A DNA stretch of 64,000 nt from Chryseobacterium limigenitum (GTDB lineage: Bacteria > Bacteroidota > Bacteroidia > Flavobacteriales > Weeksellaceae). The translations under genes and the position numbers were made by a program. The notes beneath the pieces were generated by a model. The model was not told the DNA's origin. It made no database searches and saw only the letters and a program-made list of their open reading frames with translations. Below, one piece after another: positions 1 to 64,000 of this stretch (positions are counted from its first letter, which is position 1; the number at the start of each line of letters is the position of its first letter). The stretch is from assembly GCF_900114875.1 (NCBI RefSeq), contig NZ_FPKW01000004.1, positions 1 through 64,000 of the forward strand, read 5' to 3'.

Positions 1-2
1 CA

Positions 3-410
3 TTACCTTATGATGCAGCAAGTTTTACCAATTATACTTTAGTGCCTTTTGGAGGTACCACAGGTGAGGTTGTAATTCCAAATGATGGAAATTATATTAC
101 AACTGTACGTTGGTGGGGCATAACAGATATTGCATCGGGTTGGACGAGTGCTTATATAAGATTGGTAAAAAAAGATGGAGTGACCAATGCATTATCAACA
201 TTGGATGAAATTGAATACTATACACCAGTGAAAGGTACAGCAAATTCAGATGCTTTTACATTTTCGGTTAATTTGGTAGGAGTTGGTTTAAAAGCCGGTG
301 ATAAGATAATAATATACATACGCCCTTCAGTTGGTAATGGAAATTGGAAAACCGGATCGGTGGGAACAACCACAGTATGGAATCCTAGTCTGCTGGTAAG
401 TCAGCAATAA
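3..410 (+). CDS. C-terminal part of a beta-rich surface-type protein (5' end outside window)
   Basis: The reading frame is open from the first bases of the window to a TAA stop, so only the last 135 or so residues of a larger gene are present. An internal GTG at position 42 could be mistaken for a start, but the frame continues upstream without a stop. The visible part is rich in Thr, Gly, Val, Trp and Tyr in alternating beta-strand patterns and has no membrane segment. This resembles the terminal beta-sandwich (C1q/TNF-like jelly roll) domains of flavobacterial cell-surface or tail-fibre-like proteins. That assignment is an inference from composition. The function is unknown. Confidence 0.55.
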   Translation, partial: LPYDAASFTNYTLVPFGGTTGEVVIPNDGNYITTVRWWGITDIASGWTSAYIRLVKKDGVTNALSTLDEIEYYTPVKGTANSDAFTFSVNLVGVGLKAGDKIIIYIRPSVGNGNWKTGSVGTTTVWNPSLLVSQQ

Positions 411-523
411 TGTTATTTTATCATATGATAAGAAAATTTAGTAGACATTTAAATTTTTCGAGGTGTGATTAAATAATTCGAAAAATATTACTAAGACAAA
501 ATTCTTAAAATAAATCAAATATT

Positions 524-1162
524 ATGTATGCAATTAATCATGCGGCAACAGCCTTGCTCATAAAGAAAAAACAACCGACCGCGCCAATGTTTTTATTACT
601 GGTATCCGTTCAGCTAATGGAAATATTTTGGGTGATTTTTAATTATTTTGGCTGGGAACATTTTTCAGTTTTAAATGGTAAAATGCATCTTGATTTTTTG
701 CCCTATTCACACTCTTTGTTTTCTGGCGTGGCGGTAGCTTTAATTTCATTTGCGATTATCAATTGGGGATATAATAACCGGAAACTTGCAATTGCTTTTT
801 CAATTGGAGTCTTATCACATGTTATTATTGATATGGTATTTCACGAAAAAGATATTCGTCTTTCACCGTTTTCGGACAAACCTGTTTGGGGATTAGGAAT
901 TATAGATTATCCACTTTTGAATTTTGTGCTTGAGTTAATGTACGGAATATTCTGTTGGTGGTATTTCAAAGGAAGCAAAGCGTTGCTGATAGTCATTTTG
1001 GTATTTAATATTACAGATTTACCAATGATGCTGGGGCATGGCGATGCACTGAAATCTTTTGAGAAATACCCATTTATTCTTCCTTCCTTCATTCTTTTTC
1101 AAATTTTAATTACTTGGTATTTTGTATGGAGATATAGTAGAAAACTAAAAGGAAGGCTATAA
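524..1162 (+). CDS. DUF457-like integral membrane protein (putative membrane-bound metal-dependent hydrolase)
   Basis: A 212-residue protein with about five or six hydrophobic segments. It begins with an invariant-looking N-terminal His (INHAATALL). It also has a HLDFLPYSHSL stretch near residue 56, an SHVIIDMVFH segment near residue 98 and a late LGHGD motif. Regularly placed His/Asp pairs between membrane segments are the hallmark of the YdjM/DUF457 family, which is annotated as membrane-bound metal-dependent hydrolases although its substrates are mostly unknown. The gene is monocistronic and is followed by a hairpin terminator. The family call is by motif only. Confidence 0.6.
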   Translation: MYAINHAATALLIKKKQPTAPMFLLLVSVQLMEIFWVIFNYFGWEHFSVLNGKMHLDFLPYSHSLFSGVAVALISFAIINWGYNNRKLAIAFSIGVLSHVIIDMVFHEKDIRLSPFSDKPVWGLGIIDYPLLNFVLELMYGIFCWWYFKGSKALLIVILVFNITDLPMMLGHGDALKSFEKYPFILPSFILFQILITWYFVWRYSRKLKGRL

Positions 1163-1203
1163 TAATTTCTGTTAGTTGGTAAAAACAGATTTTTTTTAGG
1201 AAG

Positions 1204-1235
1204 AATCCAGCTCATATTTAATTATGGGCTGGATT
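1204..1235. terminator. Hairpin terminator between convergent genes
   Basis: The 12-bp arms AATCCAGCTCAT and ATGGGCTGGATT pair with one G-T wobble around an 8-nt loop. The hairpin lies between the DUF457-like gene on the plus strand and the oxidase operon on the minus strand, so it probably serves both. The flanking T-tracts are short and interrupted. Confidence 0.65.
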
Positions 1236-1264
1236 TATTTATATTACAATTTGTCTTTTTTGAT

Positions 1265-3028
1265 CTACCATCCTAAATAATAATCAGGGCTCAACCAAAT
1301 CGGACGATGCATTCCAAAATGTTCCTGAAGCATTTTTTCGGCCTCACAGAAAGCGCCTTCTACCCAGCCTTGCTGATCGGAATATGCTTCTCCGATAATA
1401 TGAATCTGCTCATCAGCAACAGGTTTTCTCATGTATGGCATCACATTTTCAACCGAATATCCTGCTTTCCATGCGTGATATCCTGCGCCGAAAGGTTCAT
1501 CTGTCCAGTCTTTAAAATAGGTTACGTAAGGATCTGGAATCGTTATATCCGGGCCATGCAATTCTCTAAGCTGATTCATTAATTCATCCACCATTAATTG
1601 AGTAGCCTGAACATCATCCAATTGATGCAATTCTTTCAATGATGCAGATTTGGCAGGTTTTACTTCAAAAAGTAGCTTGTCATCAGTCAGTGCTTTCCAG
1701 AAAGTCTCGGTTTCCATATCTCCGTAACTTCCCAACAGCATTGAGTTATTAGTTTCAGGATCTGTACCGAAATAATAACATTGTCTCATCGGTAAATCGG
1801 TGATAGAATGTCCGGAATCAATTTTTAATTCTTTCCACCAAGGATATTGGAAGCCCATTAATATTTTAAACGCAGGTTCCATAATCACCGAACGAATATT
1901 TTTATTGATCACAGAATTTTCATTAATATCAAAAAAGAAATTATTCTGATCTAAAAGCTCCAGAGATTTTCTAGGCATCGCAAGAATCAGCTTGTTTGCA
2001 TAGACATTCCATGTCGTGTTGGTTTTCAGATTAAGAAAAGTCAGTTGGTATTTATGAGTATTTTTTAAGGCATGCTCTTTGGTGAAAGTAAGTAGCTTAT
2101 TTTCAGACCAAATACAGGCTCCATCATGCTCCATATAAGAATTGGCGACTGCATACGCAATGCTGTCATAACCTTCTTCAATGGTTTTATAAATAGTTCC
2201 GGCAGAGAAATCCCCAACCATGTAAGGAAACGCTTCCGCAGAGTTCCAATTGATGGTGTTTGAGTAATATCCGCCCGCATTGGCTACAAATTCATATCCT
2301 TCCTGCGAAATTTGATCTTTAATTAAATTCCAGAATCCTAGATCATTCACTTTACGCTGATCGTAAGGAGAATTAGGAAAATTATAGACCAATTTGGGTT
2401 TGATATCATCCCAGTCTTTGCTTGTTAATTTAAAACTGTAATCGTAAACACTATTTCCTTTGATGATTTTATCTGCGTATTTTTTAGCTACCCACGGATC
2501 TGCCATTAAAACATCATAAATAATCTTGTTAAAAAGCTGATCTGAACTAAAACCATCATCATCATCATTCAGATAATAACGGGTTTCCAGTTTTTTACCT
2601 TCTTTCTGAGCCACATCCCACGCATCTTGTTTGAATCGTTCTTTTCTGAGATACATTAATAGCTTTGTAGGATCGCCCATCGGAAATGGAACGGGAGTCA
2701 TTTTATCTTTCAGAACGGGAATACGTTTGTCCGGATCTGCTTCAGAAAGAGGGTAGCCTTCAATTAATGTCGTTACAATTTCCTGAGAGGTCAGGTAGCG
2801 CATACCTCCCAGTTCGCCCCAGAAATTCATTCCGGGCATCACTACAGATTCTAATCTTCCGCCAAGCTTATTATTCATATCGAAAATTTGTACCTGGTCG
2901 GCAGTATATTTTTTATCGGTTACTAAACGGTAAGCGGTGTATAATCCGGAAGTTCCGGCACCGATAATAGCGACTTCAATTTTTAAATCAGGATGCATTC
3001 CTGGATTTAATGGGGTGTTTTTATTCAT
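1265..3028 (-). CDS. Flavin amine oxidase of the L-amino-acid oxidase family
   Basis: A 587-residue FAD enzyme. The Rossmann dinucleotide motif GAGTSG lies at residues 23-28, followed by an acidic residue at the end of the second strand (IFDMNNKLGGRL). ELGGMRY at residues 72-78 matches the GGMR motif of L-amino-acid oxidases, whose Arg (here R77) binds the substrate carboxylate. The C-terminal IIGEAYSDQQGWVEGA block is the second FAD-contact region of the monoamine-oxidase fold. Expected chemistry is oxidative deamination of an L-amino acid to an imine/oxo acid plus H2O2. No signal peptide is evident. It is the second gene of a minus-strand pair, 12 bp after a sarcosine-oxidase-type flavoprotein. 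RebO/VioA-type tryptophan oxidases belong to the same superfamily, but the substrate cannot be read from the sequence. Confidence 0.75.
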   Translation of the reverse strand: MNKNTPLNPGMHPDLKIEVAIIGAGTSGLYTAYRLVTDKKYTADQVQIFDMNNKLGGRLESVVMPGMNFWGELGGMRYLTSQEIVTTLIEGYPLSEADPDKRIPVLKDKMTPVPFPMGDPTKLLMYLRKERFKQDAWDVAQKEGKKLETRYYLNDDDDGFSSDQLFNKIIYDVLMADPWVAKKYADKIIKGNSVYDYSFKLTSKDWDDIKPKLVYNFPNSPYDQRKVNDLGFWNLIKDQISQEGYEFVANAGGYYSNTINWNSAEAFPYMVGDFSAGTIYKTIEEGYDSIAYAVANSYMEHDGACIWSENKLLTFTKEHALKNTHKYQLTFLNLKTNTTWNVYANKLILAMPRKSLELLDQNNFFFDINENSVINKNIRSVIMEPAFKILMGFQYPWWKELKIDSGHSITDLPMRQCYYFGTDPETNNSMLLGSYGDMETETFWKALTDDKLLFEVKPAKSASLKELHQLDDVQATQLMVDELMNQLRELHGPDITIPDPYVTYFKDWTDEPFGAGYHAWKAGYSVENVMPYMRKPVADEQIHIIGEAYSDQQGWVEGAFCEAEKMLQEHFGMHRPIWLSPDYYLGW

Positions 3029-3040
3029 GATGTAATAGTT

Positions 3041-4228
3041 TTAAATGGCTTTAAAGAATTTGCGTCCTAATTGGAAATGAGAAATATCGAAATCCGTATG
3101 TCCGTCCAAGGCAAGATCAGACATGATTTTTCCTAAAAATGGGGTGAATTTTGCAGCCCATCCGGTGGCATATACTACAATGTTTTTATAATTGGGGACA
3201 TATTTTGGAGCAAAATCAATCAACAGTTCTTTGTTGGGTATGGTACTCAGGGCAATAAGGCACGTTGAGGTATATTCAGGTTCTGTATTCAGGCCTGTCA
3301 TGTGTTCTTTTATCCATTCAGAAGTATAGGCAAGTTCTTGCGGATTTGGAATTAAAGTTCTGTCACTAGGCTCTTCTAAAGGATTAATAACAAAGTCCGG
3401 CGCCACACGAATATATTCCGGATGATCCCACTCAACCGATGGAAAACCATAAAATTCGTTCCCGTTTTTTCCTACAGGATTCTGGAAAACAAACCATGTC
3501 GGATATTGAATAGATGGATCAGTTTTTTTGAAATAAGCCGAAGACATATTCCAATACGTAGCTTCTATTTTAAAATCTAATAAATTGATTACACTGTTGA
3601 TATACGGCCCAGGAATAATTGCCAGTTTTTTAGCAATGTAAATTCCGTTAGGAGTTGTGATTTCAAAGAGTTCACCATTTTGTTTGATGTCAAGTACGGG
3701 TGAATCCTCTCTCAATTCAACAGTTTCCTGCTTTTTGCATAAACTTAAAAGCGTTTCAATTGTTGCTTTAAAATTAATACTGGCTCCATCCGGCTGAAAA
3801 AGTCCGGTATAGTTTTCAGGTAAATTTCTAAAATGATATTGATCTTCAATTTCCTTTGCAGTTAAGGTTGTGTAAGGAACATTTAAAGCTTTGAGGGCTT
3901 TTTCCGCTTCAGCAATATTTCCTTCGGTGGAATGTACTTCTGGATCTCCAAACCAGAGGGTGCCTACTTTATCAAGCAGTGATGTTTCGGTTTCTTTTTC
4001 TAATTCATCCCAATAAGGCTGTGCATCCAAGGCCATCTGTACCATATATTCTTCAGGATATGGGATTCGGAATTGGCGCGATACTCCTGCTGAACTTCCA
4101 AGTTGATTCACAAAAGTAAACTGCTCAAGAACTAAAGTCTTTGCTTTGCGTTTGCCTAGATGGTACGCAGTGGCCAGACCAATTGCTCCTCCGCCAATAA
4201 CAATTACGTCGTAGTTTTCAGTATTCAT
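3041..4228 (-). CDS. FAD-dependent oxidoreductase, monomeric sarcosine oxidase / N-methyl-L-tryptophan oxidase family
   Basis: 395 residues, the usual size for MSOX/MTOX enzymes (about 375-390). The N-terminal FAD motif is GGGAIG at residues 12-17, with the ELVVLE-like acidic end TLVLEQF. The region SSAGVSRQFRIPY corresponds to the conserved GSSHGxSRxxR block. Cys323, in TSTCLIALSTIP, aligns with the Cys that binds FAD covalently in monomeric sarcosine oxidase (KTCMYTMTPD). The closing LDGHTDFDISHFQLGR matches the family C-terminus. It would oxidise a secondary or N-methyl amino acid and release H2O2. It is first in a two-gene operon with the L-amino-acid oxidase homologue. The substrate is undetermined. 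Confidence 0.78.
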   Translation of the reverse strand: MNTENYDVIVIGGGAIGLATAYHLGKRKAKTLVLEQFTFVNQLGSSAGVSRQFRIPYPEEYMVQMALDAQPYWDELEKETETSLLDKVGTLWFGDPEVHSTEGNIAEAEKALKALNVPYTTLTAKEIEDQYHFRNLPENYTGLFQPDGASINFKATIETLLSLCKKQETVELREDSPVLDIKQNGELFEITTPNGIYIAKKLAIIPGPYINSVINLLDFKIEATYWNMSSAYFKKTDPSIQYPTWFVFQNPVGKNGNEFYGFPSVEWDHPEYIRVAPDFVINPLEEPSDRTLIPNPQELAYTSEWIKEHMTGLNTEPEYTSTCLIALSTIPNKELLIDFAPKYVPNYKNIVVYATGWAAKFTPFLGKIMSDLALDGHTDFDISHFQLGRKFFKAI

Positions 4229-4480
4229 GGTTATTTGTTTTTAGGTTTTATGCTGTTTTGAGACAAGTAAAGAATACAATATTTGAAAGATTAAATTTTA
4301 ATCCTTATGTACAGGGATTTTCAAGCACATTATTGTTGTCTTTACTGTGTATTTCAAAGTAACAAAGAAGACGGAAAATGTGGTAGAGTAGAAATAATGA
4401 ATTACAGCTTTAAGTAGAAATACTTAATGAAGTTTGGTAGAAAGAGCGCATGAGAGAAGATGAAAAAGGAATTTTTTTTT
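4229..4480. other. Intergenic region upstream of the flavin oxidase operon
   Basis: AT-rich leader between the oxidase operon and a dispersed repeat. It should contain the minus-strand promoter of the operon, but no clean TAnnTTTG element was found on that strand. No open reading frame of convincing quality is present. Confidence 0.5.
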
Positions 4481-4657
4481 GTTGGGACATCGCAAAGGCG
4501 CAAAGGTTTTTAATCTTTATGCAGATGTTAAGGCGCGAGAAAATCGAAGATTTTCGACAAGCATTAGATGTAAACAGTACAAATTTTATCGCAGATAAAA
4601 TCCTTGCGTCTTAAAACAATATTTTATTTATAATTTGCGCCTTTGCGATGTACCAAC
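4481..4657. repeat. 177-bp element with 24-bp imperfect terminal inverted repeats
   Basis: The left end (4481-4504) contains ACATCGCAAAGGCGCAAA. The right end (4634-4657) contains its reverse complement TTTGCGCCTTTGCGATGT. The outermost GTTGG/CCAAC bases also pair, and one extra mismatch lies inside the arms. A degenerate copy of a small palindromic motif (ATCGAAGATTTTCGAC) is embedded around 4541-4562. No coding capacity. It looks like a MITE-like or REP-like intergenic element and shares TTTGCG words with the shorter repeats at 11204, 25036, 49137 and 63911. Confidence 0.7.
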
Positions 4658-4693
4658 TCTTCAAAATATAAATTTTAATTAAATATTCAATTT

Positions 4694-5281
4694 TTACTCC
4701 AATTGATTATCAAATTTTCTGAGAGTCTGAATTGTAGGCAGTGGCTTTATGTTGATTTTCCTTTCGTTTTTCTTAATGGTTTTATCTGAACCTAATAATT
4801 GGGCTATTTCGGTTCTTGTTCCTTTTATAAGATCAAATTCGGTTTCTGTGGTTGTATTTTTGCCATCCCAACTAACTTTTGCAAGATTGATTAATTCAAA
4901 TTTTCCGTTATTGAAAAGGAATTTATGTTGATTTTTAACATCTTTAATTTCAGAATAGAGAATGAAATAACCATCTTCAATAAAAACGTCCGGAACTTGA
5001 TCTCCGCCATATTTGCCGTTCGGATATTGAGGATTCATTATTTCTGTTGAAGAAACTATTAATTTAAATTTTTTATTCGGCTGTTGGAAAAATATTTCCA
5101 GTTTTAAAGGCTGTTCAGCATCAATAGTATCCATCGAAATAGTTACTTTATCCTTCAAACCATCTTTATTAAGGTCGCCCAATTCTTCTCGTACTTGCAC
5201 AAAATGATGCTGTATTTCTTTTTGCTGCGAATAGGTAAGAATTCCGGCAAGAACTGAAATAATCAATACTATATTTTTCAT
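4694..5281 (-). CDS. Secreted protein with one EF-hand/FG-GAP-like calcium loop
   Basis: The start at 5281 is preferred over an ATG five codons upstream. From 5281 the protein begins MKNIVLIISVLAGILTYSQ, a clean Bacteroidota signal peptide ending before Gln-Gln. The mature part, about 175 residues, contains GDLNKDGLKDKV, a DxNxDGxxD calcium-binding loop as in FG-GAP/VCBS-type repeats. The rest is predicted beta-rich. Hypothetical secreted proteins of this type are common in flavobacteria. Function unknown. Monocistronic. Confidence 0.6.
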   Translation of the reverse strand: MKNIVLIISVLAGILTYSQQKEIQHHFVQVREELGDLNKDGLKDKVTISMDTIDAEQPLKLEIFFQQPNKKFKLIVSSTEIMNPQYPNGKYGGDQVPDVFIEDGYFILYSEIKDVKNQHKFLFNNGKFELINLAKVSWDGKNTTTETEFDLIKGTRTEIAQLLGSDKTIKKNERKINIKPLPTIQTLRKFDNQLE

Positions 5282-5459
5282 GCTTTTAAAATACATGAAA
5301 TTATTTCATCATTTTGTGCTTTCTGAATAAATTTGTTAAAGTTGATCTTTAAATCAATTTTGTTCTGGGAACAGAATTTTTTCTTCTTCTGTTCTCTGTA
5401 CAGCATTAACATACTACAGAAAATGTATTACCCTATACTGTTACGAAATAAAATAGTAT

Positions 5460-5819
5460 TTAATTAAGATCATAATTAGCGATCACTAAACCTAAAATGA
5501 AATGAACGTAGTCCTGTTCTGCATCTTTTCTGTTGATCAGTCTGTTTTTATAATCGTAAGAATTTAATACATTTATCAATTTCTGGTAAGTTTCAAAATT
5601 ATTATCTTTAATTTTTACCCTTACATTCCCGTCCCTTGTTTCGATGATTTCATTCTCCAAAGTTCTGATTTTAAACAGAGCATGACATAATTTTGGAGCG
5701 AAACGCATCTTTCCGACATACCTTTCAACTACGTTTACCTTGAATGACTCGAATACGATTGTATTGAAAACAATATTAGAGTTAGGTTCCTGCGTATTGA
5801 GCTCAAGTTTATAATTCAT
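5460..5819 (-). CDS. Conserved-type hypothetical protein, 119 residues
   Basis: A small soluble protein without signal peptide or membrane segment. It has alternating charged and hydrophobic residues and a conserved-looking KMRFAPKLCHALFKIRTLENEI core near residues 37-58. It has its own leader on the minus strand and ends in a TAA close to an AT-rich region. Codon use and the absence of a longer overlapping frame support a real gene. I do not recognise the family. Confidence 0.5.
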   Translation of the reverse strand: MNYKLELNTQEPNSNIVFNTIVFESFKVNVVERYVGKMRFAPKLCHALFKIRTLENEIIETRDGNVRVKIKDNNFETYQKLINVLNSYDYKNRLINRKDAEQDYVHFILGLVIANYDLN

Positions 5820-6186
5820 TAAATTTATTTTTTACAAATTTAGGTAGAAGTAAAAAAAAAACAAAATAAAATTTTCAATTTAAATAATTGAAAATTTGTA
5901 TGGGCTTTACAATAAATACAAACTAAATTCTATAATAGCAATTATAGATATCTCTCAGGTTATATTTTAAAAGTGAATAATGAAGTAATTATTTTTATTA
6001 AAATCTTTGAAAAGCACCATCAATAAAGAGATTTTAAAGATACTGTTTTTATGTCTGTCTATCATAATATTGAAAATATTCATTAAAATTTGAAATAGGA
6101 TGTATATATTTTGTCACGATTTTGAACATTTTAAATAGCCTTTTTGATAGTAATAAGATTTTCATTGTTATAATTTTACACTTATA
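5820..6186. other. AT-rich intergenic region, no gene seen
   Basis: About 370 bp of very AT-rich sequence between two divergent small genes. It must contain promoters for both. A TATATTTTG string near 6106 resembles a Bacteroidota -7 box but has the wrong internal spacing. No hairpin or repeat was noted. Confidence 0.4.
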
Positions 6187-6558
6187 ATGATGAAAAGAAA
6201 AAATAGAATCTTACTGCTTCATATCGCGTTCCTTTTTGCGGTATTATGTACAGGTTTTCACCTTTTTAAAAGTGAAAAGCATTCTTTTTCTATCAACAAT
6301 AATCAAGGTAAATTTTTACAGAAAGCAAATACACAAGCTGAGGTTGATGTTTATAATTTATCAGATATACAGGATGAATTTGCGTTGGAGGATCGCGATA
6401 AATCATTTATTGATGTTGAGATCTTTTTAGAAAGATGGATTGCGAATATATTTAGAATTCATAATTCTTCTTCCCAGCCTGTTATTGCTCATAACTATTC
6501 ATTTATTACTTTACCCAGGTATATACTTTACCATTCTTTGCAGATACCTGGCTGTTAA
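6187..6558 (+). CDS. Small membrane-anchored or secreted hypothetical protein
   Basis: 123 residues. It starts with basic residues followed by a hydrophobic stretch (ILLLHIAFLFAVLCTGFHLF), which can be a signal anchor. The remainder is polar with several His residues and ends in Gly-Cys. It lies just upstream of ureA in the same orientation, 153 bp away. A nickel or urease role is not shown by anything in the sequence. A second frame (6236-6430) overlaps it and looks like a shadow. I do not recognise the family. Confidence 0.45.
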   Translation: MMKRKNRILLLHIAFLFAVLCTGFHLFKSEKHSFSINNNQGKFLQKANTQAEVDVYNLSDIQDEFALEDRDKSFIDVEIFLERWIANIFRIHNSSSQPVIAHNYSFITLPRYILYHSLQIPGC

Positions 6559-6711
6559 TTTCTTTTTATATCCATAACTAATTCCGATTAGTCCGTATTC
6601 AATAACGGATAAGGGATTCGTACGTCCAATTTCAATTTTTCTGATACTTTGATTTGCCTTTTCTATGAGGCAGAGAAGATAAGATATGTCCAATTTTAAA
6701 TAAAAACATTT

Positions 6712-7014
6712 ATGCATTTAACACCAAGAGAAACAGAGAAGCTGATGCTTTATATGGCAGGCGAACTTGCTCTGAAAAGAAAAGCAAGAGGTCTTAAATT
6801 AAATTACCCCGAATCCATTGCTCTGATCAGCCATTTTTTACTGGAAGGCGCAAGAGACGGTAAAAGAGTGGCGGAACTCATGCAGGAAGGCGCGCAGATT
6901 CTTACGATAGATGATGTAATGCCGGGAGTGGCAGATATGATCCATGATGTTCAGATCGAGGCAACTTTTCCGGATGGAACCAAATTAGTAACCGTGCACA
7001 ACCCAATTCGTTAA
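6712..7014 (+). CDS. ureA: Urease subunit gamma
   Basis: 100 residues, the standard length of UreA. It begins [20 protein letters not shown] and carries the family blocks [24 protein letters not shown] and ending TLVTVHNPI. With UreB and UreC it forms the (alpha-beta-gamma)3 urease that splits urea to ammonia and carbamate in the cytoplasm. It is the first gene of the urease operon, with ureB 11 bp downstream. A TACTTTG string at 6645-6651 is a near match to the -7 promoter element, one base short in the spacer. Confidence 0.97.
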
Positions 7015-7025
7015 TCCAAATTATT

Positions 7026-7493
7026 ATGAAAGAAAAAAATAAAAAAAGTACCATCTCTAATGAAAGTGTAGAGACGGTAGATATAAAAGTAATTAATGCA
7101 GAAGATCTTCTTGTTCAGAAAACTGTGATACCGGGAGAAATTTTTGTCAAGGAGGGAATTATTATCTGCAATGAAGGCAGAGAAACCGTAAAAATAAAAG
7201 TGATCAATACGGGAGACCGTCCTATTCAGGTAGGTTCGCATTTTCATTTTTTTGAAATAAATAAGGCTATGAGCTTTGACCGGGAAAAGGCTTTCGGAAA
7301 GAGACTGAATATTGTTGCAAGTACAGCCGTACGATTCGAGCCGGGAGAAGAAAAGGAAGTTGAGCTTGTAGAAATAGGAGGAAATAAAAAGGCAATGGGC
7401 TTCAATAATCTTGTTGATGGGTCTGTAGATTCAGCGACTCAAAAAGAAGAAAGCCTAGCTAAAGCCAATCAATTAAATTTTAAAAATCTGTAA
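7026..7493 (+). CDS. ureB: Urease subunit beta with N- and C-terminal extensions
   Basis: 155 residues against about 100-110 in most stand-alone UreB proteins. The conserved core begins at [11 protein letters not shown] (residue 35) and runs through [30 protein letters not shown] and [13 protein letters not shown] to MGFNNLVDG. Roughly 34 charged residues precede the core, and a 23-residue tail rich in Glu, Lys, Asn and Gln follows it. It lies between ureA (11-bp gap) and ureC (1-bp gap), so the three structural genes are co-translated. The extensions are family-atypical, but no frame disruption is seen. Confidence 0.95.
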
Positions 7494-7494
7494 C

Positions 7495-9216
7495 ATGAGT
7501 TTAAACGTAGACAGAAAACAATATGCCAATATATTAGGTCCAACCGCAGGAGACAGAATCAGATTGGGCGATACAGAACTAATTATTGAGATCGAAAAAG
7601 ATTTCACCCATTATGGTGATGAAGCCGTTTTTGGAGGTGGAAAAACGGTTCGTGACGGAATGGGACAAAACGTTACTGCCAAAAGAACTGAAGGTGTTTT
7701 GGATCTTTGTATCACCGGCGCAACAATTATCGACCATTGGGGAATTGTAAAGGCAGATATCGGAATTAAGGACGGCAAAATTGTAGGAATTGGCAAAGCC
7801 GGAAATCCCGACACAATGGATGGTGTAACTCCAAATATGATCATCGGAGCTTCTACGGAAGTTCATGGCGGAAAAGGATATATCGTAACAGCGGGAGGAA
7901 TTGACACCCATATTCATTTTATCTGCCCTCAACAAATTGAAACATCTCTTTACAGCGGAATTACAACAATGATCGGTGGCGGAACAGGCCCAAATGACGG
8001 AACCAACGCAACAACCGTTACTCCCGGAAAATTCAATATGCAGAAAATGTTGGAAGCTGCAGAAGAATATCCTATGAATTTAGGTTTCTTCGGAAAAGGA
8101 AACTGTTCTGCAGAAGAACCGATTGAAGAACAGGTAGAAGCAGGAGCATTAGGTGTAAAAATTCATGAAGACTGGGGAGCGACCCCTGCAACGATTGACG
8201 CTGCTTTAAAAGTTGCAGATAAATATGATGTTCAGGTGGCAATACACACAGATACCTTAAATGAAGGCGGCTTTTTGGAAGACACGATGAGAGCGATCAA
8301 CGGAAGAGTAATTCACACTTTCCATACAGAAGGCGCAGGAGGGGGGCATGCTCCGGATATCATCAAGGCAGCGATGTATCCAAACGTTTTACCGGCTTCC
8401 ACGAATCCTACACGTCCTTATACGATCAATACAATTGATGAGCATTTGGATATGTTGATGGTTTGCCACCATTTAAGTAAAAATATTCCTGAAGATGTAG
8501 CGTTTGCAGATTCACGTATTCGTCCGGAAACGATTGCTGCTGAAGATATTTTGCATGATATCGGAGTGTTCAGTATTATGAGTTCCGATTCTCAGGCGAT
8601 GGGAAGACCGGGAGAAGTGATTACCAGAACATGGCAGACGGCGAGCAAAATGAAAGATCAGCGCGGACAGTTGGAAGAAGATGAAAATACTGCTCATGAT
8701 AACTTCCGTGCAAAGCGTTATGTGGCGAAATATACCATCAATCCGGCTATTGCTCACGGTATTTCAGAATATGTGGGTTCAATTGAAGCTGGAAAATTAG
8801 CTGATTTAGTGATCTGGAAACCTGCATTATTCGGAGTAAAACCTGAAATGATCGTAAAAGGAGGTTTCGTAATTGCTGCAAAAATGGGAGATCCAAACGC
8901 TTCGATTCCGACGCCGCAACCTGTTATCTACAGAAATATGTTTGGAGCCCACGGTCGTGCAAAGTATGGAACCTGTGCCAATTTTGTTTCTCAAATTTCA
9001 ATTGATAACGGAACAATTGCTGAATATAAATTAGAAAAAATGATTCTTCCTGTGAAAAACTGTAGAAATATTTCAAAAAAGGATCTTATTCATAATGATA
9101 AAACTCCGGTAATTGAGGTGAATCCTGAAAATTATAAAGTAACAGTTGATGGCGTGCATATTACTTGTGAGCCGGCAGAAAAGTTACCATTAACACAATT
9201 GTATTATTTATTTTAA
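7495..9216 (+). CDS. ureC: Urease subunit alpha (catalytic)
   Basis: 573 residues, full length. All active-site residues are present. His139 and His141 (DTHIHF), carbamylated Lys222 in GVKIHEDWG, His251 (AIHTDT), His277 and Asp365 (SSDSQAMG) are the dinickel ligands. The mobile flap Cys324-His325 lies in VCHHLSKN. N-terminal [18 protein letters not shown] is diagnostic. It catalyses urea hydrolysis. It starts one base after the ureB stop. A hairpin follows the stop, and an unrelated outer-membrane-type gene comes next before the accessory genes resume. Confidence 0.98.
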
Positions 9217-9228
9217 GAACAAACCCTG

Positions 9229-9255
9229 CCTTATAGGTTGCTAAAGCCTATAAGG
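9229..9255. terminator. CCTTATAGG hairpin downstream of ureC
   Basis: Perfect 9-bp arms CCTTATAGG and CCTATAAGG enclose a 9-nt loop, just after the ureC stop. The same arm sequence forms a longer hairpin at 29860-29890, so this is probably a dispersed terminator-like repeat. The run following it is A-rich on the plus strand and T-poor. It may attenuate rather than end transcription into the accessory genes. Confidence 0.5.
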
Positions 9256-9302
9256 TTTATCTCAAAAAAAAAAATTAAATAATAACAGAATTAAAATTAA
9301 GA

Positions 9303-9950
9303 ATGAGAAACTTTAATAAAACTATTTTTTCTTTTGCAATAGCAGGAATATCGATGTTATCAGGGAAAATGAACGGACAGTTTTTAGGGGGAATGAGGTT
9401 GAAAAGCGATGAAGCAGGCCCAAAAGGACAATTCATGGTTTACGGTTCATTGGATTATTCAAAAATTACAACGCCTTCAAGCACAAGTAGTACAGTTTCA
9501 AGTGCGCCAATCGGATTGGGGTATTTTATCAATAACAATGACGTTATCGGGGTAAATTATGCTTACTCACAAAATGCTGTAAATCATAACGTTGTATATA
9601 AACAGAATGAAACCGGAATTTGGTACAGTCCATCATTAGCGCTTGGAAAATATTTTTTACTGATTGCTCAGATTGATGCTCACTACGTTTGGGGACAACA
9701 AGTTTCAACAACTGTAGAATCAATGGAAAACTTTAATGGATACCGTCTTCGTGCTTATCCTTTGATTGGAGTTGTTCTAGGCGGAGGTTGGGCACTCAAG
9801 TTCAAGTTTGCAGAGCTCTCTATGTTGCAGACCAAGGCAAAAGAAGGCTGGACAAAAACTTATGTGGCAGGAATTAGCGGTTCAACATTCGGAGTAGGAA
9901 TTTCCAAAAATCTTGACTTCAGAAAAAAAGCTAAAAAGGATGATAATTAA
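9303..9950 (+). CDS. Outer-membrane beta-barrel-type protein inside the urease operon
   Basis: 215 residues with a signal peptide (MRNFNKTIFSFAIAGISML... to NGQF). The mature part has alternating hydrophobic and aromatic beta-strands, GLGYFINNN and GVNYAYS type turns, and a strand-like closing region (FGVGISKNLDF), as in small outer-membrane barrel proteins. It sits between ureC and ureE, and its last four codons overlap the ureE start, so it is translationally tied to the operon. No known urease accessory protein matches it. A role as a porin for urea or nickel is a guess from position only. Confidence 0.65.
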   Translation: MRNFNKTIFSFAIAGISMLSGKMNGQFLGGMRLKSDEAGPKGQFMVYGSLDYSKITTPSSTSSTVSSAPIGLGYFINNNDVIGVNYAYSQNAVNHNVVYKQNETGIWYSPSLALGKYFLLIAQIDAHYVWGQQVSTTVESMENFNGYRLRAYPLIGVVLGGGWALKFKFAELSMLQTKAKEGWTKTYVAGISGSTFGVGISKNLDFRKKAKKDDN

Positions 9951-10452
9951 CGAAACTTTAGGTAACATTTCAGAGAAGACTGTTGTCGAAAAATTAATAG
10001 ATTATCTTGATCTTGAATGGTTTGAATCCACAAAAAGAATTCAACGTAAAAAAACACGTCAGGGAAAAGATATTGCGATTAAATTTCTTAGAGAGGGTCA
10101 GCGCCTCAGAGAAGGCGATATTCTTTATGAAAGTGAAGAAGAGCTCATTGTTGTCAATATTTTGGAGACAGAAGCAATTGTAATTTCTCCGGATTCTATG
10201 TTGGAAATGGGAACAGTCTGTTATGAAATTGGAAACAAACATATTCCACTTTTTATACAGGAAAATAAAGTCCTGTTGCCTTTTGAAATGCCGATGTACA
10301 GATGGCTGGAAGTAAGTGGTTTTAAACCTGAAAAACAAACTGTAAAGCTGTTGAATCTTCTCAAATCGAATGTAGAACCTCACGGACACGGAAGTTTAGG
10401 CTCATCAATTTTTACTAAAATTTTAAAAATGGCAGCTCCAAAAGATGAATAA
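9940..10452 (+). CDS. ureE: Urease accessory protein UreE (nickel metallochaperone)
   Basis: 170 residues from the ATG at 9940 (MIINETLGNIS). The frame also opens 27 bp earlier, but the 9940 start has an AAAAAGG ribosome-binding stretch directly upstream and matches the family N-terminus. UreE delivers Ni2+ to the UreG/UreF/UreD complex. The core shows LREGDILY and a C-terminal PHGHGSLGSSIF segment. The His-rich tail seen in some UreE proteins is reduced here to a short HGHG. It overlaps the preceding barrel gene by 11 bp and ureF by 8 bp. Confidence 0.9.
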   Translation: MIINETLGNISEKTVVEKLIDYLDLEWFESTKRIQRKKTRQGKDIAIKFLREGQRLREGDILYESEEELIVVNILETEAIVISPDSMLEMGTVCYEIGNKHIPLFIQENKVLLPFEMPMYRWLEVSGFKPEKQTVKLLNLLKSNVEPHGHGSLGSSIFTKILKMAAPKDE

Positions 10453-11137
10453 CATGAAATTTTTAGCCAGCTTATTACATATTTCGGATCCAACTTTACC
10501 GATCGGAGGGTACACCCATTCCAACGGACTGGAAACGTATGTACAAAAAAGAATTGTACACAACAGAGAAACCGCGCAGGAATTTGTAGAAAATATGCTC
10601 AAATATAACCTGAAATACAACGACGGAGCTTTTGTAAAATTGGCGTTTGAAGCTACAGAATCTAAAGATTTAAAAACAATTTTAAGTCTGGATCAGGAAT
10701 GTAACGCGTTGAAATGTCCGAAAGAAATTCGTCAGGCGAGTCAGAAATTAGGGTTGCGTTTAATCAAAATATTCAAAAGACATGAAAATTTTGAATTTAT
10801 GGAAGCTTATGAAAAAGCCGTTCAAAATCGTGAAGCGAATTCTCACTACAGCATCGTCTTCGGAATGTATGCGAGTTTATTGAAAATTCCTCTTCAGGAA
10901 GCGCTTTTCGGGTTTTACTATACTTCTTCTGCAGGAATAATTACGAATGCAGTAAAGTTAGTTCCTCTTGGACAGCTTGACGGACAAGATATTCTGTTCA
11001 AACTATATCCGATAATGGAAGAAACAGCGCAGGAAACGATAGAACTCGACAGAGATTTAGTCGGTCTTTGCAACACCTCTTTCGATATTCGTTGTATGCA
11101 ACATGAAAGGCTATATTCAAGGCTTTACATGTCTTAA
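10445..11137 (+). CDS. ureF: Urease accessory protein UreF
   Basis: 230 residues, normal length. Family motifs DPTLPIGGYTHSNGLETYV near the start and SIVFGMYASLLKIPLQEAL in the middle are clear. UreF bridges UreD-urease and the GTPase UreG during metallocentre assembly. The start at 10445 overlaps ureE. A second in-frame ATG at 10454 lies just past the ureE stop and could be the true start. It is followed by 174 bp of repeats before ureG. Confidence 0.93.
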   Translation: MNNMKFLASLLHISDPTLPIGGYTHSNGLETYVQKRIVHNRETAQEFVENMLKYNLKYNDGAFVKLAFEATESKDLKTILSLDQECNALKCPKEIRQASQKLGLRLIKIFKRHENFEFMEAYEKAVQNREANSHYSIVFGMYASLLKIPLQEALFGFYYTSSAGIITNAVKLVPLGQLDGQDILFKLYPIMEETAQETIELDRDLVGLCNTSFDIRCMQHERLYSRLYMS

Positions 11138-11138
11138 A

Positions 11139-11203
11139 AAGTGAATTGTCAATCGTCAATTGTCAATGTATGTAAAATTCACTTATTGACCATTCACAAT
11201 TGA
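11139..11203. repeat. TCAATTG/GTGAATTG-type short dispersed repeat (family C), copy 1
   Basis: Overlapping words GTGAATTGTCAATCGTCAATT and TTGACCATTCACAATTGAC form inverted segments in the ureF-ureG spacer. The second copy is at 13459-13556 after the NicO gene. No coding potential. Confidence 0.55.
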
Positions 11204-11294
11204 CTTCTTCGCTGAGTAAAACGCCCTTGCGAACTTAAAAATATTCATAACTAAAATCAAAAAAATCCTTGCGGACTTTGCGATAAAAATAAAA
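11204..11294. repeat. CTTTGCG-type dispersed repeat (family B), copy 1
   Basis: Contains GCTGAGTAAAACGCCC, then TTGCGAACTTAAAA, then about 35 bp, then CTTGCGGACTTTGCGAT. The same order of words occurs at 25036-25141, 49137-49216 and 63911-64000. It separates ureF from ureG in the operon. Confidence 0.65.
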
Positions 11295-11311
11295 AACAGA
11301 AACAATTTAAA

Positions 11312-11950
11312 ATGGAAAATAGAAAATATATAAAAGTAGGAGTAGCCGGACCTGTAGGTTCAGGAAAAACAGCTTTATTGGAAAGATTAAGCAGAAAATT
11401 ATACGGAACGTATGATCTTGGAGTAATTACCAATGACATTTATACCAAAGAAGATGCGGAATTTATGGCTAAAAACAGTCTTCTTCCTCATGATAGAATT
11501 ATCGGGGTAGAAACGGGTGGTTGCCCTCACACAGCGATTCGTGAAGATGCAAGTATGAATCTGGAAGCGGTAGATGAATTGGCAGCCCGTTTTCCGGAGA
11601 TCGAACTAATTTTTATCGAAAGTGGAGGTGACAACCTATCGGCTACGTTCAGTCCGGATCTTGCAGATGTTACCATTTTCATTATTGATGTGGCAGAAGG
11701 TGAAAAAATTCCAAGAAAAGGAGGTCCCGGTATTACGAGATCTGATTTGTTGATTATCAATAAAATAGATTTGGCGCCTCACGTTGGAGCAAGCCTTGAA
11801 GTAATGGAAAACGATGCCAGAAGAATGAGAAGCGGAACTCCATTCGTATTTACCAATCTTAAAACTGATGAAGGACTTGATAAAGTGATCGGTTGGGTAA
11901 AAAAATACGCCTTATTGGAAGAAATCGAAGAACCGAATCTTGTAAGATAA
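11312..11950 (+). CDS. ureG: Urease accessory GTPase UreG
   Basis: 212 residues, standard length. The P-loop GPVGSGKT is at residues 13-20. [17 protein letters not shown] contains the Cys-Pro-His nickel-binding motif, and [13 protein letters not shown] and [11 protein letters not shown] (G4, guanine specificity) are conserved. It couples GTP hydrolysis to nickel insertion into urease. The next gene, ureD, begins at the base after its stop codon. Confidence 0.97.
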
Positions 11951-12736
11951 ATGGATAGTCGCTTACATATCATAGCCGGACACAAGGCCGGGAAATCCTA
12001 CGTGAAAGATCTTTTTGTATCGCCTCCTTTCCGTGTAGTTTCTGTGGGACAGCGGAAAAATGATAACAAACTATATCAGATCATAATGAGTTCTTCCCCC
12101 GGAATTCTGGATGGCGACCGCTATCAGCTGGATATTGAGTTGGAAAAAGGTTCTGCCTTACAGCTTCAGTCGCAGTCTTATCAAAGATTATTCAATATGA
12201 AGGATGAAGCCGTTCAGCAGTTGAATATTTCTATGGAAGATAATACTTCTTTTGCCTATGTTCCACACCCTGTGGTTCCGCATGAAGATTCGAATTTTAA
12301 AAGTAAAGCAAACATCAATATTGGTGAAAACAGTCAGGTAATTATGGCTGAGATCATCACTTGTGGACGAAAGCATTACGGAGAACTTTTCAAGCTTAAA
12401 AAATTTCAGAATCTCACAGAAATTTACCATAAAGATAAATTAATGGTGAAAGATAATGTATTGATTCAGCCTGATTTGATTCCTATTAAAAGCATCGGAA
12501 ATCTGGAAGAATATACCCATCAGGGAACTCTTATTTTTTATACAACTAAAAAGAATGTCGATAAAAACGAACTGATCGAGATCATCTATACTCAAATAGA
12601 ATCCCAACATGAAATGGAAATTGGTATTTCAGCAATGGAAGATAACGGATTTATCATCAGAGCATTGGGAAATGGCGGAGAAGTAATGTATAATTTTTTC
12701 CGTAAAGTTCAGGAAATCCTTTGGGAATTAGAATAA
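11951..12736 (+). CDS. ureD: Urease accessory protein UreD (UreH)
   Basis: 261 residues. Family signatures include SPGILDGDRYQLDIELEKGSALQLQSQSYQ (residues ~51-78), PHPVVPHEDSNF and the AEIITCGRKHYGE block. UreD is the scaffold that binds apo-urease and receives nickel from UreG through UreF. The start ATG abuts the ureG stop without a gap, indicating coupled translation. The gene order ureEFGD is usual for Bacteroidota. Confidence 0.93.
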   Translation: MDSRLHIIAGHKAGKSYVKDLFVSPPFRVVSVGQRKNDNKLYQIIMSSSPGILDGDRYQLDIELEKGSALQLQSQSYQRLFNMKDEAVQQLNISMEDNTSFAYVPHPVVPHEDSNFKSKANINIGENSQVIMAEIITCGRKHYGELFKLKKFQNLTEIYHKDKLMVKDNVLIQPDLIPIKSIGNLEEYTHQGTLIFYTTKKNVDKNELIEIIYTQIESQHEMEIGISAMEDNGFIIRALGNGGEVMYNFFRKVQEILWELE

Positions 12737-12749
12737 ATAAAATTAAAAA

Positions 12750-13451
12750 ATGAATGCAACTATTTGGGCATTAATGCTGAGTGCCATATCCATAAGTTTT
12801 ATCCATACCGCAACGGGACCGGATCATTATTTGCCATTTATTGTTTTATCAAAATCAAAAAAATGGAGTAGAAGCAGAACTATTCTGTTAACGATTGCCT
12901 GTGGTTTTGGTCATGTTCTGAGTTCTCTTGTTATAGGCGCGATCGGAGTTTTTCTTGGATGGCAGCTTAATCAGTTTGCATGGTTTCAGGATATTAGAGG
13001 GAACATTTCGGGATGGGCATTACTTATTTTTGGGATCGCTTACCTTATTTATGGATTGATTCAGGCAGCTAGAAATAAACCTCACAAACATTTCGATGTA
13101 TTGGGAGACGATGTTTACGTTTATGAGCACAATCACACCGAAATGGTAATGCCGCAAAGCAGAATAAAAGTGACGCCTTTTGTCTTGTTCATGATCTTTG
13201 TAATGGGACCGAGCGAACCGCTTACTCCGCTTCTTTTTTATTCAGGATTAAACCGTTCTGTAACTGAAATTCTGGCATTGGTACTTCCGTTTACATTAAC
13301 AACAGTTGCTACAATGTTGGGGATGGTTTTACTCGGCAGATATGGATATTCAACTTTATTCAATACCGAAAAACTGGAACGTTATATGGGCGTAATAAGT
13401 GGAGCAGTAGTTACGATATGCGGCGTAGGAATGGTCTTTTTAGGCTGGTAG
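12750..13451 (+). CDS. NicO/UreH-type nickel permease of the urease operon
   Basis: 233 residues with about six hydrophobic segments. The first segment ends in H19-TATGP-D25-H26, the H-x5-D-H form of the nickel-transporter signature. The second half has MGPSEPLTPLLFY, the matching motif of this superfamily. A polar His-containing loop (HKHF, EHNHTE) lies in the middle. It would move Ni2+ across the inner membrane for urease assembly, and the location 13 bp after ureD supports that. A role in cobalt transport or efflux cannot be excluded from sequence. Confidence 0.8.
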   Translation: MNATIWALMLSAISISFIHTATGPDHYLPFIVLSKSKKWSRSRTILLTIACGFGHVLSSLVIGAIGVFLGWQLNQFAWFQDIRGNISGWALLIFGIAYLIYGLIQAARNKPHKHFDVLGDDVYVYEHNHTEMVMPQSRIKVTPFVLFMIFVMGPSEPLTPLLFYSGLNRSVTEILALVLPFTLTTVATMLGMVLLGRYGYSTLFNTEKLERYMGVISGAVVTICGVGMVFLGW

Positions 13452-13458
13452 CGAATGG

Positions 13459-13556
13459 GGTAATAGTCAAAAGTCAATAGTGAATTTGCTTCGCTTGTCA
13501 ATACAAGGATCAAATTTACTGGCAACGCCAAATTGACTATTCAACATTCACAATTT
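13459..13556. repeat. GTCAATAGTGAATTG-type dispersed repeat (family C), copy 2
   Basis: AGTCAATAGTGAATTTG at the left and CAAATTGACTATT plus ATTCACAATT at the right are inverted relative to one another. They lie around an AT-rich centre in the gap between the nickel permease and urea channel genes. Related to 11139-11203. Confidence 0.55.
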
Positions 13557-13611
13557 TCGTCTAAATCATTTATCATTTATCATCTATCAATTATCATTTA
13601 TAAATTAAATT

Positions 13612-14502
13612 ATGGATAAATTTTTTGAAAAAATCCCTTTTATAGATAATATTTTAAAAGGAATCGGGCAGATCATGCTTCAGGAAAACAGATGGACAGG
13701 CATCCTGTTCCTTATCGGGATCTTTATGGGAAGCTGGGAAGGCGGCATCGCTGTTCTTTTGTCTACAAGTGTCGGAACATTCACCGCAATGAAGCTGAAT
13801 TACGATAAATCTGAAATAAATGCAGGATTATACGGTTTCAGTGCAGCTTTGGTGGGCGTTGCTTTGTCTTTCATCTTTCAGACAACGATTTTAATATGGA
13901 TTCTTATTATTTTGGGTGGAGCATTGGCAACAATTATTCAGCATTTTTTTATTGCTAAAAAGATTCCGGTGTTTACTTTTCCATTCATCATTATCATCTG
14001 GGCAAGTGTTTTTGTGTTGCATCATTTTACGCATATTCCGCCATCAGAATTGATCAGTGCAAAAGCCGAAAACCTTGATTATGATGAGGTAATAACTCCA
14101 ATTAATGGTTTTGGAGAAGTTATTTTCCAAGGTGGAATATTATCTGGAATAATTTTCTTTTTAGCCGTTTTCATCAGCTCACCCGCAGCAGCTTTATATG
14201 GCTTTGCCGGCTCTGTTTTGGGAGCTTATGTTTCTCATATCAACGGAGAACCTGTTGCGGAGGTTCATATGGGATTATTCGGTTTTAATGCCGTGCTTTC
14301 TGCCATTGTTTTTTCGGGTTTCAAAAAAACGGACGGATTTTGGGTGTTGATATCTGTATTAATTACGGTAGGAATCGATGATTTATTGATTGATAATCAT
14401 GTTCTTACTGAGTTCGGCGGAGTGCTTACCTTCCCTTTTGTTGCAGGAACATGGATTACTTTATTAATTCAGAAAATTTTTATCTCTAAAAAAGAAAATT
14501 AA
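13612..14502 (+). CDS. Urea transporter (UT family channel)
   Basis: 296 residues with about ten membrane segments in two homologous halves. The repeated signature GLYGFSAALVGVAL (first half) and GLFGFNAVLSAIV (second half) is typical of UT/Yut channels, which pass urea down its gradient through the inner membrane. It follows the urease accessory genes and supplies the substrate. The preceding 160-bp gap holds a repeat, so it may have its own promoter. Confidence 0.88.
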   Translation: MDKFFEKIPFIDNILKGIGQIMLQENRWTGILFLIGIFMGSWEGGIAVLLSTSVGTFTAMKLNYDKSEINAGLYGFSAALVGVALSFIFQTTILIWILIILGGALATIIQHFFIAKKIPVFTFPFIIIIWASVFVLHHFTHIPPSELISAKAENLDYDEVITPINGFGEVIFQGGILSGIIFFLAVFISSPAAALYGFAGSVLGAYVSHINGEPVAEVHMGLFGFNAVLSAIVFSGFKKTDGFWVLISVLITVGIDDLLIDNHVLTEFGGVLTFPFVAGTWITLLIQKIFISKKEN

Positions 14503-14515
14503 AATATCTAATAAT

Positions 14516-14728
14516 GAGCTTGTTTAAATTTTTATTAACCACAAAAGATACAAAAGATTAACACATTAGTATTTTAAGTTAATTAATAGACCGTAAATAA
14601 AGAACACATTAGTTTTAAAAATCTTTGATTTTTATTCTTTTGAGAACTTTGTTTTATGATAATTAAAAAGAAGTTATGTATTCTAATAGCTTTTGTCCCT
14701 TTTGTGGTTAAAAATATAAAAGTTTAAG
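14516..14728 (+). repeat. CACAAAAG dispersed element (family A), copy 1
   Basis: A 213-bp imperfect palindrome-like element. The left edge is TTAACCACAAAAGATACAAAAG and the right edge is CCCTTTTGTGGTTAAA, its approximate inverse. The centre has AAAATCTTTGATTTTTATTC. Four more copies occur at 21534, 27105, 31515 and 43918. It fills the whole gap between the urea channel and the TonB receptor and ends at the receptor leader. Confidence 0.75.
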
Positions 14729-14759
14729 CATGTTTTTAAATCATTCAAAAAGAATATCA

Positions 14760-17012
14760 ATGAAGAGAACTCAAACAATAGTTGCTTTTCTGGCCTTAAT
14801 GATGAACGGAATTGTTCTGGCGCAGGAAAAAAGCTCAGAAAAGCAACTATTTATTAAAGATACAGACGATAAATTTCCTATTAATGATGCCTTGATAAAA
14901 TATAATCATGGGAATGACCATACGCATTCGGGATCTGACGGATCATTTAAATTTAATGTTCAGTCATTTCCGGATACTTTGGTGATTAGTCATAGCGGAT
15001 ATGATGAGATTAAATTGTTGGTTAATAGTGATGAAGATAAAAATAAAGTTATTTTTCTTCAACATAAACCTTTTCAGATCTCCGAGGTAGAGATCAGTCA
15101 CAGTTCGTTTCTTTCGGCAATCACAAAGGTTGATCTGAATAAATTTCCTGTAAATTCTGCTCAGGATCTGTTGCGAAAAGTTCCTGGATTGTTCATTGCC
15201 CAACATGCAGGAGGAGGAAAAGCAGAACAGCTTTTTTTAAGAGGTTTTGATGCTGATCACGGCACTGATATCAGCGTAAATGTAGACGGAATGCCTGTGA
15301 ATATTGTCTCCCATGCTCATGGACAGGGATATTCGGATCTCCATTTTATCATTCCTGAAACGGTTAATAATATTGATTTCGGAAAAGGAGCGTATTACAT
15401 GGATCGCGGAGATTTTGATACGGCAGGATATGTAGATTTTCAGACATATGATAAACTGAAAAACAGCATGGTAAAGCTGGAAGGAGGTTCTTTTAATTCA
15501 AAAAGGATGTTGGGAATGTTCAATATCATCAATGATCCGAATAAAAGACAAAACGCTTATGTTGCCGCAGAATACAATTATACTGATGGCCCGTTTGATG
15601 TAAAACAAAACTTCAACAGGGTAAATATTTTCGCAAAATACAACCAATGGATTACCGATAAAGATTATTTTAATATTCAGTTTTCTACATTCAATTCTTC
15701 ATGGAATGCTTCAGGACAGATCCCTGAATGTGCCATAAATGAAGGTATTATTGACCGATGGGGAAGCATTGATCCTACGGAAGGCGGAAGTACCTCGCGC
15801 ACCAATCTTCAGATGAATTACAAACATATCATTTCTCCATCTGAACAGATTGAAGCGATGGCTTGGTATTCCAAGTATAATTTTAATCTGTATTCTGACT
15901 TTACTTTTTATTTGAAAGATAAAGATCACGGCGATGAAATCGAGCAGAAAGACGGCAGAAATATATACGGAACTGAAATTAAATATACCAAAAGTTTTTC
16001 TTTGCCAAACAGCTCATTAAACTGGATATCGGGAGTAGGATTCCGAAGTGATGACATTAATACATTACAGCTTAATCATGTGTATCACAGAGATCTATTA
16101 TTAGATAAAATGGCTGATGTGAACGGAACAGAAACCAATCTCCATGCTTATTCCGGATTAATCTGGAAAACAGGAAAATGGACGATTAATCCTGCCTTGA
16201 GAGTAGATCATTTCATATTCAATATGCATAATTTATTGGATTATGAGCAGCTGCCTTCGGGACAGTCATCTGAGGGAACAAGATTAAGTCCAAAACTTAA
16301 TTTTTCCTACGCTTCTAATGACAAGATTATGTGGTTCCTTAAAACAGGAATGGGATTCCATTCCAATGATATGAGAGTGGTTGTTCAGAAAAAAGATGCG
16401 AAGACTTTACCATATTCTATCGGCGGAGATCTTGGAGTTAGATTACATCCTTTCAAATCATTAATTATTACGCCAACGATATGGTATCTGGCTTTACAAC
16501 AGGAATTTGTATATGTAGGAGATGATGCGGTTGTAGAACCTTCCGGAAGATCAAGACGGTATGGAGCAGATTTGGGAATCCGCTTTCAACCGTTGGAAAA
16601 TTTATATTTGAATGCTGATATCAATTATTCTCATGCCCGATTTGTTGACGAGAAAAAAGGAGAAGATTATGTTCCGCTAGCTCCAATAGTAACAAGCACA
16701 GGATCTATAAACTGGGATTTTCTGGATGGATTTTCTTTGGGATTACAATACCGTTATTTGGGAGGTCGACCGGCAGTTGAAGATAACAGCCTTCGTACGA
16801 AAGCCTATTTTGTGAATGATCTTGTACTTTCTTACAATCGTGCAAAATGGGGTGCCAGTCTGCAGATCAATAACCTGCTTAACGTAAAATGGAATGAAGC
16901 ACAATTTGCCACAGAAACCCAACTGAAAAATGAAGCCGAACCAATCACGGACATTACCTACACTCCCGGGATTCCTTTCGGAATAAAAATGGGTGTGTTT
17001 TATAAGTTTTAA
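14760..17012 (+). CDS. TonB-dependent outer-membrane receptor, probable nickel uptake
   Basis: 750 residues from the ATG at 14760. An ATG 30 bp upstream is in frame, but the 14760 start gives a clean signal peptide (MKRTQTIVAFLALMMNG... ALAQE-like end). Next come a carboxypeptidase-regulatory-like beta domain, then a plug domain with LFLRGFDADHGTDI and NIVSHAHGQGYSDLHF, then a 22-strand-type barrel ending in aromatic Phe. A His cluster NHGNDHTHSGSDG at about residues 49-61 and the plug HAHGQGYSDLH stretch suggest a divalent metal ligand. Position after nickel permease and urease genes suggests Ni2+ or a Ni chelate. Zinc or cobalt are alternatives. Confidence 0.8.
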   Translation: MKRTQTIVAFLALMMNGIVLAQEKSSEKQLFIKDTDDKFPINDALIKYNHGNDHTHSGSDGSFKFNVQSFPDTLVISHSGYDEIKLLVNSDEDKNKVIFLQHKPFQISEVEISHSSFLSAITKVDLNKFPVNSAQDLLRKVPGLFIAQHAGGGKAEQLFLRGFDADHGTDISVNVDGMPVNIVSHAHGQGYSDLHFIIPETVNNIDFGKGAYYMDRGDFDTAGYVDFQTYDKLKNSMVKLEGGSFNSKRMLGMFNIINDPNKRQNAYVAAEYNYTDGPFDVKQNFNRVNIFAKYNQWITDKDYFNIQFSTFNSSWNASGQIPECAINEGIIDRWGSIDPTEGGSTSRTNLQMNYKHIISPSEQIEAMAWYSKYNFNLYSDFTFYLKDKDHGDEIEQKDGRNIYGTEIKYTKSFSLPNSSLNWISGVGFRSDDINTLQLNHVYHRDLLLDKMADVNGTETNLHAYSGLIWKTGKWTINPALRVDHFIFNMHNLLDYEQLPSGQSSEGTRLSPKLNFSYASNDKIMWFLKTGMGFHSNDMRVVVQKKDAKTLPYSIGGDLGVRLHPFKSLIITPTIWYLALQQEFVYVGDDAVVEPSGRSRRYGADLGIRFQPLENLYLNADINYSHARFVDEKKGEDYVPLAPIVTSTGSINWDFLDGFSLGLQYRYLGGRPAVEDNSLRTKAYFVNDLVLSYNRAKWGASLQINNLLNVKWNEAQFATETQLKNEAEPITDITYTPGIPFGIKMGVFYKF

Positions 17013-17027
17013 ATAGGATTTCAGGAG

Positions 17028-17035
17028 TAAATTTG
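17028..17035 (+). promoter_or_regulatory. Candidate -7 promoter element of the AraC-type gene
   Basis: TAAATTTG matches the Bacteroidota sigma-A -7 consensus TAnnTTTG, 29 bp upstream of the start codon. No TTG -33 box lies at the usual distance, so this is a partial match. Confidence 0.4.
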
Positions 17036-17064
17036 TATAACGATAGATATGATAATTAACTGAT

Positions 17065-17955
17065 ATGGAGGTACTTTCCAATTTTCAATATAAAAAGCTT
17101 TTTCTCCCGAATATTACAGAGAAAATATTGTCTAACAACGCAGATATACAGCTTTACAGGCTTGAGGATTATCTTAAAGGTATTCTCATGCCTGTAATCC
17201 CTTACCGGACCACTTTTAATTTTATCATTTTTATTACAAATGGTCATATTAAGCAGTATTTGGACAATCAGGAATTTCAGGCGGAGAAAGGTGGAGTTAT
17301 TTTTATCAAGCAAGGGACAATTACCGCAACCATAGAATTGTCTGATGATGCTGAAGGTTTTTTCCTGGCGTATGAAAATAATATTGTATCCGAGCAGGAA
17401 TTGCCCAAGCATAAAACAAGCATTTTTTTCATACCTCCTTTCCTGAATTTGGATACACTTACGTATGTGACAGTCACCCAGCTTCTTACCATTATGGAGC
17501 AGGAGTTGTGGCTTAACGGATTAAATCTGAATGAAATAATTATCACGATGCTCCATCTTATTTTAGTTAAAATTTTAAGTACAGATTCCAGTAGCCATCA
17601 TAGATCCGCCAGCCGTCCAATGGAATTATCTCTTCAGTTTCGGGAGATTCTGTTTAAATATCATGTGGGTGAAAAAAGAGTTGCTTTTTACGCAGATAAA
17701 CTGTCTGTTACAGAAAATTATCTCACTAAATGTATAAAAAATGTAACCCAAAAGTCACCCAAACAATGGATTAACGAAATGGATATTAATTACAGCAAAG
17801 CATTATTGCATTCACGTAAAGATATAGCGGAGATTGCGTATGAACTTAATTTCCATACAGCTTCCCATTTTACACAACTTTTTAAGAAAATTACAGGAAT
17901 TACACCTAAAGAATACAGAACGCAATTCTTGAGAAATAAAATGATCATCTCCTAA
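17065..17955 (+). CDS. AraC-family transcriptional regulator
   Basis: 296 residues. The N-terminal part (to ~residue 180) is a cupin-like sensor domain without a recognised ligand motif. The C-terminal 100 residues hold the double helix-turn-helix: KRVAFYADKLSVTENYLTKCIKNVTQKSPKQWI, then the second HTH with IAEIAYELNFHTASHFTQLFKKITGITPKEYR, the diagnostic AraC/XylS signature. It lies 50 bp after the TonB receptor on the same strand. It is the natural candidate to control the receptor or the urease island, though its target is not proven by sequence. Confidence 0.88.
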   Translation: MEVLSNFQYKKLFLPNITEKILSNNADIQLYRLEDYLKGILMPVIPYRTTFNFIIFITNGHIKQYLDNQEFQAEKGGVIFIKQGTITATIELSDDAEGFFLAYENNIVSEQELPKHKTSIFFIPPFLNLDTLTYVTVTQLLTIMEQELWLNGLNLNEIIITMLHLILVKILSTDSSSHHRSASRPMELSLQFREILFKYHVGEKRVAFYADKLSVTENYLTKCIKNVTQKSPKQWINEMDINYSKALLHSRKDIAEIAYELNFHTASHFTQLFKKITGITPKEYRTQFLRNKMIIS

Positions 17956-18171
17956 GTTAATTCTAATTAATATTCTTCTTTTTCGAAAATTGATGAGTTT
18001 AAGATATAAAGTCTTTAAATAGTAGTATTTAAGGTTTTTTTTATTTGTGAACAATCAATAAAAGATCCAAAAATTGAAGAAAAGATATCATTACAGAATT
18101 AATATTCAGTTTTTTATTTATATCAAGGCAATAATTTCGACATCAAAATGTTTTTATTCCAAGTTGATATT
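17956..18171. other. Intergenic region without gene
   Basis: Part of a 369-bp AT-rich gap before the next TonB receptor. No hairpin with a T-tract, repeat family member or plausible small gene was recognised here. The promoter-like element follows at 18172. Confidence 0.4.
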
Positions 18172-18179
18172 TATCTTTG
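18172..18179 (+). promoter_or_regulatory. Candidate -7 promoter element of the TonB receptor/DUF4249 operon
   Basis: TATCTTTG followed by C is an exact match to TAnnTTTG. It lies 146 bp upstream of the start codon, leaving a long 5' leader. A -33 TTG is not found at 17-23 bp. Confidence 0.45.
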
Positions 18180-18324
18180 CGGTGAAATATTCTGAAATAT
18201 GATTGTTAATGAGAAAAACTGACAGTTTTTTGCTCGATTGATTTCCTATTTCATCTATTTAATTAATACCAAGAAACTTTATTAATATTAAAAAAATCTA
18301 CTACATTAAAAAATAATAAACTGA

Positions 18325-20661
18325 ATGCAAACATCTTTTTTTAAAATCGCGGCTGCTTCGGCTGCGCTCTGTTTCAGTACTTTAGCTGTTGCGCAGCAGA
18401 AATATTCGGTAAGCGGAACCGTAAAAGACAAAAAAAACGGAGAATTACTGATCGGAGTGACCGTAAAAGTAGCTGAGGATCCATCAATAAACGTTGTAGC
18501 CAATGAATACGGATTCTATTCTTTATCCCTGCCGGAGGGTAATTACAGAATGATCATTTCTTATCCGGGTTACAAAGATTTTGAACAGAATATAAAAGTT
18601 GATCAGAATATCAAGCTCGATCTTCCTTTAATTCAGGAAGAAAAACAGGAAAGAACAGCCAATATCGATGAGGTTATTATTTCCGGGGTTAAAAAGGATA
18701 AAAACCTTTCGACCGCTCAGATGGGTACGGAAACTTTAAGTATCAAAAATATAGAAAAACTGCCTGTTTTATTTGGTGAAAAAGATGTGATGAAGACGAT
18801 CCAGCTTTTACCGGGAATTAAAAGTAACGGTGAAGGAAGCAGCGGATTCAGTGTAAGAGGAGGTGCGACAGACCAAAACTTAATATTATTGGATGAAGCG
18901 CCTGTTTATAATGCTTCGCATTTGCTTGGATTTTTCAGTACATTTAACAGTGATGCGCTGAAAGATGCAAGTATTATTAAAGGAAACAGTCCTGCACAAT
19001 ATGGGGGACGTCTTTCTTCGGTGATGGATGTTAAAATGAAGGACGGAAATAATAAAGATTATAACGTTAACGGAGGAATTGGTTTAATTAGCAGCAGACT
19101 GAGTGTGGAAGGGCCAATTCAAAAGGAAAAATCGTCGTTCATTGTTTCCGGAAGAAGAACGTATGCTGATTTATTTTTGAAATCAACCGACGATTTTAAA
19201 GACAGTAAACTATATTTTTATGATTTAAATCTAAAAGCAAATTATCAGGTTAATGAAAACAACCGTCTTTATTTATCGGGATATTTTGGAAGAGATGTGT
19301 TGGGAATAGGAAAGACCTTTGCAACAGATTGGGGAAATACGACGGCAACACTTCGTTGGAACAGCATTATTAATAGTAAATTATTTTCCAACACCTCTTT
19401 AATTTACAGTAACTATAATTATAAAGTAAGCTTACAAAGCAACGACAATACATTCGGACTGGATTCTCAGATTGAAGACTGGAATCTTAAACAGGATTTC
19501 ACATGGTTTGCAGGGAATAAACATTCGGTTCGTTTTGGCTTACAGTCTATCTATCATACGATTACGCCAAGCAGTGCTTCAGGGACGAGTGTGAGTAGTT
19601 TTCCGAGAAATCCGAGATCTTCATGGGAAAATGCAGTCTATATCAATGATGACTTTAAGGCAACCGAAAAACTGACCGTTAATTATGGTTTAAGACTTTC
19701 AAGTTTCAGCGTTTTAGGTGGTGATACATTTAATAGTTATGAAAACGGAGTTCTTACAGACAGCAGATTTTTAGAAAAAGGAAAATTCGGGAAAACATAT
19801 GTAAATCTTGAACCAAGAATTACAGCAAATTACAGAATCAATGAAGTAAGCAGTGTAAAAGGAGGATACGCCCGCAATACTCAAAATCTGCACCTTTTGA
19901 GTAACAGTACCAGCGGAAATCCTACCGATCAATGGATTGGAAGCAGCTACAGCGTAAAACCTGAAATTGCAGATCAGGTGAGTTTAGGATACAGCAGGAA
20001 TTTCAAAAACAATAATTATGAGATTAATGCGGAGGTGTATTATAAATCAATGCAAAATCAGATCGACTTTAAAAATGGGGCACAGATCTCATTTGATACC
20101 GCAGCAGACGTTGAAAGCGAATTGCTGTTTGGTAAAGGAAGAGCCTATGGTTTAGAACTAATTGCTAAAAAGAAAAGCGGTAAACTTACAGGCTGGATTT
20201 CCTACACTTTATCAAAAACAGAAAGGAAAATAGACGGTATCAACGATAATGAATGGTATAACGCCAGAATGGATAAAACCCACGATCTTTCTATTGTTGC
20301 AACGTATGAACTGAATAAAAAATGGTCTCTTTCAGGATTATTTGTTTACAGTACAGGAAATGCAGTGACTTTCCCAACAGGAAAATATGAGCTGAACGGG
20401 CAGACTATATTTCAGTACAGCAGCCGTAATGCTGACAGAATGCCGGCTTATCACAGAATTGATCTGAGCGCAACGTACGAACCGGAATCTACAAAGCGTT
20501 TCAAAGGTTCTTGGTCATTCGGAATTTATAATGTTTATGGTCGTGAGAATGCCTACACGATTACTTTTGAAGATAATCCGAACAATCCGGGTACGACTCG
20601 CGCTATGCAGACGTCATTATTCCGTTGGGTACCAAACATCACTTACAATTTCAAATTTTAA
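18325..20661 (+). CDS. TonB-dependent receptor with carboxypeptidase-regulatory-like domain
   Basis: 778 residues. Signal peptide MQTSFFKIAAASAALCFSTLAVAQQ. A CarboxypepD_reg-like beta domain follows (residues ~27-105, SVSGTVKDKKNGELLIGVTV). Then comes a plug domain with FSVRGGATDQNLILLDEAPVYN, then an outer-membrane barrel ending in NITYNFKF with a terminal Phe. It imports an unidentified ligand across the outer membrane using TonB energy. Only 3 bp separate it from a DUF4249 lipoprotein gene, a pairing that recurs in Bacteroidota and functions like a SusC/SusD-style receptor complex of unknown substrate. Confidence 0.88.
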   Translation: MQTSFFKIAAASAALCFSTLAVAQQKYSVSGTVKDKKNGELLIGVTVKVAEDPSINVVANEYGFYSLSLPEGNYRMIISYPGYKDFEQNIKVDQNIKLDLPLIQEEKQERTANIDEVIISGVKKDKNLSTAQMGTETLSIKNIEKLPVLFGEKDVMKTIQLLPGIKSNGEGSSGFSVRGGATDQNLILLDEAPVYNASHLLGFFSTFNSDALKDASIIKGNSPAQYGGRLSSVMDVKMKDGNNKDYNVNGGIGLISSRLSVEGPIQKEKSSFIVSGRRTYADLFLKSTDDFKDSKLYFYDLNLKANYQVNENNRLYLSGYFGRDVLGIGKTFATDWGNTTATLRWNSIINSKLFSNTSLIYSNYNYKVSLQSNDNTFGLDSQIEDWNLKQDFTWFAGNKHSVRFGLQSIYHTITPSSASGTSVSSFPRNPRSSWENAVYINDDFKATEKLTVNYGLRLSSFSVLGGDTFNSYENGVLTDSRFLEKGKFGKTYVNLEPRITANYRINEVSSVKGGYARNTQNLHLLSNSTSGNPTDQWIGSSYSVKPEIADQVSLGYSRNFKNNNYEINAEVYYKSMQNQIDFKNGAQISFDTAADVESELLFGKGRAYGLELIAKKKSGKLTGWISYTLSKTERKIDGINDNEWYNARMDKTHDLSIVATYELNKKWSLSGLFVYSTGNAVTFPTGKYELNGQTIFQYSSRNADRMPAYHRIDLSATYEPESTKRFKGSWSFGIYNVYGRENAYTITFEDNPNNPGTTRAMQTSLFRWVPNITYNFKF

Positions 20662-20664
20662 ATC

Positions 20665-21477
20665 ATGAAGAATACATTTTTTATCATATTATCCCTGTTT
20701 TTATTAACGTCTTGCGAAAAAGAGATCGATTTAGACCTTGATAACAAAGGCGGAAACATAGTCATAGAAGCCAATATAACCAATCAGCCCGGCCCCTATT
20801 TTGTGAGAATAACAAAATCTGTGGCCTTTACAGAAAATAATCAGTATCCTGCAGTTACCAATGCTCAGGTTGTTTTAAGTGATAATACTGGTCAGACAGA
20901 AACTTTACAATATGTTGGCGACGGAAAATATAAAACCACAGCTTTCAACGGTGTCGTGGGAAGAACTTATACATTGAAAATTCAGGCAGAAGGAAAAGAA
21001 TATACTGCCCAAAGCACGATGCCTCAAGAGGTAAATTTCGAAGGTCTAGAGCAGGATTCTTTTGTGTTTGGAGGGACAACAACCTATACACTTTTACCTG
21101 TTTTTACCGATCCTCAGGCATTAGGGAACCGCTATCTTTTTAATTTTACAGTTAATGATAAGCCTAAAAAGACATTCGAAGTTTTTTCTGATAACGTGAA
21201 TAACGGATTGCCAAATCAGCGTCCTCTGTTTCTTCCTAACGATGACGGTGATGAACCGGATGATGTTTTAGTCGTGGCCGGAGATACAATTCATGTTGAA
21301 ATGCAGAGTATTGACAATAATATTTTCACGTATTACAGCGCTCTTCTTCAGATCTCGGGAGATGGCGGTCCCGGTGGGGGTGTTACGCCTTCCAATCCTC
21401 CGAGCAATATTAATAACGGAGCTTTGGGATATTTTTCAGCGCATACGGTTAGTAAGAGAAGTGTTGTGATTGAGTAG
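20665..21477 (+). CDS. DUF4249-family lipoprotein, partner of the TonB receptor
   Basis: 270 residues. Signal peptide with lipobox LLTSC; the acylated Cys is followed by EKEIDLDLDNKGG. The opening ...GGNIVIEANITNQPGPYFVRITKS and the following TNAQVVLSD are typical of DUF4249. It is a beta-rich protein anchored to the outer membrane, presumably presenting ligand to the upstream receptor. A Gly/Pro-rich stretch (GDGGPGGGVTPSNPPSN) precedes the C-terminus. The operon ends in a strong hairpin. Confidence 0.82.
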   Translation: MKNTFFIILSLFLLTSCEKEIDLDLDNKGGNIVIEANITNQPGPYFVRITKSVAFTENNQYPAVTNAQVVLSDNTGQTETLQYVGDGKYKTTAFNGVVGRTYTLKIQAEGKEYTAQSTMPQEVNFEGLEQDSFVFGGTTTYTLLPVFTDPQALGNRYLFNFTVNDKPKKTFEVFSDNVNNGLPNQRPLFLPNDDGDEPDDVLVVAGDTIHVEMQSIDNNIFTYYSALLQISGDGGPGGGVTPSNPPSNINNGALGYFSAHTVSKRSVVIE

Positions 21478-21503
21478 TAATATTTTGAGAAAAATTTAAT
21501 GAG

Positions 21504-21529
21504 ATCCTGACGAAAGTCGGGATTTTTTT
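21504..21529 (+). terminator. Rho-independent terminator of the TonB receptor/DUF4249 operon
   Basis: Arms ATCCTGAC and GTCGGGAT pair over 8 bp with one wobble around a GAAA tetraloop, followed by a T7 run. It begins 27 bp after the DUF4249 stop. Confidence 0.85.
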
Positions 21530-21533
21530 ATTG

Positions 21534-21741
21534 AACTTGTTTAAACCACAAAAGGCACAAAAGACTGAACATATTACTTATTTAAGTTCATGATGAACTG
21601 CAAACAAGAACACATAAGTTTTTAAAAATCTTTGATTTTTATCTTTTGAGGGCTTTTGTTTTCAAAACGGTTAAATTTTAAAATGTTCAATCATGGCTTT
21701 TGTATCTTTTGTGGTTTAAGTAAAAAGTTTAAACGGGCTTA
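21534..21741 (+). repeat. CACAAAAG dispersed element (family A), copy 2
   Basis: It begins CTTGTTTAAACCACAAAAGG and ends CTTTTGTGGTTTAAGTAAAA. The internal segment AAAATCTTTGATTTTTATC is the same as in copy 1 and in the same orientation. It lies in the gap between a plus-strand terminator and a minus-strand terminator. Confidence 0.75.
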
Positions 21742-21769
21742 TTTTAATCTGAATTAAAAGTTCTAAAAC

Positions 21770-21800
21770 AAAAAATGCCTCCAAATTAATGAAGGCAATT
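21770..21800 (-). terminator. Hairpin terminator of the serine hydrolase gene
   Basis: Reading on the minus strand, ATTGCCTTC pairs with GGAGGCAT around an AT-rich loop. A T6 run follows, directly after the stop codon at 21805. Confidence 0.65.
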
Positions 21801-21804
21801 TCTT

Positions 21805-23610
21805 TTATAATGTTTTTAAAACCTTTGTGGCATTTTCATTTTTAGGATTTATTTCCAATACTTTTTGATAATTCTGTTTGGCTTTTTCCTTTTGTCCGGC
21901 TCCCAGATAAGCTTCTCCTAGACTGTCGTATACATTTTCGCTTTTAGGATAGAGTAGAGTATTCACCCGGAAGACATCGATGGCTTTTGTAACTTCTTTT
22001 TGTTGAAGCAGAGCGTAACCGACACCATTTAAATAACCTTCGGAAAGCAGATTGTGATCGGTATCTTCAGTTTTTGCTTTTTGATATAATTGTAAACCTT
22101 TATCAAAATTTCCTTCCAAAATAAGCTCTAAAGGAGTCTTTTCATCACTGCTCATTTGTGGATTTTTCGACCGGATGGTCTTGTCCCCCAGAATTTGTAT
22201 CAATTCTCTCTTTCCGGTTTTCCTATTTTTTATAAATTTAAATTGAAAATCCCAATCCCGAATTGCAAAAGTGTCTTCACCTACTTTAATAAGTTCTGTT
22301 GGAGTTTCTGTATTATTGATCGCCATTAGCTTTTTATTCTCCTGATAAACTTTATAAAAACCATACTTATCAGATCGGTAACGACCAATATTATTGCTAA
22401 AATCTTTTTCAGTTGTAGGCAGTATTTTATTGATTGAATTCACGTAATTCGGCCACTGATAAACGTTTGCAACCGAGCGTACAAGCTCTTCAATAAATGC
22501 AGGCTTGTTGGTATTCGTTAAAACGACAATTCCGTCACCGCTGGTTTTATTTCCTATAGATTTGCTGGAAAATCCCTCATTCCAGCCACCGTGACTGAAG
22601 TAGACCTTGCCGTTTCTATTTTCCAGAAAAATACCTAATCCCATGTATGGATCAATAAACGGAGTTGTAAATTCGGCAGCTGTTTTTTTAGAAATAACTG
22701 TCTGGCTTTTATTGCCCAGCGTATTTTGAATATCAATCACAAACTTTGCATAATCTTCTGCAGTTGTCCACAAACCTGCAGCGGCCAATTCAGGATAAAT
22801 GTGATATTTTCCTTGAACTCTGGCTCCTTTTTCATCATAAGCTGTAGCCGCAAATTGAGCTTGAGCTTCCGATAAAGGTTGAGAGAAAGTACTGTTTTTC
22901 ATATTTAGAGGTGAAAGTACTTTTTCAGTCAATATTGATGCAAAATCTTTTCCTTCAAGGTCTATCAAGATTTGTTGCAAGACGCAATATCCACCGCCGG
23001 CGTAACGAAAAGGTGTTCCGGGAAGTTTATTGACAACAACTGCCTGAGAATTGGCCGGAGCTTGTCCATTCAAGACCTGTACTAATGTCGGAATAGGTTG
23101 GCCAACTTGGTAACCAGCAAATCCGCTTACGGTAAAACCTGCAGTATGACTGACAATATTTTTGAGACTTACTTTCTTTTGCTTTGTGAATTCATTTTCA
23201 GGAACTTTCCATGATTTCAGATAAGAATTCACATCTGCATTTGGATCCAGTTTTCCCATTTCCACTTCTTTTAGCGCAGCGTAAGCACTTACCGGTTTAC
23301 TCATAGATGCCGCCTGAAATAACGTGTTGGAACTCACAGGGGTTTTTGATTCTACATCTGCAAATCCGTATGTTTTGCTCCAGATCACTTTAGAATTTTT
23401 AATGACAGCGATGCTTACTCCCGGAACATTGTAATATTTCATACGAGACTCTAAAGTCCAGAGAGGTTCACCCTGAAACCGCACAACAGGCATCAATCCT
23501 GATTCTACTTTAGCAATTTCATTTTTTAATTGAGAGTCTGTTTGTGCCGAAAAAGGACTTGCCATCATTCCGAAAACGAGAACAGTATAAAAAGGAGTTT
23601 TAGCCTTCAT
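21805..23610 (-). CDS. Secreted serine hydrolase (beta-lactamase/PBP4*-like fold) with C-terminal TPR tail
   Basis: 601 residues with a signal peptide (ending FSAQ). The beta-lactamase class C/esterase fold spans residues ~45-370. Ser102-x-x-Lys105 in AASMSKPVSAY is the nucleophile motif. FRYAGGGYC replaces the Tyr-x-Asn motif (Asn is Gly here), and FSHGGWNEGF supplies the HGG triad. A domain of about 100 residues follows, and then two or three tetratricopeptide-like repeats (EGYLNGVGYALLQQKEVTKAI, DSLGEAYLGAGQKEKAKQNY). Such proteins act as D-aminopeptidases, esterases or carboxypeptidases. True beta-lactamase activity is not indicated. Monocistronic, substrate unknown. Confidence 0.82.
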   Translation of the reverse strand: MKAKTPFYTVLVFGMMASPFSAQTDSQLKNEIAKVESGLMPVVRFQGEPLWTLESRMKYYNVPGVSIAVIKNSKVIWSKTYGFADVESKTPVSSNTLFQAASMSKPVSAYAALKEVEMGKLDPNADVNSYLKSWKVPENEFTKQKKVSLKNIVSHTAGFTVSGFAGYQVGQPIPTLVQVLNGQAPANSQAVVVNKLPGTPFRYAGGGYCVLQQILIDLEGKDFASILTEKVLSPLNMKNSTFSQPLSEAQAQFAATAYDEKGARVQGKYHIYPELAAAGLWTTAEDYAKFVIDIQNTLGNKSQTVISKKTAAEFTTPFIDPYMGLGIFLENRNGKVYFSHGGWNEGFSSKSIGNKTSGDGIVVLTNTNKPAFIEELVRSVANVYQWPNYVNSINKILPTTEKDFSNNIGRYRSDKYGFYKVYQENKKLMAINNTETPTELIKVGEDTFAIRDWDFQFKFIKNRKTGKRELIQILGDKTIRSKNPQMSSDEKTPLELILEGNFDKGLQLYQKAKTEDTDHNLLSEGYLNGVGYALLQQKEVTKAIDVFRVNTLLYPKSENVYDSLGEAYLGAGQKEKAKQNYQKVLEINPKNENATKVLKTL

Positions 23611-23841
23611 TCTATTTTTAATTTGATTGGCTAAAAATAGATAAGTTTTACGAATATTAAATAAAATGTTTTCTGTGTTATTTTAATAATTGATAATTAT
23701 TTACTATCATGGAGGTTATCCGAGAAGAATTGTTGCTATTAAAGTTGATTATAAAAGAAAATATTGATAAATCAGGATAATTAACACAACTTTAACTTCT
23801 GTTGTCAATTTTCCCGACATCTATATCCGTGCAGAAAGCCG

Positions 23842-23849
23842 TACTTTGC
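23842..23849 (+). promoter_or_regulatory. Near-match promoter element upstream of mreB
   Basis: TACTTTGC, 22 bp upstream of the start codon, resembles the Bacteroidota -7 box TAnnTTTG but is one base short in the spacer. No -33 TTG is found at the usual distance. Confidence 0.3.
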
Positions 23850-23871
23850 AATATAATAAAAGAACGATAAA

Positions 23872-24900
23872 ATGGGGTTATTTGATATGTTTACGCAGGA
23901 GATCGCAATGGATCTCGGAACCGCTAATACATTAATCATACATAATAACAAGATTGTTATTGATCAACCCTCCATTGTTGCTATAGACAGAACAACAGGA
24001 AAGCCCATTGCAGTTGGCGAACAAGCCAAATTAATGCAGGGGAAGACCCACGAAAATATTAAAACAATCCGCCCTTTAAAAGATGGAGTTATTGCCGATT
24101 TTCATGCTTCGGAGCATATGATCAAGGAATTTATCAAACAAATTCCGGGGATCAGAGGAAGGTTTATTCAGCCTGCACTTAGAATTGTTATCTGTATTCC
24201 TTCCGGAATCACCGAAGTTGAAAAAAGAGCTGTTAAAGACTCTGCATTAAAGGTAAATGCCAAGGAAGTAAAGTTGATCTATGAACCAATGGCAGCCGCT
24301 ATTGGAGCAGGTATTGACGTACAGAGTCCTGAGGGAAATATGATTGTTGATATAGGTGGCGGAACTACCGAAATAGCTGTTGTTGCGCTTGGAGGAATTG
24401 TTTGTGACAAGTCTTTAAAAATTGCCGGTGATGTGTTTACCAATGATATTTCTTACTTTTTAAGATCATATCATAACTTATATATTGGAGAGCGAACTGC
24501 CGAAAGAATTAAAATTGAAATAGGTTCTGCACTGGAGGAACTGGATTATCCTTTAGAAGACATTCCTGTACAGGGAAGAGATCTAATTACGGGTAAGCCA
24601 AAAGAGATCATGATTAATTATAAAGAGATCTTCAAAGCTTTGGATAAATCTATCATGAGGATTGAAGATGCCGTAATGGAAACACTTTCTCTTACTCCGC
24701 CGGAACTGGCTGCAGATATCTACAAAACAGGTATTTATCTTGCCGGAGGTGGTGCTTTGTTAAACGGATTGGCGGACAGACTGCACAAAAAAACAGGACT
24801 TCCTGTATGTGTTGCAGAAGATCCTTTGAGAGCCGTTGTTCGTGGAACAGGAATCGCACTTAAAAATATCAATAAGTTTAGATTTTTAATGAGCAGTTAA
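23872..24900 (+). CDS. mreB: Rod-shape-determining actin homologue MreB
   Basis: 342 residues, full length. The actin-fold nucleotide motifs are present: phosphate-1 AMDLGTANTLI, connect-1 EPMAAAIGAGIDV, phosphate-2 NMIVDIGGGTTEIAVV, and adenosine IYLAGGGALLNGLADRL. It polymerises on the inner face of the cytoplasmic membrane and directs cell-wall insertion. The usual mreC/mreD partners are not next to it. The gene stands alone, followed by a repeat-rich gap and an unrelated gene, so this may be a second or solitary mreB copy. Confidence 0.95.
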   Translation: MGLFDMFTQEIAMDLGTANTLIIHNNKIVIDQPSIVAIDRTTGKPIAVGEQAKLMQGKTHENIKTIRPLKDGVIADFHASEHMIKEFIKQIPGIRGRFIQPALRIVICIPSGITEVEKRAVKDSALKVNAKEVKLIYEPMAAAIGAGIDVQSPEGNMIVDIGGGTTEIAVVALGGIVCDKSLKIAGDVFTNDISYFLRSYHNLYIGERTAERIKIEIGSALEELDYPLEDIPVQGRDLITGKPKEIMINYKEIFKALDKSIMRIEDAVMETLSLTPPELAADIYKTGIYLAGGGALLNGLADRLHKKTGLPVCVAEDPLRAVVRGTGIALKNINKFRFLMSS

Positions 24901-24994
24901 TTTTTTAATAACTTATTTTCGATTTGTACTGTTTTTATTTGATTAGTAACAGGTGTCAACGCGATATTAAAGGTTTATTTTAACTATAATAGAA

Positions 24995-25028
24995 AATATA
25001 AATCCTGACTAAAGTTGGGGTTTATATT
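24995..25028. terminator. Hairpin downstream of mreB
   Basis: AATATAAATCC pairs with GGGGTTTATATT, with one mismatch, across a short stem-loop about 95 bp after the mreB stop. There is no clear T-run, so termination is tentative. It is followed by a family B repeat. Confidence 0.4.
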
Positions 25029-25035
25029 CATATGT

Positions 25036-25141
25036 CTTCTAGCTGAGTGAAATCGAAGATTCGACGTAGTCAAACGCCCTTGCGAACTTAAAAACAGTTA
25101 GTAGTCAAAGAAAACATTGCGCTCTTTGCGTTAAAAAAAGC
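25036..25141. repeat. CTTTGCG-type dispersed repeat (family B), copy 2, interrupted
   Basis: AGCTGAGTG followed, after a 22-bp insertion, by AAACGCCCTTGCGAACTT, then the spacer and GCGCTCTTTGCGTTAAAA. In the copies at 11204 and 63911, AG(C)T(G/A)AGT(G/A) runs straight into AAACGCC. This copy carries the same 22-bp element that interrupts family A copy 4. Confidence 0.7.
25050..25071 (-). repeat. 22-bp small palindromic insertion element, copy in family B
   Basis: This is the reverse complement of the element at 31706-31727 with one mismatch. Its core is AAATCGAAGATTCGACG. Removing it restores the uninterrupted family B sequence. No target duplication longer than a base or two can be seen. 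Confidence 0.65.
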
Positions 25142-25264
25142 AGATAGAATGATTTTAAGCATATTTTCAAGAAATTCAGTTATTATTTAATGCATAATTA
25201 ATCGTAAACTCATATTTTTACAGTGAATTAGTTGATGGGAATTTAGAGGCCAAGAATTATTTTA

Positions 25265-27085
25265 ATGAATATAAAAATGATCAAAAAACCTTTACACAAT
25301 TTCCATATTCCTGTGATGGGATTAGCGTATACGATAGACAGTCCTATTCGTGTCGCGCAATACGGAATTTCTTCCGTTGTTTCTATAATTGATGATGAAA
25401 TTATAGAGAAAATGAAAAACTTTTATAATGAAAAATTCAATTTAAATTATTCAAGTATTTCAACAAAAATAGACGACTACCGTGCCAAAAGAATTACTGC
25501 TTATCTGGACATGGTGGACGACATCGTTAATGAAAAGTTTGACGCTTTCAAAGAAGAGATTGCAAAAAACAAAACAGCTTTGAAGAACTTTGTGGATATG
25601 CTTCCCAATACTTCAGAGCTGAAAAACGGGTTACAGAATCTTCTGAATCAAAAAGAAAGTTTTACATCTTCGATCAAACATTTTATTGAAAAAAATCTTG
25701 CTCCCGGGAGTATAGATGTCAATATCATGACGAAAGTTGATAAGGATAACTTCAAAAAAAATGAGCAGTTACCTGTCATATACAACGATGCTCATGCTTC
25801 TTTGCGCGGTTTTGCCAACAGTAAATTATCTTCTTCCGTGGTGCTTTCCGCGGGAATGAATCCTCGTTTGTACAGTTATATTGAAGAATTTAACGACTTT
25901 TTTCCTGATGAAAATGGTTTTCTGAAAAAGAAAATTATCTTGAAGGTGAGCGATTTTCGTTCTGCGATGATTCAGGGGAATTTTTTGGCTAAAAAAGGAC
26001 TTTGGGTTTCTGAATACAGAATAGAATCCGGTTTAAACTGTGGTGGTCATGCTTTTGCAACAGAAGGTCTCTTGCTTGGCCCGATCATGGAAGAATTTAA
26101 ACAGAAAAAAAACGAACTGATAGATTCTGCCCATGCTTTAATGCTCAATGCTTTACAGCAAAAAGGGAAAATTACAGTTTCTGAGCCTTTGGAAATGAAA
26201 ATCACCGTTCAGGGTGGAGTAGGAACATCGGAAGAACATGATTTTTTACTTAAAACCTATGATGTAAACAGTGTCGGTTGGGGCTCCCCGTTTCTACTCG
26301 TTCCGGAAGCTACTTCAGTTGATCAGGAAACGCGGGAATTACTTTTAAATTCTAAAGAAAATGATTTTTATTTAAGTAATCTTTCGCCTTTGGGAGTGCC
26401 TTTTAATACCGTAAGAGGAACGTCCAACGAGATTTTTAGACAAAACAAAAACAATAAAAAACGTTATGGAAGTTCATGTCCTAAAAAATTATTGGCTTTA
26501 AGTAAAGAATTTTCGGCTGAAGGAATTTGTACAGCTTCAAAAAAATATCAGGATATTAAACTTGAAATTTTAGAAGCAGAAAAACATCAAATAACAAAGG
26601 AACAATTCAAAAAAAGAAAGGAAGACATTACTGAAAAAGCGTGTTTATGTGTAGGTTTGGTAAACGCTGCCTACATGGAGCAAAAGTTGGAAATAAAAGG
26701 AGAAAAGCAGGGCGTGGTGATCTGTCCGGGGCCAAATCTTGCTTTTTTTGATAAAGAAGTTTCTCTTTCGCAGATGGTACAGCATATTTACGGAAATACC
26801 AATATCCTTCCCGATAATGCCCGTCCAAATATGTTCATCAACGAATTGAAAATGTATATTGATCACTTGAAAAAAGAAGTTTCAGATTTCTCAGGAACAG
26901 TGACAAAATCACAGGATAAAAAATGGAAAACCTTTAAAGAAAATCTGTTTGAGGGAATTTCGTATTATGAAAGTCTGTTTACTCGATCAAATTTCTTTCA
27001 ATCAGAATTAAATACAATTAATAATCAGCTTCAACACTATAAAATGATGCTTTCGGGGATTGAACTTCCAATATTTGAAAAATAA
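25265..27085 (+). CDS. Unrecognised 606-residue cytoplasmic protein, possible FMN TIM-barrel
   Basis: No signal peptide or membrane segment. The opening IPVMGLAYTIDSPIRVAQYG resembles the start of FMN-dependent TIM barrels such as nitronate monooxygenases. A later ITVQGGVGTSEEHDFLLKTYDVNSVGWGSPFLLVPEATSVD looks like a Gly-rich phosphate-binding barrel turn. Conserved-looking Cys are found in ESGLNCGGHAFATEG, YGSSCPKK and KACLCVGLVN. A long, partly helical region (residues ~45-150) is inserted after the first strand. The gene is solitary, flanked by repeat families B and A. The family could not be named, and the barrel suggestion is weak. Confidence 0.5.
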   Translation: MNIKMIKKPLHNFHIPVMGLAYTIDSPIRVAQYGISSVVSIIDDEIIEKMKNFYNEKFNLNYSSISTKIDDYRAKRITAYLDMVDDIVNEKFDAFKEEIAKNKTALKNFVDMLPNTSELKNGLQNLLNQKESFTSSIKHFIEKNLAPGSIDVNIMTKVDKDNFKKNEQLPVIYNDAHASLRGFANSKLSSSVVLSAGMNPRLYSYIEEFNDFFPDENGFLKKKIILKVSDFRSAMIQGNFLAKKGLWVSEYRIESGLNCGGHAFATEGLLLGPIMEEFKQKKNELIDSAHALMLNALQQKGKITVSEPLEMKITVQGGVGTSEEHDFLLKTYDVNSVGWGSPFLLVPEATSVDQETRELLLNSKENDFYLSNLSPLGVPFNTVRGTSNEIFRQNKNNKKRYGSSCPKKLLALSKEFSAEGICTASKKYQDIKLEILEAEKHQITKEQFKKRKEDITEKACLCVGLVNAAYMEQKLEIKGEKQGVVICPGPNLAFFDKEVSLSQMVQHIYGNTNILPDNARPNMFINELKMYIDHLKKEVSDFSGTVTKSQDKKWKTFKENLFEGISYYESLFTRSNFFQSELNTINNQLQHYKMMLSGIELPIFEK

Positions 27086-27104
27086 TATAAAATCTTATAC
27101 TTTA

Positions 27105-27325
27105 AGTCTGTTTAAACTTTTTGTTTTAACCACAAAAGAGACAAAAGTTATTATTAAACCATTCAAAGTTTAGATATGTTGAAAACAAAAGCCCTCAAAA
27201 GAATAAAAATCCAAGATTTTTAAAAACTTATGTGTTCTTATTTACTGTTAATTATGAACTTAAATAAAATAATATGTTTAATCTTTTGCTTCTTTTGTGG
27301 TTAAAATAAAAAGTTTAGACAAGTT
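27105..27325 (-). repeat. CACAAAAG dispersed element (family A), copy 3
   Basis: GTCTGTTTAAACTTTTTG, then TTTAACCACAAAAGAGACAAAAG at the left and CTTCTTTTGTGGTTAAA at the right. The centre CTCAAAAGAATAAAAATCC is reversed relative to copies 1 and 2. It occupies most of the 319-bp gap before the nuclease gene. Confidence 0.75.
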
Positions 27326-27340
27326 TTTTATCAAAAAGCA

Positions 27341-27368
27341 AAACCTTCAAATTAAGATTTGAAGGTTT
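27341..27368 (+). terminator. Perfect 12-bp hairpin terminator
   Basis: AAACCTTCAAAT and ATTTGAAGGTTT pair perfectly around a TAAG loop, followed by T-rich sequence. It lies 255 bp after the 606-residue gene, beyond a family A repeat, and 36 bp before the nuclease start. Confidence 0.7.
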
Positions 27369-27404
27369 TTGAATTTCCCATTTAAAGTTCTTATCATTGC
27401 ACTT

Positions 27405-27926
27405 ATGAAAAAGATGATGTGTATACTGCTGTTTTTTGCGTCTATGTGCGTGTTTTCTCAAATCAAGGCGAAAATTATCGGTATAAAAGATGGAGATACT
27501 GTTGTCGCTTTACTGGCAGACAAAACTCAGGAAATTTTACGTTTGGCAGAGGTAGATTGTCCCGAAAAGAAGCAGCCTTTTGGGAATAATGCCAAACAAT
27601 TTACAAGTTCTGAAGTCTTTGGAAAAGAGGTTATATTTTACAGAATTAAAAAAGACAGATACCGAAGAACAATTGCTAAAATATTTTATGATGACGACAA
27701 ATATCTTTCTGCTGAAATCATCAAATCAGGCTATGGATGGTGGTATTTTAAAGCTTCAAAAAATAGTAAGCTGAAGGAATATGAAATTTTAGCAAAGAAA
27801 CAGAAACGAGGTTTATGGTCAGATAAAAATGCAATATCACCGTGGGATTTTAGGAAAATAAAGATAGAAAAATCGAAAGCTGCTAAATTAAAAATAAAAA
27901 CCTCCGAATTAAATTCAGAGGTTTAG
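27405..27926 (+). CDS. Secreted thermonuclease-like protein (SNase domain)
   Basis: 173 residues from the ATG at 27405 (MKKMMCILLFFASMCVFSQ). The frame opens 36 bp earlier, but that would add a non-signal peptide leader. The SNase OB-fold shows GIKDGDTVVAL, LRLAEVDCPE (catalytic Arg and Glu), a DRYRRTIAKIF segment with the second catalytic Arg, and GYGWWYFKASKN. It would cleave DNA or RNA outside the cell. The last codons also form half of a hairpin terminator shared with the convergent gene. Confidence 0.88.
   Translation: MKKMMCILLFFASMCVFSQIKAKIIGIKDGDTVVALLADKTQEILRLAEVDCPEKKQPFGNNAKQFTSSEVFGKEVIFYRIKKDRYRRTIAKIFYDDDKYLSAEIIKSGYGWWYFKASKNSKLKEYEILAKKQKRGLWSDKNAISPWDFRKIKIEKSKAAKLKIKTSELNSEV
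27898..27924. terminator. Bidirectional terminator inside the 3' end of the nuclease coding sequence
   Basis: AAACCTCCGAATT and AATTCAGAGGTTT form 13-bp arms with one mismatch and almost no loop. The right arm ends in the nuclease stop codon, and the convergent minus-strand gene stops 10 bp further on. The last eight or so nuclease codons therefore double as a terminator stem. Confidence 0.7.
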
Positions 27927-27936
27927 TATTTAAAAA

Positions 27937-28974
27937 TTAACTTTCTTTAAGTCCTTGCGTCACATCTAATCCTTCCATCACATCTAAACTTTGAAACTTT
28001 TGTTGCAGTTGCATGGTTTCAGGTACTTTTACCATAGAATTAACCGTAACGTGAGGCCAGTTAACAGGCTGTGCAGATCCTGTAGCCGGGAAAACCAGAT
28101 TAATCGTCTGAGAATACTGTAATATCTGACTTGGATTTCCTGCGCTGTCTACAATATCTTCAATCCAGAAGGTTGCATCCATTTTTGTAGCGTTTACATT
28201 GGTCTGGATAAACGGGATATTCAAAATTCCTCCGTTGGCATCGGGTGTGTCGGTAGACATTTGAATAACAGTCATATTGCTCACTCCGCCTGTTCCTACT
28301 AAAGCTTCCAATGTAGATTCAAGGAAAGCATTTGGATTAACTTGATTGAACGGCGCAAACTGCGGATTTCCGATAATCTGATCCGAATAACCAAGCTGAG
28401 TGATTCTGTCACCATTCAGTAAAGTTGGAATTGAAGAAGCCGGACTAAAAAAATCTGTTCCCGGATTACCCACCTCAACTGAGCTTCCAAGCGCCAACAA
28501 TGAATTTCCGTGAGGAATGGTCGACATACGGGCAATCGTGTATCCTCCGTTTGGCTGACCTAAGTTTAAAAATAATCCCGTCTCAACATGAATCGTTGAT
28601 CCTGCAGGAAAACCACGCTCGTTGCAAAAGCTACTGTCGCAAGCACTTACGATTTGCTGTTCATACAAAAGACCGAAGATCATTTGTTCTACTTGCTGTC
28701 CGTTTACGACAGGACCACGATTTCCGGCCTGTACGACAACAGGATTAAAGGTCAGTGTTTCTGTGTAAGGAATGACTTCAAAAACAAATCCTTTATCCTG
28801 TCCGGGAACAGAAATAGTATTCCAACCCGCTGAAATAGCTGTTGCAGGAACGTCGACGTTTTTCCAGGTTCCTACCAATGGTGCCAAAGCGCCAAGATCC
28901 GAGGCAGAAACTTTTTCAAGAGGAAGGACTTGCGCCCCTAAGGTTAAGCCTCTCATTTTGCTTTCTAGATTCAT
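27937..28974 (-). CDS. Nitrobindin-like beta-barrel protein, shorter paralogue
   Basis: 345 residues without signal peptide. The start LAPLVGTWKNVDV matches the L-x-G-T-W entry of the nitrobindin/FABP-like heme-binding barrel family. FVFEVIPYTETLTF, IHVETGLFLNL and STIPHGNSLLALGSS follow in the order known for that fold. The C-terminal half (GGILNIPF, MDATFWIED, LQYSQTINLVF, WPHVTVNS) is shared with the 518-residue protein at 29931-31487, showing a common ancestor and a second related domain. It is last in the minus-strand oxidoreductase cluster. Heme binding is inferred, and an axial His is not proven. Confidence 0.55.
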   Translation of the reverse strand: MNLESKMRGLTLGAQVLPLEKVSASDLGALAPLVGTWKNVDVPATAISAGWNTISVPGQDKGFVFEVIPYTETLTFNPVVVQAGNRGPVVNGQQVEQMIFGLLYEQQIVSACDSSFCNERGFPAGSTIHVETGLFLNLGQPNGGYTIARMSTIPHGNSLLALGSSVEVGNPGTDFFSPASSIPTLLNGDRITQLGYSDQIIGNPQFAPFNQVNPNAFLESTLEALVGTGGVSNMTVIQMSTDTPDANGGILNIPFIQTNVNATKMDATFWIEDIVDSAGNPSQILQYSQTINLVFPATGSAQPVNWPHVTVNSMVKVPETMQLQQKFQSLDVMEGLDVTQGLKES

Positions 28975-29012
28975 AATTTTTAGTTTTTAAGGTTAAAAGT
29001 TTTTAGTTTACA

Positions 29013-29819
29013 TTAAATATAATAAGCTCTCGTCTGGATTGCAGCCGGAGCCGACATACTCGTACGAACAGCAAAAGCAGGCGTATCTCCGATTAGGAAC
29101 TCAATATCGGTTTTCATTGGATGATCAGAATTTCCGTAGGTCATTTGTACACGTTTTTTGCTTTCTTCTGAGTTTAAAAAATGAAGATTGGTTGGCTGAA
29201 GAATATTCCAGCGGCAGCCGATTAATTTTCCTTCAAACTTTCCATATTCTGTGATAGGAGAGAAAGCTGATATTTCAGGAATTAGATTCGCAACATCTGC
29301 AACACAAGTGAAAATTGATTCTTTACTGTCAGTTGGATCATTACAGGTTACTGTCCATGTATTTTGGCCGGGAACGTTTAATGAAGGGAGATTGGTGGTA
29401 AATGTAGTTTTGAATTTCGGCTCGCCAAATAATTCGATTCCGGCTTTGATGGCCATATCAGCGTCACAAGGAACCCAAACACGTTTGTGTCCCATTAGCT
29501 TTGTCTGTTCTTCACCACGAAGGTATTCTTCTGCAGTTACAAAGGCAACGGCATCTTTTTGAGATTCAGGATAAGAAACGATGTTCAATTCAATTTCCTG
29601 AGTGGTGCTTGATCCGTTGGGAAATTGCCCTGTATAATTTTGAAAATTAAAACTTACCAAAGCTTTTCCATCGAAATCTGCGGCGATGAGTCCTGTGTTT
29701 TCAAGGTATTTTAAAACTTTTTCGCGGTCAATAAGAAAGGCAACCTCAATATTAAAAAGGGTTGCGTAATAGAATGGTAATCCAAATCCTGATGGAATTG
29801 GAGGTAATTGATTGCTCAT
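29013..29819 (-). CDS. Acetoacetate-decarboxylase-superfamily protein
   Basis: 268 residues. MAIKAGIELFGEPKFKTTF contains Lys135, which aligns with the Schiff-base Lys of acetoacetate decarboxylase (GFPKK). The next residue is Phe136 instead of the second Lys, which lowers the pKa in the true decarboxylase. The sequence is otherwise a full-length ADC-fold barrel (YATLFNIEVAFLID, AFVTAEEYL). Other family members catalyse aldol or dehydration chemistry, so decarboxylation is not assured. It is separated from the 345-residue gene by 38 bp and from the 518-residue gene by a hairpin. Confidence 0.7.
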   Translation of the reverse strand: MSNQLPPIPSGFGLPFYYATLFNIEVAFLIDREKVLKYLENTGLIAADFDGKALVSFNFQNYTGQFPNGSSTTQEIELNIVSYPESQKDAVAFVTAEEYLRGEEQTKLMGHKRVWVPCDADMAIKAGIELFGEPKFKTTFTTNLPSLNVPGQNTWTVTCNDPTDSKESIFTCVADVANLIPEISAFSPITEYGKFEGKLIGCRWNILQPTNLHFLNSEESKKRVQMTYGNSDHPMKTDIEFLIGDTPAFAVRTSMSAPAAIQTRAYYI

Positions 29820-29859
29820 GATAAATTGGGTTTTTAGTTTTTTAGTTTTAAAATTTAAA

Positions 29860-29890
29860 AACCTTATAGGTTTCTGAAACCTATAAGGTT
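29860..29890. terminator. 14-bp perfect hairpin between cluster genes
   Basis: AACCTTATAGGTTT and AAACCTATAAGGTT pair perfectly around CTG. The stem shares CCTTATAGG with the hairpin after ureC (9229-9255). It may split the cluster into two transcription units or be a dispersed repeat. Confidence 0.65.
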
Positions 29891-29930
29891 GAGTAGTGTT
29901 TATTTGAATTAATAATACTAAATCAAAATT

Positions 29931-31487
29931 TTATTCTTTATGATATGGACATCCTGAAGGTGGATTGGCAATGCGCTCAGAAACTGCAGCAGTTGTTGTC
30001 ATGCTCATTGCAGGAGGCGCATTGAAAAATTCCTGTTCGATTATTTTTCTCTGATCCGCAGGAATATCCTCGATTTTACGAAGCGTATTCACCTGAATGT
30101 GCGGCCAGCTTGTTGTACCGCCATCATTTCCAAAATCAAACTCGAAAAATATAATTTGTTCATATTGTAGCTGAAGAATTTCTTTTCCATCTTCAATTAC
30201 AGTTTCGATCCAAAGATTAAAATCTATTTCAACTGTCGGTACAAAACGATTAACAAAAGGAACGTTTAAAATTCCACCTTGCGCTCCAGTTTTCATTTTT
30301 GATGATAACTGAACAAGTACATAATTGGCGACATTTTGTCCGCTCAATGTGTCTCTTAATCTCATATCCGGTCTTACGCAATAAGGATATAGCTCATCTG
30401 CCAATATTCTCTGCGTATAAATTTTGTTTGAGCCCGGGTCATTTTCATCATTTAAAGTCTCGTGAACCCATGCCGGAGCCGGTTCGTCAAGGTTAATAGC
30501 ACCTCCGGCACCTCCCATTGTCGGGGAAATAGCAAGATGAGGAGGATCCCAAGTTGCAATACCGGTAGGAAATTGCGGAGCGCCGTTTCTAAGGTAATAT
30601 ACTTTATTATCTTTACTTTCAGGGGTAATATCTCCCAATACCGTAATCGTGCTTCCGTGAGGGATAACTCCACTTCTTGAGATCGAATAATCAGGAATAA
30701 AATAAGGTCCTGTAATTCCATCCATTGGCTTTATTTCTTGTGCCGGAATAATTTCATAATATTGCTGTCCTTCTTTTAATTGGCTCAAAAGAATGTATGA
30801 AGAGTTACCGTTTTCGTCTCTTACTTCAACCAAAGGTTCGTTTCTGTATTCTCCTTTATATCCGTATTTTTCAAAATCTTCATTAGAAAAGGCATGAATT
30901 CCACGGTCTCTTTTGATGGTTTCTTCAGTTGCAGCATAATTATAAACGTCGCTTAACCAAAGATACATTCCGTTTTCTTCGTGAATTCCGGCGTATTGTA
31001 AATTCGGATTTCCTTCTACTTTATTTACGCTTTTAATGGTTTGATCGTATTTTACAGCACCACAAAATAATTCCGTTGCACCACCACGATTACGAACACC
31101 ACCGGGAACGATTTCGAATGTTAATTTTTCGATATATTCTTCCGTATCAAAACTGAATTTTCCTGGAATTGTATTTTGGTTGGTTCCCGGAGAAGGCATA
31201 ATTGTTGTGTGAATTCCACTTCCTAATGATGGACGGTCGATATTTTTATTGTAATTAGCATTATAGCTTACCCACGTTCCATTTAATGCTTCTAAAACAC
31301 CATACTTTACATTATTCGCAATATCCTGTAAATTTTCTTCTCTAAAAGGCGTAACCGGATCGTCAATCAAAAGTTTCGAGTATCCTTCCATTAAATTGGC
31401 AAGATAACCTTGCTGATCCTGACTTGGTTGTGGTGCTCTTAAAAATTCACTTCCTTTTTCAAGACTTTCCTTTTTTCTTTTTAACAT
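29931..31487 (-). CDS. Nitrobindin-like beta-barrel protein, longer paralogue
   Basis: 518 residues, no signal peptide. LEALNGTWVSYNANY (residue ~65) gives the G-T-W motif. YIEKLTFEIVPGGVRNRGGATELFCGAVKYDQTI, IHEENGMYLWLS, then VIPHGSTITVLGDI follow. The last third, GGILNVPFV, IDFNLWIETVIE, LQLQYEQIIFFEF and WPHIQVNTLRKI, aligns block by block with the 345-residue protein at 27937-28974. The additional 170 residues are mostly inserted between barrel strands and in the N-terminal part. The pair looks like an ancient duplication inside one cluster. Function unknown; a heme or hydrophobic ligand is a guess. Confidence 0.55.
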   Translation of the reverse strand: MLKRKKESLEKGSEFLRAPQPSQDQQGYLANLMEGYSKLLIDDPVTPFREENLQDIANNVKYGVLEALNGTWVSYNANYNKNIDRPSLGSGIHTTIMPSPGTNQNTIPGKFSFDTEEYIEKLTFEIVPGGVRNRGGATELFCGAVKYDQTIKSVNKVEGNPNLQYAGIHEENGMYLWLSDVYNYAATEETIKRDRGIHAFSNEDFEKYGYKGEYRNEPLVEVRDENGNSSYILLSQLKEGQQYYEIIPAQEIKPMDGITGPYFIPDYSISRSGVIPHGSTITVLGDITPESKDNKVYYLRNGAPQFPTGIATWDPPHLAISPTMGGAGGAINLDEPAPAWVHETLNDENDPGSNKIYTQRILADELYPYCVRPDMRLRDTLSGQNVANYVLVQLSSKMKTGAQGGILNVPFVNRFVPTVEIDFNLWIETVIEDGKEILQLQYEQIIFFEFDFGNDGGTTSWPHIQVNTLRKIEDIPADQRKIIEQEFFNAPPAMSMTTTAAVSERIANPPSGCPYHKE

Positions 31488-31514
31488 GATATATTGTTTT
31501 TATGGTTATTAATT

Positions 31515-31749
31515 AAGTTGTTTAAAACTCGTAAGATTTAACCGCAAAAGAAGCAAAAGCTCTTATTGATTTATTAAAACTGTTATTTAGAAATCAAAAG
31601 TTCATCAAAGCATAAAAATCAATGATTTTTAGAAACTTATGTGTTCTTATATACGCTTTAATGATTAACTTAAAATAACTAAAGTGTTAATCTTTTGTTT
31701 CTTTTGACTCCGTCGAATCTTCGATTTGTGGTTAAAAATTTTAATAAAT
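31515..31749 (-). repeat. CACAAAAG dispersed element (family A), copy 4, interrupted
   Basis: It begins AAGTTGTTTAAAACTC and TTTAACCGCAAAAGAAGCAAAAG. Its right end should read CTTTTGTGGTTAAA but is broken by a 22-bp insertion. Orientation as in copy 3. It fills the gap between the 518-residue and ferritin-like genes and runs up to the stop codon of the latter. Confidence 0.75.
31706..31727 (+). repeat. 22-bp small palindromic insertion element, copy in family A
   Basis: Sequence with core GTCGAATCTTCGATTT inserted into CTTTT|GTGGTTA at the right end of family A copy 4. The same element, inverted and with one mismatch, lies at 25050-25071 inside a family B repeat. Confidence 0.65.
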
Positions 31750-33234
31750 TTAAGTTGTTGGATATTCAAAAGTTGGTCCTGCATTGTATTGAGAATCCAA
31801 TGGTTGGCTCATCAATCCGATAGCCTGCTCTTTCAAAGCATACATATACATAATTGATTTTTCTAACTCTTTGGCGTCGCCTTCCACAGCAGCCTGAATC
31901 GCATCCAATAAATTTTTATAGGTTTGATTAAATGCTTTTCCTTGCGCATACAATTGTGGATTCGACTGATAATCTGCCATTTTAGGGTTTGGTTTCATCG
32001 GATAGGCAGCGTTCCAATCTACTGGCAGTGCTTTTCCGACAGGTGGAGTAGTGACAGGCATCATTCCGTTTTCGTCCATAAAGGGTTTATAGTTTCCATC
32101 CAAATAATAATGTTCATGGAAAATTTCTTTAAATCTGAAATAATGTGCCAATTCCATCCCTTCTTCAAACTGAGAAGGATCAACATCAAAAATGGTATCA
32201 TCTGCGCCTTCACCCTGACCTTTAATTTCCTGAAAAACAGCAATGACTCCTGATAAAGCTTCAACAGCATGTAATTTTCCGCCACTTCCGTAATACTGCT
32301 CCGGACGGATCTGTTTTGCCGGATTTCCTGTGAAAATTCCTCCTGTATTTAATTCTTCAAATGTTTGAGGTAATTTTCCGTTGGCTTTGTAATAAGCAAT
32401 GATTTGAAAAACAACGATATAAAAGAATAAAACATCATAATATTCACCAATCGTATGAACATTTTCCATGATGAAACCTTTCATATTTTCTAAAGTCCAG
32501 AAGTTATTTTCCTCTACTGATGCACTTTTAAGCAAGGATTGATTTTCTTCAATATGATCATATACCGGAGCTTTTACCAATGGGCTGCTCGGACTTTCAA
32601 TGGCGATAAATGTCGCGATACTGTTTGTAGAAAACGTTTCCAATCCTACGAAGAAATCAACATTCATAGGTAATTTCATTGGATAAGTAGGGTAGTTTTG
32701 AGGCTTGTTTACGGATGGCTGAATATTCACGGCATTCATCACGTTACAAACCATGATCATATGAAGCATTTCTTCCACGGCAACACTTCTGATGATTTGT
32801 GAAGCTAATAGATTCGTCCCATCTTTAATGGAATACAAAGCCGTAAGATAAGGTGGAATTGTTGAATGCTCAATAAGAATCGCTGTTTGTAAAAGGTCTT
32901 GTAAAACAGAACGGTAATTCATGTTTTCTAGACTACTTTTTTTAGATGAGGGAGCTATTTTTGCATCTAATTTGTCGACGCTGATCTCCTGCAAAACTGA
33001 TCCGAACTGAGAACTCAAATAATCATTAAATTCTTTGGTCTGATTATTCAGTAATAAATTGGTTAATGTTTTACTGTGATATTTTAGTCCTTCCAGCCAA
33101 TCTTCTTTGCTGATTTTTGTGTCGAATAATAAAGAATGTAAAGAAATTGCTTCTTCAACAATGGTATTTTTGTCGAAAGCACCTTTTAATAAAATTTGTT
33201 CAGGTTCTGCTTTATTGATTAATCTTTGTCTCAT
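31750..33234 (-). CDS. Ferritin-like protein of the VioB/RebD (iminophenylpyruvate dimer synthase) type
   Basis: 494 residues. The segment QTAILIEHSTIPPYLTALYSI has Glu122-His123 and AVEEMLHMIMVCNVM has Glu155-x-x-His158. These are the two helix motifs of the ferritin-like domain (PF12902) shared by VioB, RebD and StaD. Late EGMELAHYFRFKEIF supplies a further Glu-x-x-His. It is much shorter than VioB (about 1000 residues) and lacks its heme-type second half. Expected chemistry is oxidative coupling or rearrangement at an iron centre, and the substrate is unknown. It is downstream of the GMC oxidoreductase gene with only 4 bp between them. Confidence 0.72.
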   Translation of the reverse strand: MRQRLINKAEPEQILLKGAFDKNTIVEEAISLHSLLFDTKISKEDWLEGLKYHSKTLTNLLLNNQTKEFNDYLSSQFGSVLQEISVDKLDAKIAPSSKKSSLENMNYRSVLQDLLQTAILIEHSTIPPYLTALYSIKDGTNLLASQIIRSVAVEEMLHMIMVCNVMNAVNIQPSVNKPQNYPTYPMKLPMNVDFFVGLETFSTNSIATFIAIESPSSPLVKAPVYDHIEENQSLLKSASVEENNFWTLENMKGFIMENVHTIGEYYDVLFFYIVVFQIIAYYKANGKLPQTFEELNTGGIFTGNPAKQIRPEQYYGSGGKLHAVEALSGVIAVFQEIKGQGEGADDTIFDVDPSQFEEGMELAHYFRFKEIFHEHYYLDGNYKPFMDENGMMPVTTPPVGKALPVDWNAAYPMKPNPKMADYQSNPQLYAQGKAFNQTYKNLLDAIQAAVEGDAKELEKSIMYMYALKEQAIGLMSQPLDSQYNAGPTFEYPTT

Positions 33235-33238
33235 GGTT

Positions 33239-35329
33239 TCAGTTTTTAAATTTGTTTTCTAAATCACTCAGAATAGATTCTACCGAACGAATCGTGAATG
33301 CTGATAAGGTTAAAGTAGGGTTCGAAGTTCCCAAAGTCGTCATATTTCCTGCACCAACGATGTATAAATTCGGGTGATCCCAAGATTTACAATAGCTGTT
33401 GGTTACAGAATCATCTGCATTGTCGCCCATTCTGTGAGTTCCTACGATGTGGCCGGCTCCGTTGTAAGAATACCTTACGTTGTTGTAGATAAAAGTGTTT
33501 TTGTCTGCTTCGGTATATTTGGTGAAATCATCGATATTCAACCTTTTAAACATTTGATCGGAAGCTAATTTTGCCTGTTCCATTGCTTTCATTTCATATT
33601 CCGTCAGTTCATAATTAATGACAGGACGGGGAATTCCCAAAGCATCCAGATATTGATCATTGATGGTCACTCTATTATTCGGATTGGGTAATTGTTCGAT
33701 CTCAAAATGAAATAAAACCTGTCTTGAAAGTCTGTAAGTCAAAGCTTCTTTCAATTCAGCTCCAAAAAGACCTTGTCCCAAAAACTCTGAAAGATCTGAT
33801 CCCGGAGAAAATGCAGGCCAGCTCCATCCCCAATTGTCAAGTGGAGAAATCCACGCTGAGAATTCACTTCTGAAATTCCCGTCACGGAAAGACGAAATAT
33901 TGGTCGTAGAACCCGGCCCTCTGTATGAATATATCGGCTCTGGAAATAATCCCCAAGTCAGCATCACCATATGATCCATCAAGTTTCTTCCTACCTGATC
34001 GCTTCTGTTGGCAACGGTTTTTTCAATTTTTTGTCCGTTTTCGATAACCGTATATTTTGAATTCAGTAAAATTTTCGGATTTTCAAAAGCATTGGCTGCA
34101 AGAATCACAATTGAATCTGAGGTGTCAACAACTTCTTCCACAAAATCTGTTTTCTCTTTAGAAATATATCTTCTCAAATGAATTTTTGAAATTTTCTCCC
34201 GGTCTGCCTGATCAACACTCAATTTGTACACAACACTCTGTGCCTGAACGCTGATGAATTTGTGTTTTTGAAGATTTTCGTTTTTATTGAACTTATACAA
34301 TGCTTTTTTCAAGGTTTTCAACGCATTATATTTTGCCTGAACGGGGCAGATTGGAACACATGAAGCATTTCCTTCGCAACGTTCTCCCATGTATGGATTC
34401 CAGACAGAGCCCAGTGCTTTATATTCTTCGTTTTCAATATTATTTAATGATAATTTATATCCCGAATCTGTAGAATTGGCTTTAATGATTTTTGCTTTTC
34501 CGTAAGCCGGATTGGGCGTAGAATTTCTTCCCTGAGGAGATGGAACCATCGTTAACGGAAACTCTTCAAAATTTAATTGAACACTGGTTCCTGCAAGACC
34601 ATTGATGATCTTTTGATCCATATAACTCTGAGGAATTTCGTCCATCGGAAAAACATAATCTTTACCGTAATAATCTTCCATACTTTCCGAAATCGGATAT
34701 TCCTGAGCTGAGACATTTCCTGAAACACCAATCTCAAATTCGGCCATTTCATAGTACGGTTTTAGAGCATCGTAATCGATTGGCCAGTTGATAGGTGTTT
34801 TAACCTCAGAATCAGGTTTATTGATTTCAATGCCATATTTTTCAGTCAGTCTGAAATCATTCGGAAGCATTCTTGGAGTGGTTCCCAACCAGTGAAGCGT
34901 TGTTCCGCCACCAATTCTGATGGCATCACTTGCAAACGGCATCGGACCAAACTGAACCAAGTATCCTTTTTTATCCGGAAACGGAGGAATAATTTTTTCC
35001 ATGTCCAAAACATCCGGTGATGGAGCCTGTTTTAAATTTGGATAAGGAGAATTCGGAACTTTGGCTTCCTCCATATAAAATTTACGGATGTACTCGTTGT
35101 AGGTTGTCAATGATGACGATGAGTCCAGTTCTAATCCGGCTTCCAGTCCGGCTTCGTACATTAAAATTGATAATTCTCTTACGTTTTCAGGATTGTCAAT
35201 TTCTGCACGGTAAACCATTTTGCCTTTTTCTGTATCAAAAACATGATCGGTCAGAAGTTTAGCGATCAATGATCCTGCGATCCCCGTTCCTACGATGACC
35301 ACATCTTTTTTGAATTCTATATTGCTCAT
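33239..35329 (-). CDS. GMC-type FAD oxidoreductase with C-x5-C-x3-C iron-sulfur motif
   Basis: 696 residues from the ATG at 35329, which overlaps the stop of the upstream small-subunit gene by ATGA. An ATG ten codons earlier is in frame but lies inside that gene. The FAD motif VIVGTGIAG is at residues 11-19. Cys318, Cys324 and Cys328 in GERCEGNASCVPICPVQAKY fit the C-x5-C-x3-C ligand pattern of the 3Fe-4S cluster in FAD-dependent glucose/sorbitol/fructose dehydrogenase large subunits. The C-terminal HIVGTHRMG and NPTLTLSAF carry the conserved catalytic His and Asn. It oxidises an alcohol and passes electrons on. The usual cytochrome subunit is not found nearby. Confidence 0.82.
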   Translation of the reverse strand: MSNIEFKKDVVIVGTGIAGSLIAKLLTDHVFDTEKGKMVYRAEIDNPENVRELSILMYEAGLEAGLELDSSSSLTTYNEYIRKFYMEEAKVPNSPYPNLKQAPSPDVLDMEKIIPPFPDKKGYLVQFGPMPFASDAIRIGGGTTLHWLGTTPRMLPNDFRLTEKYGIEINKPDSEVKTPINWPIDYDALKPYYEMAEFEIGVSGNVSAQEYPISESMEDYYGKDYVFPMDEIPQSYMDQKIINGLAGTSVQLNFEEFPLTMVPSPQGRNSTPNPAYGKAKIIKANSTDSGYKLSLNNIENEEYKALGSVWNPYMGERCEGNASCVPICPVQAKYNALKTLKKALYKFNKNENLQKHKFISVQAQSVVYKLSVDQADREKISKIHLRRYISKEKTDFVEEVVDTSDSIVILAANAFENPKILLNSKYTVIENGQKIEKTVANRSDQVGRNLMDHMVMLTWGLFPEPIYSYRGPGSTTNISSFRDGNFRSEFSAWISPLDNWGWSWPAFSPGSDLSEFLGQGLFGAELKEALTYRLSRQVLFHFEIEQLPNPNNRVTINDQYLDALGIPRPVINYELTEYEMKAMEQAKLASDQMFKRLNIDDFTKYTEADKNTFIYNNVRYSYNGAGHIVGTHRMGDNADDSVTNSYCKSWDHPNLYIVGAGNMTTLGTSNPTLTLSAFTIRSVESILSDLENKFKN

Positions 35330-35769
35330 GAGTTGCTGTTTACAGGTTGAACGGCCCAAGATTTGAAACCAGGTTGTTTTGCTCCCGGTGGATGGGCGTG
35401 CATAACAGTCCAGACCAGACTTTCTTTGTAGGATAATTCATTCACATAAGCGCCTTCCCAAGTTCCCAGATACCACATCGTGATGATATTGTTCGACATA
35501 TCCTGCATTCCCGGATCTGCCATAATTTCGGATTGGATAGCGTTTCTCAATTGATCCTGACTGAAAGAATTTTCAAGGATAGATTTTGAAACGTTCAGAA
35601 ATTCTAGGAATGTTGCGGTTTCTATTTGACCTAAAATATGTTTGTAATAGGTCTCCGCCAAACCGGTGGATTGCAGCTCGTTCGCAGAAAATCCGGTGAG
35701 AGTTCCTGAAATCGACATAAACACGTCGTAGTAGTAATCATCGACGTTGAGGATTTTGTTAATAATCAT
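35326..35769 (-). CDS. FAD-SLDH-type small subunit (sorbitol/fructose/gluconate dehydrogenase small subunit family)
   Basis: 147 residues, without a twin-arginine signal peptide. The pattern NNIITMWYLGTWEG...SYKESLVWTVMHAHPPGAKQPGFKSWAVQP near the C-terminus matches the small subunit of periplasmic GMC dehydrogenases (ITRLWYTG..., SY...LVW...G..PPG...WA). It helps fold or export the catalytic subunit in known complexes. It overlaps the GMC gene by four bases, so the two are translationally coupled. Missing a TAT or Sec leader is odd for this family and suggests a cytoplasmic version. Confidence 0.68.
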   Translation of the reverse strand: MIINKILNVDDYYYDVFMSISGTLTGFSANELQSTGLAETYYKHILGQIETATFLEFLNVSKSILENSFSQDQLRNAIQSEIMADPGMQDMSNNIITMWYLGTWEGAYVNELSYKESLVWTVMHAHPPGAKQPGFKSWAVQPVNSNS

Positions 35770-35868
35770 TTCGTTTAAATTTTGATGGTTAAAGTTTTTT
35801 AAATGACAGTTATCATTTTATATTTTGAAGCATTGCTTATTTGCCATAATTATCAGTTTTTGTTTATT

Positions 35869-35876
35869 CAAATGTA
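35869..35876 (-). promoter_or_regulatory. Candidate -7 promoter element of the oxidoreductase cluster
   Basis: CAAATGTA on the plus strand reads TACATTTG on the minus strand, an exact match to TAnnTTTG, 100 bp upstream of the first cluster gene. No TTG -33 box at the expected distance. Confidence 0.4.
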
Positions 35877-36296
35877 AAGAGTTGGAATTGTTTTAATTTC
35901 AGTATTTCTACTTAATTTGTATCTCCTTAATGTTATTTAAAATCAGTCTAGATAAGGCTTGAATTGAATTTTTCTGTATTAAAATTACATAATTTATCAC
36001 TTAGTAGAGATAAAAATATTTAACATAATAAATTTTGTTTTTAGACTAAATAAAATTTATTTTCAATTAAGATTTTATGAAAATTAATTAAATTGACCTT
36101 AATTTCATAAAAAATGACTTTACATAAAATATCTATTACATTTTTCACAATATTAAGTGATGCAGTTACAGCGCAAAGCAGTAAAAAGCAAATGTGAAAG
36201 TTGATTCGGGACGAATTTCAATTTGATGAAAGACCCTATAAATATTTAATGAAAGGCATTTTGCGTCGGGTACTTTTATTTCTTAAAACTTGTTTG
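35877..36296. other. AT-rich intergenic region between the oxidoreductase cluster and the acvB gene
   Basis: No full-length gene. A 27-codon frame with a secretion-signal-like start occurs at 36114-36197. The following 90 bp have stop-interrupted coding-like sequence in more than one frame, so a degraded gene is possible. Confidence 0.4.
36114..36197 (+). pseudogene. Possible remnant of a secreted protein gene
   Basis: ATG followed by a hydrophobic leader (ISITFFTILSDAVTAQ) and a stop after 27 codons. The downstream DNA to about 36280 still reads as polar coding-like stretches when the frame is shifted (for example FDERPYKYLMKG). That would fit a gene broken by small deletions. This is weak evidence; it may be chance. 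Confidence 0.25.
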
Positions 36297-37001
36297 TTAT
36301 GGTAAATTTTTAGTTTTCAAAACTTGCTGAATATATCCGGAAATTATTTTCGTATTTCCACTATAATGATGGTTTCCCGGAATATGTTTCATGTGATAAT
36401 TATTACTCAAATTGATTTCATGATAAGGAAAATGAGCATATTCAAAATCACTTAGAATCAATGTTACAGGAGCATCAGTCATTTTATTAATCTCAGGAGT
36501 GACGAGCATACTGCCTTTTGGCTCCATCCCGAAATATTCATTAAGATGGATTTTAAAATCGGTGGTTTTTGAAGGGCCAATGATAAAAACATGCTGAATT
36601 TTATTTTTAAGATCATCCGTAAAGTAGTTGTAAACAAAAGGCGTGACATCGGCTCCAAAAGAGTAGCCTATCAAAATGACCTTTTGATTTTTTCGTCCCT
36701 GAAGCTGTTTATCGATGTAGCTTTCAATCGCAGAAGAAGTCTGTTCCGGAGTTTTTTTGTTCCAGAAATAGTTTTTTGTATTTAAACCGAAAACATCATA
36801 TCCCATCATATAAAAATCATTGGCAAGTCCTTTTGAAAAAGAGTTGAAACCCGCATCACCACTGAGATAAAAGATAATCGGTTTATCCGTATTTGAATTC
36901 CATGAAGTGATGTTGAAATCATCTTTGGACATACAGGAGTTCAATAAAAAAAATCCCGCAAAAGAAAGTATTCTCAAAATAAACTTGAATGCATCTTTCA
37001 T
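36297..37001 (-). CDS. AcvB/VirJ-family lipoprotein (probable lysyl-phosphatidylglycerol hydrolase)
   Basis: 234 residues with a lipobox (FFLLNSC, acylated Cys23). The VirJ domain is clear: FYLSGDAGFNSFSKGLA, GYDVFGLNTKNYFWNKKTPEQTSSAIE and the nucleophile elbow LIGYSFGADVTPF. The family (Pfam VirJ/AcvB) includes Agrobacterium AcvB, which removes lysine from lysyl-phosphatidylglycerol. The start codon overlaps the stop of the upstream mprF/lpiA-like gene by four bases, the same operon order as lpiA-acvB. It would act outside the inner membrane as a brake on lipid lysylation. Confidence 0.82.
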   Translation of the reverse strand: MKDAFKFILRILSFAGFFLLNSCMSKDDFNITSWNSNTDKPIIFYLSGDAGFNSFSKGLANDFYMMGYDVFGLNTKNYFWNKKTPEQTSSAIESYIDKQLQGRKNQKVILIGYSFGADVTPFVYNYFTDDLKNKIQHVFIIGPSKTTDFKIHLNEYFGMEPKGSMLVTPEINKMTDAPVTLILSDFEYAHFPYHEINLSNNYHMKHIPGNHHYSGNTKIISGYIQQVLKTKNLP

Positions 37002-39574
37002 GGTTTCATAACTTTATTAAGAGAAGCAGGAATTTGTATTAAATCGAAATCACTGTTGTACACCAGATATTTATTTTCCCATGTATTGGCATACTTTTCC
37101 TTAAAATTTCTAAGGGTCTGATATGATTTAAAGCTTCCAACTCTCTGGTAAACAAATTGTAAGGCATCTTCTGCCGCATTGCTCGGTTCCTGCATTCCCG
37201 CCATGGGAGTCATTCCCATATTTATATATTTCAGGTCTTTGATTTTGGCGTATTCCACCAATTTTACGATAAGTAAATCTACGCTGCCACTTGGAGCATC
37301 TTCCGTTTTTCGGATCATATCGTAACTGCATTCGTCTGGAGCACAGTAAGGTATGATGTTGAGAAAAGCAACACACTTACGATCAGTATCAAAAATAAGG
37401 ATAAGGTCCTGAAATTTTGCTGTTTCGGAGTCAAACATTCCTTCCGCAAAAACAATTTCTTTTTTATCGGATTCTGTTAACCAAAGATCAGATACTTTTT
37501 TTATTTGCTCAACAATATTTTCGGAGTGGGGAGCATATAATATTTCGGCTTTGTAACCTGCTTTTTCCAAACCATTAATGCCGTTTCGTATTGATTTTCT
37601 GTCTTTTCCGGTCAGGCTGAATTTTTCTGCATCCAATATAGCATCCTGCCCGATAAAAAGTTTTTGTTTTTTTAATGGATTAAAATGAATCAATCCGCTT
37701 TCATCAACCCGATAATAGCAGGTTTTTAAATTATTTTTCTGGCAGTAATGATCAAACTCATTGATAAGGTCTGTTTTATCGTTTTCGGGGCATACAGGTT
37801 CTTCCAGCACAACAGCAAATCCGTTGGCAGTTCTGAAAGCCACAAATCCGTGGATATCTTCCGAAAAATAAAACTGCTTTTCCTGAGTAAGTTTAAAATA
37901 ATCCAACGAAGAGTTTCCGTATTCTTTAACCAGATTTTCCGCATTACTGGAATTTTCGGAATCGTCTTGTTCTTTATGAATATTCATCCTGTAAAATGAA
38001 AAAATAAGGATCAACCAGAAAGCAGCACCTAGAATATAATTAAGATTTTGAAAATCTCTTGCAAATGGAGTGTTTGAAATAAGCCCCGAATCTTTAAATA
38101 ATAAAAATGTATGTAAAGTATAATAAACAGCTTGTTCTTTGGTGAAATTAATTCCAAAATGATTTTCACTGATAAAATAGAATGCGAGACAGTCAAAAAT
38201 AAAAATAATGGCAAAAATCCCTAAAAACCTGCTGAAACCTCTATGTATCGACATTCTTTTTGCTCTTAATATATATTCCTTTCGGCTGTATAATAAAAGT
38301 CCCAACGTGAGTAGTGCAAATAAAGCTTCTTCATAATCCAGTGCTTTTGTCAGGTTGAAAACTACCGATGTAATTGTAAGAACAACAGCAAAATACCATG
38401 CTCTTTTAGATCCACGGAAAAGATTAGCCGAAGTCACCAGAAGCAGAATTCCGGAAATAAGCGTCAGTATTTTGGAAAGATGAATCGCTTCCAGTGGAAG
38501 ATAGTTTTTAAGAATATGAATCCTGTCTGCAAGAGCCGGAGTGATCACAGAAAGAATATTGATGATTCCTAATAAAAAAATCATAAACACAGGCAATACC
38601 CTCGCAAAAAGCTTTCTTCCGCTCCAGAGATAGGAAATAATTCCCAACACAAGAGGAAGCCAGAATTCAAAAAAACGGTATACCAACGTAACGCCCAACC
38701 CATCGGAATGACTGTATCCAAAATTAGCGAGGATAAAAGTTAAAGAAAATTCTACCGCTCCCAATCCGCGGAGAAACGGAGAAACGATCATAAGCAATAC
38801 AGAAACCACATACGAAATCGCCGCCGCAGAAAATGAAGCAGGAACACCAAACGCATACATCGCAATCAAAAGGTGAAAAACACCACAACATTCGATCGCT
38901 ATTGAAACAAGAACTGTGAGCCAGAAATATTTTTTATCAACTTCACTGTTAAATATTTCTTCCGCAGAATTGATTATTTTAGGAAATTTTTTCTCAAAAA
39001 ATCTATACGCAGCGTTTTTTCTTCGGAATGAAATAAAAATAAAATAACAAAGTACAAGAACGCCTGTCAGCACTGCAATACCGATCCAGCTGTCTCCGAA
39101 ATTTTTATTGATAAACACAGCATAAGCAATAAGAGGAATTCCGACGATGAGAACAGTTAACAATCCCACAAAGCCATAAACAACACTCGCCTGATGAATT
39201 TTAGAGGATTTATAACCTTTGGTTCGTATATTTCTCGGAAGATAAGCCAGAGAACTCACGCCGCCGGCTGGCAAAAAGATGCTCAGAAAATTTCGTTTTA
39301 AAAATAAACCAATGGCGTCAGGTAATTTTACATCCAATCCAGTGCTCCGGAAACTTGTGACATACATTAATCCCTGAAGAGCAATATATATTAATGTTAA
39401 TGCAGCTCCGGATAATATCCAGTAGAGATCAGCATTACGAAGTTCAGGACCAATAGATGCCATTTCATGTCTTTCACTCCTGAAAAATACGAATGCCAGA
39501 AGTAAGATAATAACAGCCAAAGCTTCTTTCCAGCCGACTTGCTTAATGATTTTTGATATTTTATTAATCTTCAT
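36998..39574 (-). CDS. mprF: Phosphatidylglycerol lysyltransferase (MprF/LpiA family)
   Basis: 858 residues. The N-terminal half has many membrane segments of the flippase-like domain, including FLKRNFLSIFLPAGGVSSLAY. Further membrane segments follow, and from ~residue 545 the cytoplasmic DUF2156 GNAT-like synthase domain, with FSLTGKDRKSIRNGINGLEKAGY and YINMGMTPMAG. It transfers lysine from Lys-tRNA to phosphatidylglycerol and can move the product outward, reducing sensitivity to cationic peptides. It shares an operon with the acvB-like gene. Full length with no frame breaks. Confidence 0.88.
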   Translation of the reverse strand: MKINKISKIIKQVGWKEALAVIILLLAFVFFRSERHEMASIGPELRNADLYWILSGAALTLIYIALQGLMYVTSFRSTGLDVKLPDAIGLFLKRNFLSIFLPAGGVSSLAYLPRNIRTKGYKSSKIHQASVVYGFVGLLTVLIVGIPLIAYAVFINKNFGDSWIGIAVLTGVLVLCYFIFISFRRKNAAYRFFEKKFPKIINSAEEIFNSEVDKKYFWLTVLVSIAIECCGVFHLLIAMYAFGVPASFSAAAISYVVSVLLMIVSPFLRGLGAVEFSLTFILANFGYSHSDGLGVTLVYRFFEFWLPLVLGIISYLWSGRKLFARVLPVFMIFLLGIINILSVITPALADRIHILKNYLPLEAIHLSKILTLISGILLLVTSANLFRGSKRAWYFAVVLTITSVVFNLTKALDYEEALFALLTLGLLLYSRKEYILRAKRMSIHRGFSRFLGIFAIIFIFDCLAFYFISENHFGINFTKEQAVYYTLHTFLLFKDSGLISNTPFARDFQNLNYILGAAFWLILIFSFYRMNIHKEQDDSENSSNAENLVKEYGNSSLDYFKLTQEKQFYFSEDIHGFVAFRTANGFAVVLEEPVCPENDKTDLINEFDHYCQKNNLKTCYYRVDESGLIHFNPLKKQKLFIGQDAILDAEKFSLTGKDRKSIRNGINGLEKAGYKAEILYAPHSENIVEQIKKVSDLWLTESDKKEIVFAEGMFDSETAKFQDLILIFDTDRKCVAFLNIIPYCAPDECSYDMIRKTEDAPSGSVDLLIVKLVEYAKIKDLKYINMGMTPMAGMQEPSNAAEDALQFVYQRVGSFKSYQTLRNFKEKYANTWENKYLVYNSDFDLIQIPASLNKVMKP

Positions 39575-39952
39575 AAATGTGTTGGAGTAACGTATGTAAA
39601 AACCCTTTAATAAAAATAAATAAAAAATCTTTTAATAATCAATTATCTTTTAATAATATATGCTACTGTTTAGTAATCTTTCATTTTAATTCTAAAATAA
39701 TAATAATAATAAATTGAATTAACGAACTGTGAAACAGTAATATGTGGCGATTTTATTGTGAGATGAGAAACTATTTATGGATATGATAATTTAATATCAG
39801 CATTTTATCAATTATTTTCTCATTTTGATAAAATTCTATGCTTTAGTCATTAAAATGGTGAAAAAAAAATATTGTTTAATGTCATTTTTATACTAAAAAG
39901 CATATTATTTTAAAAACATTTTCAAAAAAAATAAAATAATTTCTTGATTTTC
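39575..39952. other. Intergenic region with promoters of mprF
   Basis: Very AT-rich. It contains a TAA trinucleotide run near 39698-39711 and TTTTATCA/TTGATAAAA words around 39803-39833. These are related to the palindromes further right but do not form the same spaced site. No gene. Confidence 0.4.
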
Positions 39953-39973
39953 TTATCATATTTTTAATGATAA
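39953..39973. promoter_or_regulatory. Candidate operator TTATCAT-N7-ATGATAA, site 1
   Basis: Perfect 7-bp inverted repeat with a 7-bp AT spacer (ATTTTTA). It is repeated with variations at 40041 and 40064 in the same divergent control region and at 57301. Ligand and regulator unknown, but the adjacent Nudix-type regulator is the obvious candidate. Confidence 0.5.
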
Positions 39974-40040
39974 TATCAATTTATTTTAGTCTTAATTTAT
40001 TTTAATCTAAATGTCTATTTATTAATCTCTTTGTAAAAAT

Positions 40041-40061
40041 ATATCATCGTTTTTATGATAA
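40041..40061. promoter_or_regulatory. Candidate operator, site 2
   Basis: ATATCAT-CGTTTTT-ATGATAA keeps 13 of the 14 arm positions of site 1 and the same 7-bp spacing. It is in tandem with site 3, two bases away. Confidence 0.45.
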
Positions 40062-40063
40062 CC

Positions 40064-40084
40064 TTATCATATTTTTAATGGTAT
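40064..40084. promoter_or_regulatory. Candidate operator, site 3
   Basis: TTATCAT-ATTTTTA-ATGGTAT. The first 17 bases are identical to site 1, and the right arm is degraded at two positions. It lies about 85 bp upstream of the -7 element at 40167. Confidence 0.4.
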
Positions 40085-40166
40085 TGTTATCATAAAAAAT
40101 AGATATGTAATATGTTGATAAGCAGTAGGTAGTGATAATTTTATTTTTTTATCTCGATTGAATTTT

Positions 40167-40174
40167 TATATTTG
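40167..40174 (+). promoter_or_regulatory. -7 promoter element of the xyl regulator operon
   Basis: TATATTTG matches TAnnTTTG exactly and lies 27 bp before the ATG at 40202. It decides against the longer reading frame that begins inside this element. No clear -33 TTG is present, possibly because activation or AT-tract effects replace it. Confidence 0.55.
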
Positions 40175-40201
40175 TCATGTTACGTAAATGTTAACATAGA
40201 A

Positions 40202-40927
40202 ATGATTCCGAATTTTATTCATACGTATGTTTCTGTCGACTGTGTTGTTTTTGGTTTCGACCTTGAAAATCGACTGAACATTTTATTGGTACAGCGTCGC
40301 ATGGACGATGTGCCTGCAGAAAGACAAAGAAAATTGCCGGGTAGTTTAATACTCAGCGATGAAGATGTAGACGATGCAGCTCAACGAGTGCTTCATGAAT
40401 TAACGGGTATTAAGAAAATGGTTCTTAAACAGTTTAAATGTTTTGCAGATCCGTTACGGGCAAGTAATCAGGATGATATAAAGTGGATGGATACAGAGTA
40501 TAAACATCACATAGACAGGATCATTACGGTGGCTTATCTTTCTCTCTGTAAGATCGACCACAAGATTAACAGTACGAAATACGATACGGTAGACTGGCAT
40601 CCGATCGATGAAGTTCCGTCGTTGCCGTTTGACCATAATAAAATCATCAGTGAATCTTTAATTGAGATCAGAAAATGGATAGAATCCGACTTCTCAATTA
40701 TTTTCGAATTGTTACCGAAAAGATTCACGATAAGACAATTGTATCAATTGTATAGCGCTTTAAGTGAAAAACGGATCGACATTAAAAATTTTCACAAGAA
40801 GATTTCATCGTTCAGCTACATTATCCCGTTGGAGGAGATAGAAACCAATGTTTCGCATCGCGCTGCAAGATATTACAGATTTGATGCTAAAATTTATAAG
40901 AAAAATAATACCAGACTAATAAAATAA
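40202..40927 (+). CDS. Nudix-type transcriptional regulator of xylose utilisation (XylR/AraR-like)
   Basis: 241 residues from the ATG at 40202; a start ten codons upstream would lie in the promoter. Residues ~10-145 form a Nudix fold (VDCVVFGFDLENRLNILLVQRR). Its Nudix box DDAAQRVLHELTGI has lost the catalytic REUxEE Glu pattern, so hydrolysis is unlikely. The C-terminal ~75 residues (FTIRQLYQLYSALSEKRIDIKNFHKKI) are the winged helix. Bacteroidota use this NrtR-like architecture as sugar-responsive repressors. It is followed 16 bp later by xylB and xylA, so the effector is probably xylose or a derivative. Confidence 0.85.
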   Translation: MIPNFIHTYVSVDCVVFGFDLENRLNILLVQRRMDDVPAERQRKLPGSLILSDEDVDDAAQRVLHELTGIKKMVLKQFKCFADPLRASNQDDIKWMDTEYKHHIDRIITVAYLSLCKIDHKINSTKYDTVDWHPIDEVPSLPFDHNKIISESLIEIRKWIESDFSIIFELLPKRFTIRQLYQLYSALSEKRIDIKNFHKKISSFSYIIPLEEIETNVSHRAARYYRFDAKIYKKNNTRLIK

Positions 40928-40943
40928 TACCTTTTTTGAAATT

Positions 40944-42428
40944 ATGTATTTACTAGGATACGACATTGGCAGTTCTTCTGTAAAAGTTTGTCTCATTGAG
41001 GCATCCAGCGGAAAAATTATAGCATCAGACTTTTCGCCTAAAAAAGAGATGAAAATCACTGCTGTAAATCCCGGTTGGGCAGAACAAAACCCTGCTGACT
41101 GGTGGTTGAATTTAAAGCTGGCTCACGAAGCTGTCATGCATGAATCCGGCATCAATGCAGAAGATATTAAAGGAATTGGTATTACCTGGCAGATGCACGG
41201 TTTGATTTTAGTAGATAAAGATCAGAACCTTTTAAGACCTTCAATTATCTGGTGCGACAGCCGTGCTGTTCCGTATGGTGAAAAGGCTTTCAAAGAAATT
41301 GGAGAAGAGAAATGTTTATCGCATTTACTGAATTCTCCGGGAAATTTTACCGCATCAAAATTAGCCTGGGTTAAAGAAAATGAACCTGAAATTTTCGAAA
41401 AAATTGACAAAATAATGCTTCCGGGAGATTACATCGCGATGAGACTTTCAGGGGAAATCGGAATGACCATTGAAGGTTTGTCAGAAGGAATTTTCTGGGA
41501 TTTTAAAAACAATCGTATTTCAGAAGACGTAATTAATTACTACGGAATTCCAAAAAGCTTTTTCCCTGAAATTATCCCAACTTTCGGAATTCAGTCAACC
41601 GTTTCTGCGACGGCGGCAAAGGAATTAGGTTTAAAAGAAGGAACTCCTATTTCTTACAGGGCAGGTGATCAGCCGAATAATGCATTGTCATTAAATGTTT
41701 TCAATCCGGGCGAGATCGCTTCAACAGCCGGAACTTCAGGCGTTGTTTATGGTGTTTTAGATCAGCTTGAATATGATAAATTATCGAGAGTAAATACGTT
41801 TGCACACGTTAATTACACGCCGGAACAGACCAGATTAGGCGTTTTATTGTGCATCAACGGAACAGGAATTCTAAATTCTTGGTTAAAACATAATTTTGCG
41901 ACTTCACTTTCTTCTTATGGAGATATGAACGACTTGGCATCGCTTTCACCGATCGGTTCTAAAGGTTTAAGTATCATTCCTTTCGGAAACGGAGCCGAAA
42001 GAGTGCTTGAAAATAAAGATACAAGCTGTTCGATGCACGGAATTAATTTTAATATTCATTCAAAAGGAGATATTCTGCGCGCAGCCCAGGAAGGAATCGT
42101 ATTTTCCTACGAATACGGAATGGATATCATGCGAAATATCGGCATGGATATTCAGGTGATTCGTGCAGGAAACGCCAATATGTTTTTAAGTTCGATTTTC
42201 CGTCAGACACTTTCGAGTGTGAGCAATGCGGTGATTGAGCTTTACGATACTGACGGAGCGGTAGGTGCAGCAAGAGCTGCAGGAATGGGAATTGGTTTCT
42301 ACGCCGATTCTAAAGAAGCCTTTTCATCCCTTGAAAAAATTGCTGTCATCGAGCCGGAACACGAAAAAAGAGATCAATATTTAGAAGCCTACTCAAGATG
42401 GATGAGACATCTTAACGAAATAGTATAA
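40944..42428 (+). CDS. xylB: Xylulokinase
   Basis: 494 residues of the FGGY carbohydrate kinase family. N-terminal phosphate motif [15 protein letters not shown], substrate-site [25 protein letters not shown], and the hinge region [26 protein letters not shown] are as in XylB. It phosphorylates D-xylulose to xylulose 5-phosphate for the pentose phosphate pathway. It is second in the operon after the regulator, with xylA 110 bp downstream. Confidence 0.92.
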
Positions 42429-42538
42429 TCCACGTTACAACGGAGTTTTCCATTGTACTTACTGACCTTTTCCAGATCAGTGAGCGGGGAATTTCTACGC
42501 AAAATTTTAAAACTAAACTAAAAATTAAAACAAAATAT

Positions 42539-43867
42539 ATGAGCACTTTAACAGGTACAAAGGAATATTTTCCGGGAATAGATCAAATCAAATTTGAAGG
42601 TAAAGAAAGCAGAAATCCAATGGCATTTCGCTATTATGATGCCGAAAAAATCATAATGGGAAAACCGATGAAAGACTGGACGCGTTTTGCAATGGCTTGG
42701 TGGCATACGCTATGTGCCAACGGAAGTGATCCATTTGGAGGGTCAACCATTCACCATCCTTGGGACGCAGGAAGTGATGCGGTTTCCAGAGCTATGCAAA
42801 AGATGGATGCCGGTTTTGAATTTATGTCTAAAATAGGCTTTCAATACTATTGTTTCCACGATATCGATCTGGTAGATCCTGCCAATAACTGGAAGGATTA
42901 TGAAAAAAATCTTCAAACTATCGTTAAATACGCAAAGCAAAAGCAACAGGAAACAGGAATTAAGCTTTTATGGGGAACAGCCAACGTTTTTACGCATGAA
43001 AGATACATGAACGGAGCTTCTACCAACCCAAACTTTGACGTAGTTGCTTGTGCCGGAACTCAGGTTAAAAATTCTATTGACGCAACGATTGCTCTTGGCG
43101 GAGAAAATTATGTTTTCTGGGGTGGAAGAGAAGGTTATATGAGTCTTTTAAACACAGATATGAAGCGTGAAAAAGATCATTTGGCACGTTTTCTTTCAAT
43201 GTCTCGTGATTATGCCCGTCAGCAAGGTTTTAAAGGAACTTTTTTGATTGAACCAAAACCGATGGAGCCTACAAAACACCAGTACGACTACGATTCTGAA
43301 ACGGTAATAGGATTTTTGAGACATTACGGATTAGATAAAGATTTTAAATTAAATATCGAAGTGAATCACGCAACATTGGCAGGTCACACTTTTGAGCACG
43401 AACTTCAGGCTGCTGTTGATGCAGGACTTTTAGGAAGTATCGATGCCAACCGTGGAGATTATCAGAATGGTTGGGATACAGACCAGTTTCCGATTGATTA
43501 TTATGATATGGTTCAGGCTTGGTTAGTACTTCTTCCGGCAGGCGGTTTAGGAAATGGCGGAGTAAATTTTGATGCGAAAATCAGAAGAAATTCTACAGAT
43601 CCGGAAGATTTATTTATCTCTCATATTTCAGGGATGGATGTTTTTGCAAAAGGACTTTTGGCCGCTGCAGATATTCTTGAAAATTCAGATTATAAAAAAT
43701 TAAGGACTGACCGTTATTCTTCTTTTGACAACGGAAACGGTAAAGCTTTCGAAAGCGGAGCTCTTACGTTGGAAGATCTTCAGAGAATTGCCCACGAAAC
43801 AGGCGAACCTCAGCCAAAAAGCGGAAAACAGGAATTGTTTGAAGCGATCGTGAATATGTATATCTAA
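42539..43867 (+). CDS. xylA: Xylose isomerase
   Basis: 442 residues, class II length. Conserved YCFHDIDLV with the catalytic His, [25 protein letters not shown] (metal-binding Glu and catalytic Lys), [16 protein letters not shown] and SIDANRGD blocks are all intact. It converts D-xylose to D-xylulose with divalent metal. In the same direction as xylB, it completes the xylose branch of the locus. Followed by a family A repeat. Confidence 0.97.
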
Positions 43868-43917
43868 TATCAGTAAAAAGGCTGCTAAACACTAAGGATT
43901 TTTACAAATTACAATAA

Positions 43918-44131
43918 GTGAGCCTATTTAAACTATTAAAATTTAACCACAAAAGTCACAAAAGTTATTTGGATAGTTAACTGTTTTAAATGATTAGAAA
44001 ACAACAGTTAATCAAAGAATAAAAATCGAAGATTTTTTAAACTTATGTGTTCTTATTTGCTGCTTATTGATAAGCTTAAAAAGCAGTAAGTTAATCTTTT
44101 GTGTCTAAAATAAAAGTTTTAAAAAGCTTAT
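43918..44131 (-). repeat. CACAAAAG dispersed element (family A), copy 5
   Basis: TTTAACCACAAAAGTCACAAAAG at the left. The centre GAATAAAAATCGAAGATTTT is followed by AACTTATGTGTTCTT, the same order as copies 3 and 4. The right end is truncated: CTTTTGTGTCTAAAA lacks the GGTTAAA edge. It fills the gap between xylA and susC. Confidence 0.7.
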
Positions 44132-44176
44132 TAACAGCCCTTTTTATTCAACCCTAATTTTTAAAAAATAATAATT

Positions 44177-47053
44177 ATGAACCGATTTTATTTTGCCAAA
44201 ACAAATAAGGCTGCATTGTTTTTTGCAATGGCTTTATTGCCTTCTGGCTTAGTGTATTCCCAGGTTAAAAAAGATACTGTTGAAAAAGAGAAGAAGATAG
44301 ATGAGGTTGTTATAATAGGATATGGAAAGCAGAGAAAAGAAGCCGTAACGGGGTCTGTAGTATCTGTGAAAGGTGATGTGATGAGAGAAGTACCTTCTGC
44401 GAATGTGAGTCAGGCATTGCAGGGAAGAATAGCAGGAGTTGATATTGCGCAGACTTCCAGTAAACCGGGAGCTCCGATGCAGATCAGAATCCGAGGAACG
44501 CGTTCTCTGACGGCAGATAACGATCCGTTAATTGTATTGGACGGAATTCCTTTTCCGGGATCATTGGCAGATATCAGCCCAAACGATATTCAGAGCATGG
44601 ACATCCTGAAAGATGCTTCTGCAACGGCAATCTATGGATCTCGTGGAGCGAATGGAGTAATTTTAATTACAACTAAAACAGGAAGAAAAAACCAAAGAGC
44701 AACCTTCAGTTATAATACGTATACAGGAATTACATCTGTTTTTTCTAAATATCCGATGATGGATGCGCAAAAATTCATGAAACTTCGTGATGATGCCGGA
44801 CTTTTCACGCAATACGGAGCCGATGAATCAAGAGATACCAATACAGACTGGCAAGACCTGATGTATAAAAACGGGATCGTTACGAATCATGATATTGGAA
44901 TTTCCGGAGGTACGGAAAAAAGTTCGTACAACTTTGGAATGAGCTATTACAACGAACAATCTGTTCTTCCCGGACAAAATTTTGAAAGATTTAATATAAG
45001 AGGAAGTCTTGATCAGGATTTGGGTAAATATTTCAGGGTGGGGATCACAACAAACAATGCGTATACGGTGAATAATGGGGGGAATTTGGGTCTTTACAAT
45101 ACATTAAGCACAACCCCGATCGCTAATCCTTACAGAGCCGACGGAAGTCTGAAAGAACGCGTTGTCATGTCTGCAGATACCCAATATGTGTATACAAGAG
45201 ACGGCATCGAAAATTTAGGAGATGCTTGGGTTGATAAGGCAATTGCATTCAGTTCTTACAACAATTTCTTTGGTGAATTTAAAATTCCTTGGGTTAAAGG
45301 CTTAACATTAAGATCTAATGTAGGTTTAAACTTTAAAACAACCAATACAGGAAGCTATACGGGGCAGGGCGTTTTCAGTTCAGAACCTAATAACTTATCT
45401 ACAGCTTCTATCGGAAATTCTTTATTAACGCATTGGGTAAACGAAAATATTTTGACGTATGACAGAACTTTTGCAGGAAAACATAAAGTGAATGTGGTTG
45501 CTTTACAGTCTCAGGAACAGAGAAAATACAACAGCTCTTTTATCTCAGCAAGAGATATCCCTGCGGATGCATTCCAGTTTTATAATTTGGGACATGCAGA
45601 AGGAGAAGTTACAATAAATCCGGATTATCAATCCTATTATAAAAGAGGCCTTAAATCCTGGATGGGACGTGTAATGTATGATTATGACGGGCGTTACATG
45701 TTTACAGCTACCATTAGAGGAGATGCTTCTTCAGTTTTGGCTCCGGGGCATCAGTGGAATATCTACAACGCATTTTCTGTAGGCTGGAATATTTCAAAAG
45801 AAAAATTCTTAAGAGATTCTAAATTTGTTAATAATTTAAAACTTCGCTTTGGATATGGTGAAACTTCCAATCAGGCAGTTCCTCCTTACTCAACATTAGG
45901 GCTTTTATCTACTTCGCCCTATAACTTTGGAAATGCCAATGCTATTGGATATTATGTATCTCGTTTACCTAATCCCGAATTAGGGTGGGAGTTTTCTGAA
46001 ACATTGAATTATGGTTTAGACTTCGGATTATTTAATAACAGATTAACCGGTACGGTCGAATATTATACAACGAACACTAAAAATCTGCTTTTGGATGTTA
46101 AAATGCCTGCTTCTTCAGGAGTTGATGTTTATACAGGAAACGTAGGTTCTACCAGCAATAAAGGAATTGAAATTTCATTAAATGGATCGATCATAAATAA
46201 TCCTAATGGCTTTTCATGGGATTTTGGAGTTAATTTTTATGCCAATAGAAATAAAATTACCTCTCTGTCTTCCGGAGAAACCAGAAATGCAACAAACTGG
46301 TGGTTTGTAGGGCAGTCGATCAATTCAATTTATGATTATCAGTACGTTGGATTATGGCAGCTGGGCGATCCTTATATGAGTATTTTGGAACCCGGAGATC
46401 CTAAACTTATTGAAGGTTCCATCAAAGTTTTATACACAGGAGGGTATAATGCAGATGGTACTCCGATGAGAGCCATCAATGCAGATGACAGACAGGTTAT
46501 GAATACAGATCCCGATTTTCAGGGAGGTTTTAATACAAGATTGGCATACAAAAACTTTGACTTAAGTTTTGTCGGAGCTTTCAAAAGCGGAGGTATCCTG
46601 ATCAGTACATTATACGGAACAACAGGTTATCTGAACATGATGAACGGACGAAGAAACAACGTTGATGTAGACTATTGGACTCCTGAAAACACCGATGCCT
46701 ACTATCCAAGACCGGGAAGTATTCAGAGTAATAACAACCCTAAATATGGCAGCACACTGGCTTATTTTGATGCTTCATATCTTAAGATCAGAACAATAAC
46801 TTTAGGATATAATTTTACTCAGGGAGTTTTCAAAAAAGCAGGAATCAGCAAAATGAGAATCTATGCAACGGTCACCAATCCATTCGTATTTTTCTCACCT
46901 TATCATAAAGCTTCAGGAATGGATCCTGAAACAAATTCTTATGGTAACGAGAACCAGGCAGTTACGAATGAAATTCCAACAAGATTCTTAACCATCGGAA
47001 CCAATACACCGTCTCTTAGAAACTATATGATTGGTTTAAACTTAACATTCTAA
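44177..47053 (+). CDS. susC: SusC-family TonB-linked outer-membrane transporter
   Basis: 958 residues. Signal peptide ends near LVYSQ. Unlike most SusC proteins, it goes directly from the leader to a short VEKEKKIDEVVIIGYGKQRKEAVTGS box and the plug (QALQGRIAGVDIAQTS, RIRGTRSLTADNDPLIVLDG). The usual N-terminal carboxypeptidase-regulatory domain is missing. A barrel follows, ending in the terminal Phe of GLNLTF. With the adjacent SusD it forms the xylan oligosaccharide import complex. Only 11 bp separate it from susD. Confidence 0.92.
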   Translation: MNRFYFAKTNKAALFFAMALLPSGLVYSQVKKDTVEKEKKIDEVVIIGYGKQRKEAVTGSVVSVKGDVMREVPSANVSQALQGRIAGVDIAQTSSKPGAPMQIRIRGTRSLTADNDPLIVLDGIPFPGSLADISPNDIQSMDILKDASATAIYGSRGANGVILITTKTGRKNQRATFSYNTYTGITSVFSKYPMMDAQKFMKLRDDAGLFTQYGADESRDTNTDWQDLMYKNGIVTNHDIGISGGTEKSSYNFGMSYYNEQSVLPGQNFERFNIRGSLDQDLGKYFRVGITTNNAYTVNNGGNLGLYNTLSTTPIANPYRADGSLKERVVMSADTQYVYTRDGIENLGDAWVDKAIAFSSYNNFFGEFKIPWVKGLTLRSNVGLNFKTTNTGSYTGQGVFSSEPNNLSTASIGNSLLTHWVNENILTYDRTFAGKHKVNVVALQSQEQRKYNSSFISARDIPADAFQFYNLGHAEGEVTINPDYQSYYKRGLKSWMGRVMYDYDGRYMFTATIRGDASSVLAPGHQWNIYNAFSVGWNISKEKFLRDSKFVNNLKLRFGYGETSNQAVPPYSTLGLLSTSPYNFGNANAIGYYVSRLPNPELGWEFSETLNYGLDFGLFNNRLTGTVEYYTTNTKNLLLDVKMPASSGVDVYTGNVGSTSNKGIEISLNGSIINNPNGFSWDFGVNFYANRNKITSLSSGETRNATNWWFVGQSINSIYDYQYVGLWQLGDPYMSILEPGDPKLIEGSIKVLYTGGYNADGTPMRAINADDRQVMNTDPDFQGGFNTRLAYKNFDLSFVGAFKSGGILISTLYGTTGYLNMMNGRRNNVDVDYWTPENTDAYYPRPGSIQSNNNPKYGSTLAYFDASYLKIRTITLGYNFTQGVFKKAGISKMRIYATVTNPFVFFSPYHKASGMDPETNSYGNENQAVTNEIPTRFLTIGTNTPSLRNYMIGLNLTF

Positions 47054-47064
47054 AAATTAATCAA

Positions 47065-49008
47065 ATGAAAAAGTTCAGAATAAATACAGCCGCAAAAATC
47101 TTGTTATGCACCGTAGTACTTTCAAGCTGTTCAGATATATTGGAGGAAGAACCGAGAAATATTTATACACCGGAATATTTTGAGACAGAATCCGGGGTTT
47201 TAGGAGGAGTTACCTCAATGTATGCCCATTTACGATACATTTACGGAAACGGATATTGGTTAAATGCCTGCGAAACGGGAACTGACGAATACACCTACGG
47301 CCACGCCGGAGACGGTAATTTCAAAGATATGGATATGTCAGGAGCAGGAAATTTAACTCCCTCTTCCAGCCGTGCTGATGTTTTGTGGAATAATGCTTTC
47401 AGAAATATCAATACCGCCAACGGAGTGATCCAGAAAGGTTCAGGAGTCGGAGTTTCAGATGCAATCATTGCAGAAGCAAGGTTCTTCAGAGCATTTGATT
47501 ATTTGATGTTGGCTCAGACATTTGGAGGAGTTCCTTTAGATTTAGGTTCGGGAGAATTGGCTTTTAATATCAGTACTTTCAGAGGTTCAAAAAGAAATAC
47601 GGTTTCTGAGGTTTATACTAAAGCAATATTTCCGGATCTAATAAAAGCAGTTCAGGATTTACCTGTTGGAGCACGTGTTACAGGCGGAGTAACGAAAACT
47701 GTGGCCAGATTGTTTTTGGCTAAAGCTTATCTTACTTACGGATGGTGGCTTCAGAATCCAAACGGAATTCCGACCTATCCTCAGACGGATAGAGTAGATC
47801 CCAACGGTCACAATCCGCAATGGTATTTCCAACAGGCTTATGATATTGCTTTGGAAGGTATCAATGCACCAGGAGCATATGGTTTACAGGCAACGTATTA
47901 CGATGTGAATTTAGCTCAGAATGACAGAAATAAAGAGATGCTTCTTTATGCAGATCACACAGAATCTAGTGAATATTATGATGGATCAAGCCATTCATAC
48001 AACACAGGCGCCTCTCCCGGAAATTTTGCAGCTTGGATGACAACCTGGGATTATACTTTCCTTGAAAGTTCACCAACTCCGCAATGGACAGGCTCTCCTG
48101 TAAGAACTGTACAGCGAGAAGCAGCACAAGCATACGGAAGACCGTGGAAAACAATGGCTCCAACCATTGAAGTGGTGAAAAATACTTTTGCCAATAAAAC
48201 GCAGGATTCAAGATATGACGGTACTTTTGTGACTACTTTCCGCGGAAACTGGAACAAAGCCGGAATTTCAACTCCAACATTATACAATGCCAACGGATTA
48301 CCTGTACAGCCGGGAAGCGCTGTCCTTACTTTCTTAAATGACGATCCTGCTCAAACCATTGATTATTCTAATTCTGTCTACAAAAGCAACGTAGGTGCAG
48401 GAGTTCTTCCGGGAAGAGCAGATTATGTGATCGCTCCAAGCGGAATCAGCAGATATGCTTACCCAAATCTCTGGAAAATAGGAACCTACAGAACTGACAA
48501 CGGAACAGGCCTTGGACAGCCAAACGGTGGAATTACACGTCCGTTTCCTGTTGCAAAATTCTCTGAATTTTACTTCATAGCAGCAGAAGCAGCGGTAAAA
48601 GGGGCTTCAGGAGCAGTGAGCCCTAGAGATTTAATTAACGTGATCAGAGCAAGAGCCGGAAAATGGCGTTGGGACAACAACGGAAATGTAGCAAAAGTAG
48701 AAGATAACAGTGGCGCAATGATCGCCGCAACGCCTTCAACAATCACCATAGACTATATTTTAGCTGAAAGGTCAAGAGAATATTACGGCGAGGGTTACAG
48801 ATGGTTTGATCTGGTACGAACTCAAAGATGGAGTGATATCGCAAAAACATACAGCATCGGAGGAACAGCAGTTGGAAATCATACCGCTCAGACGTACACC
48901 AGAAACATACCGAATTATCTGTATTTAAGACCAATTCCCCAGGGACAGATGGATGCCATGGATATGAGTTCTGCAGAATTGGCAGCTTATCAGAATCCCG
49001 GATATTAG
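47065..49008 (+). CDS. susD: SusD/RagB-family glycan-binding lipoprotein
   Basis: 647 residues with lipobox VVLSSC (signal peptide of about 20 residues). N-terminal SusD_like helices with the FFRAFDYLMLAQTFGGVPL motif, and C-terminal RagB/SusD segment with AERSREYYGEGYRWFDLVRTQRW, are typical. It sits on the outer membrane and captures xylan oligosaccharides for SusC. It is longer than many SusD proteins (about 500-600), with extra loops in the middle. The ligand is inferred from the neighbouring xylanase and esterase genes. Confidence 0.92.
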   Translation: MKKFRINTAAKILLCTVVLSSCSDILEEEPRNIYTPEYFETESGVLGGVTSMYAHLRYIYGNGYWLNACETGTDEYTYGHAGDGNFKDMDMSGAGNLTPSSSRADVLWNNAFRNINTANGVIQKGSGVGVSDAIIAEARFFRAFDYLMLAQTFGGVPLDLGSGELAFNISTFRGSKRNTVSEVYTKAIFPDLIKAVQDLPVGARVTGGVTKTVARLFLAKAYLTYGWWLQNPNGIPTYPQTDRVDPNGHNPQWYFQQAYDIALEGINAPGAYGLQATYYDVNLAQNDRNKEMLLYADHTESSEYYDGSSHSYNTGASPGNFAAWMTTWDYTFLESSPTPQWTGSPVRTVQREAAQAYGRPWKTMAPTIEVVKNTFANKTQDSRYDGTFVTTFRGNWNKAGISTPTLYNANGLPVQPGSAVLTFLNDDPAQTIDYSNSVYKSNVGAGVLPGRADYVIAPSGISRYAYPNLWKIGTYRTDNGTGLGQPNGGITRPFPVAKFSEFYFIAAEAAVKGASGAVSPRDLINVIRARAGKWRWDNNGNVAKVEDNSGAMIAATPSTITIDYILAERSREYYGEGYRWFDLVRTQRWSDIAKTYSIGGTAVGNHTAQTYTRNIPNYLYLRPIPQGQMDAMDMSSAELAAYQNPGY

Positions 49009-49136
49009 ATAGATTTTAAAATAAAATTTTTACATTCATATCAGCAGCAAAGTGGGCGATTCATTCCCGCCTGCTTTGTTTAATGAATAAAATGCTTGAA
49101 AATGATGAATATCTACAAAGAGTTATCATTGGAAAA

Positions 49137-49216
49137 TCTTTGTGAACCTTGTTCAATAGAACGCCTTTGCGAAATTAAAAACATAAGTAATTCAAAGAGA
49201 ATCTTGTGTTAAAAAT
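49137..49216. repeat. CTTTGCG-type dispersed repeat (family B), copy 3
   Basis: AATAGAACGCCTTTGCGAAATTAAAAAC, shortened here by divergence at the right end (ATCTTGTGTTAAAAA instead of CTTTGCGTTAAAAA). In the susD-uxuA spacer of the xylan locus. Confidence 0.55.
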
Positions 49217-49268
49217 AATTAAAACAGATATTCAAAAAAAGTTTAGATAAAATTGAAAATCAAAAATT

Positions 49269-50444
49269 ATGGAAAAAACATGGCGTTGGTTTGGTAAAAA
49301 AGACAAGATTAAATTAAATATGCTTCGTCAGATTGGTGTTCAAGGTATTGTTTCGGCACTTCATGACGTTTCGAACGGAGAAATCTGGTCTTTTGAAGCC
49401 ATTAATGAATATAAAAACTATATCGAAAGTTTCGGACTTCGCTGGTCGGTCGTAGAAAGCCTTCCCGTAAGCGAATCCATCAAATATGGAGGTGAAAACA
49501 GAGATCAGTTGATTGATAATTACATCAAAAGCCTCGAAAATCTTGGAAAAGCAGGCGTTACAACCGTCTGTTACAACTTTATGCCTGTTCTCGATTGGGC
49601 GCGTACCGATCTTTATCATGAATGGGAAGACGGTTCGTCATCTTTATATTTCGACAAAGCCAAATTCGCTTATTTTGAAATTTATATTTTAGAAAGAGAA
49701 GGAGCTGCAAAAGATTATACTCCTGAGATTCTTGCTAAAGTTGAAGAGTTAAAAAAGATAATCACTGAAGAGCAAAAAAACAATTTAATTGATTCAATTA
49801 TCGTTAAAACACAAGGCTTCGTCAACGGAAATATTAAAGAAGGCGATCAAAATCCCGTAGCTATTTTTAAAAATTTACTTTCATTATATGATGGAATTGA
49901 TAAAGATCAGCTTCGTCAAAACATGAAATATTTCCTCGAAAAAATAATGCCTGTCTGTGAAAAATGGAATATCCAAATGTGTGTACATCCTGATGATCCG
50001 CCGTTTTCTTTATTAGGTTTACCAAGAATCGTGACTTGCGAAGAAGACATTGACTGGTTTTTAAACGCCGTCGGCAATCCTCACAACGGATTGACATTCT
50101 GCACAGGTTCTCTTAGCGCAGGATTACAAAATGACGTTCCGAAATTGGCTCAAAAATATGCTTCCCGTACAAAATTCGTTCACCTCAGAAGCACCAATGT
50201 TTTTGAAAACGGAGATTTCATCGAAGCCCATCATTTAGAAGGCAGAGGAAAAATCATCGAAGTCATTCGAATATTTGAAAAGGAAAATCCATCCTTACCT
50301 ATGCGTATCGATCATGGTCGATTGTTAACCGATGATATTGATAAAGGCTACAATCCCGGCTATTCATTTCTGGGAAGAATGCTTGCTTTAGGACAAATTG
50401 AAGGAGTAATGGCAGCCGTAAAAACCGAAATTAAATCAAAGTAG
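49269..50444 (+). CDS. uxuA: Mannonate dehydratase
   Basis: 391 residues. The start MEKTWRWFGKKDKIKLNMLRQIGVQGIVSALH and the metal-site blocks MCVHPDDPPFSLLGLPRIV, HLRS and MRIDHGR are diagnostic of UxuA. It converts D-mannonate to 2-keto-3-deoxygluconate in glucuronate catabolism. Its place in a xylan locus fits the glucuronic acid released by the GH115 enzyme. The isomerase (UxaC) that should precede it in the pathway is not in the window. Confidence 0.93.
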   Translation: MEKTWRWFGKKDKIKLNMLRQIGVQGIVSALHDVSNGEIWSFEAINEYKNYIESFGLRWSVVESLPVSESIKYGGENRDQLIDNYIKSLENLGKAGVTTVCYNFMPVLDWARTDLYHEWEDGSSSLYFDKAKFAYFEIYILEREGAAKDYTPEILAKVEELKKIITEEQKNNLIDSIIVKTQGFVNGNIKEGDQNPVAIFKNLLSLYDGIDKDQLRQNMKYFLEKIMPVCEKWNIQMCVHPDDPPFSLLGLPRIVTCEEDIDWFLNAVGNPHNGLTFCTGSLSAGLQNDVPKLAQKYASRTKFVHLRSTNVFENGDFIEAHHLEGRGKIIEVIRIFEKENPSLPMRIDHGRLLTDDIDKGYNPGYSFLGRMLALGQIEGVMAAVKTEIKSK

Positions 50445-50445
50445 G

Positions 50446-50500
50446 TAGTTCCGAAAGGGACGAATTAACAAAGAATAGATTGCTATCCTATCAAATTTAT
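50446..50500. repeat. Short dispersed repeat (family D), copy 1
   Basis: AGTTCCGAAAGGGACGAATT then AACAAAGAATAG and a CTATCCTAT end. Very similar to 59253-59302 (GTGCCAAAGGACGATTTAAC, AAAGAATAGGATAAAATCC). In the uxuA-SDR spacer. Confidence 0.5.
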
Positions 50501-50549
50501 AAGATCAAAAACCATCAACCATTAACCATCAACTAACAACTACAAAGCA

Positions 50550-51365
50550 ATGAACGAAATATTCAGCATAAAAGATAAAGTAGCAGTCATCACAGGAGCT
50601 TCCGGAGTTTTAGGCGGAACTCTAGCCAAAAGTTTCATTAAGGCAGGCGCAAAAGTAGTAGCTTTAGGAAGAAATCAGGAAAAATTGGATGCTCGAGTGA
50701 AAGAATTAAAGCAATCTGGCGGTGAAGCTTTTGCCGTTGAAGCCAATGTCATGAATATCGAAAGCCTTGAAAATGCGTCAAAAGAAATCCTTGAAAAATA
50801 TGGTAAAATAGACATTTTGCTCAATATTGCAGGTGGAAATATTCCTGCGGCAACACTTTCTCCCGATCAGTCATTTTTTGATCAGAATTTGGATGGATGG
50901 GATGAGGTGACCAATCTCAACATCAACGGAACTGTTTATCCAAGTTATGTTTTCGGAAAAGTGATGGCAAAACAGGGAAGCGGAAGTATTGTCAATATTT
51001 CGTCGATGGCGGCGTATTCTGCGATTACGAGAGTGGCGGGATATTCTGCTGCAAAGTCGGCAATTACCAATTTTACGCAATGGCTGGCTTCAGATGTAGC
51101 CTTGAAATTTGGAGATAAAATTCGCGTAAATGCCATTGCACCAGGATTTTTTATAGGTGATCAAAATCGTGCAATCTTATTAAATCCGGACGGTTCTTTA
51201 ACGGATCGAAGCAAAAAAGTTATCGCAAAAACCCCAATGGGACGCTTCGGTGATGCCGAAGAGCTGAACGGAGCGGTACAATTCCTTTGTTCGGATGCTG
51301 CAAGCTTCATTACAGGAGCTTTATTGCCTATTGATGGAGGCTTCAGTGCATTCAGCGGAGTGTAA
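50550..51365 (+). CDS. SDR oxidoreductase, probable D-mannonate (fructuronate) reductase
   Basis: 271 residues of the short-chain dehydrogenase family. The NAD(P) motif TGASGVLGG is at residues 14-22, NIAGG is the Asn motif, and the Ser-Tyr-Lys catalytic set is in ISSMAAYSAITRVAGYSAAKSA. APGFFIGDQNR follows the active site. In Bacteroidota this SDR next to uxuA replaces UxuB and reduces fructuronate to mannonate. That function is inferred from linkage. It ends in a good hairpin terminator. Confidence 0.8.
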   Translation: MNEIFSIKDKVAVITGASGVLGGTLAKSFIKAGAKVVALGRNQEKLDARVKELKQSGGEAFAVEANVMNIESLENASKEILEKYGKIDILLNIAGGNIPAATLSPDQSFFDQNLDGWDEVTNLNINGTVYPSYVFGKVMAKQGSGSIVNISSMAAYSAITRVAGYSAAKSAITNFTQWLASDVALKFGDKIRVNAIAPGFFIGDQNRAILLNPDGSLTDRSKKVIAKTPMGRFGDAEELNGAVQFLCSDAASFITGALLPIDGGFSAFSGV

Positions 51366-51395
51366 ATTAATCACAATCAATTTTATATAGTTACA

Positions 51396-51437
51396 AACAA
51401 GGTCATTCATTTTTGCTTTACTAGACCTTGTTTTTTT
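51396..51437 (+). terminator. Rho-independent terminator after the SDR gene
   Basis: AACAAGGTC and GACCTTGTT pair perfectly over 9 bp around a 19-nt loop and run into a T-rich tail, 31 bp after the stop. It separates the regulator-to-SDR section from the hydrolase section of the locus. Confidence 0.75.
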
Positions 51438-51491
51438 AAACGACGACCTAAGAAGCTGGAGCGTAAAGAAAATTCAAATTTAATCCGTTAA

Positions 51492-51570
51492 AAAATTCCC
51501 ACTGTTTGAGTGCGGGACAAAAATTTTGACGAAGAACAAATATTAAATCCGCACGAGTTTTGGGAATTTT
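51492..51570. repeat. Inverted-repeat element in the SDR-GH43 gap
   Basis: AAAATTCCCA at the left and TTGGGAATTTT at the right are inverted. The inner GTGCGGG/CCGCAC words also pair. The following DNA (to ~51655) contains TTCTAGTCTTGAATTTTTGG and AAGACAAAAGAACTG, word patterns that look like a worn dispersed repeat. No gene in the gap. Confidence 0.4.
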
Positions 51571-51675
51571 AGGAGTAAATTTTAATTTTTAGTGGAAGAT
51601 TCTAGTCTTGAATTTTTGGTTCATTTTGTTTCAAGACAAAAGAACTGATAAAAAATAAAACAAACTATAAATTAT

Positions 51676-53373
51676 ATGAATCAGTTATTTGTAATAAATA
51701 AATTGGCTTTGGTTGCTGTCTTTGCTTTATTTTCATTTGAAAATATTTCTGCACAAATTTTCTCAGATTTTAACTACAAAGGAAGTGACAAAATATATTC
51801 AGAAAATCCTCTTAATGAAGATGAATTTTATTCCCCGATTCTTCAGGGTTGTTATCCAGATCCGAGTATCACAAGAAAAGGGAGCGATTATTATATGGTA
51901 AATTCTTCATTTTCAATGTTTCCGGGAGTTCCGATTTTTCATTCTAATGATTTGGTGAATTGGAAGCAAATCGGTCATGTTTTGGATAGACCTTCTCAGT
52001 TGAAAGTAGAAAAAGCCGGATTTTCTGAGGGAATTTATGCTCCGGATATCAAGTATAATCAATACAACGACACTTTTTACATGGTTACCACTCAGATTGC
52101 GAGTGGAATCGGAAATATGATGGTAAAAACAAAAGATCCAAAAAAGGGATGGAGTGAAGTTCAAAAACTGAATTTTGATGGTATTGATCCTTCCATTTTT
52201 TTTGATGATGACGGAAAAGCGTACATCGTTCATAATGACGCGCCACCAAGAGGAACCGAGCAATACAGCGGTCACCGCGTGATCAAAATTTGGGACTATG
52301 ATTTGGGAAAAGACCAGATTGTTGCCGGAAGCGATAAAATCATTGTGAATGGTGGAGTAGATATCACGCAAAAACCAATTTGGATCGAAGGGCCGCATCT
52401 TTACAAAAAGAATGGGAAATATTTTCTCATGTGCGCAGAAGGTGGAACAGGAGGAAATCACAGCGAAGTAATTTTCATGAGCAACAGCCCGAAGGGGCCG
52501 TTTATTCCGGCTGGAAATAATCCTATTCTTACACAACGATATTTTCCAAAAGACAGAAAAGATAAAGTAGATTGGGCAGGTCATGCAGATTTAGTAGAAA
52601 CTCCTGATGGAAAGTATTACGGAGTCTTTTTAGGCGTTCGCCCCAATGAAAAAAATCGGGTGAATACGGGTAGAGAAACCTTTATTCTTCCAGTAGACTG
52701 GAGCGGAACGTATCCTGTTTTTCAAAATGGGTTGGTTCCGATGAAGCCTATTTTAAAAATCCCAAACGGAATTAAAAACCAAACAGGTCAAAACGGATTT
52801 TTTCCGAACGGGAATTTTACTTTTTCAGATCATTTAAACAATAAATTGGATGATCGTTGGATTGCCATGCGAGGTGCGCGTGAGAATTTTATAAATATTA
52901 CTAAAAATGGAGTTAAAATTAATCCTTTCACAACTAATATTAAAGCTAAAGCTCCTGTTTCTGCATTATTTCACAGGCAGCAACACGCTTCTTTTGAAGC
53001 AACGGTGAGTCTGGATTTTAAGCCAAAATCAGAAAAAGATTTAGCCGGAATCACTTGCTATCAAAGTGAAAATTCTAATTATGTTTTCGGGTTGACGAAA
53101 AAAGACAAGGATTTTTATCTGGTATTGGAAAGAACGGAAAAAGGAAATTCAAAATTGATTTCGAGCGAAAAAATTTCACTTTCAAAAAATATAAAACTTC
53201 AGGTTGTTGCGGAAGGAGATGATTATCAATTTAATTATTCTCTGGATGGAAATAATTTCATCAATCTGGGCGGAAAAGTTTCGGGTGATATCTTGTCGAC
53301 GGATGTTGCAGGTGGTTTTACAGGCAGCTTGATTGGCTTGTACTCAACTTCATCGAATGATATTCAACCTTAA
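51676..53373 (+). CDS. GH43 family beta-xylosidase / alpha-L-arabinofuranosidase
   Basis: 565 residues with a signal peptide (to ISAQ). The five-bladed propeller catalytic residues are visible: Asp62 (GCYPDPSI), pKa modulator Asp171 (GIDPSIFFDDDG) and general acid Glu238 (WIEGPHLY). The last ~190 residues (NGNFTFSDHLNNKLDDRWIAMRG...) form the C-terminal beta-sandwich common in XynB-type GH43 enzymes. It would remove xylose or arabinose from xylan fragments. The GH115 gene follows 28 bp later. Confidence 0.9.
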   Translation: MNQLFVINKLALVAVFALFSFENISAQIFSDFNYKGSDKIYSENPLNEDEFYSPILQGCYPDPSITRKGSDYYMVNSSFSMFPGVPIFHSNDLVNWKQIGHVLDRPSQLKVEKAGFSEGIYAPDIKYNQYNDTFYMVTTQIASGIGNMMVKTKDPKKGWSEVQKLNFDGIDPSIFFDDDGKAYIVHNDAPPRGTEQYSGHRVIKIWDYDLGKDQIVAGSDKIIVNGGVDITQKPIWIEGPHLYKKNGKYFLMCAEGGTGGNHSEVIFMSNSPKGPFIPAGNNPILTQRYFPKDRKDKVDWAGHADLVETPDGKYYGVFLGVRPNEKNRVNTGRETFILPVDWSGTYPVFQNGLVPMKPILKIPNGIKNQTGQNGFFPNGNFTFSDHLNNKLDDRWIAMRGARENFINITKNGVKINPFTTNIKAKAPVSALFHRQQHASFEATVSLDFKPKSEKDLAGITCYQSENSNYVFGLTKKDKDFYLVLERTEKGNSKLISSEKISLSKNIKLQVVAEGDDYQFNYSLDGNNFINLGGKVSGDILSTDVAGGFTGSLIGLYSTSSNDIQP

Positions 53374-53401
53374 TTTTTTATTAATTCATAAATTAAATAG
53401 T

Positions 53402-55915
53402 ATGAATTCTTTATTTAAGTCAGTTACAATGTTAGTTTTCATTTTATTCTTTGGAATTAAGATAAAATCTACACAGCCATTTATCACCACAGAAAAAAGT
53501 TCAGAAACTATTGTATTGGAAGATAAATCGGCAAAAATTTCATTCTATTCAGACAAAGCAATTGATAAAGGAATTTTAAGAGCTATTAATAATCTTCAGT
53601 CTGACTTTCAAAAAGTAACAGGCAGTTTGCCTAATCTTTTAAATCAAATTCCAGCTTCTCAATCTCCGTTGATCATCATCGGAACTGTCGGGACAAATTC
53701 GATAATTGATGAATTAATTAAAAAGAAAAAAATTAATGAAAATGAACTAAAAGGTAAACGAGAAAAATATATCATTCAGAATATAAAAGATTTCAACGGA
53801 GTTTCAGAAATGATCGTTATCGCAGGAAGTGACAAGCGCGGAACTATTTATGGAATTTATGAATTTTCAAAGCAAATAGGCATTTCGCCCTGGTATTATT
53901 GGGCAGATGTTCCTGTGAAACAAAAGGAAAGTCTCTATTTCAAAAAAGGAATTTATACAGACGGTGAGCCTGCTGTAGAATATCGCGGAATTTTTTTAAA
54001 CGATGAAGAACCTTCTTTGGGAAGTTGGGCGAGAGCAACATTTGGCGGGATTAATTCTAAATTTTACGAAAAAGTTTTTGAATTAATTCTCCGATTAAAA
54101 GGAAATTACATTTGGCCTGCAATGTGGGGGAAAGCTTTCTATGATGATGACCCCGAAAACGGAGTATTGGCTGATGAAATGGGAATTGTCATGGGAACTT
54201 CACACCACGAACCAATGGTATTGGCACAAACCGACTGGCATCGATACATCAAAAAGAATAATTTACCGAATATTTGGGATTACGCTAAAAATTCGGACGT
54301 TCTTCAGCAATTCTGGAAATCAGGAATCGAACGAAGTAAAAACTGGGAAAAGCTTGTCACGGTTGGAATGCGTGGTGATGGAGACGAAGCAATGGGAGAC
54401 AAAACCAATATTTTATTATTGGAGAAAATTGTAAAGGATCAAAGAAAAATTATAGAAAAAGTTACAGGAAAAAAAGCAGAAAAAACAGCGCAGGTTTGGG
54501 CTTTGTATAAAGAAGTTCAGGATTATTTTGATGAAGGAATGAGAGTTCCGGATGATGTAATTTTACTGTTCTGTGATGATAATTGGGGGAATGTCCGAAA
54601 ACTTCCAAACCTGTCTAAACCTTTACACAAAGGAGGTTACGGGATGTATTATCATTTTGATTACGTGGGCGGGCCAAGAAATTCGAAATGGATCAATATA
54701 AGTCCGATTCAAAGAGTTTGGGAGCAAATGAATTTAACGTATGAACATAATGTCAATAAGCTTTGGGTAGTAAATGTGGGAGATTTAAAACCAATGGAAT
54801 TTCCAATTAATTTTTTTATGGAAATGGCTTGGAATCCCAATCAATTCAATGCTGAAAATCTTTTAGAATACACTGAAAAATGGAGTTCGGAACAGTTTGC
54901 TTCAACATATTCTAAAGAAATCGCAAGAATGATCAATTTATACGCAAAATACAATCGTCGTGTAACTCCGGAAACTTTAAATTCCGAAACCTACAGTCTT
55001 GAAAATTACAATGAATTTGAAACGGTTGTGAATGATTATGAAAAACTGTCTCTTGATGCAAACAGGCTTTATAATGAGCTTCCTAATGAATATAAAGACG
55101 CTTATTTTCAATTGGTTCTTTATCCGATCGATGCCTGCAGTAATTTGTATGAGCTTTATTTTAATGTGGCAAAAAACCATCAATTAGCTTCTAAAAAAGA
55201 TATAAAAGCAAATGATTTTGCAGATAAAGCAAAGAAAAACTTTGAATATGATTCTATTTTACAAAATAAATACAACAATAAAGTTTCTGACGGAAAATGG
55301 CAGCATATGATGGATCAAACCAGAATTGGTTATACAAACTGGCAACAGCCGGATAAAAATACAATACCTGAAGTATTTTACGTTTCCAAAAGCGAAAAAA
55401 ATACAGTATTTAAGGAAAAAGATGGCTACATTTCCATTGAAGCTGAAAATTTTTCACATCAGAATAATTCAGACAGAATTCAGTGGAAAATCATTCCCGA
55501 TTTTGGAAAAACATTGTCCGGAATTACCACTTTTCCTCAAAATATTAATCCAAAAGAAAATGAAGATATCTATCTGGAATATGATGTTGATTTTACTTCA
55601 ACAGGCACTTTTGAAGTTCAATTATTACTTGCGCCAACACTTAATTTCAACAATAACAAAGGACTTCGATATGAAATTTCGTTTGACGGAGAAAAACCAC
55701 AGATCGTCAATTTTAATGAACATTATCGTGGCGAATTGGGACAATGGCAGTCTGAGCATATTATAAAATCCTCTACAAAACATACCATAACAAAATCGGG
55801 TAGGCATACTTTGCGTTTTAGGGTACTGGAAGCAGGAATTGTTTTAGAAAAAATCCTGATCAATACTGGAGGATTGAAGCCTTCATATTTGGGAGCTCCT
55901 GAAAGCGTCAATTAA
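53402..55915 (+). CDS. GH115 alpha-glucuronidase (xylan)
   Basis: 837 residues from the ATG at 53402 (MNSLFKSVTMLVFILFFGIK, a secretion leader). The reading frame extends into the GH43 gene upstream, but no suitable start with a leader lies there. Family traits: RGIFLNDEEPSLGSWARATFGG, GNYIWPAMWGKAFYDDDPENG, GMRGDGDEAMGD and DDNWGNVRKLP. The C-terminal ~170 residues are a separate beta domain typical of GH115. It removes (4-O-methyl)glucuronic acid from internal xylan, feeding the uxu genes. Confidence 0.88.
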   Translation: MNSLFKSVTMLVFILFFGIKIKSTQPFITTEKSSETIVLEDKSAKISFYSDKAIDKGILRAINNLQSDFQKVTGSLPNLLNQIPASQSPLIIIGTVGTNSIIDELIKKKKINENELKGKREKYIIQNIKDFNGVSEMIVIAGSDKRGTIYGIYEFSKQIGISPWYYWADVPVKQKESLYFKKGIYTDGEPAVEYRGIFLNDEEPSLGSWARATFGGINSKFYEKVFELILRLKGNYIWPAMWGKAFYDDDPENGVLADEMGIVMGTSHHEPMVLAQTDWHRYIKKNNLPNIWDYAKNSDVLQQFWKSGIERSKNWEKLVTVGMRGDGDEAMGDKTNILLLEKIVKDQRKIIEKVTGKKAEKTAQVWALYKEVQDYFDEGMRVPDDVILLFCDDNWGNVRKLPNLSKPLHKGGYGMYYHFDYVGGPRNSKWINISPIQRVWEQMNLTYEHNVNKLWVVNVGDLKPMEFPINFFMEMAWNPNQFNAENLLEYTEKWSSEQFASTYSKEIARMINLYAKYNRRVTPETLNSETYSLENYNEFETVVNDYEKLSLDANRLYNELPNEYKDAYFQLVLYPIDACSNLYELYFNVAKNHQLASKKDIKANDFADKAKKNFEYDSILQNKYNNKVSDGKWQHMMDQTRIGYTNWQQPDKNTIPEVFYVSKSEKNTVFKEKDGYISIEAENFSHQNNSDRIQWKIIPDFGKTLSGITTFPQNINPKENEDIYLEYDVDFTSTGTFEVQLLLAPTLNFNNNKGLRYEISFDGEKPQIVNFNEHYRGELGQWQSEHIIKSSTKHTITKSGRHTLRFRVLEAGIVLEKILINTGGLKPSYLGAPESVN

Positions 55916-55963
55916 ATTAAAATTCAATATCCAAATAAAAATTTATCAAGAATTACTCAAAAA

Positions 55964-57016
55964 ATGGAAAAAATTAAAGTTTCAGATTTTGGAATAACAA
56001 AAGAAGGCAGCCAAATAAAGAAATATACCCTAACCAATAAAAATGGAATGAAAGTCGAAATCATCAATTATGGTGGAATCGTCATCTCACTTACAGCTCC
56101 TGACAGAAAAGGAAATTTCGAAGATGTAGTTTTAGGCTTTATAAATCCTGAAGATTATTTTAATGAAAATTCTTACTTTTTCGGAGCAATTATCGGAAGA
56201 TTTGCCAACAGAATTGCACACGGAAAATTCAGTTTGAATGGGAATATTTTTAATTTAAATAAGAATAATGGCGAAAACCATCTTCATGGCGGAGATAACG
56301 GATTTTTTACAAGAATTTGGAAGGCAGAAATAATTCCAAACTCTCAAACGCTTAAGCTTTCATACATCAGTAAAGATGGAGAAGAAGGCTATCCGGGAGA
56401 ACTTGCGACTAATGTTTTTTATACTTTAACAGATCAAAATGCGCTCAAAATTTCTTATGAAGCAACGACGGATCAGCCTACGGTTGTTAATTTGACGCAT
56501 CATTCATATTTCAATCTTTCGGGGGATCTTTCACGAGAAATTACAGATCATGAGCTTCAAATTGATGCTGAGCAATTTATTCCCATTAACAAATCGTCTA
56601 TTCCTGAAGATGATTTTGAAAATGTTGCAGAAACACCTTTTGATTTCAGAAATTTTAAAGCGATCGGGAAAGATATTGATACTGAAAATGAGCAGTTGCA
56701 ACGAGCAAATGGCTATGATCATTGTTGGGTTTTGAACGGAAATGGAATGAGATCGGTTGCTTCGCTTTATCATCCTAAAACTGGTCGGAAATTAAATGTA
56801 TCAACAGATCAGCCGGGTATTCAGGTTTATTCCGGGAATTTTTTAGATGGAAAATTTGAAACGAAAACGGGCGGGAAAAATAATCAACGAACAGGAGTTT
56901 GTCTTGAAACACAGCATTTTCCGGACTCACCAAACAGAAATTCTTTTCCATCTGTAGAGCTTAAACTGGGAGAAAAATATTCAACAACAACAGTTTATCA
57001 ATTTTCAGTAGAATAA
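55964..57016 (+). CDS. galM: Aldose 1-epimerase (mutarotase)
   Basis: 350 residues. Conserved RFANRIAHGKFSLNG, HLHGGDNGF, catalytic His in VNLTHHSYFNLSG and catalytic Glu in TGVCLETQHFPDSPN are intact. It interconverts alpha and beta anomers of xylose, galactose or glucose, aiding isomerase use of freshly released sugars. No signal peptide, so cytoplasmic. It follows GH115 by 48 bp and ends the first hydrolase group. Confidence 0.9.
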   Translation: MEKIKVSDFGITKEGSQIKKYTLTNKNGMKVEIINYGGIVISLTAPDRKGNFEDVVLGFINPEDYFNENSYFFGAIIGRFANRIAHGKFSLNGNIFNLNKNNGENHLHGGDNGFFTRIWKAEIIPNSQTLKLSYISKDGEEGYPGELATNVFYTLTDQNALKISYEATTDQPTVVNLTHHSYFNLSGDLSREITDHELQIDAEQFIPINKSSIPEDDFENVAETPFDFRNFKAIGKDIDTENEQLQRANGYDHCWVLNGNGMRSVASLYHPKTGRKLNVSTDQPGIQVYSGNFLDGKFETKTGGKNNQRTGVCLETQHFPDSPNRNSFPSVELKLGEKYSTTTVYQFSVE

Positions 57017-57300
57017 TATCATATGAAACATCTGAATTTTGGACTTGCTGTATTAGTTTTCAGTGATTTTTAACAGAGTAATTAATGAAAATTTTGTTTG
57101 AAATTGATTAAAATGACATGAAGTAAATGTTAAATTAATGTTAAAATTCTGTTTGAGTAATTGACTCTCTTTAAAGCCCAAATTCATGACGGTTATTGTT
57201 AAAAATATGATAAGCTGGTCTGTTAAATTTTGAAGCATAAGTTTAAAATATTTGTAAGTGTATTTTCTAATGCAGAATTAGGGTTTTTCAATGTTTAGCC
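57017..57300. other. Intergenic region before a candidate operator
   Basis: First part of a 526-bp gap with no gene. Very AT-rich. A TATGATAAG word near 57207 is a single half-site of the motif seen at 39953. No terminator with a T-run was recognised after galM. Confidence 0.4.
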
Positions 57301-57321
57301 TAATCTTATTTTTAATGATAA
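57301..57321. promoter_or_regulatory. Candidate operator TTATCAT-N7-ATGATAA-like, site 4
   Basis: TAATCTT-ATTTTTA-ATGATAA has the same spacer and right arm as site 1 at 39953, with 5 of 7 left-arm bases matching. It lies about 220 bp upstream of the GH35 gene, so the same regulator could control that promoter. Confidence 0.35.
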
Positions 57322-57542
57322 GTCAGACGTCATTTATGAATTTTTTTGATGATTTATTTCTAGAATTTGACTGCAAAAATATTCACGAGACAAAAACAGT
57401 TTTATATATAGATACTTTCTTTTATTTTTAAAAAACTTGAAATATTTATTTAATTAAAATGAATTTTAGAAAATGTTTTTAAATATTATTTAATTTTTTG
57501 ATGAATTTGATAAAAAGGTTATTAAAATAAGATATCCATATT

Positions 57543-59252
57543 ATGAATGTAAATAAAGCTTTTATCCTTTCCGGAATTTTTCTTTCGTTTTTTATACACG
57601 CGCAGGAAATTCCTCGTTTGCAGAAAAAGGGTACGGCGACACAGCTTGTCGTGGGTAAAAAACCATTTTTGATTTTAGGGGGTGAGTTGGGAAATTCTTC
57701 CGCATCATCTTTTCTGGATATCGAAAGAGATTTTCCGAAGCTTCAGCAAATGGGACTTAATACGGTTTTGGTGCCTGCTTACTGGGATTTGATTGAGCCT
57801 GAAGAAGGAAAATTTGATTTTGGTTTAATTGATAAAACGATTGATCAGGCAAGAAAAAACAATCTGAAAGTTGTCTTTTTATGGTTCGGTTCTTATAAAA
57901 ATTCGATGAGCTGTTATGCTCCGCTTTGGTTAAAAAAAGACTACAAAAAGTATCCCAGAGCGTATTCAAAAGTGGGAAAACCAATGGAAATTGCAAGTTC
58001 ATTCTCTGAAAATGTTTTAAAAGCAGACAATAAAGTTTTCTGTGAATTGATGAAACATATTTCTTTGGTTGATAAAACGCAGGGAACGGTAATTATGGTT
58101 CAGGTTGAAAACGAAATCGGAATGCTGGAAGGGGCACGAGATTATTCAAAAGAAGCGAATGCAACTTTCAATAATCAAGTTCCAGAAGCACTGATGAAAT
58201 TTTTAACTAAAAATAAAAAAGAACTTCATCCTTCATTGCTTGAAAAATGGGGGAAGCAAGGTTTTAAAACCAAAGGAAACTGGCAGGAAATTTTTGGAAA
58301 TGATTTGTATACAGATGAATTATTTACGTCTTATTATTATGCTCAATATGTAGAAAAATTAGCAAAAACAGCCCGTTCCATTCATAATATTCCGCTGTAT
58401 GTAAATGCCGCTATGAACAGCAGAAACAGGCTTCCGGGAGAATATCCTGCAGGTGGGCCACTGGCTCATTTAATTGATATTTGGCATGCCGGAGCACCGA
58501 GTATAGATATGCTTTCTCCGGATTTATACGATGGAGATTTTACAAGTTGGTCGGCAAAATACAGACTTCACCACAATCCGTTGTTTGTTCCGGAGATTAA
58601 AATGACTCAAAATAACGGGGTGCAGGCTTTCTATGCTTTTGGTGAACATGATGCGATAGGCTATAGTCCTTTTTCTATAGAAAATAATTCTGAATCAGGA
58701 AGTAAAAGACTGTCAGAAGCTTATTCAAAATTAAAACAATTAATGCCTGTTTTGACTAAATATCAAGGACAAGGGCAGTCAAAGGGTTTATTATTCGACC
58801 AGAAAAATACTGAACGAATGATCAATTATGATGATTTAAAAATTACAGCAAGACATTTTTTTAGTCTGCCTTGGGATCCTCGATCAAAAGATGGAAGCAT
58901 CTGGCCTGAAGGCGGAGGATTAATTTTAAGACTGGCAAAAGACGAATATATCGTTGCAGGAAGCGGAATTGTCGTGGAATTTGACAAGGAAAACGAGAAA
59001 AAAGAAATTCAAACTAAAGATTTGGGTGAAGACGGGTTTGCAGCTCAGGGAGGGAAAAATCAGACTCAAAATACTTGGAACGGAGGAAAAAGAGTCGGGA
59101 TTGGGTCTGTAGATGAGATCAGTATTGATGAAACCGGAAAATTTATCCCGATAAGAAGATTAAATGGTGATCAGACACACCAGGGAAGGCACGTCCGTAT
59201 CGGCGTTGATGATTTTCAAATTCTTCATGTAAAATTGTATGAATATCAATAA
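57543..59252 (+). CDS. GH35 family glycoside hydrolase with DUF5597-like tail
   Basis: 569 residues with a signal peptide (to IHAQ). TIM-barrel catalytic Glu191 is in VQVENEIG and the nucleophile Glu351 in FVPEIKMTQ, both in the GH35 arrangement. NTVLVPAYWDLIEPEEGKFDF is the family entry motif. The ~200 residues after the barrel fit the DUF5597 domain found in many bacterial GH35 enzymes. GH35 members are mainly beta-galactosidases. In a xylan locus it may remove galactose side groups. It opens the last hydrolase group of the locus. Confidence 0.82.
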   Translation: MNVNKAFILSGIFLSFFIHAQEIPRLQKKGTATQLVVGKKPFLILGGELGNSSASSFLDIERDFPKLQQMGLNTVLVPAYWDLIEPEEGKFDFGLIDKTIDQARKNNLKVVFLWFGSYKNSMSCYAPLWLKKDYKKYPRAYSKVGKPMEIASSFSENVLKADNKVFCELMKHISLVDKTQGTVIMVQVENEIGMLEGARDYSKEANATFNNQVPEALMKFLTKNKKELHPSLLEKWGKQGFKTKGNWQEIFGNDLYTDELFTSYYYAQYVEKLAKTARSIHNIPLYVNAAMNSRNRLPGEYPAGGPLAHLIDIWHAGAPSIDMLSPDLYDGDFTSWSAKYRLHHNPLFVPEIKMTQNNGVQAFYAFGEHDAIGYSPFSIENNSESGSKRLSEAYSKLKQLMPVLTKYQGQGQSKGLLFDQKNTERMINYDDLKITARHFFSLPWDPRSKDGSIWPEGGGLILRLAKDEYIVAGSGIVVEFDKENEKKEIQTKDLGEDGFAAQGGKNQTQNTWNGGKRVGIGSVDEISIDETGKFIPIRRLNGDQTHQGRHVRIGVDDFQILHVKLYEYQ

Positions 59253-59302
59253 AGAGTGCCAAAGGACGATTTAACAAAGAATAGGATAAAATCCTATTAA
59301 AA
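59253..59302. repeat. Short dispersed repeat (family D), copy 2
   Basis: GAGTGCCAAAGGACGATTTA, AACAAAGAATAGGATAAAATCC then TATT. Corresponds to 50446-50500 with a few changes, and lies in the GH35-esterase spacer. Confidence 0.5.
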
Positions 59303-59312
59303 AGAATAAACA

Positions 59313-61217
59313 ATGAATAAAATTAAATTTTTCAGCATCATACTATTTTTCATCAGCATTTGCTTTGTTGATGCTAAAATACAACTTCCCGCTTTAGTTT
59401 CAGACGGGATGGTTTTACAGAGAGGTCAGAAAATAAAGATCTGGGGGCAGGCTGATTCAGGAGAAAAAGTTGAAGTAAATTTTCAAAATAAAAAATATAA
59501 TACGGTTGCTGACAATTCTGGAAGCTGGAAAATCACACTTCCTGAAATGAAATCTGGGGGGCCTTTCACAATGACCATCAATGAAATTATACTGAAAAAT
59601 ATTTTAATTGGTGATGTGTATTTGTGTTCCGGTCAGTCTAATATGGAGCTTCCGATGCGCAGGGTAAAAACTTTATATCCGCAGGAATTGCAGAATGCTG
59701 ATACCGAAAATATTCGCTTTTTTACGGTTCCTCAAAAGTATAATTTTAAAATAGCTCAGGAGAATTTGGATGGCGGTGTTTGGCAAGAAACAACTCCTCA
59801 AAACATTCAGAATTTCTCTGCAGTAGCCTATTTTTTTGCAAAAGAAATGTATCAGTATAATAAAGTTCCGGTGGGAATTATTAATTCGAGTTTGGGCGGG
59901 TCACCCATTCAGGCTTGGATGGATGAATCTTCACTCAAAAAATATCCCGAATATATAATAGAAGCTCAAAAATGGCGAAATGATGAACTGATTTCTCAAA
60001 CCGAATCTTCAGAAAAAGCGTTGAGTAAAGCTTGGTATGCAGAATTAGACAATTTAGATGCAGGAATTAAAAATCATTGGGAAAAGTTTGATTTAAATGA
60101 TTTCGACTGGAAAAAAATGAATGTTCCCGGCTCTTGGGAAGATATAGAAAAACCGTTTGATGGAAGTATTTGGTTCAGAAAAGAAATATTTCTTCCAAAA
60201 GGAGCTGAAAAAAATACAGCATTTCTAAATTTAGGAAGAATTAAAGATGCTGATGTAACTTATATTAATGGTAAAAAAGTTGGCAATGTTACTTACGAAT
60301 ATCCTCCGCGTTGGTACGATATTCCAGCCGGAGTTTTAAAGGAAGGGAAAAACATTATCGCAGTAAGAATCACCAATGGAAGCGGAAAAGGAGAGTTTAT
60401 AAAAGATAAAGACTATTTTCTGCAAATCCGTTCAGAAAAAATAGATTTAAAAGGTGAATGGAAATATAAAATCGGAGCAATCATGAACAGACCGGCTCCA
60501 GGACAGACTTTCATCAGATGGAAACCAACGGGATTATATAATGCTATGTTGAATCCTTTAATCCAATATCCAATAAAAGCAGTTTTATGGTATCAGGGGG
60601 AAAGTAATACGGCAAAACCTCTGGAATACCAGGATTTATTATCTACCATGATTGTAGATTGGCGAAATAAATGGAATCAGAAAAGCTTACCTTTTTTCAT
60701 CGTTCAATTAGCCAATTTTATGGAAACAAAATCTGAGCCAGCAGAAAGTAATTGGGCGGAATTAAGGGAGCTGCAAAGAAAAGTTTCCCAAACCATTCCA
60801 AATACCGGACTTGCCGTAACCATCGACATTGGAGAATGGAATGATATTCATCCGTTAAACAAAAAAGAGGTTGGGAAAAGACTTTCATTGCAGGCTGAGA
60901 AAATTCTTTTTGATAAAAATATTATCGCAGAAGGACCCGTTTATCAATCAATAAAAATTGAGGGAAATAAAATAATTCTTTCATTTAAAAAAGAAACAGA
61001 TAATTTTTCTTCCGTTTCAGAATTAAAAGGTTTCGCTATCAAAGAAAAAGAAGGGATTTTCAAATGGGCAAAAGCAAAAATGGAAGGCAATAAAATCATC
61101 GTCTGGAATGATGAAATTAAAAATCCGATTGCAGTCCGATACGCCTGGGCAGACAATCCGGAAGGAAATCTGAAAAATAAAAACGGTTTACCCGCATCTC
61201 CTTTCTCCACAGAATAA
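59313..61217 (+). CDS. Sialate-O-acetylesterase-type acetyl xylan esterase with inserted jelly-roll domain (CE20-like)
   Basis: 634 residues with a signal peptide (to VDAK). The SGNH catalytic Ser109 lies in CSGQSNMELPM. A later QGESN block and DIGEWNDIHPLNKK supply the second Gly/Asn and the Asp-x-x-His pair. Residues ~255-390 interrupt the fold with a sugar-binding-like beta-sandwich (VPGSWEDIEKPFDGSIWFRKE, NGKKVGN). This resembles the accessory domain inserted in carbohydrate esterase family 20. It would deacetylate xylan. True sialic acid use is unlikely given the neighbours. Confidence 0.75.
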   Translation: MNKIKFFSIILFFISICFVDAKIQLPALVSDGMVLQRGQKIKIWGQADSGEKVEVNFQNKKYNTVADNSGSWKITLPEMKSGGPFTMTINEIILKNILIGDVYLCSGQSNMELPMRRVKTLYPQELQNADTENIRFFTVPQKYNFKIAQENLDGGVWQETTPQNIQNFSAVAYFFAKEMYQYNKVPVGIINSSLGGSPIQAWMDESSLKKYPEYIIEAQKWRNDELISQTESSEKALSKAWYAELDNLDAGIKNHWEKFDLNDFDWKKMNVPGSWEDIEKPFDGSIWFRKEIFLPKGAEKNTAFLNLGRIKDADVTYINGKKVGNVTYEYPPRWYDIPAGVLKEGKNIIAVRITNGSGKGEFIKDKDYFLQIRSEKIDLKGEWKYKIGAIMNRPAPGQTFIRWKPTGLYNAMLNPLIQYPIKAVLWYQGESNTAKPLEYQDLLSTMIVDWRNKWNQKSLPFFIVQLANFMETKSEPAESNWAELRELQRKVSQTIPNTGLAVTIDIGEWNDIHPLNKKEVGKRLSLQAEKILFDKNIIAEGPVYQSIKIEGNKIILSFKKETDNFSSVSELKGFAIKEKEGIFKWAKAKMEGNKIIVWNDEIKNPIAVRYAWADNPEGNLKNKNGLPASPFSTE

Positions 61218-61331
61218 TTAGCAGAAATAAAATCGGATCAATAAAATATATAAAACAAAATAGACTTTAGATTTTAACGGACTGTTTTTTAGTCTGATAT
61301 CTAACTTCTATTGTCTAAAATCTAAATTTAT

Positions 61332-62780
61332 ATGAACAATTCACAAAAAATATCGGTAGCCGAAAAAATAGGGTACAGCTTAGGTGATCTGGCTGCCAAC
61401 CTTGTATTTCAGACCTTGGTAACTTATCTGGCATATTTTTATACTGATATTTATGGCTTAAAACCTGAAGATGCTTCAGTCATTACATTGATTGTAGGAT
61501 TGATCGCGGGCTTTGGTTTCAATCCGCTGATTGGTGCTTTGGCAGACAGAACGCAGACAAAATGGGGCAAGTTCCGTCCATGGATCTTGTTTACAGCTGT
61601 TCCGCTTGGTGTGGCGGCAATGCTGGCTTTCAGTACACCGGATTTCTCGTATAAAGGGAAAATCATTTACGCTGCGGTTACTTATTCCATTTTATTGCTT
61701 TTATATGCTTCAAATAATTTGCCTTATTCGGCATTAAGTGGCGTTATTACAGGCGATATGAGCGAAAGAAATAGTATTTCTTCTTACCGTTTTGTGGCAG
61801 TAATGTTTTCACAGTTCTTTGTTCAGGTTTTCATGTTACCGATTATTTTATCAATCGGAAACGGTGACAAAGCGGCTGGAATTGAGGTTGTAATGACTTG
61901 GCTCGCCATAATCGGAAGTGTGATGCTGTTGATCACCTTTTTTACGACAAAAGAAAGGGTAGTTCCCAATGCAGATCAGAAATCAAACTTAAAAGATGAC
62001 TTAAAAGATTTATCTAAAAATAAACCGTGGATCATTATGTTAACGGTTACTGCTTTGATATTCATTACATTGGCGATGAAAGGAGGTTCGTACGTCTATT
62101 ACTTTAATAATTACGTGGATGAAACGAGTTTAAAGAATTTTATTTCTCCAATTACCTCGTTTTTTGATTCTATTGGAATGAACTTTTTTGGTGAAAATGC
62201 TAAGTCTGCAGGATTTGGATTATTCAATGCAGGTGGGATCATCATGATGATCGTAGGAATTACATTTTCTAAAAGATTTGCCGATAAATACGGGAAAAGA
62301 GATGTGTTTATGGCATCATTATTTATCTCAACATTATTCGTTTTGGTATTTATTTTATATCCTCCAAAAGCAGTTGGAATGATGTTTTTATCACAAATTG
62401 CACACGGCTTTTTCTATGGAATCAGTACCCCTGTTTTGTGGGCGATGATTGCTGATGTAGCCGATTATTCGGAATGGAAAAATAAAAGAAGAGCAACCGC
62501 CATTATTTTTTCTGCGATGATGGTCGGGTTAAAAGTTGGCTTGAGCATTGGAAGCTCATTAGTTGCTTTAATTATTGGGAAATACGGCTATATTTCTACA
62601 AAAGGAAATCAAAATGTCATTCAGCCGGAAACCGTTGCAGCAGGTGCTAAAATGCTGGTGAGTATATTTCCTGCTATTCCATTTTTCCTCGCTTGCGGAT
62701 TGCTTTTCTTTTATAAGATCAACAAAAAATTGGAGGTTCAGATTGAAAAAGAATTAGCAGAAAGAAGAAATAAAAATTAG
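61332..62780 (+). CDS. GPH-family (MFS) sugar:cation symporter
   Basis: 482 residues with about twelve membrane segments. The start KISVAEKIGYSLGDLAANLVFQT and the loop FNPLIGALADRTQTKWGKFRPW are hallmarks of glycoside-pentoside-hexuronide:cation symporters (XynB/XylE-like, MelB type). It would bring xylose, xylo-oligosaccharides or glucuronate across the inner membrane. It starts 114 bp after the esterase and runs into the xylanase gene with a 4-bp gap. Confidence 0.87.
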   Translation: MNNSQKISVAEKIGYSLGDLAANLVFQTLVTYLAYFYTDIYGLKPEDASVITLIVGLIAGFGFNPLIGALADRTQTKWGKFRPWILFTAVPLGVAAMLAFSTPDFSYKGKIIYAAVTYSILLLLYASNNLPYSALSGVITGDMSERNSISSYRFVAVMFSQFFVQVFMLPIILSIGNGDKAAGIEVVMTWLAIIGSVMLLITFFTTKERVVPNADQKSNLKDDLKDLSKNKPWIIMLTVTALIFITLAMKGGSYVYYFNNYVDETSLKNFISPITSFFDSIGMNFFGENAKSAGFGLFNAGGIIMMIVGITFSKRFADKYGKRDVFMASLFISTLFVLVFILYPPKAVGMMFLSQIAHGFFYGISTPVLWAMIADVADYSEWKNKRRATAIIFSAMMVGLKVGLSIGSSLVALIIGKYGYISTKGNQNVIQPETVAAGAKMLVSIFPAIPFFLACGLLFFYKINKKLEVQIEKELAERRNKN

Positions 62781-62784
62781 AAAC

Positions 62785-63900
62785 ATGAAACGTATTATTT
62801 TATTTGGCTTAATGACTTTGGCAGTTTCAAATGTAAATGCTCAAAAGTCTGATATTTCTTTAAAAAAAGCTTTTCAGGATAAATTCTATATCGGAACGAC
62901 GATGAATCTTGAACAAATTCATGGAACAGATCAAAAATCAATAGATATTATTAAGAAACAGTTCAGTTCTATTGTGGCTGAAAACTGTATGAAAAGTATG
63001 TATCTACAACCTCAGGAAGGGAAATTTTTCTTCGATGATGCCGATAAATTCGTTGAGTTCGGAGAGAAAAACGAGATGTTTATCATTGGTCACACGCTGA
63101 TCTGGCATTCCCAGGTTCCCGATTGGTTTTTTGTTGATAAAAACGGTAAAAATGTTTCTCCTGAAGTCTTAAAACAGAGAATGAAAAACCACATTACAAC
63201 CATTGTTTCACGATACAAAGGAAGAGTAAAAGGTTGGGATGTTGTGAATGAAGCGATTATGGAAGACGGTTCTTACCGAAAATCTAAGTTTTACGAAATT
63301 TTAGGGGAAGAATTTATTCCATTAGCCTTCAAATATGCTCAGGAAGCCGATCCAGAAGCAGAATTATATTACAACGATTATAATGAATGGTATCCTGAAA
63401 AAGTAAAAACGGTCACTCAAATAGTTCAAAATTTAAAATCAAAAGGAATCCGGATCGACGGAGTGGGAATGCAGGCCCATGTCGGAATGGATTCACCCTC
63501 AATCAACGAATATGAAGAAGCAATTGTTGCCTATTCCGAAAGTGGAGTAAAAGTAAATATTACCGAATTGGATATCAGCGCACTTCCTTCACCGTGGGGA
63601 ACTTCTGCAAATATTGCGGATAAAGTTGAATATGACGAAAAAATGAACCCTTATAAAAAAGGTCTTCCGGCTGATGTACAATCAAAATGGGAAAACCGGT
63701 ATCTTGATTTCTTTCAATTATTTTTAAAACATAAAAAGGACATCAGAAGAGTAACATTATGGGGCTTAACGGATTCTCAATCCTGGAAAAATGATTTCCC
63801 CATAAAAGGCAGAACAGATTACCCATTATTATTTGACCGTCAGTACAAAGCAAAACCTATTTTCGAAAAAATAATAAAACTATCAACAGAAATTAAATAG
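62785..63900 (+). CDS. GH10 endo-beta-1,4-xylanase
   Basis: 371 residues with a signal peptide (to VNAQ). The acid/base Glu156 is in WDVVNEAI and the nucleophile Glu261 in NITELDIS, both canonical GH10. HTLIWHSQVPDWFF, MQAHVG and TLWGLTDSQSW are further family blocks. No carbohydrate-binding module is present. It cuts the xylan backbone, and its products are processed by the upstream GH43 and GH115. It is the last complete gene of the locus visible. Confidence 0.95.
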   Translation: MKRIILFGLMTLAVSNVNAQKSDISLKKAFQDKFYIGTTMNLEQIHGTDQKSIDIIKKQFSSIVAENCMKSMYLQPQEGKFFFDDADKFVEFGEKNEMFIIGHTLIWHSQVPDWFFVDKNGKNVSPEVLKQRMKNHITTIVSRYKGRVKGWDVVNEAIMEDGSYRKSKFYEILGEEFIPLAFKYAQEADPEAELYYNDYNEWYPEKVKTVTQIVQNLKSKGIRIDGVGMQAHVGMDSPSINEYEEAIVAYSESGVKVNITELDISALPSPWGTSANIADKVEYDEKMNPYKKGLPADVQSKWENRYLDFFQLFLKHKKDIRRVTLWGLTDSQSWKNDFPIKGRTDYPLLFDRQYKAKPIFEKIIKLSTEIK

Positions 63901-63910
63901 AATTAAAATT

Positions 63911-64000
63911 TGCGCTCTTAGCTAAGTGAAACGCCTTTGCGAACTTAAAATATTCTCAATATTAATAAAGAAAACTTTGCGCCCTTTGCGTTAAAAAAAG
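63911..64000. repeat. CTTTGCG-type dispersed repeat (family B), copy 4, reaching the window edge
   Basis: TTAGCTAAGTGAAACGCCTTTGCGAACTTAAAA, then AACTTTGCGCCCTTTGCGTTAAAAA. It is the cleanest copy and lacks the 22-bp insertion seen in copy 2. The element probably continues beyond position 64000. Confidence 0.65.

Follow-up and report, generated by a model that had tools for sequence, protein, structure and literature searches.

The window analyzed here, a stretch of 64,000 nucleotides from Chryseobacterium limigenitum, contains six neighboring minus-strand open reading frames (genes A to F), as an earlier note on this DNA had described. Gene A (35326..35769, 147 aa), which encodes an SLDH-type small subunit, overlaps gene B by 4 bp in an ATGA, and a 4-bp gap separates gene B from gene C; both distances were read from the sequence and agree with the earlier note. 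Gene B (33239..35329) encodes a GMC flavoprotein dehydrogenase of about 696 aa with a C-x5-C-x3-C [3Fe-4S] motif, if the ATG at 35329 is taken as the start (the ORF as listed includes a TTG farther upstream, at 35359), and gene C (31750..33234, 494 aa) encodes a PF12902 ferritin-like protein with a conserved Glu/His set. A repeated intergenic element (31495..31745, no strand), which has 34 matches in the genome including itself, fills the spacer between gene C and gene D (29931..31487, 518 aa), the latter encoding an FMP-type heme peroxidase-like protein with a GCPYHKE C-terminal tail. Of 25 loci elsewhere in the genus, as measured on called ORFs, 23 have a C-D spacer of 14-34 bp, one has the two genes overlapping, and the spacer of a close relative is 235 bp long. 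Gene E (29013..29819, 268 aa), for an ADC-like protein with a lysine in a GEPK motif, and gene F (27937..28974, 345 aa), for a second FMP-family heme-binding protein, complete the cluster. A hairpin scan placed a terminator-like hairpin of 14 pairs between D and E (29860..29890, minus strand) and another 3' of F (27898..27924, minus strand), although the four terminator-like sites of the region are not above the mean of 6.5 in shuffles. Genes A-D form the core of the cluster, and E and F are accessory genes behind the terminator-like hairpin. An anti-phage defense role was dropped because none of the six proteins had a PADLOC match at E values up to 1.

The first three products belong to the families to which the earlier note had assigned them, with scores above the Pfam cut-offs for gene A (FAD-SLDH, 25.1 bits, cut-off 24.2), gene B (GMC_oxred_C, 80.1 bits, cut-off 24.6) and gene C (PF12902 Ferritin-like, 175.7 bits, cut-off 22.3). 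Judged by sequence, A and B constitute a flavin/iron-sulfur dehydrogenase of the fructose/glucose-dehydrogenase type and a probable sugar oxidizer. Gene B matches the catalytic chains of fructose dehydrogenase (FDH) and Burkholderia cepacia FAD-glucose dehydrogenase (BcGDH) with E values of 8.5e-51 to 1.3e-49. Its FAD-linked His, three [3Fe-4S] Cys and His/Asn pair align with those chains as residues, not as cofactors, and the roles of these residues are taken from the available excerpt of a paper on the B. cepacia enzyme (PMC6719666). The C-x5-C-x3-C motif is found in 26/26 GMC ORFs of the genus and in 72 of the 73 GMC ORFs longer than 500 aa at a set of 80 named loci from seven phyla, the top-ranking ones among 565 that were retrieved with C as the query. 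The Rhizobium leguminosarum protein GmcA, a 550-aa GMC protein, was set aside, as nothing in the part of its description at hand (PMC7105596) ties it to the A-B-C module.

The cluster resembles those of the DET-type FAD dehydrogenases (FDH, BcGDH) in these GMC residues and in the adjacent small-subunit gene, and it differs from them in the third component. Each of three classical operons that we fetched encodes a small subunit, a GMC subunit and a triheme cytochrome c (three CXXCH each), in the order small-GMC-cytochrome in two and cytochrome-small-GMC in one. In the window's cluster a ferritin-like protein is encoded instead of a triheme cytochrome c, and CXXCH is absent from all six of its proteins. 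Among 1256 called ORFs at the named loci (best 80 of 565), none has two CXXCH and a single one, of 122 aa at locus L103, has one. In the genus, 5 of 35 loci have ORFs that carry one or two CXXCH at a distance of 0.9-3.6 kb from the core. A second difference is that the window's small subunit has no RR motif, i.e., no twin-arginine (Tat, hitchhiker) signal, whereas RR occurs in two of the three classical small subunits, the third, as annotated, being without it. A Tat-like motif was found in 0/55 called small-subunit ORFs of the named loci (best 80 of 565), and the RR pair in 3 of 26 small-subunit ORFs of the genus lies upstream of the likely start, without a leader. It looks as though the dehydrogenase has exchanged the cytochrome that normally accompanies it for a ferritin-like, presumably iron-binding protein. 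That C stands in the place of the cytochrome is valid for the window's order (small-GMC-ferritin-like) only, since the usual order in most other phyla is GMC-ferritin-small.

The product of gene C is predicted to be a ferritin-like protein with a candidate dimetal ligand set. Its AF2 model matches the PF12902 protein CC_0557 of Caulobacter (3hl1) with a Z score of 27.3 and 3.1 A over 268 residues. C differs from such proteins in being encoded beside a GMC dehydrogenase and small subunit and in being extended at the N terminus, in this genus, by about 100 aa. No family besides ferritin-like proteins stands out in a fold search with the model; matches to ferritins and Dps (Z about 9-11) may reflect a shared helical bundle only. 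Residues E122, H123, E154, E155, H158, E213, E342 and H364 are kept in 45/45 aligned sequences. The acidic ligand usual in the third helix of ferritins varies (Glu in 27, Leu in 12, Asp in 5 and Gln in 1 of 45), and a working diiron site is therefore not assured. A role as encapsulin cargo was dropped: the shell protein PF04454 had 0 matches in the strain's own genome, and the positive control was found in 3/14.

Among 78 genomes of the genus, B and C share the same 28, and all 28 also carry an intact D, which is contiguous in 26. The A-B-C order is maintained in 28/28 genomes with an intact ferritin-like gene, a retention that exceeds chance; the P-values for co-occurrence were computed ignoring the relatedness of the genomes. 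An intact D is present in 33/78 genomes, in 5 of the 33 without A-B-C, and E and F occur in 5/78 and 4/78, respectively. Conserved order, for which the earlier note proposed to search, holds for A-B-C, but the six genes do not make up an invariant unit; all six are contiguous in 2/78 genomes, the window's own and that of the close relative, whose six proteins are 94-98% identical to those of the window.

The module is present in at least seven phyla. At the named loci (best 80 of 565), the small-subunit gene has the same orientation as C and is at most 600 bp away from it in 79/80, and the same is true of the GMC gene in 78/80; these counts were taken from tblastn because ORF calling is lossy in GC-rich loci, and locus L103, where the queries for A, B and the neighbors had no match, was counted as a miss. 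Since the 80 loci were found with C itself, they are silent on the frequency of A-B without C. Anywhere in the fetched locus (best 80 of 565), an IolE-like barrel occurs in 71/80 and a second isomerase-like barrel in 50/80, counts that may cross-match since the two share one Pfam family, along with GH15 (27/80), GH63-like (21/80) and AUDH-like (11/80) genes. The barrels and the GH63-like and AUDH-like genes were named by Pfam from one representative each, and GH15 was named from plasmid annotation. Isomerase-like genes, common in other phyla, are absent from the window's cluster. As far as the accessible text of PMC7676230 goes, the levoglucosan pathway LgdA-LgdB1-LgdB2-LgdC is similar to what the loci of other phyla suggest, in that two isomerase-like enzymes of the eliminase/hydratase kind act after an oxidation step, but LgdA uses NAD and isomerases of this sort are missing from the window's cluster. 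Distance correlations among A, B and C (r 0.75-0.89) add little because their range overlaps that with the IolE-like neighbor (0.77-0.80). Taken together, A, B and C are linked by conservation, with separate links to D/F and, in a few records, to E; gene neighborhood is evidence of linkage, not of electron transfer.

VioB and RebD carry a PF12902 domain, and the earlier note had pointed to the coupling of amino-acid-derived imines in their pathways. If C were the main catalyst, it would work in the manner of VioB/RebD, as a coupling enzyme or diiron oxygenase that makes a secondary metabolite, and A-B would be only its reductase. The common domain speaks for such a role, as do a Nocardia cluster in which an E homologue occurs together with glycosyltransferases and a TauD-type dioxygenase and the PF12902 genes near fungal lodA/lodB-like genes mentioned in the excerpt available of PMC4417212. 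However, no amino-acid oxidase is present among ten genes scanned, the neighbors of the module in other phyla often include genes for glycosidases and sugar isomerase-like proteins, and no NCBIfam model matches C at E values up to 1. The first two of these findings led us to drop VioB/RebD-type biosynthesis, and we consider it unlikely that C is the main catalyst.

Gene D scores 599 bits against the NCBIfam equivalog NF040571 'peroxidase, FMP-type' (cut-off 300), against which F reaches 98.1 bits, below the cut-off; both exceed the cut-off of 150 for the heme-binding FMP domain NF040572 (D 277.3 bits; F 248.6 bits, 'heme-binding protein'). No experimental source for the name of the FMP-type peroxidase was found in the literature searched. 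D differs from these models in its conserved GCPYHK-type tail, of which C513 and H516 are invariant in 33/33 aligned sequences, the window included; the idea that the tail is a tag common to other proteins was dropped, as GCP[YF]HK was found once in the genome. Plasmid relatives of D number only six, all weak and rhizobial. A profile made from the FMP alignment found no credible relative in the PDB (best E 0.92), and an AF2 model of D was discarded for its mean pLDDT of 42.7. The two nitrobindin-like barrels of the earlier note are hinted at by scores under the cut-off of 25 for PF08768, 17.1 bits for F and 15-19 bits in four of eight further FMP-family proteins; the other four had no match, and D matched no Pfam family. 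One possibility is that D and F offer protection from peroxide or reactive nitrogen species by detoxifying them, the remaining genes being linked to D and F by chance or co-regulation. The FMP name, the heme-binding calls, the weak nitrobindin-type matches and the five of 78 genomes with D alone are consistent with a stress system, but FMP genes, found singly in 11 of 35 module genomes, lie at the module locus itself in 8 of the 11, and A-B-C never occurs without D in the genus sample. A stress system is, in our view, very improbable.

The ADC fold proposed for gene E in the earlier note finds a hint in a score of 17.4 bits against PF06314, short of the cut-off of 29.8 (17.2-17.4 bits for two near-identical orthologues), and in the lysine of the EPK motif, which we take to be the ADC lysine and which is kept in 5/5 divergent homologues. 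E homologues occur at 0/80 named loci (best 80 of 565), and in three of four plasmid records that have one it adjoins A-B(-C) genes. One Streptomyces plasmid carries A-B-E with no ferritin-like gene within about 5 kb, and C is thus not always needed.

An alternative that draws on this A-B-E locus is a sugar oxidase with helpers, in which A-B would react with O2 to yield H2O2, C would be an iron-handling or structural partner that supplies iron or protects the [3Fe-4S] cluster, and D and F, like DyP-type peroxidases elsewhere, would consume peroxide. DyP-type genes, a call based on one representative named by Pfam, are present at 15/80 loci, of which 14 are cyanobacterial and one is from Methylovulum, and 8/80 loci have FMP genes (best 80 of 565 in both cases). 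Among NCBIfam models, B comes closest to pyranose oxidase, at 71.3 bits far under the cut-off of 544.9. B shares the GMC fold and C-terminal domain similarity with bacterial pyranose oxidase and glycoside 3-oxidase enzymes, matching 9fl2 (Oscillatoria princeps) with an E value of 2.6e-12 and 7qf8, presumably a glycoside 3-oxidase, with 1.6e-6. These matches are far weaker than those to FDH/GDH, however, and B has the FDH/GDH iron-sulfur motif and a small-subunit gene. The motif suggests a dehydrogenase that hands electrons onward, and the near-constant adjacency of B and C, together with the invariant candidate metal ligands of C, exceeds the needs of a general iron helper. We regard a sugar oxidase as possible but doubtful.

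The reading that we prefer, to which we assign a probability of roughly one half, is that A-B-C is a cytosolic sugar/polyol dehydrogenase complex in which a ferritin-like dimetal subunit receives the electrons, with a heme peroxidase alongside. It draws on what the sequence shows: the residues of B for cofactor binding and catalysis, the candidate metal ligands of C, the absence of cytochrome c genes and of a Tat signal from the cluster, and the conserved linkage of the genes. A, B and C would form one cytosolic enzyme complex, in which A, lacking an export signal, may hold and protect B. B would carry out the FAD-dependent oxidation of a hydroxyl group on a sugar or sugar-derived alcohol, and the electrons would exit, like those of fructose dehydrogenase and FAD-glucose dehydrogenase, via a [3Fe-4S] cluster at its surface. 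C would replace the triheme cytochrome c subunit as the likely electron acceptor, and reduced C could in turn reduce O2 or a substrate. The FMP-type heme proteins D and F may use or remove peroxide, if it is produced, or oxidize the product, and E, as an ADC-like enzyme of the Schiff-base type, may process a keto product, e.g., a beta-keto acid. More tentatively, A-B-C may belong to a hitherto undescribed class of cytosolic iron enzymes that are powered by sugar, in which electrons would flow from the sugar to flavin and on through [3Fe-4S] directly to a ferritin-like dimetal site that activates O2. A swap of the third subunit would then have turned a cytochrome-based respiratory dehydrogenase into a soluble oxidase/oxygenase, and the module, which occurs in at least seven phyla, would have gained FMP- or DyP-type heme peroxidases and ADC-like enzymes in different lineages.

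As the earlier note had surmised, the cluster matches no described pathway in the literature searched, where no description of the A-B-C module was found either. A three-gene partnership that recurs at 78-79 of the 80 best loci of 565, across seven phyla and with the dehydrogenase residues intact, points to a sizeable gap in our knowledge of bacterial sugar metabolism. The window also links the module to a poorly described heme peroxidase family and an ADC-like family and provides a testable functional setting for both. If the ferritin-like protein does receive electrons from the iron-sulfur cluster, the module would drive a diiron center in a novel manner that dispenses with NAD(P)H reductases. 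It would also be a soluble counterpart, found in nature, of enzymes that are valued for glucose sensors.

Six minus-strand ORFs, A (5') to F (3') in transcript order, were confirmed at 27937-35769, and the earlier note had named the right parts. By Pfam and NCBIfam, A is an SLDH-type small subunit (Pfam FAD-SLDH), B is a GMC dehydrogenase with a match to the GMC C-terminal domain, and C (31750-33234) is a ferritin-like protein (PF12902); A and B overlap at ATGA, and 4 bp separate B from C. D (29931-31487, 518 aa) and F (345 aa) scored above the model cut-offs as an FMP-type peroxidase and a heme-binding FMP, respectively, and E (268 aa) gave a weak ADC match under the cut-off. The nitrobindin-like match was sub-threshold for F and in four of eight further FMP-family proteins scanned, and the proposed VioB/RebD route is unsupported.

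The A-B-C set, which together with homologous sets elsewhere is termed the module, is real and conserved. Among 78 same-genus genomes, FMP genes were detected in 35, and D is intact in 33 of these (frameshifted in G047, a remnant in G020). Intact C occurs in 28 of the 78 genomes and B in the same 28 (with an insertion in the G017 copy), all within the set that has D; G065 retains a C remnant with stops beside D. The order A-B-C-D is contiguous in 26/28 genomes, the exceptions being G026 (A-B-C-E-F at one site, D at another) and G024 (A-B-C and D at separate sites). E was found in five of the 78 genomes, each time together with A-B-C, and F in four. All six genes are contiguous in 2/78 genomes, and the genes flanking the cluster vary between loci. 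The core is therefore A-B-C-D, with E and F as accessories. The core is patchy and decaying in places: D occurs without C in 5/33 genomes, and in one of these (G043) a remnant of A persists beside the lone D, so the core has undergone piecemeal loss. A copy of the window's 606-aa protein (25265-27085, plus strand, no Pfam or NCBIfam match), 87% identical, adjoins that lone D.

The C-D spacer in the window is filled by a repeated intergenic element (31495-31745). Counting this copy, it has 34 genomic matches, including at five other places in the window (27102-27297, 14542-14712, 43927-44106, 21549-21719 and 25050-25074). The spacer is 235 bp in a close relative (G058), and elsewhere in the genus it is 14-34 bp or the genes overlap. 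The D-E interval holds a terminator-like hairpin of 14 pairs, although such sites are not commoner here than in shuffles. Upstream, on the cluster's strand, are genes for an MprF-like lysyl-phosphatidylglycerol synthase (530 bits, under the NCBIfam cut-off of 600) and an adjoining VirJ-like hydrolase (36297-39574).

In wider searches, D scored above cut-off in 7/148 family genomes, every one of the same genus, and in 3/395 phylum genomes, one of which belongs to a different family of the same order; genes A-C were not found in the 20 kb fetched around that D. In plasmid searches, rhizobia, a cyanobacterium, Pseudoalteromonas and Persicobacter proved to carry homologous GMC, ferritin-like and small-subunit genes. 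When genome contigs were scanned with a ferritin-like alignment, 565 relatives were confirmed, and the best 80 of these loci, assigned by us from record titles, fall in Cyanobacteria, Actinomycetota, Pseudomonadota, Bacteroidota, Planctomycetota, Myxococcota and Gemmatimonadota. A tblastn comparison placed A on the same strand as C and no more than 600 bp from it in 79 of the 80, and B likewise in 78. Most other phyla have the order B-C-A, unlike the A-B-C of the window. Anywhere in these fetched loci, named by Pfam on representatives (GH15 by plasmid annotation), the neighbors include an IolE-like barrel (71/80) and a second isomerase-like barrel (50/80), whose queries share one Pfam family and may cross-match, as well as GH15 (27/80), GH63-like (21/80), TPP (19/80) and AUDH-like (11/80) enzymes, DyP peroxidase (15/80; 14 cyanobacterial and one Methylovulum) and an FMP haem protein (8/80).

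Among 35 genomes with the module, 11 carry a single FMP gene each, which lies within the module locus in eight and outside the fetched locus in three. D orthologues end in a conserved GCP[Y/M/H]HK tail after a variable linker; C513 and H516 are invariant in 33/33 aligned sequences, the tail is present in a genome of the same order (G457), and the pattern GCP[Y/F]HK occurs once in the genome that the window comes from. Homologues of E were found in just four plasmid records, three of which adjoin module genes: A-B-B'-C-E in Cupriavidus, E-A-B-C in Ruegeria and A-B-E, without C, in Streptomyces. The Nocardia homologue lies inside a glycosyltransferase cluster. Because the best 80 of 565 loci yielded no E, few cases connect it to the module. 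One of them, on the Cupriavidus sp. P-10 plasmid (2847-10421), is a module with a split first and a shortened second GMC gene, E, a further GMC protein and genes that we read as SnoaL-like.

By its residues, B is of the fructose dehydrogenase/FAD-glucose dehydrogenase type: its FAD-linked His, C-x5-C-x3-C motif and His/Asn pair all have aligned counterparts in chains of known structure, and the motif is present in 72/73 GMC ORFs from the best 80 of 565 loci and 26/26 from the genus. Three classical operons of this type have a triheme cytochrome c gene beside the dehydrogenase pair; it comes third in two operons and first in the remaining one. Two of their three small subunits have a twin-arginine motif, and the other, from Mesorhizobium, begins as annotated inside a hydrophobic leader and lacks the motif. 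In contrast, neither a cytochrome c gene nor a Tat signal was found with the module at the best 80 of 565 loci or in the genus, except that a protein with one or two CXXCH motifs lies 0.9-3.6 kb away in 5/35 genus loci. In the window, C is third, the cytochrome position in two of the three classical operons.

The predicted fold of C is ferritin-like (pLDDT 77.8, core >90; 3hl1 match, Z 27.3), and the positions without variation across 45/45 C sequences include E122, H123, E154, E155, H158, E213, E342, H364 and R367. The acidic residue of the third helix is not conserved, so the metal site may be unusual or not diiron. Genus-type C has ~100 extra N-terminal residues, helical by low-confidence prediction, that are absent from six relatives of other groups by annotated starts.

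The favored reading is that A-B-C would form a cytosolic complex in which the iron-sulfur cluster of B feeds C, a plausible though unproven mechanism. Judging by the neighbors in other phyla, its substrate is probably some sugar or sugar alcohol, and the window alone does not specify which. The AUDH-like and isomerase-like neighbors there suggest a keto-sugar product, which agrees with the oxidation, elimination and hydration logic of the levoglucosan pathway (PMC7676230). The peroxidase partner, FMP in the window and DyP elsewhere, would fit peroxide as a by-product or co-substrate. No account of the module or of the FMP-type peroxidase appeared in the literature searched, where subscription papers are sparsely covered and absence is not proof; the module is apparently undescribed so far. 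It is a variant of the FAD/[3Fe-4S] dehydrogenase complexes, and the window unites partners that are attached to it separately in other lineages.
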